This document shows, in pieces, positions 1 to 29,392 of a stretch of 29,392 nt of DNA. The notes under the pieces were generated by a model. The model was not told the DNA's origin, did not search any database, and saw nothing but the letters and a program-made list of their open reading frames with translations. Source of the DNA: a virus. The position numbers and the translations under genes were made by a program. The stretch covers positions 1 through 29,392 of the IMG/VR virus record IMGVR_UViG_3300046000_002739; one strand, written 5' to 3'. The stretch's first letter is position 1. Each line of letters starts with the position of its first letter.

Positions 1-1400
1 CGTTTTTGGGTTGCTTCAACATAGTCATCTTCGTCCCGTGACAGCACATCAATCTCAAGCCAGCTTGAGTCTCGCAAGTATCGCAGACCCTGCGTACACG
101 CGTCCACCATGTCGTCGTGCGTCGTGTCGGGGAAGCTGCATATCTGACTGACGAAGCCCTCAGCCCAGTCCCTGACGTATCCCTTCCGGTTACTGCTCTC
201 GGGTATCCACACGCGCTTCGATGCAATGATATTCGATACGATTGAAAGCCGCTGTATTTTGTCAGCCCTTCCCGGATTATAAGCCCGAACAGGAAGGTGC
301 GCCCTCTGCAAGTCTTGAATAAGTGAGATGCCCGCGGCTTTATCCTCGACCAGTATCATATCAACCTTCTTGCCGCCCTTATAGTTGTCCTGCGCCTCAC
401 CCCCGTAGCTGACTTTGTATTCCTCAATGACCTTCGGTCTTAAGTCAGGATACTGCAGACGATCCTGCCACACATCAATGATCATCACCGCCATCGGACC
501 ATCTAGCGGCTTGAATACCCCAAACACAATACACGCAGTAGGATCGTTGACCGTCTTCTCTGTATAAGCACAATCGTATGACTGCAGGATGTATTCAAAC
601 TTCGGAAGCGGCTTCTCAGGGGGCCAGAGGTTGAACCACTCACGCTTAACAATTCCGCCGTCTTCAGCGTCAATTATCTCAGCGTAGATTTCCTGCTTAC
701 CAAGCTTCGTCCCTTCATACTGCAGGATCTGCCGCTGGAACGTCGGGGAGAGGTTCCTGATGTTGGCATACGTCGATGCCCGCGTAATAACCACATCGTC
801 ACCCTCTCGCCCGGATAGCTCAATGATCAAGTCCTTGGGCTTCGGAGTAGTCGTCGCCATCACCCGAGTCCGCTTACCCAGCCGGACAGACAGCATGATC
901 TGGTCCCACGCATCCTGCAGGTAATCCCACGCAGCAAGCTCATCCAGCCAAGCGCCATGCCACTGGGGACCGCGGAAGCGATCAGGCTCACTCGCCGGGA
1001 TGCCCTTGATCAGCGAACCGTTCGTCAGGGTGAGTTCGCTCAGGCTCTTGTTGTAGTCTGCCACAAGCTCAGGGGGGACAACAGAAATGAGTCCAGAGTC
1101 TCCTTCAAAACAGGTTCCCCGGATGTCTGCCGAAGTCGGAGCAGATACCAGCCAGCGGGTCTTAGGTTCGTTCCACGCCCACCACGCAACCTGCTCTGCT
1201 GCCGTCCTAGTCTTTCCTGCGCCCCGTCCTGCCAGCATCAGCCAGATGCTCCACCACTCACCCGGAGGGACGATCTGATGCTTGTGCGCCTTACTCAGCC
1301 ACTTAGCCCTCCACGCCCATGCTATCTGGTCAGGCTTCGGTAGTAATGCGAACTGCTTGGCAGTCTGCGGATCCTTCAGGATGTCCGCTAGATCACTCAT
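1..1400 (-). CDS. terL: Terminase large subunit (3' end beyond window)
   Basis: ATPase-nuclease motor subunit that translocates DNA into the prohead and cuts concatemers. About 466 codons are in the window and the frame is still open at position 1, so the C-terminus is missing but probably short. The translation has a Walker A motif AGRGAGKT at residues 57-64 and a Walker B-like AWLDELAAWD near residue 150. C-terminal RNase H-like nuclease acidic residues lie in QSYDCAYTEK (about 275), VEDKAAG (about 352) and HDDMVDA (about 430). This is the Terminase_6-type arrangement. The ATG at 1400 lies inside the end of terS (8-nt overlap), indicating translational coupling. Confidence 0.95.
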   Translation of the reverse strand, partial: MSDLADILKDPQTAKQFALLPKPDQIAWAWRAKWLSKAHKHQIVPPGEWWSIWLMLAGRGAGKTRTAAEQVAWWAWNEPKTRWLVSAPTSADIRGTCFEGDSGLISVVPPELVADYNKSLSELTLTNGSLIKGIPASEPDRFRGPQWHGAWLDELAAWDYLQDAWDQIMLSVRLGKRTRVMATTTPKPKDLIIELSGREGDDVVITRASTYANIRNLSPTFQRQILQYEGTKLGKQEIYAEIIDAEDGGIVKREWFNLWPPEKPLPKFEYILQSYDCAYTEKTVNDPTACIVFGVFKPLDGPMAVMIIDVWQDRLQYPDLRPKVIEEYKVSYGGEAQDNYKGGKKVDMILVEDKAAGISLIQDLQRAHLPVRAYNPGRADKIQRLSIVSNIIASKRVWIPESSNRKGYVRDWAEGFVSQICSFPDTTHDDMVDACTQGLRYLRDSSWLEIDVLSRDEDDYVEATQK

Positions 1401-1911
1401 CCTGCTTAGTCAACTCAAGGTTCAGTAAGATCTCAGCGAATACGTCTTTGATCTCCACCACCGTCTCAAGCCTCATCGGATTCTCTGCATCACCCGCAAG
1501 CGTCGTCCTGTCTCCGTACTTCCGCGGCTTGAGTTTCGATGCTACCCACTTCCGCGCATCCACCCTCAGCCTATTCCTGTTGATACCTGCAGAGTCGAGT
1601 CTCTCTATACTTCCACCGTCCTCTGTTCTGATGATCTGCATCGGTTCTTCGTCACTGATATGCAGTATCTCATCAGCTAACGTGTCGGCTTGATCCTCCC
1701 TAGCTTTCGTGTACATCTCGCGAAAACTTTGATGCTCTGCAATCCAACGATAAACCGTTGATATGTCAGGCATTCCTTCCGTCTTGATTAGGCTGTTCAA
1801 GCTTTTTCCCTCCGCTATGGCTGTGCATATGCGGATTGCTTGCTCTTGGGAGTATTTGGAGTTAGCGCCTTTGGGGGAGCCACCTTTGTTCTTTTGCGGT
1901 TCAGCTATCAC
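1393..1911 (-). CDS. terS: Terminase small subunit
   Basis: A 172-residue DNA-recognition subunit expected to bind the packaging site and load TerL. Residues about 20-55 form a helix-turn-helix (ISTVYRWIAEH region). A central helical part (FREMYTKAREDQADTLADE) and the stretch RLRVDARKWVASKLKPRKYG are characteristic of phage small terminases of this HTH type. The first in-frame start after the upstream stop is GTG at 1911, with only a weak AAGG about 11 nt upstream. It precedes and overlaps terL by 8 nt and sits just downstream of tandem terminators, so it probably opens the packaging operon. No promoter stands out in the 55 nt before it. Confidence 0.88.
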   Translation of the reverse strand: MIAEPQKNKGGSPKGANSKYSQEQAIRICTAIAEGKSLNSLIKTEGMPDISTVYRWIAEHQSFREMYTKAREDQADTLADEILHISDEEPMQIIRTEDGGSIERLDSAGINRNRLRVDARKWVASKLKPRKYGDRTTLAGDAENPMRLETVVEIKDVFAEILLNLELTKQDE

Positions 1912-1966
1912 GCTTATTTCGCCTTATTTCAAAAGTACGGTCGTTGATTTCATTGGGTTTTTGTGG

Positions 1967-1993
1967 AAATAAAGGCGTCCCGGGACGTCTTTT
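1967..1993 (-). terminator. Hairpin with T-rich tail upstream of terS
   Basis: A near-perfect inverted repeat centred on CGTCCC/GGGACG (stem about 10 bp, almost no loop). On the minus strand it is followed by CTTTATTT. It could terminate leftward transcription from the small-gene operon, or act on both strands, since the plus side also has TCTTTT. Confidence 0.55.
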
Positions 1994-1998
1994 AATAC

Positions 1999-2033
1999 CA
2001 AAAGCCCAGCCCATCCTTGAGGATGGTACTGGG
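1999..2033 (-). terminator. Intrinsic terminator after the leftward small-gene operon
   Basis: On the minus strand CCCAG and CCATCC pair with GGATGG and CTGGG around a TCAA loop, followed by CTTTT. It lies 25 nt past the stop of the last small gene (2058) and directly before the second hairpin, giving a tandem terminator that would insulate terS/terL from early transcription. Confidence 0.65.
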
Positions 2034-2057
2034 TTATAGCACTATGGGAGCAGGGGG

Positions 2058-2213
2058 TCAATTACCCTTCGTGTCTTCCCTACGGAATGCCTGCTGTGCA
2101 GGGTTGTGCTTCGACTTACTCTTGGGAGCAGACTCCCGGGTGAACCTCGCGGCTTTCAGTGCCGGTTCCCTTTGCGCCTTGGGTAACTCCCAAAGCTTAG
2201 ACCATTGCGCCAT
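2058..2213 (-). CDS. Small basic protein, unknown function
   Basis: A 51-residue Lys/Arg-rich protein (MAQWSKLWELPKAQ... ending RREDTKGN). I chose the ATG at 2213 rather than an earlier in-frame start at 2258. A GGGAGA ribosome-binding site lies 6 nt upstream, and the start overlaps the last codons of the preceding gene (stop at 2197) in the usual coupled way for this operon. There is no recognisable domain; the basic, Pro/Ala-containing C-terminal half looks disordered and could bind nucleic acid, but that is speculation. It is the last gene before the tandem terminators. Confidence 0.6.
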   Translation of the reverse strand: MAQWSKLWELPKAQREPALKAARFTRESAPKSKSKHNPAQQAFRREDTKGN

Positions 2214-2379
2214 TTTTAATCTCCCGAAGAATGTCCGCGCTATCAGACTCCAGATCAATCACCATGTGACTAAGAGATCCGGACATATACATTGACTCGA
2301 TCACAATCGAGGCTTTCTTGCCATCCAAGCTGTGCGTCACCAAAACCCCGGTCACGCTTGGGATCAAGATTTTTAGCAT
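2197..2379 (-). CDS. Small hypothetical protein
   Basis: A 60-residue acidic protein with alternating hydrophobic residues typical of a small beta-rich fold (MLKILIPSVTGVLVTHSL) and a C-terminal helix (DSADILREI). The start has a strong GGAGG site 7 nt upstream and overlaps the end of the preceding gene by 7 nt. I recognise no family. It belongs to the promoter-driven leftward cassette starting near 2900. Confidence 0.65.
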   Translation of the reverse strand: MLKILIPSVTGVLVTHSLDGKKASIVIESMYMSGSLSHMVIDLESDSADILREIKNGAMV

Positions 2380-2624
2380 GACAACGCCTCCATCTTCTTT
2401 TCGACCTCTGCCAACTTAGCCTTCAACTCCGCCCTCTCTGCCGCCAAATGCTCTTCCCGCGCATCCTTGATTGCAAATTCCTTGGGCATGTCAAATTCGA
2501 CATCAATCTCTTTTACAAACTGATAAGCAGGATTCTGCTTGTCCATCCTGAGAGAGTAAATTGCAAACACGCCCGTTTTTTCCCAAGCGTACTGAACGTA
2601 AAATATATTTGCTTTGATAATCAT
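2373..2624 (-). CDS. Small hypothetical protein with C-terminal coiled coil
   Basis: An 83-residue protein. The N-terminal half has beta-strand character (IFYVQYAWEKTGVFAIYSL); residues about 52-80 (AREEHLAAERAELKAKLAEVEKK) form a highly charged heptad-like helix, probably a dimerising coiled coil. AGGAGA sits 6-7 nt before the ATG, within the GATTAGGAGATT leader repeated in this region. A strong GGGGGC-TTCG-GCCCCC hairpin lies just upstream, between it and the previous gene. Function unknown. Confidence 0.7.
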   Translation of the reverse strand: MIIKANIFYVQYAWEKTGVFAIYSLRMDKQNPAYQFVKEIDVEFDMPKEFAIKDAREEHLAAERAELKAKLAEVEKKMEALSC

Positions 2625-2644
2625 TTGAATCTCCTAATCATATT

Positions 2645-2660
2645 GGGGGCCGAAGCCCCC
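2645..2660 (-). other. GC hairpin with UUCG loop between two small genes
   Basis: A perfect 6-bp GC stem (GGGGGC/GCCCCC) closed by TTCG on the minus strand. It sits between the stop at 2669 and the ribosome-binding site of the gene starting at 2624. There is no U-tract, so an mRNA-stability, processing or partial-attenuation element fits better than an intrinsic terminator. Confidence 0.6.
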
Positions 2661-2668
2661 GGGTTTAT

Positions 2669-2878
2669 TTAAGCTGCTGCCAATTCTTTTTCGTAAGCGG
2701 CGAAGTGCATTTCCATCGGACGGGCAAACTTCTGCGGGTTGCTGCCACGCTCCAACCCCAAAAGATAAATTGCCAGTTCTTTGGTCGGAGCAAATTCCGC
2801 ATCACCCACTTGACCGAAGTTATCAACTGCAAAGCAGTACCAGAGCCGTGTGCTTTTGTCGTAGTAAGTTTGAAACAT
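2669..2878 (-). CDS. Small hypothetical protein (first gene of a promoter cassette)
   Basis: A 69-residue, Tyr/Phe-rich protein (MFQTYYDKSTRLWYCFAVD...) ending in an Ala/Glu-rich helix. The strong GATTAGGAGATT ribosome-binding region precedes the ATG. It is the first gene downstream of the operator-bearing promoter at 2916-2944, so its expression should follow the phage regulon described in the findings. The fold suggests a short beta-sheet followed by a helix; no family is recognised. Confidence 0.7.
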   Translation of the reverse strand: MFQTYYDKSTRLWYCFAVDNFGQVGDAEFAPTKELAIYLLGLERGSNPQKFARPMEMHFAAYEKELAAA

Positions 2879-2915
2879 CAGAATCTCCTAATCGTTGTTG
2901 GATACTACAGAACAG

Positions 2916-2944
2916 AGTGTACGCCTGTCCGTATAACAGTGCAA
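2916..2944 (-). promoter_or_regulatory. Sigma70-type promoter with degenerate phage operator
   Basis: On the minus strand TTGCAC, a 17-bp spacer and TACACT. The spacer carries ATACGGACAGGCGTAC, a degenerate form of the palindrome ATACGGA-AG-TCCGTAT seen at 12851-12866. The downstream leader TCTGTAGTA is shared with the promoters at 4042-4070 and 4647-4675. Drives the gene starting at 2878. Confidence 0.7.
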
Positions 2945-2957
2945 GGATTATTTGCAC

Positions 2958-3062
2958 CTAAAATGGGGCTGGAATTTCCGGAGGGGGAGGAGGATTCTTG
3001 ATGGCCTTTCCGAAGGGCCAGCCGTAGCGAGGTGTAATTATTACGCGGGTAATTTTTGGCAT
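2958..3062 (-). CDS. Tiny proline-rich ORF
   Basis: A 34-codon ORF starting at ATG 3062 with AGGGG 6 nt upstream, directly after the gene ending at 3072. The translation MPKITRVIITPRYGWPFGK continues to a C-terminus with five consecutive prolines and ends PAPF. It also spans a TGGCC/GGCCA hairpin (3002-3020). A good ribosome-binding site and operon position argue for expression, but at this length chance cannot be excluded. It ends 14 nt before the -35 of the next promoter. Confidence 0.45.
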   Translation of the reverse strand: MPKITRVIITPRYGWPFGKAIKNPPPPPEIPAPF

Positions 3063-3071
3063 TGCATACCC

Positions 3072-3491
3072 CTAAAATTCTGAAGGCTTTGGTGCTTCCA
3101 CTACAGCTACCACAAATTTCTTCCTACATTGCTCAAGTGCCATGTCGCACTGTTTCTGCGAAATGGTAAGCGTATCTTTTCTTGCATCCCCCCATAATTT
3201 TGTTATTTCCACATCTACTAAAAACCAACATGAAAACCCCCTTTCGATCTTGAATATATTCAAGCTGCGAGGGAATCCGTAAGACGAACTCACGGTGCCG
3301 CCGCTCATGCCTGTTGCAGTTGCTCCGGATCGATAATTTTTAAGGATATTAAGCGCGTTAAGCTGCGCCTCCATTGCCTTAGCTAGAGCTAGAACATCTT
3401 TGTGGGTTGCGGTATGGGCAACACACCTTCCGTTTATTTTTTTAAACACTTCATCGATTAGTTTTGGCGAACGACCAATTTTGATTCTCAT
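3072..3491 (-). CDS. Hypothetical phage protein
   Basis: A 139-residue protein. I chose the ATG at 3491 (MRIKIGRSPKLIDEVFKKI), which overlaps the stop of the upstream gene as ATGA, over an earlier in-frame start at 3536 lying inside that gene. The N-terminal half is helical and basic. The C-terminal half (NIFKIERGFSCWFLVDVEITKLWG...) looks beta-rich, and the final helix contains two cysteines (CDMALEQC). No family recognised; translationally coupled member of the leftward small-gene operon. Confidence 0.7.
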   Translation of the reverse strand: MRIKIGRSPKLIDEVFKKINGRCVAHTATHKDVLALAKAMEAQLNALNILKNYRSGATATGMSGGTVSSSYGFPRSLNIFKIERGFSCWFLVDVEITKLWGDARKDTLTISQKQCDMALEQCRKKFVVAVVEAPKPSEF

Positions 3492-3703
3492 GATGCCTCC
3501 AACTCTGCAATGGCTTCTTCTTCTGTCTCGCCCCATCCGATCTGGTCACCCGGCTCGTAACCCTCGTAGACTGCAGACCAATCGCAGTTACTGCTATGGA
3601 TGGGGGGATTTACAAACTCGGTGATGATAAGTCGATCCAGATTCATTGGATTCATCCCGAATGCAGGCATTCTTGTTTCCCACGGGTCGCCATCAAATTC
3701 CAT
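3488..3703 (-). CDS. Small acidic phage protein
   Basis: A 71-residue acidic protein. The C-terminal stretch CDWSAVYEGYEPGDQIGWG followed by TEEEAIAELE is a pattern I associate with small phage accessory proteins of unknown function: a short strand followed by an acidic helix. AAGGGG lies 7 nt before the ATG at 3703. The gene follows the upstream gene without a gap (stop at 3706) and overlaps the next by 4 nt (ATGA). Role unknown. Confidence 0.75.
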   Translation of the reverse strand: MEFDGDPWETRMPAFGMNPMNLDRLIITEFVNPPIHSSNCDWSAVYEGYEPGDQIGWGETEEEAIAELEAS

Positions 3704-3705
3704 GT

Positions 3706-3999
3706 TTATCCCCTTGCCGTTGTCTTGACAGCGAAAATTGCAATCGTGCTGGTGTACTTAGCCACTACATCATCACCGATCTTAAGATCCTTGATCATCT
3801 TGCCGTAGTTGACCTGCTTGCGGTCGGAGGAAACTACAGTTGCGCGGAACAGTGCGCCATCAAATTGGTTTTCACCACCGGGAGCAGTTGCCGTCTCCCT
3901 CAACTCCTTCTTGATCTTCTCGGCATCAACCGTGAGATCAGCAATCTGCGCCAGCAGCGCACCCAGAACATCAATTTTATTCATTACGCCTACGTCCAT
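3706..3999 (-). CDS. Hypothetical phage protein, helical N-terminus
   Basis: A 97-residue protein. Residues about 8-38 form an amphipathic helix (LGALLAQIADLTVDAEKIKKE). The C-terminal part, GALFRATVVSSDRKQVNYGK and a following V(V/A)-rich strand ending AVKTTARG, resembles the C-terminal region of phage proteins in recombination or early regions; I cannot assign a family with certainty. AGGAGA lies upstream of the ATG. It is the first gene after the operator promoter at 4042-4070. Confidence 0.75.
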   Translation of the reverse strand: MDVGVMNKIDVLGALLAQIADLTVDAEKIKKELRETATAPGGENQFDGALFRATVVSSDRKQVNYGKMIKDLKIGDDVVAKYTSTIAIFAVKTTARG

Positions 4000-4041
4000 G
4001 TCAATCTCCTAATCTCAGTGAAGTGGGTTACTACAAGACAG

Positions 4042-4070
4042 ATAGTACGGAAGTCCGAACAGGCTGTCAA
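4042..4070 (-). promoter_or_regulatory. TTGACA-17-TACTAT promoter with operator
   Basis: On the minus strand a perfect -35 (TTGACA), a 17-bp spacer containing TTCGGACTTCCGTA, and -10 TACTAT. The -35 to -10 sequence is identical to the promoter at 4647-4675, and the leader TGTAGTAACC is conserved. Drives genes 3999 to 2958. Repressor binding inside the spacer would block RNA polymerase. Confidence 0.82.
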
Positions 4071-4083
4071 CAACTATTTAACA

Positions 4084-4096
4084 GGGGGTTTCCCCC
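4084..4096 (-). other. Short G/C hairpin ahead of an operator promoter
   Basis: GGGGG-AAA-CCCCC on the minus strand, just after the gene ending at 4105 and just before the -35 at 4070. It is followed by TGTTAAATAG rather than a U-tract, so it is at best a weak terminator or 3'-end protector. Confidence 0.4.
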
Positions 4097-4104
4097 CTCC
4101 CTCA

Positions 4105-4605
4105 TTAGAAGTTGTAGTCGTAGAACTTTACCGGCTCGTCGTCCAGAATGTACCTACCAAACTTTCCCGTCCATCCCTTCTTGCCAAGGCGAATACGGAT
4201 TACCGGGTTGCTTGGGTTGCTCTTGATGATCCACTTCTGGTCGCGCTGGTTTGAACAGTGTGCGCTGAAGCCACCGACATGGAATTCCATCTTTACGGAC
4301 TCATCACGCTCTGCGTCCATCTCGCGGATCTCAATCGTCTTGTCGCTGATCCGGCGAACAATTTCATACGGCTCTACGTCGCTGTAGCCGATCAGGTTGG
4401 CAAACTTCTCCTCCCCAACGGTAAGCATCGCTACCCGTTCTCCATCGTGCAGGATGGCGATGTGGCTGCCGCCAAGGTACGCTGTGTAGTCATCCGTCAT
4501 CATTATGTCCAGCAGCGTCTTTGCTTGCTGAAGAGTCTTGCAATGGGCAACACGGTTAGCCCAAGCCTTGCCAGAGAAATCTTCTTTTTCGATGGTTACT
4601 TGCAT
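4105..4605 (-). CDS. Hypothetical phage protein, 166 residues
   Basis: A 166-residue protein. The first ATG (4611) directly abuts the AAGGAG sequence, so the second ATG at 4605 (MQVTIEKEDFSGKAW), 6-7 nt away, is the better start. The body is mixed alpha/beta, with a His/Cys-containing stretch (FHVGGFSAHCSNQRDQKWI) and a basic segment RIRLGKKGWTGKFGRYIL near the end. I recognise it only as a phage-type protein of unknown role. It is a single-gene module with its own operator-controlled promoter. Confidence 0.75.
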   Translation of the reverse strand: MQVTIEKEDFSGKAWANRVAHCKTLQQAKTLLDIMMTDDYTAYLGGSHIAILHDGERVAMLTVGEEKFANLIGYSDVEPYEIVRRISDKTIEIREMDAERDESVKMEFHVGGFSAHCSNQRDQKWIIKSNPSNPVIRIRLGKKGWTGKFGRYILDDEPVKFYDYNF

Positions 4606-4646
4606 GGTCATCTCCTTAATTTCATGAATTGGTTACTACAGAACCG

Positions 4647-4675
4647 ATAGTACGGAAGTCCGAACAGGCTGTCAA
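4647..4675 (-). promoter_or_regulatory. TTGACA-17-TACTAT promoter with operator (copy 2)
   Basis: Minus-strand -35 TTGACA, a 17-bp spacer with TTCGGACTTCCGTA and -10 TACTAT, identical over that span to the promoter at 4042-4070. Drives the gene starting at 4605. It lies just downstream of the intrinsic terminator at 4701-4730, so this unit is transcriptionally independent of the nuclease block. Confidence 0.82.
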
Positions 4676-4700
4676 CACTTATTTGCAACTATTTTTGACG

Positions 4701-4730
4701 AAAAAAAACCCCGTCACCGGAGTGCGGGGT
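4701..4730 (-). terminator. Intrinsic terminator of the leftward nuclease block
   Basis: Minus strand: ACCCCG/CGGGGT stem around an 11-nt loop, followed by eight T. It lies 40 nt past the stop of the HNH-like gene (4771). A second stem (GCAGG.GCAT/ATGC.CTGC, 4735-4759) sits immediately before it. Confidence 0.88.
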
Positions 4731-4770
4731 AAAAGCAGGGCATCGGGGAGAATGCCTGCTGGGAGTGGGA

Positions 4771-5037
4771 CTATTTTATCGCGTCCATCACCCTCTCAAT
4801 CGTCACATTCAAAGCATCGAATTCGTCCATCTTCCTAATAGCCCACGCCCGCTTCTGACCGTGGATTCCAAGGAACGGGTTCCGGTGACAGTCCTCACAT
4901 AAGGCTACCGCGGTGTACTGAGCGCCTTGCTTGATGTGGTGAGCCTCAGAGCCTTTCCTTGAGTCACAGACAGAGCAGGGAAGCTCTTTCACCAATCCAA
5001 GGTACGCCCTCTCTCTTGCATTGAGTTTATTGTTCAC
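4771..5037 (-). CDS. HNH-type nuclease, P1 Ref-like
   Basis: An 88-residue protein with the Cys/His pattern of small HNH/Ref-like nucleases: CSVC at residues 21-24, AHHI about 32-35, CEDCH about 47-51 and a downstream IHG. Ref (phage P1) is a RecA-dependent nuclease; Ref-like or NinX-type proteins in other phages assist recombination. Assignment is by motif only. The start is GTG at 5037, overlapping the upstream stop (GTGA), so it is translationally coupled. It is the last gene before the terminator at 4701-4730, and its neighbour two genes upstream is another nuclease, suggesting a DNA-processing set. Confidence 0.78.
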   Translation of the reverse strand: MNNKLNARERAYLGLVKELPCSVCDSRKGSEAHHIKQGAQYTAVALCEDCHRNPFLGIHGQKRAWAIRKMDEFDALNVTIERVMDAIK

Positions 5038-5363
5038 CGCAGGATCCTGTCTACTTCACGATTTGAAGCTTCCTGCGTTCGCCACACATCTATCCTGTCT
5101 TTGGCAGCTTCAATCTGCAGCCTCAACTGCTCCTCCTCAAACACCCACTTCTTCAAATTATCAAGAAGCTCTTTGTATTTCGGGTGCGAATACGCAAAAG
5201 CTTCTTTGTCCGCAATGTTCTTTCCCGGAGCCTCAAGGTACAGCATCGACTTCAAGCTCTTCCTGTACTCCTCACACCACCTTCGCTCACTCTTCACCCT
5301 CGCGTATTCACTTGCATTCTTCAGGATGAAGTCCACCGCCGCATTGGGATTTATCTCGTTCAT
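5034..5363 (-). CDS. Helical hypothetical protein
   Basis: A 109-residue, almost wholly helical, highly charged protein (ARVKSERRWCEEYRKSLKSM; later WVFEEEQLRLQIEAAKDRID), probably a coiled-coil oligomer. Small coiled-coil proteins of this look sit beside recombination nucleases in many phages, but I cannot name a family. GGAGATGATTC precedes the ATG at 5363. It overlaps the end of the upstream nuclease gene by 56 nt and the next gene by 4 nt. Confidence 0.75.
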   Translation of the reverse strand: MNEINPNAAVDFILKNASEYARVKSERRWCEEYRKSLKSMLYLEAPGKNIADKEAFAYSHPKYKELLDNLKKWVFEEEQLRLQIEAAKDRIDVWRTQEASNREVDRILR

Positions 5364-5670
5364 GAATCATCTCCTTAATCAATAGAATTCCAGAACCGTC
5401 TTTAACCATCTTTCCTGTGAATCGGAGGACAGACCAGCCAAGCCTTACCGCCTCGTTATACTTCTCACAGTCCTTTTCGTACCCACTGCCCCTAGTGTGC
5501 CTGCCACCACTGTAAGTCCCGCCTTCAATTTCTGCAGCTATCATTCGTGAGGGCCAAGAAAAGTCAAACCGCCAGCGCCTCGTCGGATGGAAACGATGCT
5601 CCATCAAGTACCCATCAAGCTTCAGGAGTTGAACCTGCGCTAAGAAAGAGAGTTCGAGTCCACTTCCCAC
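5308..5670 (-). CDS. PD-(D/E)XK-like endonuclease
   Basis: About 120 residues. The core RFHPTRRWRFDFSWPSRMIA then EIEGGTYSGGRHTRGSGYEKD and WSVLRFTGKMVKDG matches a widespread phage nuclease family related to DUF559/VSR-like folds. The catalytic set is probably the Asp of RFDF and the Glu of AEIEGG, and the conserved GGRHTRG-EKDCEKYN stretch is also present. I prefer the GTG at 5670 (GGGGAG 8 nt upstream). The frame is open back to 5853, but that part lies inside the preceding gene and looks like a shadow. A role in recombination or Holliday-junction processing is plausible, not shown. Confidence 0.8.
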   Translation of the reverse strand: MGSGLELSFLAQVQLLKLDGYLMEHRFHPTRRWRFDFSWPSRMIAAEIEGGTYSGGRHTRGSGYEKDCEKYNEAVRLGWSVLRFTGKMVKDGSGILLIKEMIHERDKSQCGGGLHPEECK

Positions 5671-5957
5671 CTTCCCAACTCCCCGCGGTTTCCCAGATTC
5701 CACTGACTCAGGATGTCCCTCTCTAACCGATTCCTTCTCGCCGGGACTTTGTTTAGAAAGTCTTGCAGCCACTGACGTCCAGCTTTGCCGCGACTTACTC
5801 TTTCCGCGATTAGGGATCTGACCTCGCAGCGGTGCCGATACTTTTCGGACCATTTATAGCCTCTCTCTGCCGCTTTAATGATGCTTCGATCATCTGATCT
5901 TCCACCATCAGACACCTCTTGCACACCTTCTGCAAATAAGTCGAGCGTAGGTTCCAT
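5640..5957 (-). CDS. Small phage protein, DUF7696-like
   Basis: A 105-residue protein. The stretch YRHRCEVRSLIAERVSRGKA, a helical middle and the ending QWNLGNRGELGRWE recall a small phage family with the pattern RHxCEVR ... QWxxGNRGExGxW (DUF7696, from memory). The ATG at 5957 has an AAGGAG 12 nt and an AAGGG directly upstream. Its first 49 codons overlap the preceding gene and its last 10 overlap the nuclease, an unusually long shared stretch. Residues before about 38 are low in pattern, so a later non-ATG start (for example GTG at 5915) is possible. Confidence 0.68.
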   Translation of the reverse strand: MEPTLDLFAEGVQEVSDGGRSDDRSIIKAAERGYKWSEKYRHRCEVRSLIAERVSRGKAGRQWLQDFLNKVPARRNRLERDILSQWNLGNRGELGRWEVDSNSLS

Positions 5958-6322
5958 CCCTTTTTTATCTCCTTTCCCTCTTTCCTAACCTCAGAAACAA
6001 TCCCACAAAGAGAATCACCAGCCTTTGCAAAGTCCTGAAATAATTTACCCTCGTCTTCAGGCTTTACGATGTGAGAGAGAATTTTCGTTCGTGTTTTATA
6101 TATAAGGTACATTTTTGTTTGCCCCATTTTTATGCCGCCCCTACGCAGTTCCAAAAACTTAGCGGCGCTCTCCAGCATTACCTCCGTTCCAACTATTCTT
6201 TCCCTCCATCCTTCTTCCAAAGGCCAACGTACCCGCAAATAACTCAATTGACGAGCATTCCATCCCCCTGCTTGGCTTTTCCCTTGCTCTATCAGTTCTT
6301 CAGTTATTTTTACTTTAGCCAT
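5810..6322 (-). CDS. Hypothetical phage protein
   Basis: A 170-residue basic protein. Residues 5-45 (ITEELIEQGKSQAGGWNARQ, then LSYLRVRWPLEEGWRERIVG) form a short domain I associate with small phage proteins of unknown function, in which a GGWN/QL...WP..GW pattern recurs. The rest is helical and lysine-rich, with two close cysteines (VCKRCL). The ribosome-binding site is weak (AAATAGAAAAA before ATG). It is the first gene downstream of the structured RNA at 6572-6719. The last 148 nt overlap the next gene, so the C-terminus would be coding in two frames. Confidence 0.7.
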   Translation of the reverse strand: MAKVKITEELIEQGKSQAGGWNARQLSYLRVRWPLEEGWRERIVGTEVMLESAAKFLELRRGGIKMGQTKMYLIYKTRTKILSHIVKPEDEGKLFQDFAKAGDSLCGIVSEVRKEGKEIKKGWNLRSTYLQKVCKRCLMVEDQMIEASLKRQREAINGPKSIGTAARSDP

Positions 6323-6344
6323 TTTTTCTATTTCATTTATTATT

Positions 6345-6372
6345 TAATCACTTGGTTTTAATAATCACTTGG
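6345..6372. repeat. Direct repeat in the 5' leader of the nuclease block
   Basis: TAATCACTTGG occurs twice (6345-6355, 6362-6372) with a 17-bp period, and a partial copy (AAGTGAT on the minus strand) lies near 6418-6425. The position is 20-50 nt upstream of the first gene of the leftward block, which fits a tandem protein-binding site. Confidence 0.5.
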
Positions 6373-6571
6373 CTGGTGGGCATACCTAGCCCATCCCTAG
6401 ATTCAGGGATAAGCCTTCATCACTTAGCCGGAGCCGCATGACCCGAGAGCCTTTCGGTCAGTGGTGCTATCTTCGCCGCCACTTTGGGTGTTTCAGACCT
6501 ATCCCACAGTACCCAACTCTTCCTGCCCCCCTGTCGTTAAATCATGTCCGACGAAGGCAGTGAAGCCCAAT
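6373..6571 (-). other. Gene-poor leader with several hairpins
   Basis: No ATG-started ORF of useful length is visible. On the minus strand the stretch contains a hairpin ATCCCT/AGGGAT followed by TGGGC/GCCCA (6376-6411), a GACC-GA/TC-GGGTC hairpin (about 6439-6458) and GGTC...AGTGG/CCACT...GACC nested pairings (about 6455-6500). An open frame without ATG (6420-6536) overlaps these and is discussed in the findings. It would be transcribed only if the terminator at 6574-6599 is read through. Confidence 0.45.
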
Positions 6572-6719
6572 AGAAAAACCCCATTACGGCTTGGGTTTCA
6601 GGTCGCGGTAGAAGAGAGTAGTCAGAGTTACTCAACGCTACCGAAACCCAATGCGTAATGGGGTTCGTACTCTGAATACTTTCCGCTCTTCTACAGGCGA
6701 CCCGATTTTTCTCTCAGGC
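6572..6719 (-). ncRNA. Candidate structured small RNA or attenuator
   Basis: Bounded by a near-consensus promoter (6726-6754) and an intrinsic terminator (6574-6599), with no ORF inside. In transcript order: arm B (6702-6686), arm C (6674-6669), arm A (6665-6643), arm C' (6628-6623), arm B' (6616-6601), arm A' (6599-6577), then UUUUU. A and A' are complementary over 23 positions with two mismatches. B and B' match over about 15 positions with a small bulge. A and A' are each also near-palindromic and can fold alone, with complementary loops (UUACG/CGUAA). Interleaved arms mean the full A and B helices compete. No Rfam family is recognised. It lies between primase and nuclease block. Confidence 0.68.
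6574..6599 (-). terminator. Intrinsic terminator formed by arm A'
   Basis: On the minus strand GAAACCCA pairs with TGGGGTTT around a short loop, followed by a T-run (6574-6578). It ends the structured RNA and would also stop transcription entering the nuclease block from upstream unless the alternative fold prevails. Confidence 0.75.
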
Positions 6720-6725
6720 AAATAA

Positions 6726-6754
6726 ATATTAAATCAACTAAAAATTCCTGTCAA
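6726..6754 (-). promoter_or_regulatory. Near-consensus sigma70 promoter of the structured RNA
   Basis: Minus strand TTGACA (6754-6749), exactly 17 bp of AT-rich spacer, TAATAT (6731-6726); a start near 6719 is predicted. It lies just past the primase stop codon. Unlike the other promoters in the window it has no CGGA/TCCG operator in the spacer, so it may be constitutive and strong. Confidence 0.8.
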
Positions 6755-6768
6755 CAAAAAAAATGAGA

Positions 6769-7605
6769 CTAGACCAATTTTTCTTTCATGAGCCTACAAA
6801 GACTCCACAAACCCGCACGCTGGTGCAGGTCGTTGGCGTCTTCCCCGACTATAGGAGACATCACCCAAGGAAGCCCCGTGGCTTCAGCGGCTTTCTGACC
6901 AGTCCCAGAGGCATCGTTGTCGGCAATCACGATCCTAGTCCCGCCAATCCTCTCAGCGACGTAGGTCAGGTTGCCGGCAGAGAAGCAAACCCAGACTTCA
7001 GCCGACTGGTGCATTGAATTCACCGCCTGCATGATTGACAGACCTGTGGCGTATCCCTCACACAAGTACCTCAAATGCCCTGATTTAAGGTATCCCCGTT
7101 TCCCCAGCACAAAAACCGCTCCCTTTGTCCTACCCCCCGGGAGAAACAGCTTCTCCCCGCCCTCAGAGATCCTCTGCAGGCTCAACAGGTCATTTGTCGT
7201 GCAGTCCCGCATAGGAACCAACAGATTGCCCTCTAGGACCATCCCTAGGGCTTCAGGGAAGCCTTTGCGGGCAAGGTAGGGGTGAGGTGCCATCTTGGAC
7301 AGAGCAAGCGCTAAACCGGCTGCTTTCTCGGCGTTGGCCCGTTTCGTAGACTCCCGGTCCCTGTCAGCTTGAATTCGTACAACATCAACCCGCGGAACGA
7401 CCCGATTAACCGTACCGTCCGCCCGGTAGGTCGAGAAGTTCTCCATCGTGGCCCAGTTCTTTACGGATCCCCTAGAGCCATCCCAAATATAAGCGCCGTT
7501 CCTTTTCTTGGGTTTATCGTCCGTCTTGACCCTGTGCCACCTGTTATCTGAGAGGGCGTACTCCAGAACCAACCCATGTCCACGGGCAAAATCCACGAAG
7601 TCCAT
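6769..7605 (-). CDS. Toprim-domain DNA primase-like protein
   Basis: A 278-residue replication protein. A primase-associated N-terminal region (residues 1-80, W/Y-rich, DGSRGSVKNWATMENF) is followed by PYLARKGFPEA (109-119), common in phage primases just before the Toprim fold. The Toprim signatures are RYLCEGYATG with Glu183 and RIVIADNDASG with Asp229/Asp231, the expected metal-binding acidic residues. There is no DnaB-type helicase fused to it, so it is a stand-alone primase. The ATG overlaps the upstream methyltransferase stop as TAATG. It ends 15 nt before the promoter of the structured RNA. Confidence 0.88.
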   Translation of the reverse strand: MDFVDFARGHGLVLEYALSDNRWHRVKTDDKPKKRNGAYIWDGSRGSVKNWATMENFSTYRADGTVNRVVPRVDVVRIQADRDRESTKRANAEKAAGLALALSKMAPHPYLARKGFPEALGMVLEGNLLVPMRDCTTNDLLSLQRISEGGEKLFLPGGRTKGAVFVLGKRGYLKSGHLRYLCEGYATGLSIMQAVNSMHQSAEVWVCFSAGNLTYVAERIGGTRIVIADNDASGTGQKAAEATGLPWVMSPIVGEDANDLHQRAGLWSLCRLMKEKLV

Positions 7606-8537
7606 TAAATAAGCTCCATTTGCGAAATTTCATTTAAAGCTTCTTTGATTCTCAAATCCTGTAATTCTTTGTATGCGGGATTGAGTTCGCAACCGAGATA
7701 ATCTCGCCCGTTCGCTATTGCCACAGCAGCCGTGGTTCCGCTGCCCATAAAAGGATCAAGCACAATCCCGCCCGCAGGCGCACCAGCTAGGATGCAAGGC
7801 GTAATCAGCGCCGGCGGGAATGTGGCGAAGTGTGCGCCCTTGTAGGGTTTGGTGGTTACTGTCCAGACGCTGCGCTTGTTGCGGGTGCCGCTATTGCCCA
7901 TGCAGTTGTCGAACCCTCGCCCTTTGCGATCAACCGCAGATTCGCCTGCGCCGCCCTCTTTAGCCCGAACCGGCTCTAGGCTCGGCTCTGCAATCGCATC
8001 CATGTCGCAGTAATACTTCTCCGACTTCGCCAGCAGGAAAATGTATTCGTGCGCCTTCGTGCATCTGTCCTGCACACTCTCAGGCATTGGGTTTGGCTTG
8101 TGCCAGATGATGTCCTGACGCAGATACCAGCCGTCGGCACGCAATGCAAAGGCAAGCATCCACGGGATGCCGATAAGGTCTTTGGTTTTACAGCCGGGCG
8201 GATTCCCAATGCGCCCAACACTGTTTTGCGCTTCTGGCCTGTTTGCGCCAACACCGGGGTTTGTTGACTGTTGCCGAGCAGCCGAAGTTCCTGTTGAATA
8301 ACTATCCCCAATATTCAGCCACAGCGTGCCGTCATTGGCCAGCACGTCACGCACGCACCTGAACACTTCGACCATCGCTTTAATGTATTCCTCTGGCGTT
8401 TCCTCTAGTCCAATCTGCCCATCATGACCATAGTCACGCAGCCCGTAGTAAGGGGGGGATGTCACGCAGGTCTGAGCCTTCAATCCTTGTTCTTTCCAGC
8501 GGCGCATTGTCTCGCGGCAATCTCCAAATTCAATCAT
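7605..8537 (-). CDS. DNA methyltransferase, SPPY type (N4-C or N6-A)
   Basis: A 310-residue S-adenosylmethionine-dependent DNA methyltransferase. Catalytic motif IV TSPPYYGLRDYG starts at residue 26 and the AdoMet-binding motif I DPFMGSGTT is at 261-269, the permuted beta-class order. SPPY is most common in N4-cytosine enzymes but also found in some adenine enzymes, so the base is not decided. Target-recognition sequence probably lies between residues 95 and 220. No restriction enzyme is next to it, fitting an orphan phage methylase that protects phage DNA. It overlaps the helicase stop by ATGA; GGGGAGATCCGC is its ribosome-binding region. Confidence 0.92.
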   Translation of the reverse strand: MIEFGDCRETMRRWKEQGLKAQTCVTSPPYYGLRDYGHDGQIGLEETPEEYIKAMVEVFRCVRDVLANDGTLWLNIGDSYSTGTSAARQQSTNPGVGANRPEAQNSVGRIGNPPGCKTKDLIGIPWMLAFALRADGWYLRQDIIWHKPNPMPESVQDRCTKAHEYIFLLAKSEKYYCDMDAIAEPSLEPVRAKEGGAGESAVDRKGRGFDNCMGNSGTRNKRSVWTVTTKPYKGAHFATFPPALITPCILAGAPAGGIVLDPFMGSGTTAAVAIANGRDYLGCELNPAYKELQDLRIKEALNEISQMELI

Positions 8538-10066
8538 GCGGATCTCCCCTGTTTAGTCATCCGGTGCCGGTAAGCAATCAGATTCGATCTGACCTTGTTT
8601 CTCACCTCGTTCCGCGGCTCCTGCATCAACTCGTGCGAGTATTTGTTCTGCGGCCAGACCCCGTATAGATTCCGGTACTGCGCAAGCGCAAACTTTTCCG
8701 CCTGAAAATCATTCTGCTTAATTTCATAAGAAAGACAACAAAGCTCCCCCCAAACCCGCTTCTTGTCCGCCATCCACTCATGCGGCTTTTCTTTCTTTTT
8801 CCCAAAATCTACTTCCTTCATCACCCCCGACTTCTCTTCAATCCTGTGACCCCTGTTCGGTCGAGCAACTCCGCAGGCAGGACAGATCGGAAGCGAATGA
8901 ACAAATCCACAGGCAAAGCAGGATGACTTCTTCTTCTCCTCTTCAGTCTTTTCCTTCCTAACCTTTCCGTCGTACTTCCCATCGTTCAATTCACTCACGC
9001 CATTCTCAAAAACATCTTGAGTCTCGGAAAGAAATCTTAAGACGTTTCCTGAATGATCAAGCCACAAAGCAAAGTCCTTACCGGGATGGCTTCTCATAAC
9101 CCTCCCCATCTGCTGTATGTGACCAGACAGAGACTTGCGGTAAGGTCTTGCACCGATACCAACCTTTATGTCGGTAACATCAAAACCCTTAGCCAGTGCT
9201 TCACAGGAAACTAAACCAATAATCTCAGAGTCAGGCTTTCTAAATTCATCAATCAAAGCTCTACGTCTTTCTGAGTTGCCATCCTTGTAGCTGATCTGCT
9301 GGAAGTTAAATCCTTTCTTTTGAAACTCCCTGCACAGATCATCACCGTGAGCAACACTGGCAGAGAAAGCAATCGTCTTAGCGGGGCCATTGAAGTATTG
9401 ATTGGTCTTTTGCTGCCACTCACTCACCACATCACCAATAATCTCAAGCCCTCTCTTCTGAATCTCTTCCTCCTTCCACTCACCATCAAACTTTAATTCA
9501 GCACCCGTCATGTCAATCTCTTTGGCTGCGTAAATCTTCATAGGGACAAGCCAGCCCTGATCTATAAGCCTGTTGGTCGTGGTGCTGTTAATTACATTCG
9601 TAAAAAGCTTTCCCATCCCCTTGGTGAATGGAGTCGCGGTAAGACCTATGACCTTAGCGTTACTGCTCTCACAGTAATCAGTCACAGACTTATAAAGGGC
9701 GTGGCACTCATCCCATATAACAAGAGAAGGAGCATGAGTAATGTCGCGCCTTGCAAGCGTCTGTGCGCTCACGACTTGTATAGGCTCCCACGGACGATTC
9801 CGCCAATGATCCGCCTGAATCACTCCGTGAGGAACACCATACAGGTCAAGCGTCGCAGATGTCTGATCTACTAGCGATACACGATCACATATAAAGAATG
9901 AACGTGAACGCTTTGCATAAGCCTCCCCCAACAGGAAGGAACTGATGACCGTCTTCCCTGATCCTGTTGGAGCTACTAGCACCTGTGACTTATTGCCCTC
10001 TTTAATCCCATCTCTCAATCTCTCAACACAGTCTTTCTGGTAATCCCTCAGATTCTCAAAATCCAT
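8534..10066 (-). CDS. SF2 DEAD/DEAH-like helicase
   Basis: A 510-residue superfamily 2 helicase of the type I restriction/SSL2-like group common in phage replication modules. Motif I APTGSGKT is at residues 32-39, motif II DECH at 119-122, motif III GLTATP near 141, and motif VI QQMGRVMR in the second RecA lobe. A C-terminal CxxC...CxxC cluster (CFACG...CPACG) probably binds zinc. ATG at 10066 is chosen (AAGG 7 nt upstream) over an in-frame TTG at 10072. It would unwind DNA at the origin or remodel protein-DNA complexes; with the primase it may form the replication core. It follows the ParB-like gene by 9 nt. Confidence 0.92.
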   Translation of the reverse strand: MDFENLRDYQKDCVERLRDGIKEGNKSQVLVAPTGSGKTVISSFLLGEAYAKRSRSFFICDRVSLVDQTSATLDLYGVPHGVIQADHWRNRPWEPIQVVSAQTLARRDITHAPSLVIWDECHALYKSVTDYCESSNAKVIGLTATPFTKGMGKLFTNVINSTTTNRLIDQGWLVPMKIYAAKEIDMTGAELKFDGEWKEEEIQKRGLEIIGDVVSEWQQKTNQYFNGPAKTIAFSASVAHGDDLCREFQKKGFNFQQISYKDGNSERRRALIDEFRKPDSEIIGLVSCEALAKGFDVTDIKVGIGARPYRKSLSGHIQQMGRVMRSHPGKDFALWLDHSGNVLRFLSETQDVFENGVSELNDGKYDGKVRKEKTEEEKKKSSCFACGFVHSLPICPACGVARPNRGHRIEEKSGVMKEVDFGKKKEKPHEWMADKKRVWGELCCLSYEIKQNDFQAEKFALAQYRNLYGVWPQNKYSHELMQEPRNEVRNKVRSNLIAYRHRMTKQGRSA

Positions 10067-10075
10067 GATCAATCC

Positions 10076-10903
10076 TTATTTCTTCAGTTGTTTTTCAAGA
10101 TACTTAATTTGACGCATCGCTTCGGCACACTTGTTCTGCCATTCGTTTCTAGCCTTGGTAAGAATAGCAATCTGATCCTGCAGGCGCATCATCTCTGCAA
10201 CAGAATCATTCTTACGAAAGGCTTCCACCGCCTGCATCTCATGGGAGAGAGCTTGATAATTACTTTGAAGATTTTCGTACTCCCCCTGTAGAGATTTAAA
10301 AACATCCAGAGGAACAGACTCAACTGCTTTCTTTTTGGGCTTGGGTTCTTTCTTTGCTTTCACTGCTGCGCGCTGCTGTTCAGGCTCTTGCTTAACAACC
10401 TCTGCAGCCTCTTTCAAGCCCATCTCGCCAGACTCAACTGCTTCCACTACTTCAAGGGTGCCTTTTGCAACAATGCTCTTAGCTCTATCAATTGAGCTTG
10501 AAGATACCCCGGCAGATGCCGCCGCCTGTTCTATCGTTAATGGCGTCCCGGGATGCCTTTTTGCTCCGTCAATAACTTTGCTAGGACGACCAAATTTCCC
10601 ATTCCAATCAACGAGTTTGGCTATAAAAATAGCCCTTTGCTGGGTTGAGCGATGCTTGCGTAAATCCTTGGCATAGACGTATGCCGCGGGATCATCGCCC
10701 TCATATTCACGGACGGGAAACTTCTTGATGTTTAGCTCAAGGCACGCTTGATAGCGGTGCCACCCGTCAAGGATCTTCCCCTCCCAGAGCATGATCGGCT
10801 CAAGAATCCCCTGCTCATCAATGGAGTCAATCAGGGCGTGGAACTCTTCCTGCTCCATGTCTCCAGCAATCTCACTCAGGTAGTGACGTTCCAGTGTTTT
10901 CAT
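10076..10903 (-). CDS. ParB/sulfiredoxin-like domain protein
   Basis: A 275-residue protein. The N-terminal ParB-like domain carries GKILDGWHRYQAC at residues 42-54, the CTP/nuclease-fold signature of the ParB/Srx superfamily. A helix-turn-helix follows at about 123-143 (TIEQAAASAGVSSSSIDRAK), then a lysine-rich linker (182-193) and a long C-terminal coiled coil (205-275). No ParA is nearby, so partition is unlikely. Phage ParB-like proteins of this kind are thought to act in regulation or DNA processing. The start overlaps the Cro-like gene by ATGA, putting regulator and ParB-like protein under one promoter. Confidence 0.88.
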   Translation of the reverse strand: MKTLERHYLSEIAGDMEQEEFHALIDSIDEQGILEPIMLWEGKILDGWHRYQACLELNIKKFPVREYEGDDPAAYVYAKDLRKHRSTQQRAIFIAKLVDWNGKFGRPSKVIDGAKRHPGTPLTIEQAAASAGVSSSSIDRAKSIVAKGTLEVVEAVESGEMGLKEAAEVVKQEPEQQRAAVKAKKEPKPKKKAVESVPLDVFKSLQGEYENLQSNYQALSHEMQAVEAFRKNDSVAEMMRLQDQIAILTKARNEWQNKCAEAMRQIKYLEKQLKK

Positions 10904-11133
10904 TTTGCGTCCTTAAGTTCAGGCCATACCTGTTCCCAAAATTCAGGGAAAAGTTTCTTTCGGGATACCTTGCCATTCGTAGCCACTTCCAAAGGGTAAG
11001 CAATTAGAAACAGGCTTTGCTGCGGGACGTAATCCAGATGCTTCCAGTCAGAGACTGTAGACATCCTCAATTTACACAGGCGGGCAACAGCCGCTGTACC
11101 ACCCAAAGTATCAATTATTTTTGAAGGACTCAT
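10900..11133 (-). CDS. Cro/YdaS-like DNA-binding regulator
   Basis: A 77-residue protein whose N-terminal 40 residues (IIDTLGGTAAVARLCKLRMS, then TVSDWKHLDYVPQQ) form a Cro/YdaS-type helix-turn-helix. In this group the recognition helix is the segment around TVSDWKH. The rest (FLIAYPLEVATNGKVSRKKL...) resembles the C-terminal extension of phage Cro-like proteins. GGAG lies 6-7 nt before the ATG at 11133. It is the first gene of the leftward replication operon and faces the rightward operon across the overlapping promoters, so it is the best candidate for the protein binding the operator family. Confidence 0.85.
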   Translation of the reverse strand: MSPSKIIDTLGGTAAVARLCKLRMSTVSDWKHLDYVPQQSLFLIAYPLEVATNGKVSRKKLFPEFWEQVWPELKDAK

Positions 11134-11155
11134 GTTTGCTCCACTTAAAAAGGAA

Positions 11156-11184
11156 TTGACATTGTATTCGGTCTATCGGATAAT
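11156..11184 (+). promoter_or_regulatory. Rightward early promoter
   Basis: TTGACA (11156-11161), 17 bp, GATAAT (11179-11184); start predicted near 11191. The spacer holds an imperfect palindrome ATTCGGTCTATCGGAT related to the operator in the other phage promoters. It occupies the same DNA as the leftward promoter. Confidence 0.82.
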
Positions 11185-11189
11185 CGCAA
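11161..11189 (-). promoter_or_regulatory. Leftward promoter of the Cro/ParB/helicase operon
   Basis: Minus strand TTGCGA (11189-11184), 17 bp, TACAAT (11166-11161); start predicted near 11154, 21 nt before the Cro-like ATG. It shares nearly every base with the rightward promoter, so the two cannot be occupied together. Confidence 0.72.
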
Positions 11190-11204
11190 CTCCTAACTAA
11201 GGAG
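11190..11204 (+). promoter_or_regulatory. Hairpin that can mask a Shine-Dalgarno site
   Basis: CTCCT-AACTA-AGGAG forms a 5-bp hairpin whose 3' arm is the ribosome-binding site of the ORF starting at 11212. It lies at the very 5' end of the rightward transcript, so translation could depend on melting or displacement of this stem. Confidence 0.45.
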
Positions 11205-11211
11205 AGATTCT

Positions 11212-11349
11212 ATGGACCAGTGGCACCACCAGTTGATGCTAGAGAGAATGGAGCAAACAGAGGAAGCCTTAACCCGAGCAAGACAAGGAAAAGCGACGGA
11301 CGAGGATTGGAAGATTATTTATTTTGAATGTGGACTGGAGAAAAAATGA
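11212..11349 (+). CDS. Small acidic/helical protein, first rightward gene
   Basis: A 45-residue protein (MDQWHHQLMLERMEQTEEAL...ARQGKATDEDWKIIYFECGLEKK), helical with a short C-terminal strand. AAGGAG lies 7 nt before the ATG. Its stop overlaps the start of the SSB-like gene (ATGA), and it is the first gene of the rightward operon. Proteins opening phage early operons are often regulators or host-takeover factors, but nothing in this sequence identifies a role. Confidence 0.7.
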   Translation: MDQWHHQLMLERMEQTEEALTRARQGKATDEDWKIIYFECGLEKK

Positions 11350-11963
11350 GTCTGACCGTATCAGCAGGTAAAGGTGATTTTCAAATTCCACCGGCAGGGA
11401 ACCATCTTGCTAGGTGTTATCGGATCATAGATTTGGGAACGCAAAAGACTACATGGCAAGGTGTTGAAAAAGCCATGAAGAAGGTCATGATCACTTGGGA
11501 GCTTCATGGAGAAGACGAGAATGATGGTCCTCTCATAACCGACGACGGAAGACCTTTGATTATCTCAAAGCGTTTCACCCCAAGTCTAGGCCCAAAGGCT
11601 TCGTTGCGTGCCTTCCTCGTTTCTTGGAGGGGAAAGCAGTTCACGGACGACGAGCTTATGGGGTTTCAACTTGAAACCATCATGGACAAGTGGTGCATGA
11701 TTTCCATCTCTCATGAAGCTAAAGATGGAAAGACTTTTGCCAACGTGTCTTCGGTGTCCGGAGTCCCAGCAGCAATCAAGAAGGCTGGTCTTCCTGAGGG
11801 AATCAATCCGTCAGTGATGTTCGACATTGATTCTCCGAACATGGAAATTTATGAATCTATGACGGACTATCTCAAAGAACTTATTGCCAAATCTCCCGAG
11901 TGGCAAATGAGGACGCACTCTATCCCGAAGCAAAATGACAAAGACGAAGACATCCCTTTCTGA
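11346..11963 (+). CDS. ssDNA-binding-like replication/recombination protein
   Basis: A 205-residue protein. I chose ATG 11346 (MSLTVSAGKGDFQIPPAGNH), coupled to the upstream stop, over an in-frame ATG at 11328. The body is beta-rich, with W/F-containing strands such as VMITWELHGE and PLIISKRFTPSLG. The C-terminus is acidic and ends DEDIPF, the typical SSB tail that recruits partner proteins. The gene sits two positions upstream of a PDDEXK exonuclease, the usual partner in phage recombination modules. I call it SSB-like because of the tail and context; an exact family is not recognised, and a DUF669-type phage protein is the main alternative. Confidence 0.72.
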   Translation: MSLTVSAGKGDFQIPPAGNHLARCYRIIDLGTQKTTWQGVEKAMKKVMITWELHGEDENDGPLITDDGRPLIISKRFTPSLGPKASLRAFLVSWRGKQFTDDELMGFQLETIMDKWCMISISHEAKDGKTFANVSSVSGVPAAIKKAGLPEGINPSVMFDIDSPNMEIYESMTDYLKELIAKSPEWQMRTHSIPKQNDKDEDIPF

Positions 11964-12123
11964 TCTAGGGTGTCCTAGCTGTCGCTATAGCGCATACGGC
12001 AAGGTGAGGCTGGTCTGTACTTTACAGCCCCGCTTTGCCGTAAAGCGTTGTCCTAAATTTGAATACGAACCGGGGACTGACGAAAATGAGCTTAACCGTA
12101 TCAAACAGCCTACACCCCGCTGA
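11935..12123 (+). CDS. Small Cys-rich (zinc-binding) protein
   Basis: A 62-residue protein with four cysteines (CPSC near residue 13, a single Cys near 28, Cys near 39 in RCPKFEYEPGTDE) in a probable zinc-binding arrangement. The pattern C-P-x-C ... RCPxFxYEPGxDE occurs in small phage proteins. The ATG lies 29 nt inside the end of the SSB-like gene and the 3' end overlaps the exonuclease by 38 nt. The ribosome-binding site is weak. Function unknown; the position suggests an accessory to the recombination pair. Confidence 0.62.
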   Translation: MTKTKTSLSDLGCPSCRYSAYGKVRLVCTLQPRFAVKRCPKFEYEPGTDENELNRIKQPTPR

Positions 12124-12868
12124 ATCCGCTCACTGGTACACCAAGTCAGGAGTACCAGCATACGAAGTACAAGCTAAAAGCGGAGACATGCGCCCTACTA
12201 CTTTGAGGGATGCTAAGAAGTTTGACTACATCCCCTCAGTCACAACAATTATTAAGTGTGCAGCCTCTCCCGGTTTGGATAGGTGGAAACAGGAACAGGT
12301 TCTTTACTGCGCCCTGACAACCTCTCAAAAGCCCTCTGAGTCTGAACAGGACTACCTGAAACGGATAATGCACGACTCCCGGGATCAGGGGAGGAGGGCA
12401 GCGGAGAGAGGAACCATCATCCACGCAGCCATAGAGGGCCACTACGAGGGCAGAGGACATGGCGACTACCCCAAGCACGTTGATGGTGTCAAAACCGTCC
12501 TAGACGCCCGCTATGGGGTTCAAGACTGGCTTGCTGAGAAGACTTTCGGCTCAGATTTGGGTTACGGAGGGAAGACTGATCTATGCGCCGCGGGAATTGT
12601 GGTGGACATAAAAACCAAGGAATTCTTGCCTGACTCATTGCCAAAAGCTTACGAAGAACACCTCATGCAATTGGCGGCTTATCGGGTAGGTCTGAATATG
12701 CCAGAAGCCAATTGCTCAAACTTGTTCGTATCTGCATCCTATCCCGGACTTGTGCATCTTCACGAATGGTCGCAGGAGGAGTTGGAAAAAGGATGGGAGA
12801 TGTTCAAAAACCTGATGGGTTACTGGTACGCAAAGACAGGGCTTGACAAGATACGGAAGTCCGTATAA
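12086..12868 (+). CDS. PD-(D/E)XK exonuclease (RecB/Cas4-like)
   Basis: A 260-residue protein. The ATG at 12086 (MSLTVSNSLHPAES) is preferred to one at 12059. A conserved HxxxE-like stretch GTIIHAAIEGHYEG (109-122) is followed by the core GYGGKTDL with Asp165 and VVDIKTKE with Asp174 and Lys176, then the Q-x-x-x-Y-like helix HLMQLAAYRVG. This is the RecB-family exonuclease signature. In phages it resects double-stranded ends for recombination with a ssDNA-binding partner. The stop codon TAA lies within the operator promoter at 12843-12871. Confidence 0.9.
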   Translation: MSLTVSNSLHPAESAHWYTKSGVPAYEVQAKSGDMRPTTLRDAKKFDYIPSVTTIIKCAASPGLDRWKQEQVLYCALTTSQKPSESEQDYLKRIMHDSRDQGRRAAERGTIIHAAIEGHYEGRGHGDYPKHVDGVKTVLDARYGVQDWLAEKTFGSDLGYGGKTDLCAAGIVVDIKTKEFLPDSLPKAYEEHLMQLAAYRVGLNMPEANCSNLFVSASYPGLVHLHEWSQEELEKGWEMFKNLMGYWYAKTGLDKIRKSV

Positions 12869-12871
12869 CGT
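12843..12871 (+). promoter_or_regulatory. Rightward promoter with the best-preserved operator
   Basis: TTGACA (12843-12848), 17-bp spacer, TAACGT (12866-12871). The spacer holds ATACGGA-AG-TCCGTAT, the most symmetric copy of the operator found in the leftward promoters. The promoter overlaps the last codons of the exonuclease gene and drives the small-gene cluster from 12913 on. Confidence 0.78.
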
Positions 12872-12912
12872 CCACTTTACTGCAATATCGCAGTGCAATT
12901 ATGGAGAACCAA

Positions 12913-13050
12913 ATGAGTCTCACAAAAAGAGCAGTTCTGCTTTACCCCAACAGGAGAAACGCTGCCAAGCTAGTACTTGCCATTCGCTATCTTCGTTCAA
13001 AAAACTTGTGGGTACTTGAAGGTGGCTTGGTCAAGTGGGGTAACAAATGA
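12913..13050 (+). CDS. Small basic protein
   Basis: A 45-residue basic protein (MSLTKRAVLLYPNRRNAAKL, then VLAIRYLRSKNLWVLEGG...). GGAG lies 6-7 nt before the ATG and the stop overlaps the next start as ATGA. It is the first gene after the operator promoter at 12843-12871. One amphipathic helix is followed by two short strands, possibly a small winged-helix-like fold or nucleic-acid-binding peptide, but it is unassigned. Confidence 0.7.
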   Translation: MSLTKRAVLLYPNRRNAAKLVLAIRYLRSKNLWVLEGGLVKWGNK

Positions 13051-13388
13051 AAACACGGGAACCCGATCCGCGCCGCCGCACTAAGAAACGGCAAATGGAC
13101 GATATTGTATTGAGCGACGAGGGAGATTGCGCTACGTCTAGCGAGTGCTGGATGCCCAGTGCAAAGAAAGCAGCAAAACTAGCTTGGCTGGAATGGAGGC
13201 AGCTTTATACGTCAGACCAAAACCGCGTTTTTTTCAAACGCGGAGTTACTTACGTCGATGCGATTACTGGCAGTCTTTACCGGGATGGTCGCTGCTTAAC
13301 ATCAAGCAAATTAAAACTCGGTGACATAAAGCGCAATCAGAAAGGTGCAGCGGCAATCCTGATGGCAATCAAAGGGGATGAGAAATGA
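13047..13388 (+). CDS. Hypothetical protein
   Basis: A 113-residue basic protein. The first 17 residues are Arg/Lys-rich and look disordered (MKTREPDPRRRTKKRQ). The centre contains a helix KKAAKLAWLEWRQLY, and the rest a beta-rich VFFKRGVTYVDAITGSLYRD. No family recognised. Start and stop both overlap neighbours by 4 nt (ATGA), so it is clearly part of the rightward polycistronic message. Confidence 0.68.
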   Translation: MKTREPDPRRRTKKRQMDDIVLSDEGDCATSSECWMPSAKKAAKLAWLEWRQLYTSDQNRVFFKRGVTYVDAITGSLYRDGRCLTSSKLKLGDIKRNQKGAAAILMAIKGDEK

Positions 13389-13594
13389 GCGATACACCGG
13401 AGACAGATGCCGCCGCGCACAACATAGGCAGTTTTCAGCAACCACATTACGTCGTTGACGTTGAGGTGGCGCAAGACCTTGAGCGGCGGCTGCGGGAGGT
13501 TGAACGGGAGCGGGATGCCCTGAAACGCGGCGAATTCATCTGCCAAACGTGCGGACTACGAAAGGACGGAGAGCATGAGCCAGCAGATTTTTGA
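13385..13594 (+). CDS. Small protein with C-terminal CxxC
   Basis: A 69-residue protein. MSDTPETDAAAHNIG is a common opening for small phage accessory proteins; a central coiled-coil helix (VAQDLERRLREVERERDALK) is followed by FICQTCGLR, a CxxCG knuckle that may bind metal with partner residues or another subunit. The ATGA overlap with the previous gene shows translational coupling. Role unknown. Confidence 0.75.
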   Translation: MSDTPETDAAAHNIGSFQQPHYVVDVEVAQDLERRLREVERERDALKRGEFICQTCGLRKDGEHEPADF

Positions 13595-13625
13595 CAGCGC
13601 AATCGACGCAGTGAGGAAATCATGA
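13575..13625 (+). CDS. Possible 16-residue coupling peptide
   Basis: ATG 13575 is preceded by GGAG and opens MSQQIFDSAIDAVRKS, whose stop overlaps the next gene's start (ATGA). It lies out of frame at the end of the preceding gene. It may be a re-initiation ORF bridging two genes, or coincidence; it is short enough that neither can be excluded. Confidence 0.25.
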   Translation: MSQQIFDSAIDAVRKS

Positions 13626-13876
13626 GCGAGTTTATGAATGAGGCGCGGGAACTTGCCTCGCAGTGCTGGGGCGACCCAACAACGTCTGACCGTGTGATGG
13701 ATGTTGAGTTGGCAGAAGTTTTTGCCACACGGATAGCGAAGTTGTTGGAAGAAAACGCTGCGCTGCAACAGTTAATCAATGACGTAGCAAATAAAATAAA
13801 CGGCAAAGCGCCAATCGTTCATGTTGCAAGTTGGGGAAACGAATTACTAACCAGAATCAACGCAGCGAGGAAATAA
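13622..13876 (+). CDS. Small helical phage protein
   Basis: An 84-residue, mostly helical acidic protein (MSEFMNEARELASQCWGDPT; later RIAKLLEENAALQQLINDVA, an evident leucine-rich coiled-coil stretch). The pattern MxEFxxEARxLAxxCWxxPxT is familiar from small phage proteins that have no assigned function. It is coupled to the following gene by a TAATG junction. Confidence 0.75.
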   Translation: MSEFMNEARELASQCWGDPTTSDRVMDVELAEVFATRIAKLLEENAALQQLINDVANKINGKAPIVHVASWGNELLTRINAARK

Positions 13877-14106
13877 TGAACCCCCACGTTATCGAAGAAG
13901 TACACCCCCACGCAGTCCGGTCAGCCGCATTGTCGGCGCTACTTAGCTGCTCAATCTTTTTCTTTATCGGATTTTTCGGGAGAGATGTATGGAACTATCA
14001 TGCAGGCAATGCGGCAAACGTACCGGCAATGTGTGCGCCAGAAGCGACTGCTGGAACACCGAAAAGAACATTACAGTGGAGGTTACCCGACGAGCCAAAG
14101 AAGTAG
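13876..14106 (+). CDS. Small single-pass membrane protein
   Basis: A 76-residue protein. The start at 13876 (MNPHVIEEVHPHAVRS) overlaps the previous stop as TAATG and has GAGGAAATA upstream. Residues about 17-36 (AALSALLSCSIFFFIGFFG) form a transmembrane helix. The C-terminal 40 residues are Pro/Ala-rich and lie in the DNA shared with the zinc-ribbon gene (13989 on), so that part may be weakly constrained. Unknown function; it may act at the inner membrane. Confidence 0.55.
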   Translation: MNPHVIEEVHPHAVRSAALSALLSCSIFFFIGFFGRDVWNYHAGNAANVPAMCAPEATAGTPKRTLQWRLPDEPKK

Positions 14107-14291
14107 CCAAGGCTGCCGGCAACGAGGGCAAGGCTGCGGTGATGGCGTTTGAGGCTAACTTTAAAATAGTTGCTGATTGGGCAGAAAAGATAGGGGCGCA
14201 GCATCCAAATGACCGGGACGCAATCAAGCGCATGGGTCGTGAAACAGTTAGAGCCGCTGAAGTCTACGCGGCAATTGCAAGGTCAATATGA
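13989..14291 (+). CDS. Zinc-ribbon-containing small protein
   Basis: A 100-residue protein opening MELSCRQCGKRTGNVCARSD, then CWN: four to five cysteines in a CxxC...C...C zinc-ribbon arrangement within 22 residues. A helical region (RRAKEVAKAAGNEGKAAVMA...) and a second helix VRAAEVYAAIARSI follow. GGGAGAG precedes the ATG. The first 118 nt overlap the membrane-protein gene in another frame. It could bind nucleic acid or a protein partner; no family named. Overlaps the next gene by 4 nt. Confidence 0.68.
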   Translation: MELSCRQCGKRTGNVCARSDCWNTEKNITVEVTRRAKEVAKAAGNEGKAAVMAFEANFKIVADWAEKIGAQHPNDRDAIKRMGRETVRAAEVYAAIARSI

Positions 14292-14518
14292 AACTAACGC
14301 CGTGGCATCCACCGCATCTCAAGCCCGTGCGGGTTGGCGTTTATCAAGCAATACCAAAAGGCATCCCCGATTGCCACATTTATTCTTACTGGAATGGATT
14401 TAAATGGTTCTGGGACTCATGGACAGTGGACGGGGCCAGATTAAATCGTAATGTATCTATGCATCAGGATAGGAGATGGCGCGGAATGGTAAAACCAACA
14501 ATTGCTAGGAGTCTGTGA
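14288..14518 (+). CDS. Small Trp-rich phage protein
   Basis: A 76-residue protein with many aromatics (MKLTPWHPPHLKPVRVGVYQ ... SYWNGFKWFWDSWTVDGARL ... RRWRGMVKP). The pattern TPWxPxxxKPVRxGVYxx followed by W/Y-rich strands and WRG is recurrent in small phage accessory proteins, probably an all-beta fold. Coupled at both ends (ATGA start, stop abutting the next ATG). Function unknown. Confidence 0.75.
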   Translation: MKLTPWHPPHLKPVRVGVYQAIPKGIPDCHIYSYWNGFKWFWDSWTVDGARLNRNVSMHQDRRWRGMVKPTIARSL

Positions 14519-15018
14519 TGTTACTTGGCGAAAAAGCATTATCAGAACTAGCCGAAGTAAAAACCGCGTTTGATAAGGCGTATGAAGAATACAAACATAA
14601 GGTGCCCACTAAAATATGTGGCCCCAACCTTGTTGGGATTTTAAACTCGGCAGGGTTTTATAAAAAGGAACCTGAGATGAACGCAAAAGAGATGCAAGAA
14701 AAAGCGTACTACGAAAAAATGGTAGCGCAAAGGGAAGATATGCGACCACAACAGCTAGGTTCTGCCACACCCACAAGCCCAATCAGGAATGCAGTAGAGT
14801 TGCTAGACCTACGCATCACTCAGTTGCAAGCGGTAACGGAACGGCTGTTTATTAGCTTGAAGCCTGTCACGACCAACACCGACGATAGCTTTCCTGTCGA
14901 GACACGCGCTACAAAACAGGGTAATTCGCCGCTGAACATTGACCTTAACGCAACGGCAGACCGGCTTGAGGTTATCACGGCAGCATTGCAGTTGCAGATA
15001 GACCGGCTGGAGGTGTGA
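14518..15018 (+). CDS. Hypothetical helical protein
   Basis: A 166-residue protein. ATG 14518 (MLLGEKALSELAEVKTAFDK) has AGGAG 6 nt upstream; the in-frame GTG at 14515 is less well placed. It is mostly helical, with a disordered middle (QLGSATPTSPIRN) and two similar C-terminal helices (LRITQLQAVTERL and ADRLEVITAALQLQIDRLEV). The first 12 nt of coding DNA closely match the next gene's start. No family recognised. Confidence 0.65.
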   Translation: MLLGEKALSELAEVKTAFDKAYEEYKHKVPTKICGPNLVGILNSAGFYKKEPEMNAKEMQEKAYYEKMVAQREDMRPQQLGSATPTSPIRNAVELLDLRITQLQAVTERLFISLKPVTTNTDDSFPVETRATKQGNSPLNIDLNATADRLEVITAALQLQIDRLEV

Positions 15019-15019
15019 G

Positions 15020-15571
15020 ATGTTACTCGGAGAAACCCCATACGTTTCTTGCTTTGTGCGAAATGAATTCCTGTTTGACGAGCAAAAAGGGCATGGAGAA
15101 TTTACACCGGCAATAGTGTTTGCGTTTCGCGCAGAGCCAGCGCGTGTCCCTATGTTTCAAGTCATGCTTGATTCTGGGGCGCAGTGGGCGCGAGTCCCTA
15201 TTCATATGATTTGCAGCAAGCCTTGTGACCCGCTGCCTGTTGAGCAATCAACGTGGTGGGACAGCTACGGATACGAATTTACTGTTGTTGCGCTGCCGTT
15301 TTTAAAAGGACATGCCGTAACCGCATTAGCGCGGGACGGTCAAATACGGAAGGGTAACTACCTATTCACAATTGACTGGATGAAAACAGGTTGGAGCGAA
15401 GTACCAGACCAGCACAAGAATCACCACGTTATTGCGTTGGAATCGGGGCCATGGATTGCTTACCCAAATAACAGATTGGTGTGGCATGACCCGTCATGGA
15501 TTACCCCCGCCCCAAACAGAGAATGGCAAACGCCGACTAAGAATTATTCTGTTGAGGGGGAGATGAAATGA
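15020..15571 (+). CDS. Hypothetical phage protein, beta-rich
   Basis: A 183-residue protein (MLLGETPYVSCFVRNEFLFD...). It contains FRAEPARVPMFQVMLDSGAQ, then WARVPIHMICSK and YEFTVVALPFLKG. Small proteins with this pattern recur in phage accessory regions without a known function. The Trp/His/Pro-rich makeup suggests a compact all-beta fold. It begins one nucleotide after the previous stop and ends in an ATGA overlap with the next gene. Confidence 0.75.
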   Translation: MLLGETPYVSCFVRNEFLFDEQKGHGEFTPAIVFAFRAEPARVPMFQVMLDSGAQWARVPIHMICSKPCDPLPVEQSTWWDSYGYEFTVVALPFLKGHAVTALARDGQIRKGNYLFTIDWMKTGWSEVPDQHKNHHVIALESGPWIAYPNNRLVWHDPSWITPAPNREWQTPTKNYSVEGEMK

Positions 15572-15807
15572 GCAAAGAGAGTGACGCAAAAGACAAAGAA
15601 TTTCGGCGGGATAGTTACTGGAACAAAGAACGCTTGGAAGCCCATGCTGCGCCGCATCTTGAGTTCAACCCTGAGAAAAAACCGTGGGTAGGGCTGACGG
15701 ATGAGGAGATACTCAGTTTTGGCTGGATGGATTACATGACACACGACGAAGAGGTTGCGCTGATTCGTAAAGCAGAAGCCAAAATCAAGGAGAAGAACGG
15801 TGGATAA
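15568..15807 (+). CDS. Small WVGLTDEE-motif protein (paralogue 1)
   Basis: A 79-residue acidic, helical protein. The segment YWNKERLEAHAAPHLEFNPE followed by KKPWVGLTDEE is nearly identical to the protein at 16062 (DNA 92% identical over 92 nt). The WVGLTDEE motif, followed by a variable helix and an acidic/Lys-rich end, is a common mosaic module in small phage proteins. The 3' end carries a 23-nt repeat containing the ribosome-binding site of the next gene. Function unknown. Confidence 0.75.
   Translation: MSKESDAKDKEFRRDSYWNKERLEAHAAPHLEFNPEKKPWVGLTDEEILSFGWMDYMTHDEEVALIRKAEAKIKEKNGG
15616..15707 (+). repeat. 92-nt direct repeat, copy 1
   Basis: Matches 16071-16162 with 7 differences and no gaps. 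It encodes the YWNKERL...WVGLTDEE module of the paralogous small proteins. The period is 455 nt, spanning exactly one intervening gene (15800-16069). Confidence 0.9.
15785..15807 (+). repeat. 23-nt start-site repeat, copy 1
   Basis: Differs from 16047-16069 at a single base. It contains the ribosome-binding site AAGGAGAAGAACG and the start codon of the following gene (GTG here, ATG in copy 2). Confidence 0.85.
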
Positions 15808-16069
15808 CTTTAATGCCGTAGAGCTAGACCTGATAATAAGGGGTTTGTTTGCGCTACAAAAATTACAGCCATCAGAAAGCGCCGTTATACAACAACTGAT
15901 AAACAAGGTAGCTAACACGGTGTATCAAGTAGATAAACGGCGTGAGTGGGTAGGGCTGACGGATGAGGAGATGAACCAGTGTAGTTATGATGCAGAGGGT
16001 TTTATGATTGGGCGTGAGGTGGCAATGAGGGCAGTAGAAGCAAAACTCAAGGAGAAGAACGATGGATAA
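15800..16069 (+). CDS. Small WVGLTDEE-motif protein (paralogue 2)
   Basis: An 89-residue protein starting at GTG 15800 (AAGGAG 8-9 nt upstream). Its N-terminal half is a different helical module (NAVELDLIIRGLFALQKLQP...) joined to REWVGLTDEE (about residues 49-58) and ending in AVEAKLKEKN, like paralogue 1. It keeps the motif but lacks the YWNKERL module, so it looks like a domain-swapped family member. It overlaps both neighbours by 8 nt. Confidence 0.72.
   Translation: MDNFNAVELDLIIRGLFALQKLQPSESAVIQQLINKVANTVYQVDKRREWVGLTDEEMNQCSYDAEGFMIGREVAMRAVEAKLKEKNDG
16047..16069 (+). repeat. 23-nt start-site repeat, copy 2
   Basis: Copy of 15785-15807 with one difference (A for G in the start codon). 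It supplies the ribosome-binding site and ATG of the gene at 16062. Confidence 0.85.
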
Positions 16070-16253
16070 GTATTGGAACAAAGAACGATTGGCAGCCCAT
16101 GCTGCGCCGCAGCTTGAGTTTAACCCTGAGAAAAAGCCGTGGGTAGGTCTGACGGATGAGGAAGCTACTGCGCTTTGGGAAGGCACAGACGACCGCGACA
16201 GTTGGGAGTTGATTAAGCAAGTTGAAAAGATACTTAAATGGAAGAACACATGA
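16062..16253 (+). CDS. Small WVGLTDEE-motif protein (paralogue 3)
   Basis: A 63-residue acidic protein (MDKYWNKERLAAHAAPQLEF then NPEKKPWVGLTDEE...). Residues 4-34 are nearly identical to residues 17-47 of the protein at 15568, but the N-terminal extension is missing and the last 29 residues differ. ATG 16062 has AAGGAGAAGAACG upstream. It is the third in-tandem member of the family. Confidence 0.75.
   Translation: MDKYWNKERLAAHAAPQLEFNPEKKPWVGLTDEEATALWEGTDDRDSWELIKQVEKILKWKNT
16071..16162 (+). repeat. 92-nt direct repeat, copy 2
   Basis: See 15616-15707; 85 of 92 positions are identical. Recombination between the copies would delete one 455-nt unit. Confidence 0.9.
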
Positions 16254-16387
16254 CAAAACAAGAACTGGAACAGTTGGTCAAGCAAGTCTACTTTCAATGC
16301 AACAACAAAAACCCAGATGGGCTTTACCCAGTGGAGGTGGACTTGGTTGAGTTTTCAGAAAAGCTTATTGCCGTCTTGAAGGGCTGA
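16250..16387 (+). CDS. Small hypothetical protein, last rightward gene
   Basis: A 45-residue protein (MTKQELEQLVKQVYFQCNNK...VDLVEFSEKLIAVLKG): two acidic helices joined by a short NPDG turn. The ATG overlaps the stop of paralogue 3. It ends 23 nt inside the 3' end of the opposing late gene, so the two operons collide tail to tail. No family recognised. Confidence 0.68.
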   Translation: MTKQELEQLVKQVYFQCNNKNPDGLYPVEVDLVEFSEKLIAVLKG

Positions 16388-17399
16388 ATGCCCTTTCTGC
16401 TTCGGGAGAAGTGCCCAAGCTGTATTTCTCTCCGAGATAATCAGCCAACGCCCTTGCTCCAGCGATTGAAAGCCCACCCGCTGCGCCAATGCCCTTGGCG
16501 AGTGGGTTCGGAACCATCGACAATCCGCCAAAGCCAGCCTCAATCCCAGACAACAGGGCGTTGGCTTTGTCGCCTCTCTGGTAGCTGTTTATGGCGTCGT
16601 AAAGCGACAAGCCCGTACCAGCGCCTGAAAGCATTCCAGCAGTAAAAGGACTCCTCGCTATCATCGATCCAAAGCTCTTCAATCTATTAGGCATGTTTTT
16701 TTGGGACTGCTCAAGAGCCAACTTTGCCCTAGCAGCGCCTTCCTGCTCGACTCTTGCAGCTTCAAGCTCCGGTAGCATCAACTGAGTTTTCCCGGAGCCT
16801 ACAAGCCTCTGCGAACCCTCTCCAATCGATTTAATCTTTGCCAGAGCCTGTGCGTCACGCTCTGCCACCTGATACGCGCTGGTGCCTCTGGTGTTGGCTT
16901 TTGTCATGTCCTCAACGCCAGCGGAAACAACGTCAGGCAATTTCTGACCAGACATCACCCTTGCGTAATTCTCCGCCCCTGAAGCTCCGGGGATTTTCCT
17001 GCTCATTTCCCCAACCTGATTGCTGTATTTCTGAACGTCTTGTTGAAGTTTGGAAATCACATCGGCAGGAGCGCCTTGCAAATCCCTAAAATATTTCAAA
17101 CTCCCTTCGGCTGCTTGAAGGTTTTTTTGCGCTTTGATTAGTTCCGCTGCAGATGCTACCGGAAAGAGTATCTTGTTTGCCAAACCATACACAGCCCCTG
17201 CAGCACCGCCAGAAATAGCGCCTTCTCCGGTGTATCCCTCTGCCCCCAGAAAACTCTCCTCGCGCTGAGGAGCAGCAGAAATCATTTCTGGAGCGTCTCC
17301 AATTATTTCTGAAAGCCGCGAAGTGGGCTGGTCTGAAGTGTTTGACTGCCCAACTGGGCCAAGAATTTCATCAAGCCTTGATACGGGTTCATTGTCCAC
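16365..17399 (-). CDS. Putative internal virion protein
   Basis: A 344-residue Ala/Gly-rich protein. The N-terminus repeats the motif SRLxEI(I/L)G at residues 7-14 and 27-34. A Gly/Ala-rich hydrophobic segment follows (AISGGAAGAVYGLANKI), then a helical Gln/Lys-rich middle and a glycine-rich C-terminal part (AGMLSGAGTGLSLYD; IEAGFGGLSM). Such proteins at the end of podovirus late operons are usually ejected with the DNA and line or cross the envelope. The start is GTG 17399 with AAGGTGAG upstream, 9 nt after the previous stop. Last gene of the late operon in this window. Confidence 0.62.
   Translation of the reverse strand: MDNEPVSRLDEILGPVGQSNTSDQPTSRLSEIIGDAPEMISAAPQREESFLGAEGYTGEGAISGGAAGAVYGLANKILFPVASAAELIKAQKNLQAAEGSLKYFRDLQGAPADVISKLQQDVQKYSNQVGEMSRKIPGASGAENYARVMSGQKLPDVVSAGVEDMTKANTRGTSAYQVAERDAQALAKIKSIGEGSQRLVGSGKTQLMLPELEAARVEQEGAARAKLALEQSQKNMPNRLKSFGSMIARSPFTAGMLSGAGTGLSLYDAINSYQRGDKANALLSGIEAGFGGLSMVPNPLAKGIGAAGGLSIAGARALADYLGEKYSLGTSPEAERAFSPSRRQ
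16378..16394. terminator. Bidirectional hairpin at the convergent junction
   Basis: AAGGGC-TGAAT-GCCCTT: a perfect 6-bp stem with a 5-nt loop at the point where the rightward and leftward operons meet. The rightward strand follows with TTCTGCTT, the leftward with a CAAGACGG sequence, so the U-tract is poor. It may work only with collision or Rho. Confidence 0.45.
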
Positions 17400-17408
17400 A
17401 ATCTCACC

Positions 17409-19070
17409 TTACCTGTAAGGAGAACGGTTTTTTACAAGATCATTGAAAGTAGCATTAAAGTCTTGAACAATCCGTTTGTAGGGTGAGTTTTTATCAGTAA
17501 AGAATTTGTTTGCACCCGCATCTGGATTTTTTTCACGATAATCACTTAATGCACTATTCATCTCACCCATAAAATGATTGGTTACCTTCTGCTTATTTGC
17601 CAAATAACGGATGAAACTTGCAGGGTCAGTCTCTTTGAACCCCGGCTTTGCCATTTGTTGAGCATCGTAGACGCTGATTGCTGGGCCAAAAATACTTTTG
17701 CCTTCTTTCATGACCTGTTGATTTAGATCAGAGATTATCTGAGTGATATTACGAGCAACGGCTTGTTGATTTTCATTTAATTTCAACTTCGCCAATGCCT
17801 CAGAAACAGGCACACTGATCGACCCGTAAGGGGTTGTGATGCCACTCTCCATGCTCTGCAACAAAGCATATATTGGCCCTTGCCGAACCATTAAACCAAC
17901 AACTTCTGGATTCCTTTTTACAAGATCTTCTAATTCAGACAATCTGTTTATGTTTTGTCCCACTTGCATTGGAGAAAAATTAGATATTGTATTCTGCTGC
18001 ACAACGTAAGGCTCGTTTGCCTTTACTCTATTTGCCACACCCTCTGCCCTTACTGATTCTATTCTTTTCAACTCGTCTTGCGCTCTCTCTGCAGTCGAAA
18101 GCCCAACTCCTTGGCTGGCAATTTGAAAAGGCGCTGCAGAAGCTGCGGCGGAAGGTTTTTGAGCGTACTGATCAAATATAGAAGTAGATACTGGTGATCT
18201 TGAAGCGGATGCTTGGGATCCAAAAGTAGTTGATGAAGGTGCAGAAGCAGGTGCTTGCGGTTGGTTTCCGCCCGGCGTCAGTTTGTTCTGAAGGATTGCC
18301 ATATTTTGCTTGAAAATATCAGGAGTTATTTCTCCCTTTCTCAAAGACGAACCAAGCGTCGATATTGCAGCTATTGTATCTTCCGATTTGCCAAATATTT
18401 GTGACCGAGCAAACGTCTGTTGCGCAGAGCCTTGCAACTCTTGCGGCAACAGGCCAAGTTGATACTCAAAAGCCTTCTGAGCATCGGTTTTAGTGGCATT
18501 TTTGGTTCCAATTTCAATGCCCATCTTCGCCAAACTGTCAATAGCCTTTGCAGGGTCGATCCGGGCTTGAACGGCGATCATTCTTTTAGTTTGATCGTCC
18601 AGAGAGTCAAACATTCTTTTCTGTTGAGTCGGCGCTCCAATCAATGACGCAGCCTCCACTGTTGGACCCGCGGGAAGGCCAGCTTGTGCAGCCATCTTCA
18701 AGGCGTCATTAGAACCCATGCTTGGAGAGCCAAACATCGCCTGCTGCACTTGCCTAGCCATAGCGTTTTGCTTATCCAAATCATACTGCGACTGAGCCAG
18801 TTGCGACCTGATCTGGTACATCTGCAGGTCTTTACCCCTTTGCCTTTCACTTCCTTCTTGAAGATTGCCAACAGCAGAACCTAGCCCTTGGGCAAACGAC
18901 TTTGCATTAGGATCGGAAAATCCCCTCGCCAGATTTGAATAAAATTCAAAATCTGATGGTTTGTTGCGCTCCGCAAGCATTTCAACAAGTCTATTTTGCT
19001 GCGCAAGTAAAGCCGCACGCGACTTCGACAATTCATCAAACTCGCCCAGACCACCTTGTTCATCAGCCAT
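17409..19070 (-). CDS. Putative internal virion / structural protein
   Basis: A 553-residue, Gln/Ala-rich, predominantly helical protein. The N-terminal 110 residues (DELSKSRAALLAQQNRLVEM; later RGKDLQMYQIRSQLAQSQYD) look like long amphipathic helices. A Pro/Ser/Ala-rich linker (about 270-320: PQAPASAPSSTTFGSQASAS) separates this from a helical C-terminal domain. Length, composition and position next to other such genes suggest an internal or ejected virion protein. No catalytic motif (for example lysozyme) is visible. AAAGGA precedes ATG 19070. Confidence 0.62.
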   Translation of the reverse strand: MADEQGGLGEFDELSKSRAALLAQQNRLVEMLAERNKPSDFEFYSNLARGFSDPNAKSFAQGLGSAVGNLQEGSERQRGKDLQMYQIRSQLAQSQYDLDKQNAMARQVQQAMFGSPSMGSNDALKMAAQAGLPAGPTVEAASLIGAPTQQKRMFDSLDDQTKRMIAVQARIDPAKAIDSLAKMGIEIGTKNATKTDAQKAFEYQLGLLPQELQGSAQQTFARSQIFGKSEDTIAAISTLGSSLRKGEITPDIFKQNMAILQNKLTPGGNQPQAPASAPSSTTFGSQASASRSPVSTSIFDQYAQKPSAAASAAPFQIASQGVGLSTAERAQDELKRIESVRAEGVANRVKANEPYVVQQNTISNFSPMQVGQNINRLSELEDLVKRNPEVVGLMVRQGPIYALLQSMESGITTPYGSISVPVSEALAKLKLNENQQAVARNITQIISDLNQQVMKEGKSIFGPAISVYDAQQMAKPGFKETDPASFIRYLANKQKVTNHFMGEMNSALSDYREKNPDAGANKFFTDKNSPYKRIVQDFNATFNDLVKNRSPYR

Positions 19071-19104
19071 GATTTTTCCTTTAACGCTTTAGTTTTGGTG
19101 ACTT

Positions 19105-20298
19105 TTATAAAGTCTCTTTAATTCCGTAGTCATACATCTCAACTTCCGTGGGAGCGCCGGGGTCGATGTACGGCGTCGTTACAACTCCCTCATCAGGATT
19201 TGAAGTGCCATCAAACTGAATTTCGTCACCATATGAATCTGAGGGATATGTATAAACTGGATCCGGAGAACCTGCGGTTGGATTGGCATTTGAATTCTTG
19301 AAATAATCCAAGATGCTTTGTCCAATCGTAGATTTTCCGTCAGGTGTTTTTTGATTCAACAAAGCCATGCCACTCGTACCCATAGCCGCAATTTGTTTCA
19401 ATATAGAGTCACTCATTTGCCCACCACCAGCAGGACCGGTCACGGTCTGCGTTGATCCGGTTGGGACATTCAATCCGCCAATCAAGTTGGCATAGTTCTG
19501 CAGAGCAGTTATTGGGTAGTTGCGCTCCGCCTGACTCAAAGTCTGCTGCTGCGCCCCCAAAGTGGAGAGCGCATTCAACCCGCCTATGCCTTGGGATTGA
19601 GCTTGGCTACTCAAATTACCAAAAACATTTGCCGTGTTCAAGCCAAGATTTTGTTGATTCTGAGCGGCAGTCAGGGCGTTATTGAAGCCGGTGTTCATTG
19701 CCTGAGTCTGTTGGGCGGTGATATTCATCGCGGCATCACGCGCAGCCTTTGCCCGGATGTCCTGCGCTCTGGAGCCTCCAAACTGCCCCGTAGCAACCCC
19801 ATACGACGTCATCGCCGGGTCTGTGAATTCCCTGAATTGCTGGGTACCCAAGTCGCCAATCGATTTAACAACCGACTGGGTGTAGGGGTTCATGTAATCC
19901 CCAATCAAGCTCGTAGTCGGCGTTGCAGCGACGTTCCCAGCCGCTGCAGTGGCTTGAGCCAAAGCAGGTGCACCCGCTCCTATAGCTGTAGGTGCGGTGT
20001 TGTAAGCCAAGTTCTGCAGCGTTGAGGCAGGGGCAATCCCTCCTTGATTAACAGCCGTCTGACCAGATGAGACTAGACCGCTGAGGAAGCTGCTGTACCA
20101 GTCCGGAGTCGTGGTCTGAGCGGTTTGCGTCTGCGTGACGTTGGGATTCACTTGCGGGTTAAATATTGACGGCAAGGCCGTGTTAGCTCCTGTATTTGCA
20201 GTTGTTGTCCCTGCAGTTGTTGTCCCCGCCACAGGCGTTGGAATGAAAGGCCCGGTAGTTGGAGTGGGGGTTGTGGGGGGAGTTGCAACTGGTTTCAT
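19105..20298 (-). CDS. Putative DNA-ejection / internal virion protein
   Basis: A 397-residue protein. The first 70 residues are a Thr/Pro-rich low-complexity tail with tandem AGTTTAGTTT. The core contains MNPYTQSVVKSIGDLGTQQF, then REFTDPAMTSYGVATGQFGG and SRAQDIRAKAARDAAMN. The NPYT-x-V and GQFGGSRAQ patterns are recurrent in podovirus proteins annotated as DNA-transfer or internal virion proteins. A helical Gln/Asn-rich stretch follows and the C-terminus is acidic. It overlaps the preceding gene by ATGA. Confidence 0.68.
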   Translation of the reverse strand: MKPVATPPTTPTPTTGPFIPTPVAGTTTAGTTTANTGANTALPSIFNPQVNPNVTQTQTAQTTTPDWYSSFLSGLVSSGQTAVNQGGIAPASTLQNLAYNTAPTAIGAGAPALAQATAAAGNVAATPTTSLIGDYMNPYTQSVVKSIGDLGTQQFREFTDPAMTSYGVATGQFGGSRAQDIRAKAARDAAMNITAQQTQAMNTGFNNALTAAQNQQNLGLNTANVFGNLSSQAQSQGIGGLNALSTLGAQQQTLSQAERNYPITALQNYANLIGGLNVPTGSTQTVTGPAGGGQMSDSILKQIAAMGTSGMALLNQKTPDGKSTIGQSILDYFKNSNANPTAGSPDPVYTYPSDSYGDEIQFDGTSNPDEGVVTTPYIDPGAPTEVEMYDYGIKETL

Positions 20299-22700
20299 GA
20301 TTTACCCTTCCTTGTCGTCTTCAAATAAGCCATCGGACTTTTTGCTTTTGGCGGAATGTCATTCACCGGAGCAGATCGCTTGTGCTTCCTAATCGCTTCT
20401 CGCATCTTGTCCAGAACGGCAGATCCTGCTTTTGTGGATCCGTCGCCCAAAGACGCTACCGTATCAGCGTCAAAAACATATTCCCCGTCTGAGAGCATAG
20501 TAGGAATGTCATCCGACTGCCCAGTCCCAGCCCCACCCACCGCAAACCCTCTTTGCTCATGCTTGGCGTAGTAACGACCCTCTGGCCCCGGAATCATTTG
20601 TTTGTTGAGCTTGAAATTGCGTTTCTCCAACACACTCGCTAATTGAGGATGGATACTTCCTCCATGAGCGGCGAATGGAATTCTGCTTGTCTTTATGAAC
20701 GAATCCGCTTGACTCAACGGCTGCATCTGCCGGGCAGAATATCCAGCAGAGGGCGTTGCGCCGGGGACTTCATAGTTCTTGAGTCCAGAAAATATCGGTT
20801 CAGCACGCGTGGGGCGTCCGCGGCTCATTTTTGAACTTAAAAATGGGGCAGGCTCCAGTCTTGCATTGGAAGTGTTTGACTGTGACATATATTTTTTTAT
20901 CTGATCGTCAACACTTCCTTCTTTTTTAGTCCCTTTGAGGTATTCATCTATTGCTTTAAATATGTCTACTTCTCCGCCCTTTTCCATTCGCGTCAATCCA
21001 CCACGAGCAAATAGAATTGGTTCCGTCTCATCGATGGGCTGATATTCTTCAAAACTTTGCGTTGGATACAATTGACTTTGTGCAAGCGGACGATTCATTT
21101 CTCGAATCTGTGCTTGCTCCGCACTCAACCCTCCAAACAATTGCGGTGCCGACGAGTTGGAGGATCCTTTGAACATTTGCGACTGAAGAAAAGGTGCCGC
21201 AGTCAACATTGCATTCGATGGTTGAATTGTTACAGATTGCGGAGAACCTGATGAAGTGCCGGAGGTTACTCCAGACGTTCCTCCGGAAGTTACTTTGGGA
21301 GTTATCGACTTAGGTACAACCTTTGGCACCGAACCAGTAATTGTATTGTACACATCCAAATCATCAGCATTTATTGATCCGCCTCCCGGTGTATAAGCAA
21401 TAGGACGATCCAAAGCACTTAAGTCAGTTGCATCTTCAGCAATCAATCCTAAGTCTTTATAAATCTGCAGAGGGTCATCACCAAGCATCCCTACGTCTTG
21501 AGCAGTATTTGCATCAGCAAATGTAGGTAAATTGTCTTTGGGTAAGAGGGGATAATTTTCATCTACATAGTCAGATATAGGTACGTCAAATGCGTCTGTG
21601 AAACTTGGTTCGTCAAATAAAACTTCAGAATCTCCTACGGGATATTGATACCCCTCATCACCGGGCAATAGCTCTCCAACAGGAGAATCGGTTGTTCCGC
21701 CGTACCCTGAAGCAACTTGAACGCTGTCGTCACCAGCATCTGCCTTAAAGAATGGCAAGATAGCTCTATCAATTGTTTTGTCTACACCACCGCCAATTGT
21801 ATTAACCAAGGCGTTGGTAGCTAATCTAGTTGGGTCTATACCACCAGTAGTAATTAATTGAGTTCCGGCGTTTGTAAGTGTTGGAATTAATGACGATGGA
21901 ACAATATCCTTCAGGGCGCTGGAAATAATTGGATTTAATCCGCTTGAAAGCCCACCAGTCAAAGCACCGGTAATAGGATCTCCTCCTGTCAGGGCGGAAC
22001 TCAAAGCCCCCTTCAATGCGCCTTTTCCAATACCTGCGTAGTTCAAACCACCTGTTGTAGTCCCTGCCGTAGCCCCTGCCGTAGTTCCCGCGGCAGCACC
22101 TGCATCAATCGCACCAGCAGCGCCAGCCGCCTCTCCAGCGCCCAAAAAGCCGGGGATTCCAGTTCCAGACCCAAACAACCCTCCGGCACCCGCCATAACA
22201 GCAATTGGAATTCCAATCTCCATTGCCGGTCCAACCACGTTCTCTATAAACTGATCGAAGCTGCTGCCGTTGTGTTCTACATCAGGCGGAGCAATTCCCA
22301 GAATGTTCAGTCCGTTGTCTTTAGCGAATTGAAGCGGAACCCGGTATCCACCATCGGTAATGACGGACGTTTCAATGAACGTGGGGGCATCTTCCCCACC
22401 CGCATACATACGCCCGTCGTTAAGGAAGTTGGTTCCCCTTGTCATTGGATTGGTGGCTGAGTAAATATCACCAAGCTGCCCGCGCTCCATTCCCCAACCA
22501 CCAGTCAGGTCAAATCCACCTTTATATGCCGCCGCCTTTCCAGCAAGTGAGTTTGGATCAAGGGCTGGCTTGTTTGCATTAGGATCTGGAACAAGATCCA
22601 ACTGTTCACCGTCCTCGCCCGACCTCTGCCACATCATTCCTTCCGGAGCGGGGTCTTGCTGGTAAGTGGTTCCACCATCTTCATTAGTTACCCACGGCAT
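20295..22700 (-). CDS. Large structural/internal virion protein
   Basis: An 801-residue protein. A central Ala/Gly-rich hydrophobic region (about residues 160-330: IGIPIAVMAGAGGLFGSGTG; AGEAAGAAGAIDAGAAAGTT) could insert into or span a membrane during ejection. It is followed by a Ser/Thr/Pro-rich linker. The C-terminal part has short FARGG and FAVGG repeats and ends with GQSDDIPTMLSDGEYVFDAD, then TVASLGDGSTKAG and a basic tail. That SDGEYVxxADxVxxLGxG signature recurs at the C-terminus of aquatic phage structural proteins. AGGAG precedes ATG 22700. Confidence 0.7.
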   Translation of the reverse strand: MPWVTNEDGGTTYQQDPAPEGMMWQRSGEDGEQLDLVPDPNANKPALDPNSLAGKAAAYKGGFDLTGGWGMERGQLGDIYSATNPMTRGTNFLNDGRMYAGGEDAPTFIETSVITDGGYRVPLQFAKDNGLNILGIAPPDVEHNGSSFDQFIENVVGPAMEIGIPIAVMAGAGGLFGSGTGIPGFLGAGEAAGAAGAIDAGAAAGTTAGATAGTTTGGLNYAGIGKGALKGALSSALTGGDPITGALTGGLSSGLNPIISSALKDIVPSSLIPTLTNAGTQLITTGGIDPTRLATNALVNTIGGGVDKTIDRAILPFFKADAGDDSVQVASGYGGTTDSPVGELLPGDEGYQYPVGDSEVLFDEPSFTDAFDVPISDYVDENYPLLPKDNLPTFADANTAQDVGMLGDDPLQIYKDLGLIAEDATDLSALDRPIAYTPGGGSINADDLDVYNTITGSVPKVVPKSITPKVTSGGTSGVTSGTSSGSPQSVTIQPSNAMLTAAPFLQSQMFKGSSNSSAPQLFGGLSAEQAQIREMNRPLAQSQLYPTQSFEEYQPIDETEPILFARGGLTRMEKGGEVDIFKAIDEYLKGTKKEGSVDDQIKKYMSQSNTSNARLEPAPFLSSKMSRGRPTRAEPIFSGLKNYEVPGATPSAGYSARQMQPLSQADSFIKTSRIPFAAHGGSIHPQLASVLEKRNFKLNKQMIPGPEGRYYAKHEQRGFAVGGAGTGQSDDIPTMLSDGEYVFDADTVASLGDGSTKAGSAVLDKMREAIRKHKRSAPVNDIPPKAKSPMAYLKTTRKGKS

Positions 22701-22716
22701 AGCTAACTCCTAAATT

Positions 22717-22974
22717 TCACAGCAACTGATTCCCGGGACTCACTGCGCCAACCAAAGCCTCTGCCCAATCATGCCAATCGTCAAAGACATACGGCCCCGG
22801 GATTCCTTCGTTCTGGAATACATCGATTGCTTTTAAACCAGCAGCCCATTCTTTCCAATTTTCCTCTGATACCCCGACCTGCAGTTGCTGTGCTGCATAA
22901 GCCTCGCACATAAGTGCAGCCCACGACTCAAACGTGTGATGTCGAGGGTCATAAACCAATGCTGGAGCATCCAT
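22717..22974 (-). CDS. Small hypothetical late protein
   Basis: An 85-residue acidic protein rich in Trp and His (HHTFESWAALMCEAYAAQQL; ENWKEWAAGLKAIDVF; VFDDWHDWAEALVG), entirely helical in appearance. It sits between the tail/stabilisation protein (TGATG overlap) and the large internal protein (16 nt after it). Small proteins in this position may be tail or connector accessories or chaperones for the ejection proteins; no family recognised. Confidence 0.7.
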   Translation of the reverse strand: MDAPALVYDPRHHTFESWAALMCEAYAAQQLQVGVSEENWKEWAAGLKAIDVFQNEGIPGPYVFDDWHDWAEALVGAVSPGNQLL

Positions 22975-25034
22975 CAGTACGGCCTCACATCGCCAACATT
23001 GGCATTGATCAATATACGACCCGTTTCATAATTGCCACCTTGCACGTTGCTGACGAATTTTAACCTTAACTCACGACGCTGTTCTCTGAGGTCTATTTTC
23101 CCAGTGTCCGGGGTGAACAAATACGGCCCTGTTGTTCTGTCCTCCGACTGAGCAAATGGACGCCCCGTGATGTAAAGTTCCATCTCCCCGGACTGTACAA
23201 AATCAGGCTCAAGACGCTCCAAATGCAGCCCTACGTTATCTCCAACCATCGAAGGCTCAGAAGGACCGCCAGAAACAATACCCAAGTCGCTCGTCTCAAA
23301 CGAACTGTAGATCGCCGTCTCATTCTGGCCCTGAATTTGGTCTGTTCCGATCTCATGCTGCCAGAGACTTACTTTCCCAGCCTGTGTTGAAAATGTCGCA
23401 GAAACAGTTGCACTCGCCGAACAAACGGCAGACAACGTGACGTTGTAGTTCCCCGCAGTTCCGGGGGCTATCGCTATGACGTAAGCTCCAAGAGCAACGC
23501 CAGTGGCTGTGACCACTTCATTCAATGCCACCTGACTACTGATGGCTGTCACTATCACCGCACTTGCGTTTGTGGTTGTGATGTTCTGCGTCAAAACGAC
23601 TTGAGCCGTACTTACTTCGGAACCTGCTGCAATAGGAAAATTGAACACCTGAGAATAGTACCCAGCCGTCCTGTTCGCGCCCGTTGCCTCGCCCGCGTCG
23701 TACCAAGTCTGTTCACGGATGTTGTAGATGATGGCGTCTGTGCATTCAGTAGCATCACCACGCGGATAGAACCACCATATCTCTCCGAACCGATTCACCT
23801 TGGTTGCCCAAATCTTTTGCCTTTGATCGTAGTTCAAATTGTCAAAGAAGTAGTTCTGATTCATAGTGTTTGGGAGTTCTTTGATCACCCCGTTGTACAT
23901 CAGGAATCGATCAACGCCACACCAATAATATATCCCGTCAAATTCGACGACGCTTTGACTTGAGAGAATTGTGGAACTGCCAATGATGTCATAGCGCCAA
24001 AAAAGTTGCTGAGAAGTAACTCCAGTGGAGATGGTTGTTGGGTTGTAACTCACGCGGATCAATGAATCCAGCGCCCAGAACAATCCCGATGGCGCATTTG
24101 ATCCTCCACGAACCGCAACACCTTTGACAATTTTTTGATTTGATACATTGACTGCATTTGAATCTGGCCCATTCCAATCAAAAGCATTCCCCGCAACACA
24201 ATTCTGTATTAGCCCGTTGTCTCCGTAAGCAAAAACATACGGGTGAAGAGAAACAACCCCTCCAGAGACTGTGATGTAATTGTTCGTTGGGGTTGTCCCT
24301 TGACTGTCTCGCAAAGGATATGCAACAGACCCACTGGGTTCTACAGCCAAAACAGCCGGAGCTAATGTGCTGTTTATTTGATCAAGGTTCTGCCCCGGAT
24401 GCGCCAAAATAAGGCTATTCCCACTTCCCGTAGCGTCAAAAAAACCATCAAACTGCCATAGGTTTTTGTCGGACGCAGTGAAATTGCTATTTACCGTGGC
24501 AACCTTTATAGAGAACCCTGATCCTGTTCCGCCAATGTTTGCCGCCAAAGCACTCAACGTATCTCCAACAACATAGGAGTTGCCTTGGGTTGTTATTGTT
24601 ACCGAGGAAACAACCGTCCCAGCAACGACTATGGTGGCCTTTGCCCCCGTTCCAGAACCGCCGGTAAGGGCTACTACTGTATAAGTGCCGTTGGTGTAAG
24701 CCGATCCCCCGACAAGCGTTCCAACAGTCAGTACAGGTCCGCCAAATGTGTAATCAACAATCCCGGCACCAATCCCGTCATTGTCGCAAACAAACCGCTG
24801 CAGCCCGTTGTTGTAGCCGTTGTAGACGCTGTTGAAACCGTCAGCAGACTCCACAAATATTCCTCGGGAGTATCCATTGATGAAGTTGGTCATTTCCCGG
24901 TAACCAAGGATTTTTCTAGGACGACCACGTTGAAACCTGACCCACTCCCCGTCTGCATAAAAGTTATGGTCAAATACCGTCCCGTCCCGTTGAATGCCGG
25001 GCTTGGTATCGAGCGCAAAAACTTTCTTTGTCAT
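22974..25034 (-). CDS. Tail / packaged-DNA stabilisation-type structural protein
   Basis: A 686-residue beta-rich protein. The N-terminus FALDTKPGIQRDGTVFDHNF, then YADGEWVRFQRGRPRKILGY is a conserved opening of podovirus tail structural proteins, reminiscent of P22 gp10-like stabilisers. The middle (FWALDSLIRVSYNPTT; FDGIYYWCGVDRFLMYNG; QKIWATKVNRFGEIWWFYPR) looks like beta-propeller blades. Two Gly/Thr/Val-rich stretches at about 101-180 and 470-552 look like inserted beta domains. The start overlaps the fibre-like gene by TGATG. Function is assigned by pattern, not by a defined family. Confidence 0.72.
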   Translation of the reverse strand: MTKKVFALDTKPGIQRDGTVFDHNFYADGEWVRFQRGRPRKILGYREMTNFINGYSRGIFVESADGFNSVYNGYNNGLQRFVCDNDGIGAGIVDYTFGGPVLTVGTLVGGSAYTNGTYTVVALTGGSGTGAKATIVVAGTVVSSVTITTQGNSYVVGDTLSALAANIGGTGSGFSIKVATVNSNFTASDKNLWQFDGFFDATGSGNSLILAHPGQNLDQINSTLAPAVLAVEPSGSVAYPLRDSQGTTPTNNYITVSGGVVSLHPYVFAYGDNGLIQNCVAGNAFDWNGPDSNAVNVSNQKIVKGVAVRGGSNAPSGLFWALDSLIRVSYNPTTISTGVTSQQLFWRYDIIGSSTILSSQSVVEFDGIYYWCGVDRFLMYNGVIKELPNTMNQNYFFDNLNYDQRQKIWATKVNRFGEIWWFYPRGDATECTDAIIYNIREQTWYDAGEATGANRTAGYYSQVFNFPIAAGSEVSTAQVVLTQNITTTNASAVIVTAISSQVALNEVVTATGVALGAYVIAIAPGTAGNYNVTLSAVCSASATVSATFSTQAGKVSLWQHEIGTDQIQGQNETAIYSSFETSDLGIVSGGPSEPSMVGDNVGLHLERLEPDFVQSGEMELYITGRPFAQSEDRTTGPYLFTPDTGKIDLREQRRELRLKFVSNVQGGNYETGRILINANVGDVRPY

Positions 25035-26260
25035 CAGAACGTCCCGCCAGCCAAGCCGCTCGGAATCACTGCTCCAGAAGCGGTCAGGCCAAATTGTTTC
25101 ACCCCAAGAATGGCAATGTCAAACTCTGCACTCCCCGCCCTGTAAATCCCTGTGGAAGTTTCCGCTGCAAAGTTCATCGATGGAGATCCAACAGATCCAC
25201 TGATCAAGCTGATTGAGGTGGATCCAGCCAACACCGTGTTGGCATTGACCAAATTCACCGAGTCGCAAATTAACGTCGCCTGCTGCCCCGCGCTGAGAGT
25301 TGCGGTGGATCCTGAGCCGGTGCTGATGGTTACAGTGAAGGCGGACGCCCCGCCGGTGGTGGCGTTTTGAATGTAATAAACCTGAATCGTTGGCGGAACA
25401 AGGATCGTAACGTTGCCTGTCAAGTCACCAGCGGATGTATATTTCTGAATGACGTTGGAAGCCTCGGAGCTTGTCAGGGTGTAGCTCCCCGTCGCCACCA
25501 CCTTCACAAGTTGGCTGAAATTGAACTGGGTGGACTTTCCCAAACCAACCGAATAAAAAGCCGATCCAGAAGAGGCAATAAAACAAGAATCTCCCGGCTG
25601 CAATCCCACAGTGGCTGAAGCGTTGAAAACGTCAGACCCAGAGCAAGCCACAGTCAACAACCCTGTGCCTGCGTTCCTGACCTGTATGAACCAATTATTC
25701 CCAACCGTCGCAGCCAATGGCAACGTGAGCGTTCCAGCACCAGAAGTCCAAACGTACAACTCCGCACGATCTGCTGCGGTTGCGGTGTAACTGGTGGAGA
25801 ACGTTGTAACTGGAGAGGATTGATTCAGGGTCAATCCTGAAGCCATAAGCCCGTAACCAGCCAACGTCGCTGCATCAGCAGATGACGTTCCAGTCCCAAA
25901 GGCAATAATTCCCCAAGTTCCAGCGGTCGTGGCGTTGGTGACGATGTAGATGTACTGGGCTTGCCCTGCGGCAATCGTCACGATGGTGTTCGCGCCGGTA
26001 TAGTCTTTGACGGTAACGCTGACTGCACCGACGTTGCGAATCAACGCATCATTGCCGACAGAGGTTTGGTTGGCGGGAGGCATCCATAGCTCGTTTGCGG
26101 CGGAGGCGGTGGACACCTCCATGATGCGGGCTGCAGCGGAATCGGTCGTTGTGCCGTTGATGGGCCACTCCAACTGCAAGTCTGCTGTCAGAGTGATGCG
26201 GCGATACGAAACGTCAGTGGGCTGTATGACGTTTCCAGTGAATGGCGAGTTATAGCTCAT
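25034..26260 (-). CDS. Fibre-like or receptor-binding structural protein
   Basis: A 408-residue protein dominated by Thr/Ser/Ala/Gly/Val in repeated beta-strand patterns (SVTVKDYTGANTIVTIAAGQ; LYVWTSGAGTLTLPLAATVG; TVTISTGSGSTATLSAGQQA). It has the look of a trimeric tail fibre or head decoration protein. The C-terminal FAAETSTGIYRAGSAEFDIA resembles the head-binding or tail-tip end of fibres. I prefer ATG 26260 (MSYNSPFTGNVIQPTDVSYR), just after the adaptor stop; the frame continues 12 codons upstream to 26296. AGGA lies 9 nt before it. It sits between adaptor and stabilisation-type protein. Confidence 0.65.
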   Translation of the reverse strand: MSYNSPFTGNVIQPTDVSYRRITLTADLQLEWPINGTTTDSAAARIMEVSTASAANELWMPPANQTSVGNDALIRNVGAVSVTVKDYTGANTIVTIAAGQAQYIYIVTNATTAGTWGIIAFGTGTSSADAATLAGYGLMASGLTLNQSSPVTTFSTSYTATAADRAELYVWTSGAGTLTLPLAATVGNNWFIQVRNAGTGLLTVACSGSDVFNASATVGLQPGDSCFIASSGSAFYSVGLGKSTQFNFSQLVKVVATGSYTLTSSEASNVIQKYTSAGDLTGNVTILVPPTIQVYYIQNATTGGASAFTVTISTGSGSTATLSAGQQATLICDSVNLVNANTVLAGSTSISLISGSVGSPSMNFAAETSTGIYRAGSAEFDIAILGVKQFGLTASGAVIPSGLAGGTF

Positions 26261-26261
26261 A

Positions 26262-26897
26262 TCAAGAGTCCTGTACGTTCGCTTGTCGATCGGCAATCCG
26301 AATGACGTCTTCGTTCTTCAGAGTGGTAATTATCAGGTCGTATTGTTGTTGCCACATACCCATACGTTCGTCGTTCTTCAGGTAAGGCATAGCCTGCAGC
26401 AAAGACCCGTAGAGCAACGCTTGAGGGGCGTAGATTGTGAACCAGTTGGTTTCATTGCTAGAGTCCAGAGGCTGAACCCGCTCGTAGTACAACACTTCAA
26501 AAGCGTAAGCTGCAGTGGGGGTTGGTGCAACGAGCCAGTGCGTGTAGTCGTAGTCTGCGTAATACGCAGGCACTCCCGTGACTGTTGGGTCGGGGGCGTA
26601 TTCCCTGAGGTATTCATACTTCCTGAGCAGGACTGGACTCCTCTTGCCGCTGACGGTCACGTTCATTGAAACCGTCTTGTGCCACCGCGCAGGCTTGTCA
26701 ATGACGGCTTGACTGGCGACCATGTTGCTTTCGTTCACGGTCAGATTGCCAAGGAACTTGATCTGGGAAGCAATAACCTGCTCCGCAAGCATGATGAAAC
26801 GCGGGATCTGCGCAATTGTCTGAGCGTCGTCACGTTCTAAATATTGCTGGATGTCATCGACCAAAGACGAGTACGTCATAACACTGGCAGTAGTCAT
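26262..26897 (-). CDS. Head-tail adaptor protein
   Basis: A 211-residue protein of the phage adaptor type (P22 gp4 / SU10-like adaptor). The N-terminal helices SSLVDDIQQYLERDDAQTIA and IPRFIMLAEQVIASQIK are followed by a beta-rich middle (WHKTVSMNVTVSGKRSPVLL, RKYEYLREYAPDPTVTG, PAYYADYDYTHWLVAPTPTA) and a C-terminal helix bearing AALLYGSLLQ-like sequence (APQALLYGSLLQAMPYLKND). This pattern is well known for adaptor proteins that extend the portal. It overlaps the endolysin gene by ATGA. Confidence 0.82.
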   Translation of the reverse strand: MTTASVMTYSSLVDDIQQYLERDDAQTIAQIPRFIMLAEQVIASQIKFLGNLTVNESNMVASQAVIDKPARWHKTVSMNVTVSGKRSPVLLRKYEYLREYAPDPTVTGVPAYYADYDYTHWLVAPTPTAAYAFEVLYYERVQPLDSSNETNWFTIYAPQALLYGSLLQAMPYLKNDERMGMWQQQYDLIITTLKNEDVIRIADRQANVQDS

Positions 26898-27322
26898 GAG
26901 AATTTCCTAGTCCCATTTTTATCAATTATCAACGCCATTCTACGCGGCGGCAAGCTAGGGAAACTGGGGATGCTGATATGCGTCCAAGCGTCAAACTCCC
27001 TGATTATCTGGTCGTATGGCAGTCCTGCGGTCATTACAGACCTCACAATCTCATCAGGGGTCATTCCGGGTACTCGGATGTCAGCGGCGCAGCCGAGCCT
27101 GTGCTGGCTCTTATCAGAGCTTCCTACGGCATCATTTACAGCTTTGCTGCGGAACGCTGAGTTCACCATCACAGGTCTGCCCCCTAACTGGGTTTTTACC
27201 TGCTCAAGCAGCACAGCTAACCGCCGCAGGTTCTCAATCTCCCCCTCATTCGGGGTGTTGTCCAGCGTCCTGTGGTTGGTGTGCGTCAACTCGGCAAGGG
27301 TGAAATGCTCACTTAGGTTCAT
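26894..27322 (-). CDS. M15-family peptidase endolysin
   Basis: A 142-residue peptidase M15 (D-Ala-D-Ala carboxypeptidase-like) domain that cleaves peptidoglycan cross-links during lysis. FRSKAVN (about 57-63) is followed by SQHRLGCAADI with zinc ligands His74 and Asp81, and by WTHISIP with His115, the third ligand. There is no signal peptide, so release depends on the holins encoded just upstream. It overlaps the 72-residue membrane protein by 14 nt and the adaptor by 4 nt. Confidence 0.92.
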   Translation of the reverse strand: MNLSEHFTLAELTHTNHRTLDNTPNEGEIENLRRLAVLLEQVKTQLGGRPVMVNSAFRSKAVNDAVGSSDKSQHRLGCAADIRVPGMTPDEIVRSVMTAGLPYDQIIREFDAWTHISIPSFPSLPPRRMALIIDKNGTRKFS

Positions 27323-27527
27323 TTTGATTAACCTGTATTCCCGCTAACAATCCGATAAACCCACCAACAATAGTTTGGAATGCTGGGCCGATCAGCTTGA
27401 ATATCTCACTGTTATCCACAAGCGGGTCAAACAACCCAGCGCACATCACCACCACCATCGACAGCAGGATTAAGCAAAGCGTCAAGCTCACCATCCCGAT
27501 TACGACGATGAGCGTTTTCTCTTTCAC
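27309..27527 (-). CDS. Two-helix membrane protein, holin-like
   Basis: A 72-residue protein with a strongly hydrophobic N-terminal segment (LIVVIGMVSLTLCLILLSMV, about 5-30) and a second one near 49-64 (FQTIVGGFIGLLAGIQV), separated by an acidic loop (DPLVDNSE). The start is GTG 27527, overlapping the previous stop as GTGA. Its place directly before the endolysin makes it a candidate holin, antiholin or accessory lysis protein. Confidence 0.72.
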   Translation of the reverse strand: MKEKTLIVVIGMVSLTLCLILLSMVVVMCAGLFDPLVDNSEIFKLIGPAFQTIVGGFIGLLAGIQVNQNEPK

Positions 27528-27694
27528 TTGTTGCCGGGGTCAGCTTTAACTGCGCCGCCCAGACCAAAAGCAGCGGCAATGCCCTGCGCCAGCATTTGAT
27601 ACGGAGGAGGAATCAGCGGCATCAAGACCATCACAAAAACGCCAAGCCCTGCCAAGGTTGATGCTTCTCCAAAACGCTTTCTGAGCCAGCCCAT
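27524..27694 (-). CDS. Small membrane protein in the lysis cassette
   Basis: A 56-residue protein: basic start MGWLRKRFGEAS, hydrophobic stretch (TLAGLGVFVMVLMPLIPP, about 12-29), then an Ala/Gly-rich helix (MLAQGIAAAFGLGGAVKA). AAGGAG lies 7-8 nt before the ATG, and the stop overlaps the next start (GTGA). Together with its neighbours it makes a run of membrane proteins before the M15 enzyme; it may be a second holin. Confidence 0.72.
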   Translation of the reverse strand: MGWLRKRFGEASTLAGLGVFVMVLMPLIPPPYQMLAQGIAAAFGLGGAVKADPGNK

Positions 27695-27721
27695 GTCATT
27701 CTCCTTTTTTCTTCATGTTTA

Positions 27722-28150
27722 TCATCTGCTGCCTTCCCCGCCTCTAACTTTTTCAACCGAGCGCATCGCACCAAGACCAAGCACGCCCATCAATACCTGC
27801 ATGGTCAAATCAGTGTTAATTACCGGAAAGTCTCCAACATAGCCAAAAAATACTTTTGCAACAAACCGCGCAACTGGTTCAAATATTGCCACATACGCAA
27901 GACCAGCGCCGCAAATCCAGCCAACAAACGGTCGCCAGCCAGCCACAAACCAATTGGTTGATTTTGCTTCTTCCAAATTTGTTTGGATTTGTAATTTTGC
28001 CAAATCGGTTGCCGCCGCAAGCTGGGCAAGTTCTCCGTTTTGCTGCATCTCAAACAGCTTCAGTTTTGCTTGTTCAGCCTGCGCGGGGTCGGGGAAGAAC
28101 TTATCGACTAGCTTGCTGCCTATATCCAGTACTGCGGCTAGTGGGAACAT
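27722..28150 (-). CDS. Holin-family protein (3TM type)
   Basis: A 142-residue protein matching the GTA/3TM holin pattern. An N-terminal amphipathic region (FPLAAVLDIGSKLVDKFFPD PAQAEQAKL, described in two parts) is followed by a helical Gln-rich stretch. The hydrophobic core has STNWFVAGWRPFVGWICGAG, then LAYVAIFEPVARFV, and near the end a third membrane segment LTMQVLMGVLGLGAMRSVEK. The W-R-P-F/VGW motif is typical. It forms the lytic pore or lesion that lets the endolysin reach the cell wall. It overlaps the upstream gene as TAATG. Confidence 0.85.
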   Translation of the reverse strand: MFPLAAVLDIGSKLVDKFFPDPAQAEQAKLKLFEMQQNGELAQLAAATDLAKLQIQTNLEEAKSTNWFVAGWRPFVGWICGAGLAYVAIFEPVARFVAKVFFGYVGDFPVINTDLTMQVLMGVLGLGAMRSVEKVRGGEGSR

Positions 28151-28305
28151 TATTTGTCGCCCCTTTTGTTGAACAACTCAAACAGCGTTCTAATCTTTTC
28201 TTCCAGCACCGCAACGCGCAGGTCAATCTTTGACAACACAATGATAAGCATGATTAAAGCAAGCAGGATGGGCCATGCCTTCACCAACATATCAAATGTG
28301 TCCAT
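28150..28305 (-). CDS. Small single-pass membrane protein
   Basis: A 51-residue protein with one transmembrane segment (PILLALIMLIIVLSKI, about 12-27) and a charged C-terminal helix (LRVAVLEEKIRTLFELFNKR). Size, topology and position between the XhlA-like protein and the 3TM holin suggest a lysis accessory (XhlB- or spanin-like). TGATG and TAATG junctions couple it on both sides. Confidence 0.7.
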   Translation of the reverse strand: MDTFDMLVKAWPILLALIMLIIVLSKIDLRVAVLEEKIRTLFELFNKRGDK

Positions 28306-28472
28306 CAATGCACCCTGAAAGCAATTCCAACAAGCAACAGAATGATGGCACCGGCAGAAGCTAAAAGAACTGACTCCAACCTTTTAATTCTAGTGATAGT
28401 TTCCGTCCACCGTTCAGCGCAAACTTGTTCGTGGATGGAGAAGGTCTTGTCCAGTTCTCTTAGGTCTGCCAT
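28305..28472 (-). CDS. XhlA-like membrane-anchored coiled coil
   Basis: A 55-residue protein with a charged N-terminal coiled coil (LRELDKTFSIHEQVCAERWT then ETITRIKRLESVL) and a C-terminal transmembrane helix (LLASAGAIILLLVGIAFRV). This is the organisation of haemolysin XhlA-type phage lysis accessories, which assist holin function or membrane binding. The ATG follows the preceding stop by 3 nt, and the stop overlaps the next start as TGATG. Confidence 0.68.
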   Translation of the reverse strand: MADLRELDKTFSIHEQVCAERWTETITRIKRLESVLLASAGAIILLLVGIAFRVH

Positions 28473-28475
28473 CAC

Positions 28476-28634
28476 TTACTCCGCTTTAGGAACTTCAGGT
28501 GCCTCTGGTTGAACCTGCGGAGCGGCTTGCGTTTGAATCTTCGCAATCAATGCCTGCACCTGCACAAACGGCATCTGCCCGAGTGCATTCAATACCCCAT
28601 TTACTTCAGCTATCTCTAAGTCAAGCTTTATCAT
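28476..28634 (-). CDS. Small hypothetical protein
   Basis: A 52-residue protein: a helical N-terminal part MIKLDLEIAEVNGVLNALGQ, MPFVQVQALIAKIQTQ, and a Pro/Glu-rich disordered end (PEAPEVPKAE). CAGGAGTAAAA precedes ATG 28634. The opening MIKLDLEIxEVNxVLxxLGxxPFxxV is a pattern I associate with small phage proteins next to tail fibre and lysis genes. Role unknown. Confidence 0.72.
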   Translation of the reverse strand: MIKLDLEIAEVNGVLNALGQMPFVQVQALIAKIQTQAAPQVQPEAPEVPKAE

Positions 28635-28645
28635 TTTTACTCCTG

Positions 28646-28942
28646 TTAGTTAGTCCAAGGAACACCGTTAATTACTGCCTTTTTTGCTGCAATCTGAGCA
28701 TCCAGATTAGCCTCTAGCGCGGCAACATTCTCCGCACCAAGGGATTCTTTTACCCAACCTACGACCATGTCTTGTGTCAGGTCATCGTAGGGAATGAAGG
28801 TATCGCCCGTCTGTGTGTAATCACACTCTCCAGTCGCAACGGATGAGTAGTCGCCATCAACGTCGTCAACGCGATACCAAACGTGGATAACAAACCCGTC
28901 AGTCTCTTTGCGCTGCATCTGCTGAATGTTCCAAGTAATCAT
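28646..28942 (-). CDS. DUF7936-like small phage protein
   Basis: A 98-residue protein: MITWNIQQMQRKETDGFVIH, a strand VWYRVDDVDGDYSSVATGE, then FIPYDDLTQDMVVGWVKESL and a helical end finishing GVPWTN. The pattern VDGDY...FIPYxDLTxxxVxGWVKExLG...PW matches small phage proteins placed right after tail fibre genes (DUF7936, from memory). The ribosome-binding site AAAGGAATTAAAA lies upstream, and the ATG follows the fibre stop by 2 nt. Function unknown; a fibre-assembly role is only a positional guess. Confidence 0.75.
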   Translation of the reverse strand: MITWNIQQMQRKETDGFVIHVWYRVDDVDGDYSSVATGECDYTQTGDTFIPYDDLTQDMVVGWVKESLGAENVAALEANLDAQIAAKKAVINGVPWTN

Positions 28943-28944
28943 TT

Positions 28945-29392
28945 TTAATTCCTTTCAAGCAGCGCGACCCGGCTGCGGAGGGCTTGCACTTCTGCAATCA
29001 GCAGCGGAACAAATATCTGATGATCCATGCTCTGATAAATTGGCTTGCCATCTTCGTCCTCTGCATCCTTCTCGCCGGTCACAGCGTAGGGAACTACGGA
29101 CGCAGCTTCGTGGGCAATCATCATGGGACGGGCGATTGTTGCGCCCTTCATCTTGCCCATATAGACCTGAAGCTGGTCGATGGTTTCGCCTGATGCTTCG
29201 TACTTGCCGGTGATGTCTTTGCTGCGGTAGTCGGATGTGGTGTTGTAAGCGGTAAGACCGCCAGCGCGGTTATAGGTGATGGAGCCGCGCTGCGTTGGGG
29301 AACCCTCTGTGAAGAACTTAATGAATGCGTTATCGCCGGTTGTCGCGTAGTGCCAAATATCCGTTACAGACGTTGTTGCCGTTGTGTTCCTT
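28945..29392 (-). CDS. Tail fibre with S74 autoprocessing chaperone domain (5' end cut)
   Basis: The C-terminal 148 codons of a larger protein running off the window edge. RAGGLTAYNTTSDYRSKDIT contains the SDxRxK-type catalytic motif of the peptidase S74 / endosialidase chaperone family. It is followed by helical segments (GETIDQLQVYMGKMKG; PIYQSMDHQIFVPLLIAEVQ ALRSRVALLERN, the terminal trimeric coiled coil, in two parts). The domain folds the trimeric fibre and cleaves itself off. Other in-frame ATGs (such as 29160) are internal and not starts. The receptor-binding part lies beyond 29392. Confidence 0.88.
   Translation of the reverse strand, partial: RNTTATTSVTDIWHYATTGDNAFIKFFTEGSPTQRGSITYNRAGGLTAYNTTSDYRSKDITGKYEASGETIDQLQVYMGKMKGATIARPMMIAHEAASVVPYAVTGEKDAEDEDGKPIYQSMDHQIFVPLLIAEVQALRSRVALLERN

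Follow-up and report, generated by a model that had tools for sequence, protein, structure and literature searches.

A terminator-like leader RNA ahead of structured RNAs in phage genomes: a promoter-driven candidate attenuator

Described systems and the locus

Intrinsic-terminator attenuators are leaders that set a terminator against an antiterminator, as in the expression platforms of riboswitches or of the pT181 type, and they normally gate mRNAs. In the immunity RNAs of the P4/P1 type (cI/C4 RNA), a phage leader at a replication-gene operon decides early transcription through alternative pairings, and termination there is not of the hairpin-plus-U type; the put RNA of HK022 is a processive antitermination RNA. 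Rfam also holds family RF02932 (Betaproteobacteria-1 RNA), filed as an sRNA, on which nothing came up under either name in the literature searched. GOLLD, ROOL and OLE are presented (PMC12286853) as ornate large RNAs, structured RNAs of bacteria that were discovered mainly through bioinformatics; they differ from the RNAs of the present locus in size and sequence, and none of them gave an Rfam match here.

The window analyzed in this study is the whole of a 29,392-base record of a freshwater-type phage, and the element of interest is read on its minus strand, where a Toprim primase-like gene ends at 6769 and is followed by a promoter, the leader RNA, and, starting at 6322, a set of small genes (Table 1). 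Like the intrinsic-terminator attenuators, the locus has a promoter, overlapping alternative pairings, a hairpin with a U-tract, and a downstream product that read-through would reach; unlike them, its leader precedes mostly structured RNA rather than an mRNA, has a helix between its 5' end and the sequence behind the U-tract, and shows no leader peptide, known ligand, or antisense RNA. With the P4/P1-type RNAs, whose sequences were compared via Rfam only, it shares the setting of a phage leader with alternative pairings at a replication-gene operon, and it differs from them in that no separate processed antisense RNA is evident at the leader. The second RNA of the locus would fit the description of put, in that a structured RNA close to the 5' end of an early phage transcript would influence the elongating polymerase; this is a resemblance by description only, as put gave no match in the Rfam scan. 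That second RNA, in the window and in many relatives, is RF02932, whose model starts 2 nt behind the tail of the leader, contains none of the leader, and includes no terminator leader. Leaders of the intrinsic-terminator kind are already known; this leader family is itself new, as are the loop-docked terminator common to two otherwise different leaders, the helix between the 5' end and the sequence behind the terminator, and a putatively gated product that is mostly another structured RNA.

The leader and its pairings

The 148-nt leader (6719-6572) has a minimum free energy (MFE) of -58.7 kcal/mol, whereas its dinucleotide shuffles average -38.5 +/- 3.6 (z -5.6, 0/200), is free of minus-strand ORFs reaching 50 aa, and varies in length among its copies by indels that are not multiples of three. 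A first-pass annotation had described this stretch as a structured, promoter-driven, non-coding RNA with an intrinsic-terminator-like hairpin at its end, a description that is borne out here, and the positions that it gave for the arms, the promoter, and U5 are all exact on the minus strand. The arms do run to U5 as it proposed, but the conserved unit continues past its end at 6572 to GGGC at 6565, and RF02932 starts ten nt past that end, at 6562.

A scan of 4227 Rfam families returned no gathering-score match over 6719-6572, so that the annotation was correct in assigning the 148 nt to no known family; miRNA matches to the leader were set aside as sub-threshold hairpin look-alikes, the best of them falling on both strands. 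RF02932 passes its gathering score (49.4 bits) at 6562-6441 and is unmatched over 6719-6572, making the leader a neighbor of that family and not a member. Searches for distant DNA similarity among cultured phages and plasmids gave no match, and when 84,980 genomes of bacteria and archaea were scanned by pattern, the leader and the core of RF02932 were both absent.

Relatives were collected by way of the primase-like protein, which pointed to six contigs where a homologous RNA lies behind that gene or in its vicinity, and by two DNA pattern scans of IMG/VR, which produced 25 and 54 contigs, for a total of 44 parsed copies in phage contigs. Each copy is preceded by a sigma70-type promoter and ends in a U-tract, although the second search pattern required neither the U-tract nor anything behind it. 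A covariance model gave one sense match per contig, with the exception of a second match in L030 (13.5 bits, E 0.43), and nothing convincing on loci having RF02932 alone. The MAFFT alignment comprised 38 copies; for arms too variable to align, 3' arms were swapped between copies (20,000 permutations), a test whose z values are inflated by the relatedness of the copies. The compensatory changes that would be expected in the arms of homologous phages are strongly present (swap tests; 0/500 shuffles), and the leader is a real, undescribed RNA element.

Table 1. Positions of the promoter, leader, and second-RNA features in the window
Feature	Position	Strand	Remarks
sigma70-type promoter TTGACA-17-TAATAT	6726..6754	(-)	TTGACA 6754-6749; TAATAT 6731-6726
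P1, 5' hairpin	6700..6719	(-)	6719-6714 with 6705-6700; covariation
Full arms B and B'	B 6702-6686; B' 6616-6601	(-)	both present
P2 loop, core of arm B (GUAGAAGAG)	6686..6694	(-)	pairs with B' 6616-6608
Arm C	6669..6680	(-)	pairs with C' 6628-6617, 11/12
Arm A with extension, 5' side of terminator helix	6636..6665	(-)	A 6665-6643
D hairpin, GAGUA/UACUC	6616..6633	(-)	GAGUA 6633-6629, UACUC 6620-6616; MFE; caps A:A'
C' and B'	6608..6628	(-)	C' 6628-6617; B' 6616-6608
A' with extension, 3' side of terminator helix	6579..6607	(-)	A' 6599-6577
U5 tract straight after A'	6574..6578	(-)	U4-U7 in relatives
Post-U tail CUAUUGGGC	6565..6573	(-)	P0 partner of transcript 5' end (6719-6711)
RF02932 (Betaproteobacteria-1 RNA), second structured RNA	6441..6562	(-)	85.6 bits; gathering 49.4; E 1.1e-14

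The promoter is the best in a 500-nt region (10/12 matches), and across 42 distinct relatives it averages 9.0 matches of 12, compared with 5.7 in the upstream background. Six nt separate its -10 element from the first base of P1 in the window, a distance shared by 33 of the 42 distinct copies; with the -10 fixed 6 nt before the 5' strand, the pairing of P0 and P1 starts at about nucleotide +1. The minus-strand assignment follows from the promoter, the U-tract, and the G-U-rich P0 and P1, and a strand test of G-U versus A-C cells in the C helices (33 vs 28) gave no decision.

P1 is paired in 94.5% of cells and includes 3 double-change pairs (row shuffles 0/5000; swap z 5.8, 0/20,000), and the 26 pairs of A:A' are paired in 95% of cells, with 10 double-change pairs and a loss of the signal on sliding. 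Taken together over the 38 copies, the two helices are paired in 94.9% of cells and have 13 pairs changed on both sides (120 such cells), a result that none of 500 shuffles reaches and that a one-column slide reduces to about 50% pairing. The outer part of A gave a swap z of 7.8 (0/20,000). The letters of A and A' are conserved beyond the need for pairing, with ACGCAUGGG and CCCAGCCGU near-invariant and a CA/GC internal loop, and all parsed copies have the hairpin-then-U-tract layout of an intrinsic terminator, with U4-U7 following A:A', a helix supported by covariation. A simple terminator scan misses the A:A' hairpin because it allows loops of 3-8 only.

Arm C, which the first-pass annotation had placed at 6674-6669, extends to 6680-6669, and C' to 6628-6617. 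In the swap test, C:C' averaged 23.1 with its own partner versus 12.3 with swapped partners (z 21.5, 0/20,000) while its letters are almost unrelated between copies, and there is little doubt about this helix despite the relatedness of the copies because each copy pairs 6-17 bp of nearly unrelated letters. The docking of the P2 loop on B' scored 17.3 versus 12.2 (z 9.9, 0/20,000), and the P2 stem had a z of 6.5 (0/20,000). Of the longer B:B' pairing previously proposed, the P2-loop core is thus strongly kept, but the extension GGUCGC:GCGACC gave a weak signal (swap z 3.6); this extension and a pairing of the P1 3' arm with CCUGA before A', for which no covariation was found (899/5000 shuffles), are the pairings needed only by the alternative fold, and their support is weak or nil.

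The loop of the D hairpin holds most of C', which makes D an alternative to C:C', and its own signal is weaker (swap z 3.5, reached by 8/20,000 permutations). UUACG/CGUAA (UNACG/CGUNA), which had been put forward as a kissing interaction, does covary, but the same pairs equally form the middle of the A:A' helix, so that the covariation does not single out kissing; as a long-range contact, P2-loop:B' is the better supported of the two.

Directly behind the U-tract lies a tail, CUUUUGGGC and variants, that is complementary to the first nucleotides of the transcript, and RNAalifold picked the resulting helix, P0, unprompted. In P0, 94.4% of cells are paired and 5 cells have double changes, a level that 1-2 of 500 shuffles reach (moderate support), and the swap z is 6.1 (0/20,000); its double changes convert the first position from G-C to A-U and the fourth from C-G to U-A, and in L047 both of its sides are one nucleotide longer. 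The helix measures about 14 bp, stops 2 nt short of where the RF02932 model begins, and uses sequence past the U-tract that is present in read-through RNA only. P0 and P1 are mutually exclusive because they use the same 5' strand, and P1 is the better supported by covariation.

The order in which these helices may form was predicted by nested nearest-neighbor folding, which allows no pseudoknots, of the 44 copies with the RNA ended at successive 3' positions. For RNA ending before A', C:C' was predicted in 40/44 and B:B' in 41/44; for RNA ending at the U-tract, A:A' in 37/44, plus P1; and for RNA with the tail, P0 in 25/44, with C:C' back in 18/44 and A:A' still favored in 26/44. In the window, once the tail is included, the P0/B/C fold replaces the terminator fold as the MFE structure (-65.7 vs -62.1 kcal/mol with P1). 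The fold order in these nested predictions is attenuator logic, and in the window and many (not all) relatives it agrees with the mutual exclusion of B/C and A that had been suggested for this element, as does the overlap of D with C' in 18/38 copies. Strict exclusion is nevertheless in doubt: a single pseudoknot can accommodate loop:B', C:C', and A:A' on paper and is excluded by linker length in only 6/38 copies, and leaders of a second class keep loop:B' together with A:A' and without C:C'.

RNAs and genes behind the leader, and a second leader class

Within a few nt of the leader, 41/44 copies have a G-rich, non-coding, structured stretch, which cmscan identified as RF02932 in the window and ten loci and which BLAST sorts, in the others, into several further types that have no Rfam match. 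No comparable promoter was seen between the leader and this second RNA; the best promoter-like scores inside A'/U-tract are 5-9 of 12, for CTGAAA-17-TTTTAT-like sites that are not convincing, though the 9/12 of L065 and L084 is still a possible promoter. In L056, L065, and L084, a protein gene stands directly behind the leader and there is no second RNA, P0 being lost in the first and partly kept in the other two. The product of this gene starts (M)NFYPFHIGDY and is presumably DUF1376-like; a gene start overlapping the leader, with its Shine-Dalgarno sequence in A', was considered less likely than an in-frame GTG with AAAGGA a few nt later. A fresh promoter ahead of the next gene in L029 and L045 makes the RNA unit there separate from the gene behind it.

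The genes and RNAs behind the leader differ among phages, and a structured RNA comes directly next to it, which leaves the earlier proposal that it specifically gates a "nuclease block" (6322 to 4771) unsupported as worded. The proteins of that block at 5308-5853 and 4771-5037 (both minus strand) have no Pfam match at 1e-3 and match PHROGs 503 and 1588, the function of both of which is unknown; their reading as nucleases is based on the look of the sequence (HNH-like CxxC...H).

Several further features of the downstream RNAs were observed. Behind RF02932, a hairpin sits between the two copies of a direct repeat (window 6440-6345, minus strand, CCGGCUAAGUGAU ... CCAGCCAAGUGAU; L026, CGAAGAGCAGA ... 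CAAAGAGCAGA; L011, CUCCAAAGGGCAG ... CACCAAAGGGCAG), its letters varying between phages and being repeated within each, and the RF02932 model may be truncated at its 3' end because it stops ahead of this repeat-flanked hairpin. Within RF02932, an extra helix in the window (6490-6460, minus strand), L026, and L027, with AAGGG/CCCUU versus AGAGG/CCUCU around GGCGAAG, covaries by eye; it is absent from the Rfam structure, and its combination with the final hairpin of that structure would amount to a pseudoknot. In L004, L009, L029, L045, L007, L051, and L058, GGGGUAGGGG or a close variant followed by a short U-rich stretch is found 200-350 nt behind the U-tract, where it ends two otherwise different types of downstream RNA, which suggests a shared 3' end or terminator of these RNAs. 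The related contigs L018 and L020 have a G-rich, apparently non-coding CCAGGUGGAGCGGACGACACC... after the end of the Toprim gene, at the place where relatives have RF02932.

Three RF02932 loci (L086, L089, and L097) have a different leader with the same logic, and a scan for this second class found 29 distinct loci, bringing the two classes to 73 loci. The class-2 order is promoter, loop hairpin, B', long A:A' hairpin (GCCGUUAAG/CUUAACGGC), and U6, and B' is the pairing partner of the loop (GUGGAAN, GUGAGAG, GUAGAAG), with a swap z of 8.1 (0/20,000). The terminator is present in this class and C:C' is absent, and neither P1 nor P0 was seen in class-2 leaders. They are followed by RF02932 (five loci) or another structured stretch, and the downstream RNAs of L076 (class 1) and L102 (class 2) share 84% identity over 181 nt; because the same downstream RNA is found behind both classes, leaders and downstream RNAs are exchanged as modules. 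The core common to both classes is P2-loop:B' with the A:A' terminator, and P1, P0, and C:C' belong to class 1. In L125, two tRNA genes (Rfam matches, 1900-2167) lie just upstream of the class-2 leader.

A candidate attenuator and its rivals

With confidence that is about evenly balanced, we read the element as an attenuator, a terminator leader with its own promoter that would meter the phage RNA lying behind it. The conserved promoter would start an RNA at about 6719, and the nascent RNA would form P1, P2 with its loop docking on B', and the C:C' helix; once A' is made, the long A:A' hairpin and the U-tract would serve as an intrinsic terminator. A fraction of polymerases would pass this terminator, and the read-through RNA would close its 5' end on the post-U tail by P0 and run on into RF02932, such that the leader would set the amount of downstream RNA. 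The promoter, pairings, U-tract, tail, adjoining second RNA, and interchange of modules are all observed in the loci. Termination and read-through would both have to occur, and the size of the read-through, the interconversion of the folds, a signal that would bias them, and the purpose of the arrangement likewise belong to the model. The conserved promoter at a fixed distance, the covariation of P1 and A:A', the retention of C:C' and loop:B' in differing letters, the U-tract of all parsed copies, the reach of P0 past that tract, the predicted fold order, the class-2 leaders ahead of the same downstream RNAs, and the lack of a promoter seen before the second RNA argue for the attenuator; counting against it are the pseudoknot that linker length permits in most copies, the missing covariation between the P1 3' arm and CCUGA, the absence of C:C', P1, and P0 in class 2, the preference for A:A' that persists in 26/44 copies with the tail, and prophage-like loci in which RF02932 comes right after the primase gene without a leader.

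No ligand, leader peptide, protein, or antisense RNA was found that might be the signal of such a switch. A riboswitch, for which a ligand-binding aptamer ahead of genes of a single pathway would be expected, finds no support, as the downstream genes and RNAs differ between phages and the Rfam scan found no known aptamer. Nor does a type III toxin-antitoxin RNA, expected as a repeated pseudoknot unit ahead of a ToxN-like toxin: the unit is not repeated (one sense covariance-model match per contig, bar L030), and the small genes downstream in the window have no Pfam match. More tentatively, and with rather more doubt than belief, we suggest a modular cassette of interchangeable knotted terminator leaders, of at least two classes with loop:B' docking and an A:A' terminator in common, and interchangeable structured RNAs (RF02932 and several types lacking an Rfam match), in which the leader would regulate an RNA effector instead of a gene and the 5' end would read passage of the terminator via P0.

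If the stretch from 6719 to the U-tract (about 145 nt) were itself the product, a stand-alone trans-acting sRNA, the RNA behind it would be a neighbor reached by incidental read-through or from an upstream operon. Such an sRNA would account for the promoter and terminator that every copy possesses, for letters of A and A' (ACGCAUGGG, CCCAGCCGU) that are conserved beyond what pairing needs, for the three loci with a gene and no second RNA behind the leader, and for the fresh promoter of the next gene in L029 and L045, yet we find it doubtful given that the leader carries a conserved post-U tail complementary to its own 5' end, that the second RNA lies directly behind in 41/44 copies with no promoter seen for it, and that class-2 leaders precede the same downstream RNAs.

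The adjacency of the two domains, the RNAalifold consensus on P0, and the P0 fold as the MFE of the window with its tail (-65.7 vs -62.1 kcal/mol) point instead to one long structured RNA of about 300-450 nt, closed by P0, of which the leader would be a constitutive 5' domain and the U-tract a part of the fold, with little termination. We regard this as unlikely. The U-tract and A:A' are kept without a second RNA and without an A-rich 5' partner, the latter in L004, L047, L069, and L082, so the U-tract is not kept for P0 only; class 2 has the terminator with neither P0 nor P1 seen; and of the two mutually exclusive 5' helices, P1 has stronger support than P0.

Leader-trailer stems in rRNA are sites of precursor cleavage by RNase III-like nucleases, and P0, which is about 14 bp long and stops 2 nt ahead of the RF02932 model, might likewise be a processing site at which RNase III or a comparable enzyme generates the 5' terminus of the mature second RNA. 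A precursor stem of this kind would leave the terminator, P1, and C:C' unexplained and is not seen in class 2, and we judge it very improbable. The low-complexity look of some arms is all that would favor a structure arisen by chance or a piece of a protein-coding gene, a reading that is refuted by the covariation, along with the fold z, the swap tests, indels that are not multiples of three, and the lack of a minus-strand ORF, and to which we give next to no credence.

An undescribed, strongly covarying RNA family, of two classes and 73 loci, is here added to phage genomes, and the orphan Rfam family RF02932 gains a context, standing in these phages behind a dedicated promoter and a terminator-like leader at a place where it is swappable for other structured RNAs. 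If the attenuator reading is true, the gated product would be a non-coding RNA and one helix of the leader would form solely after read-through, an unusual arrangement that lends itself to direct testing.
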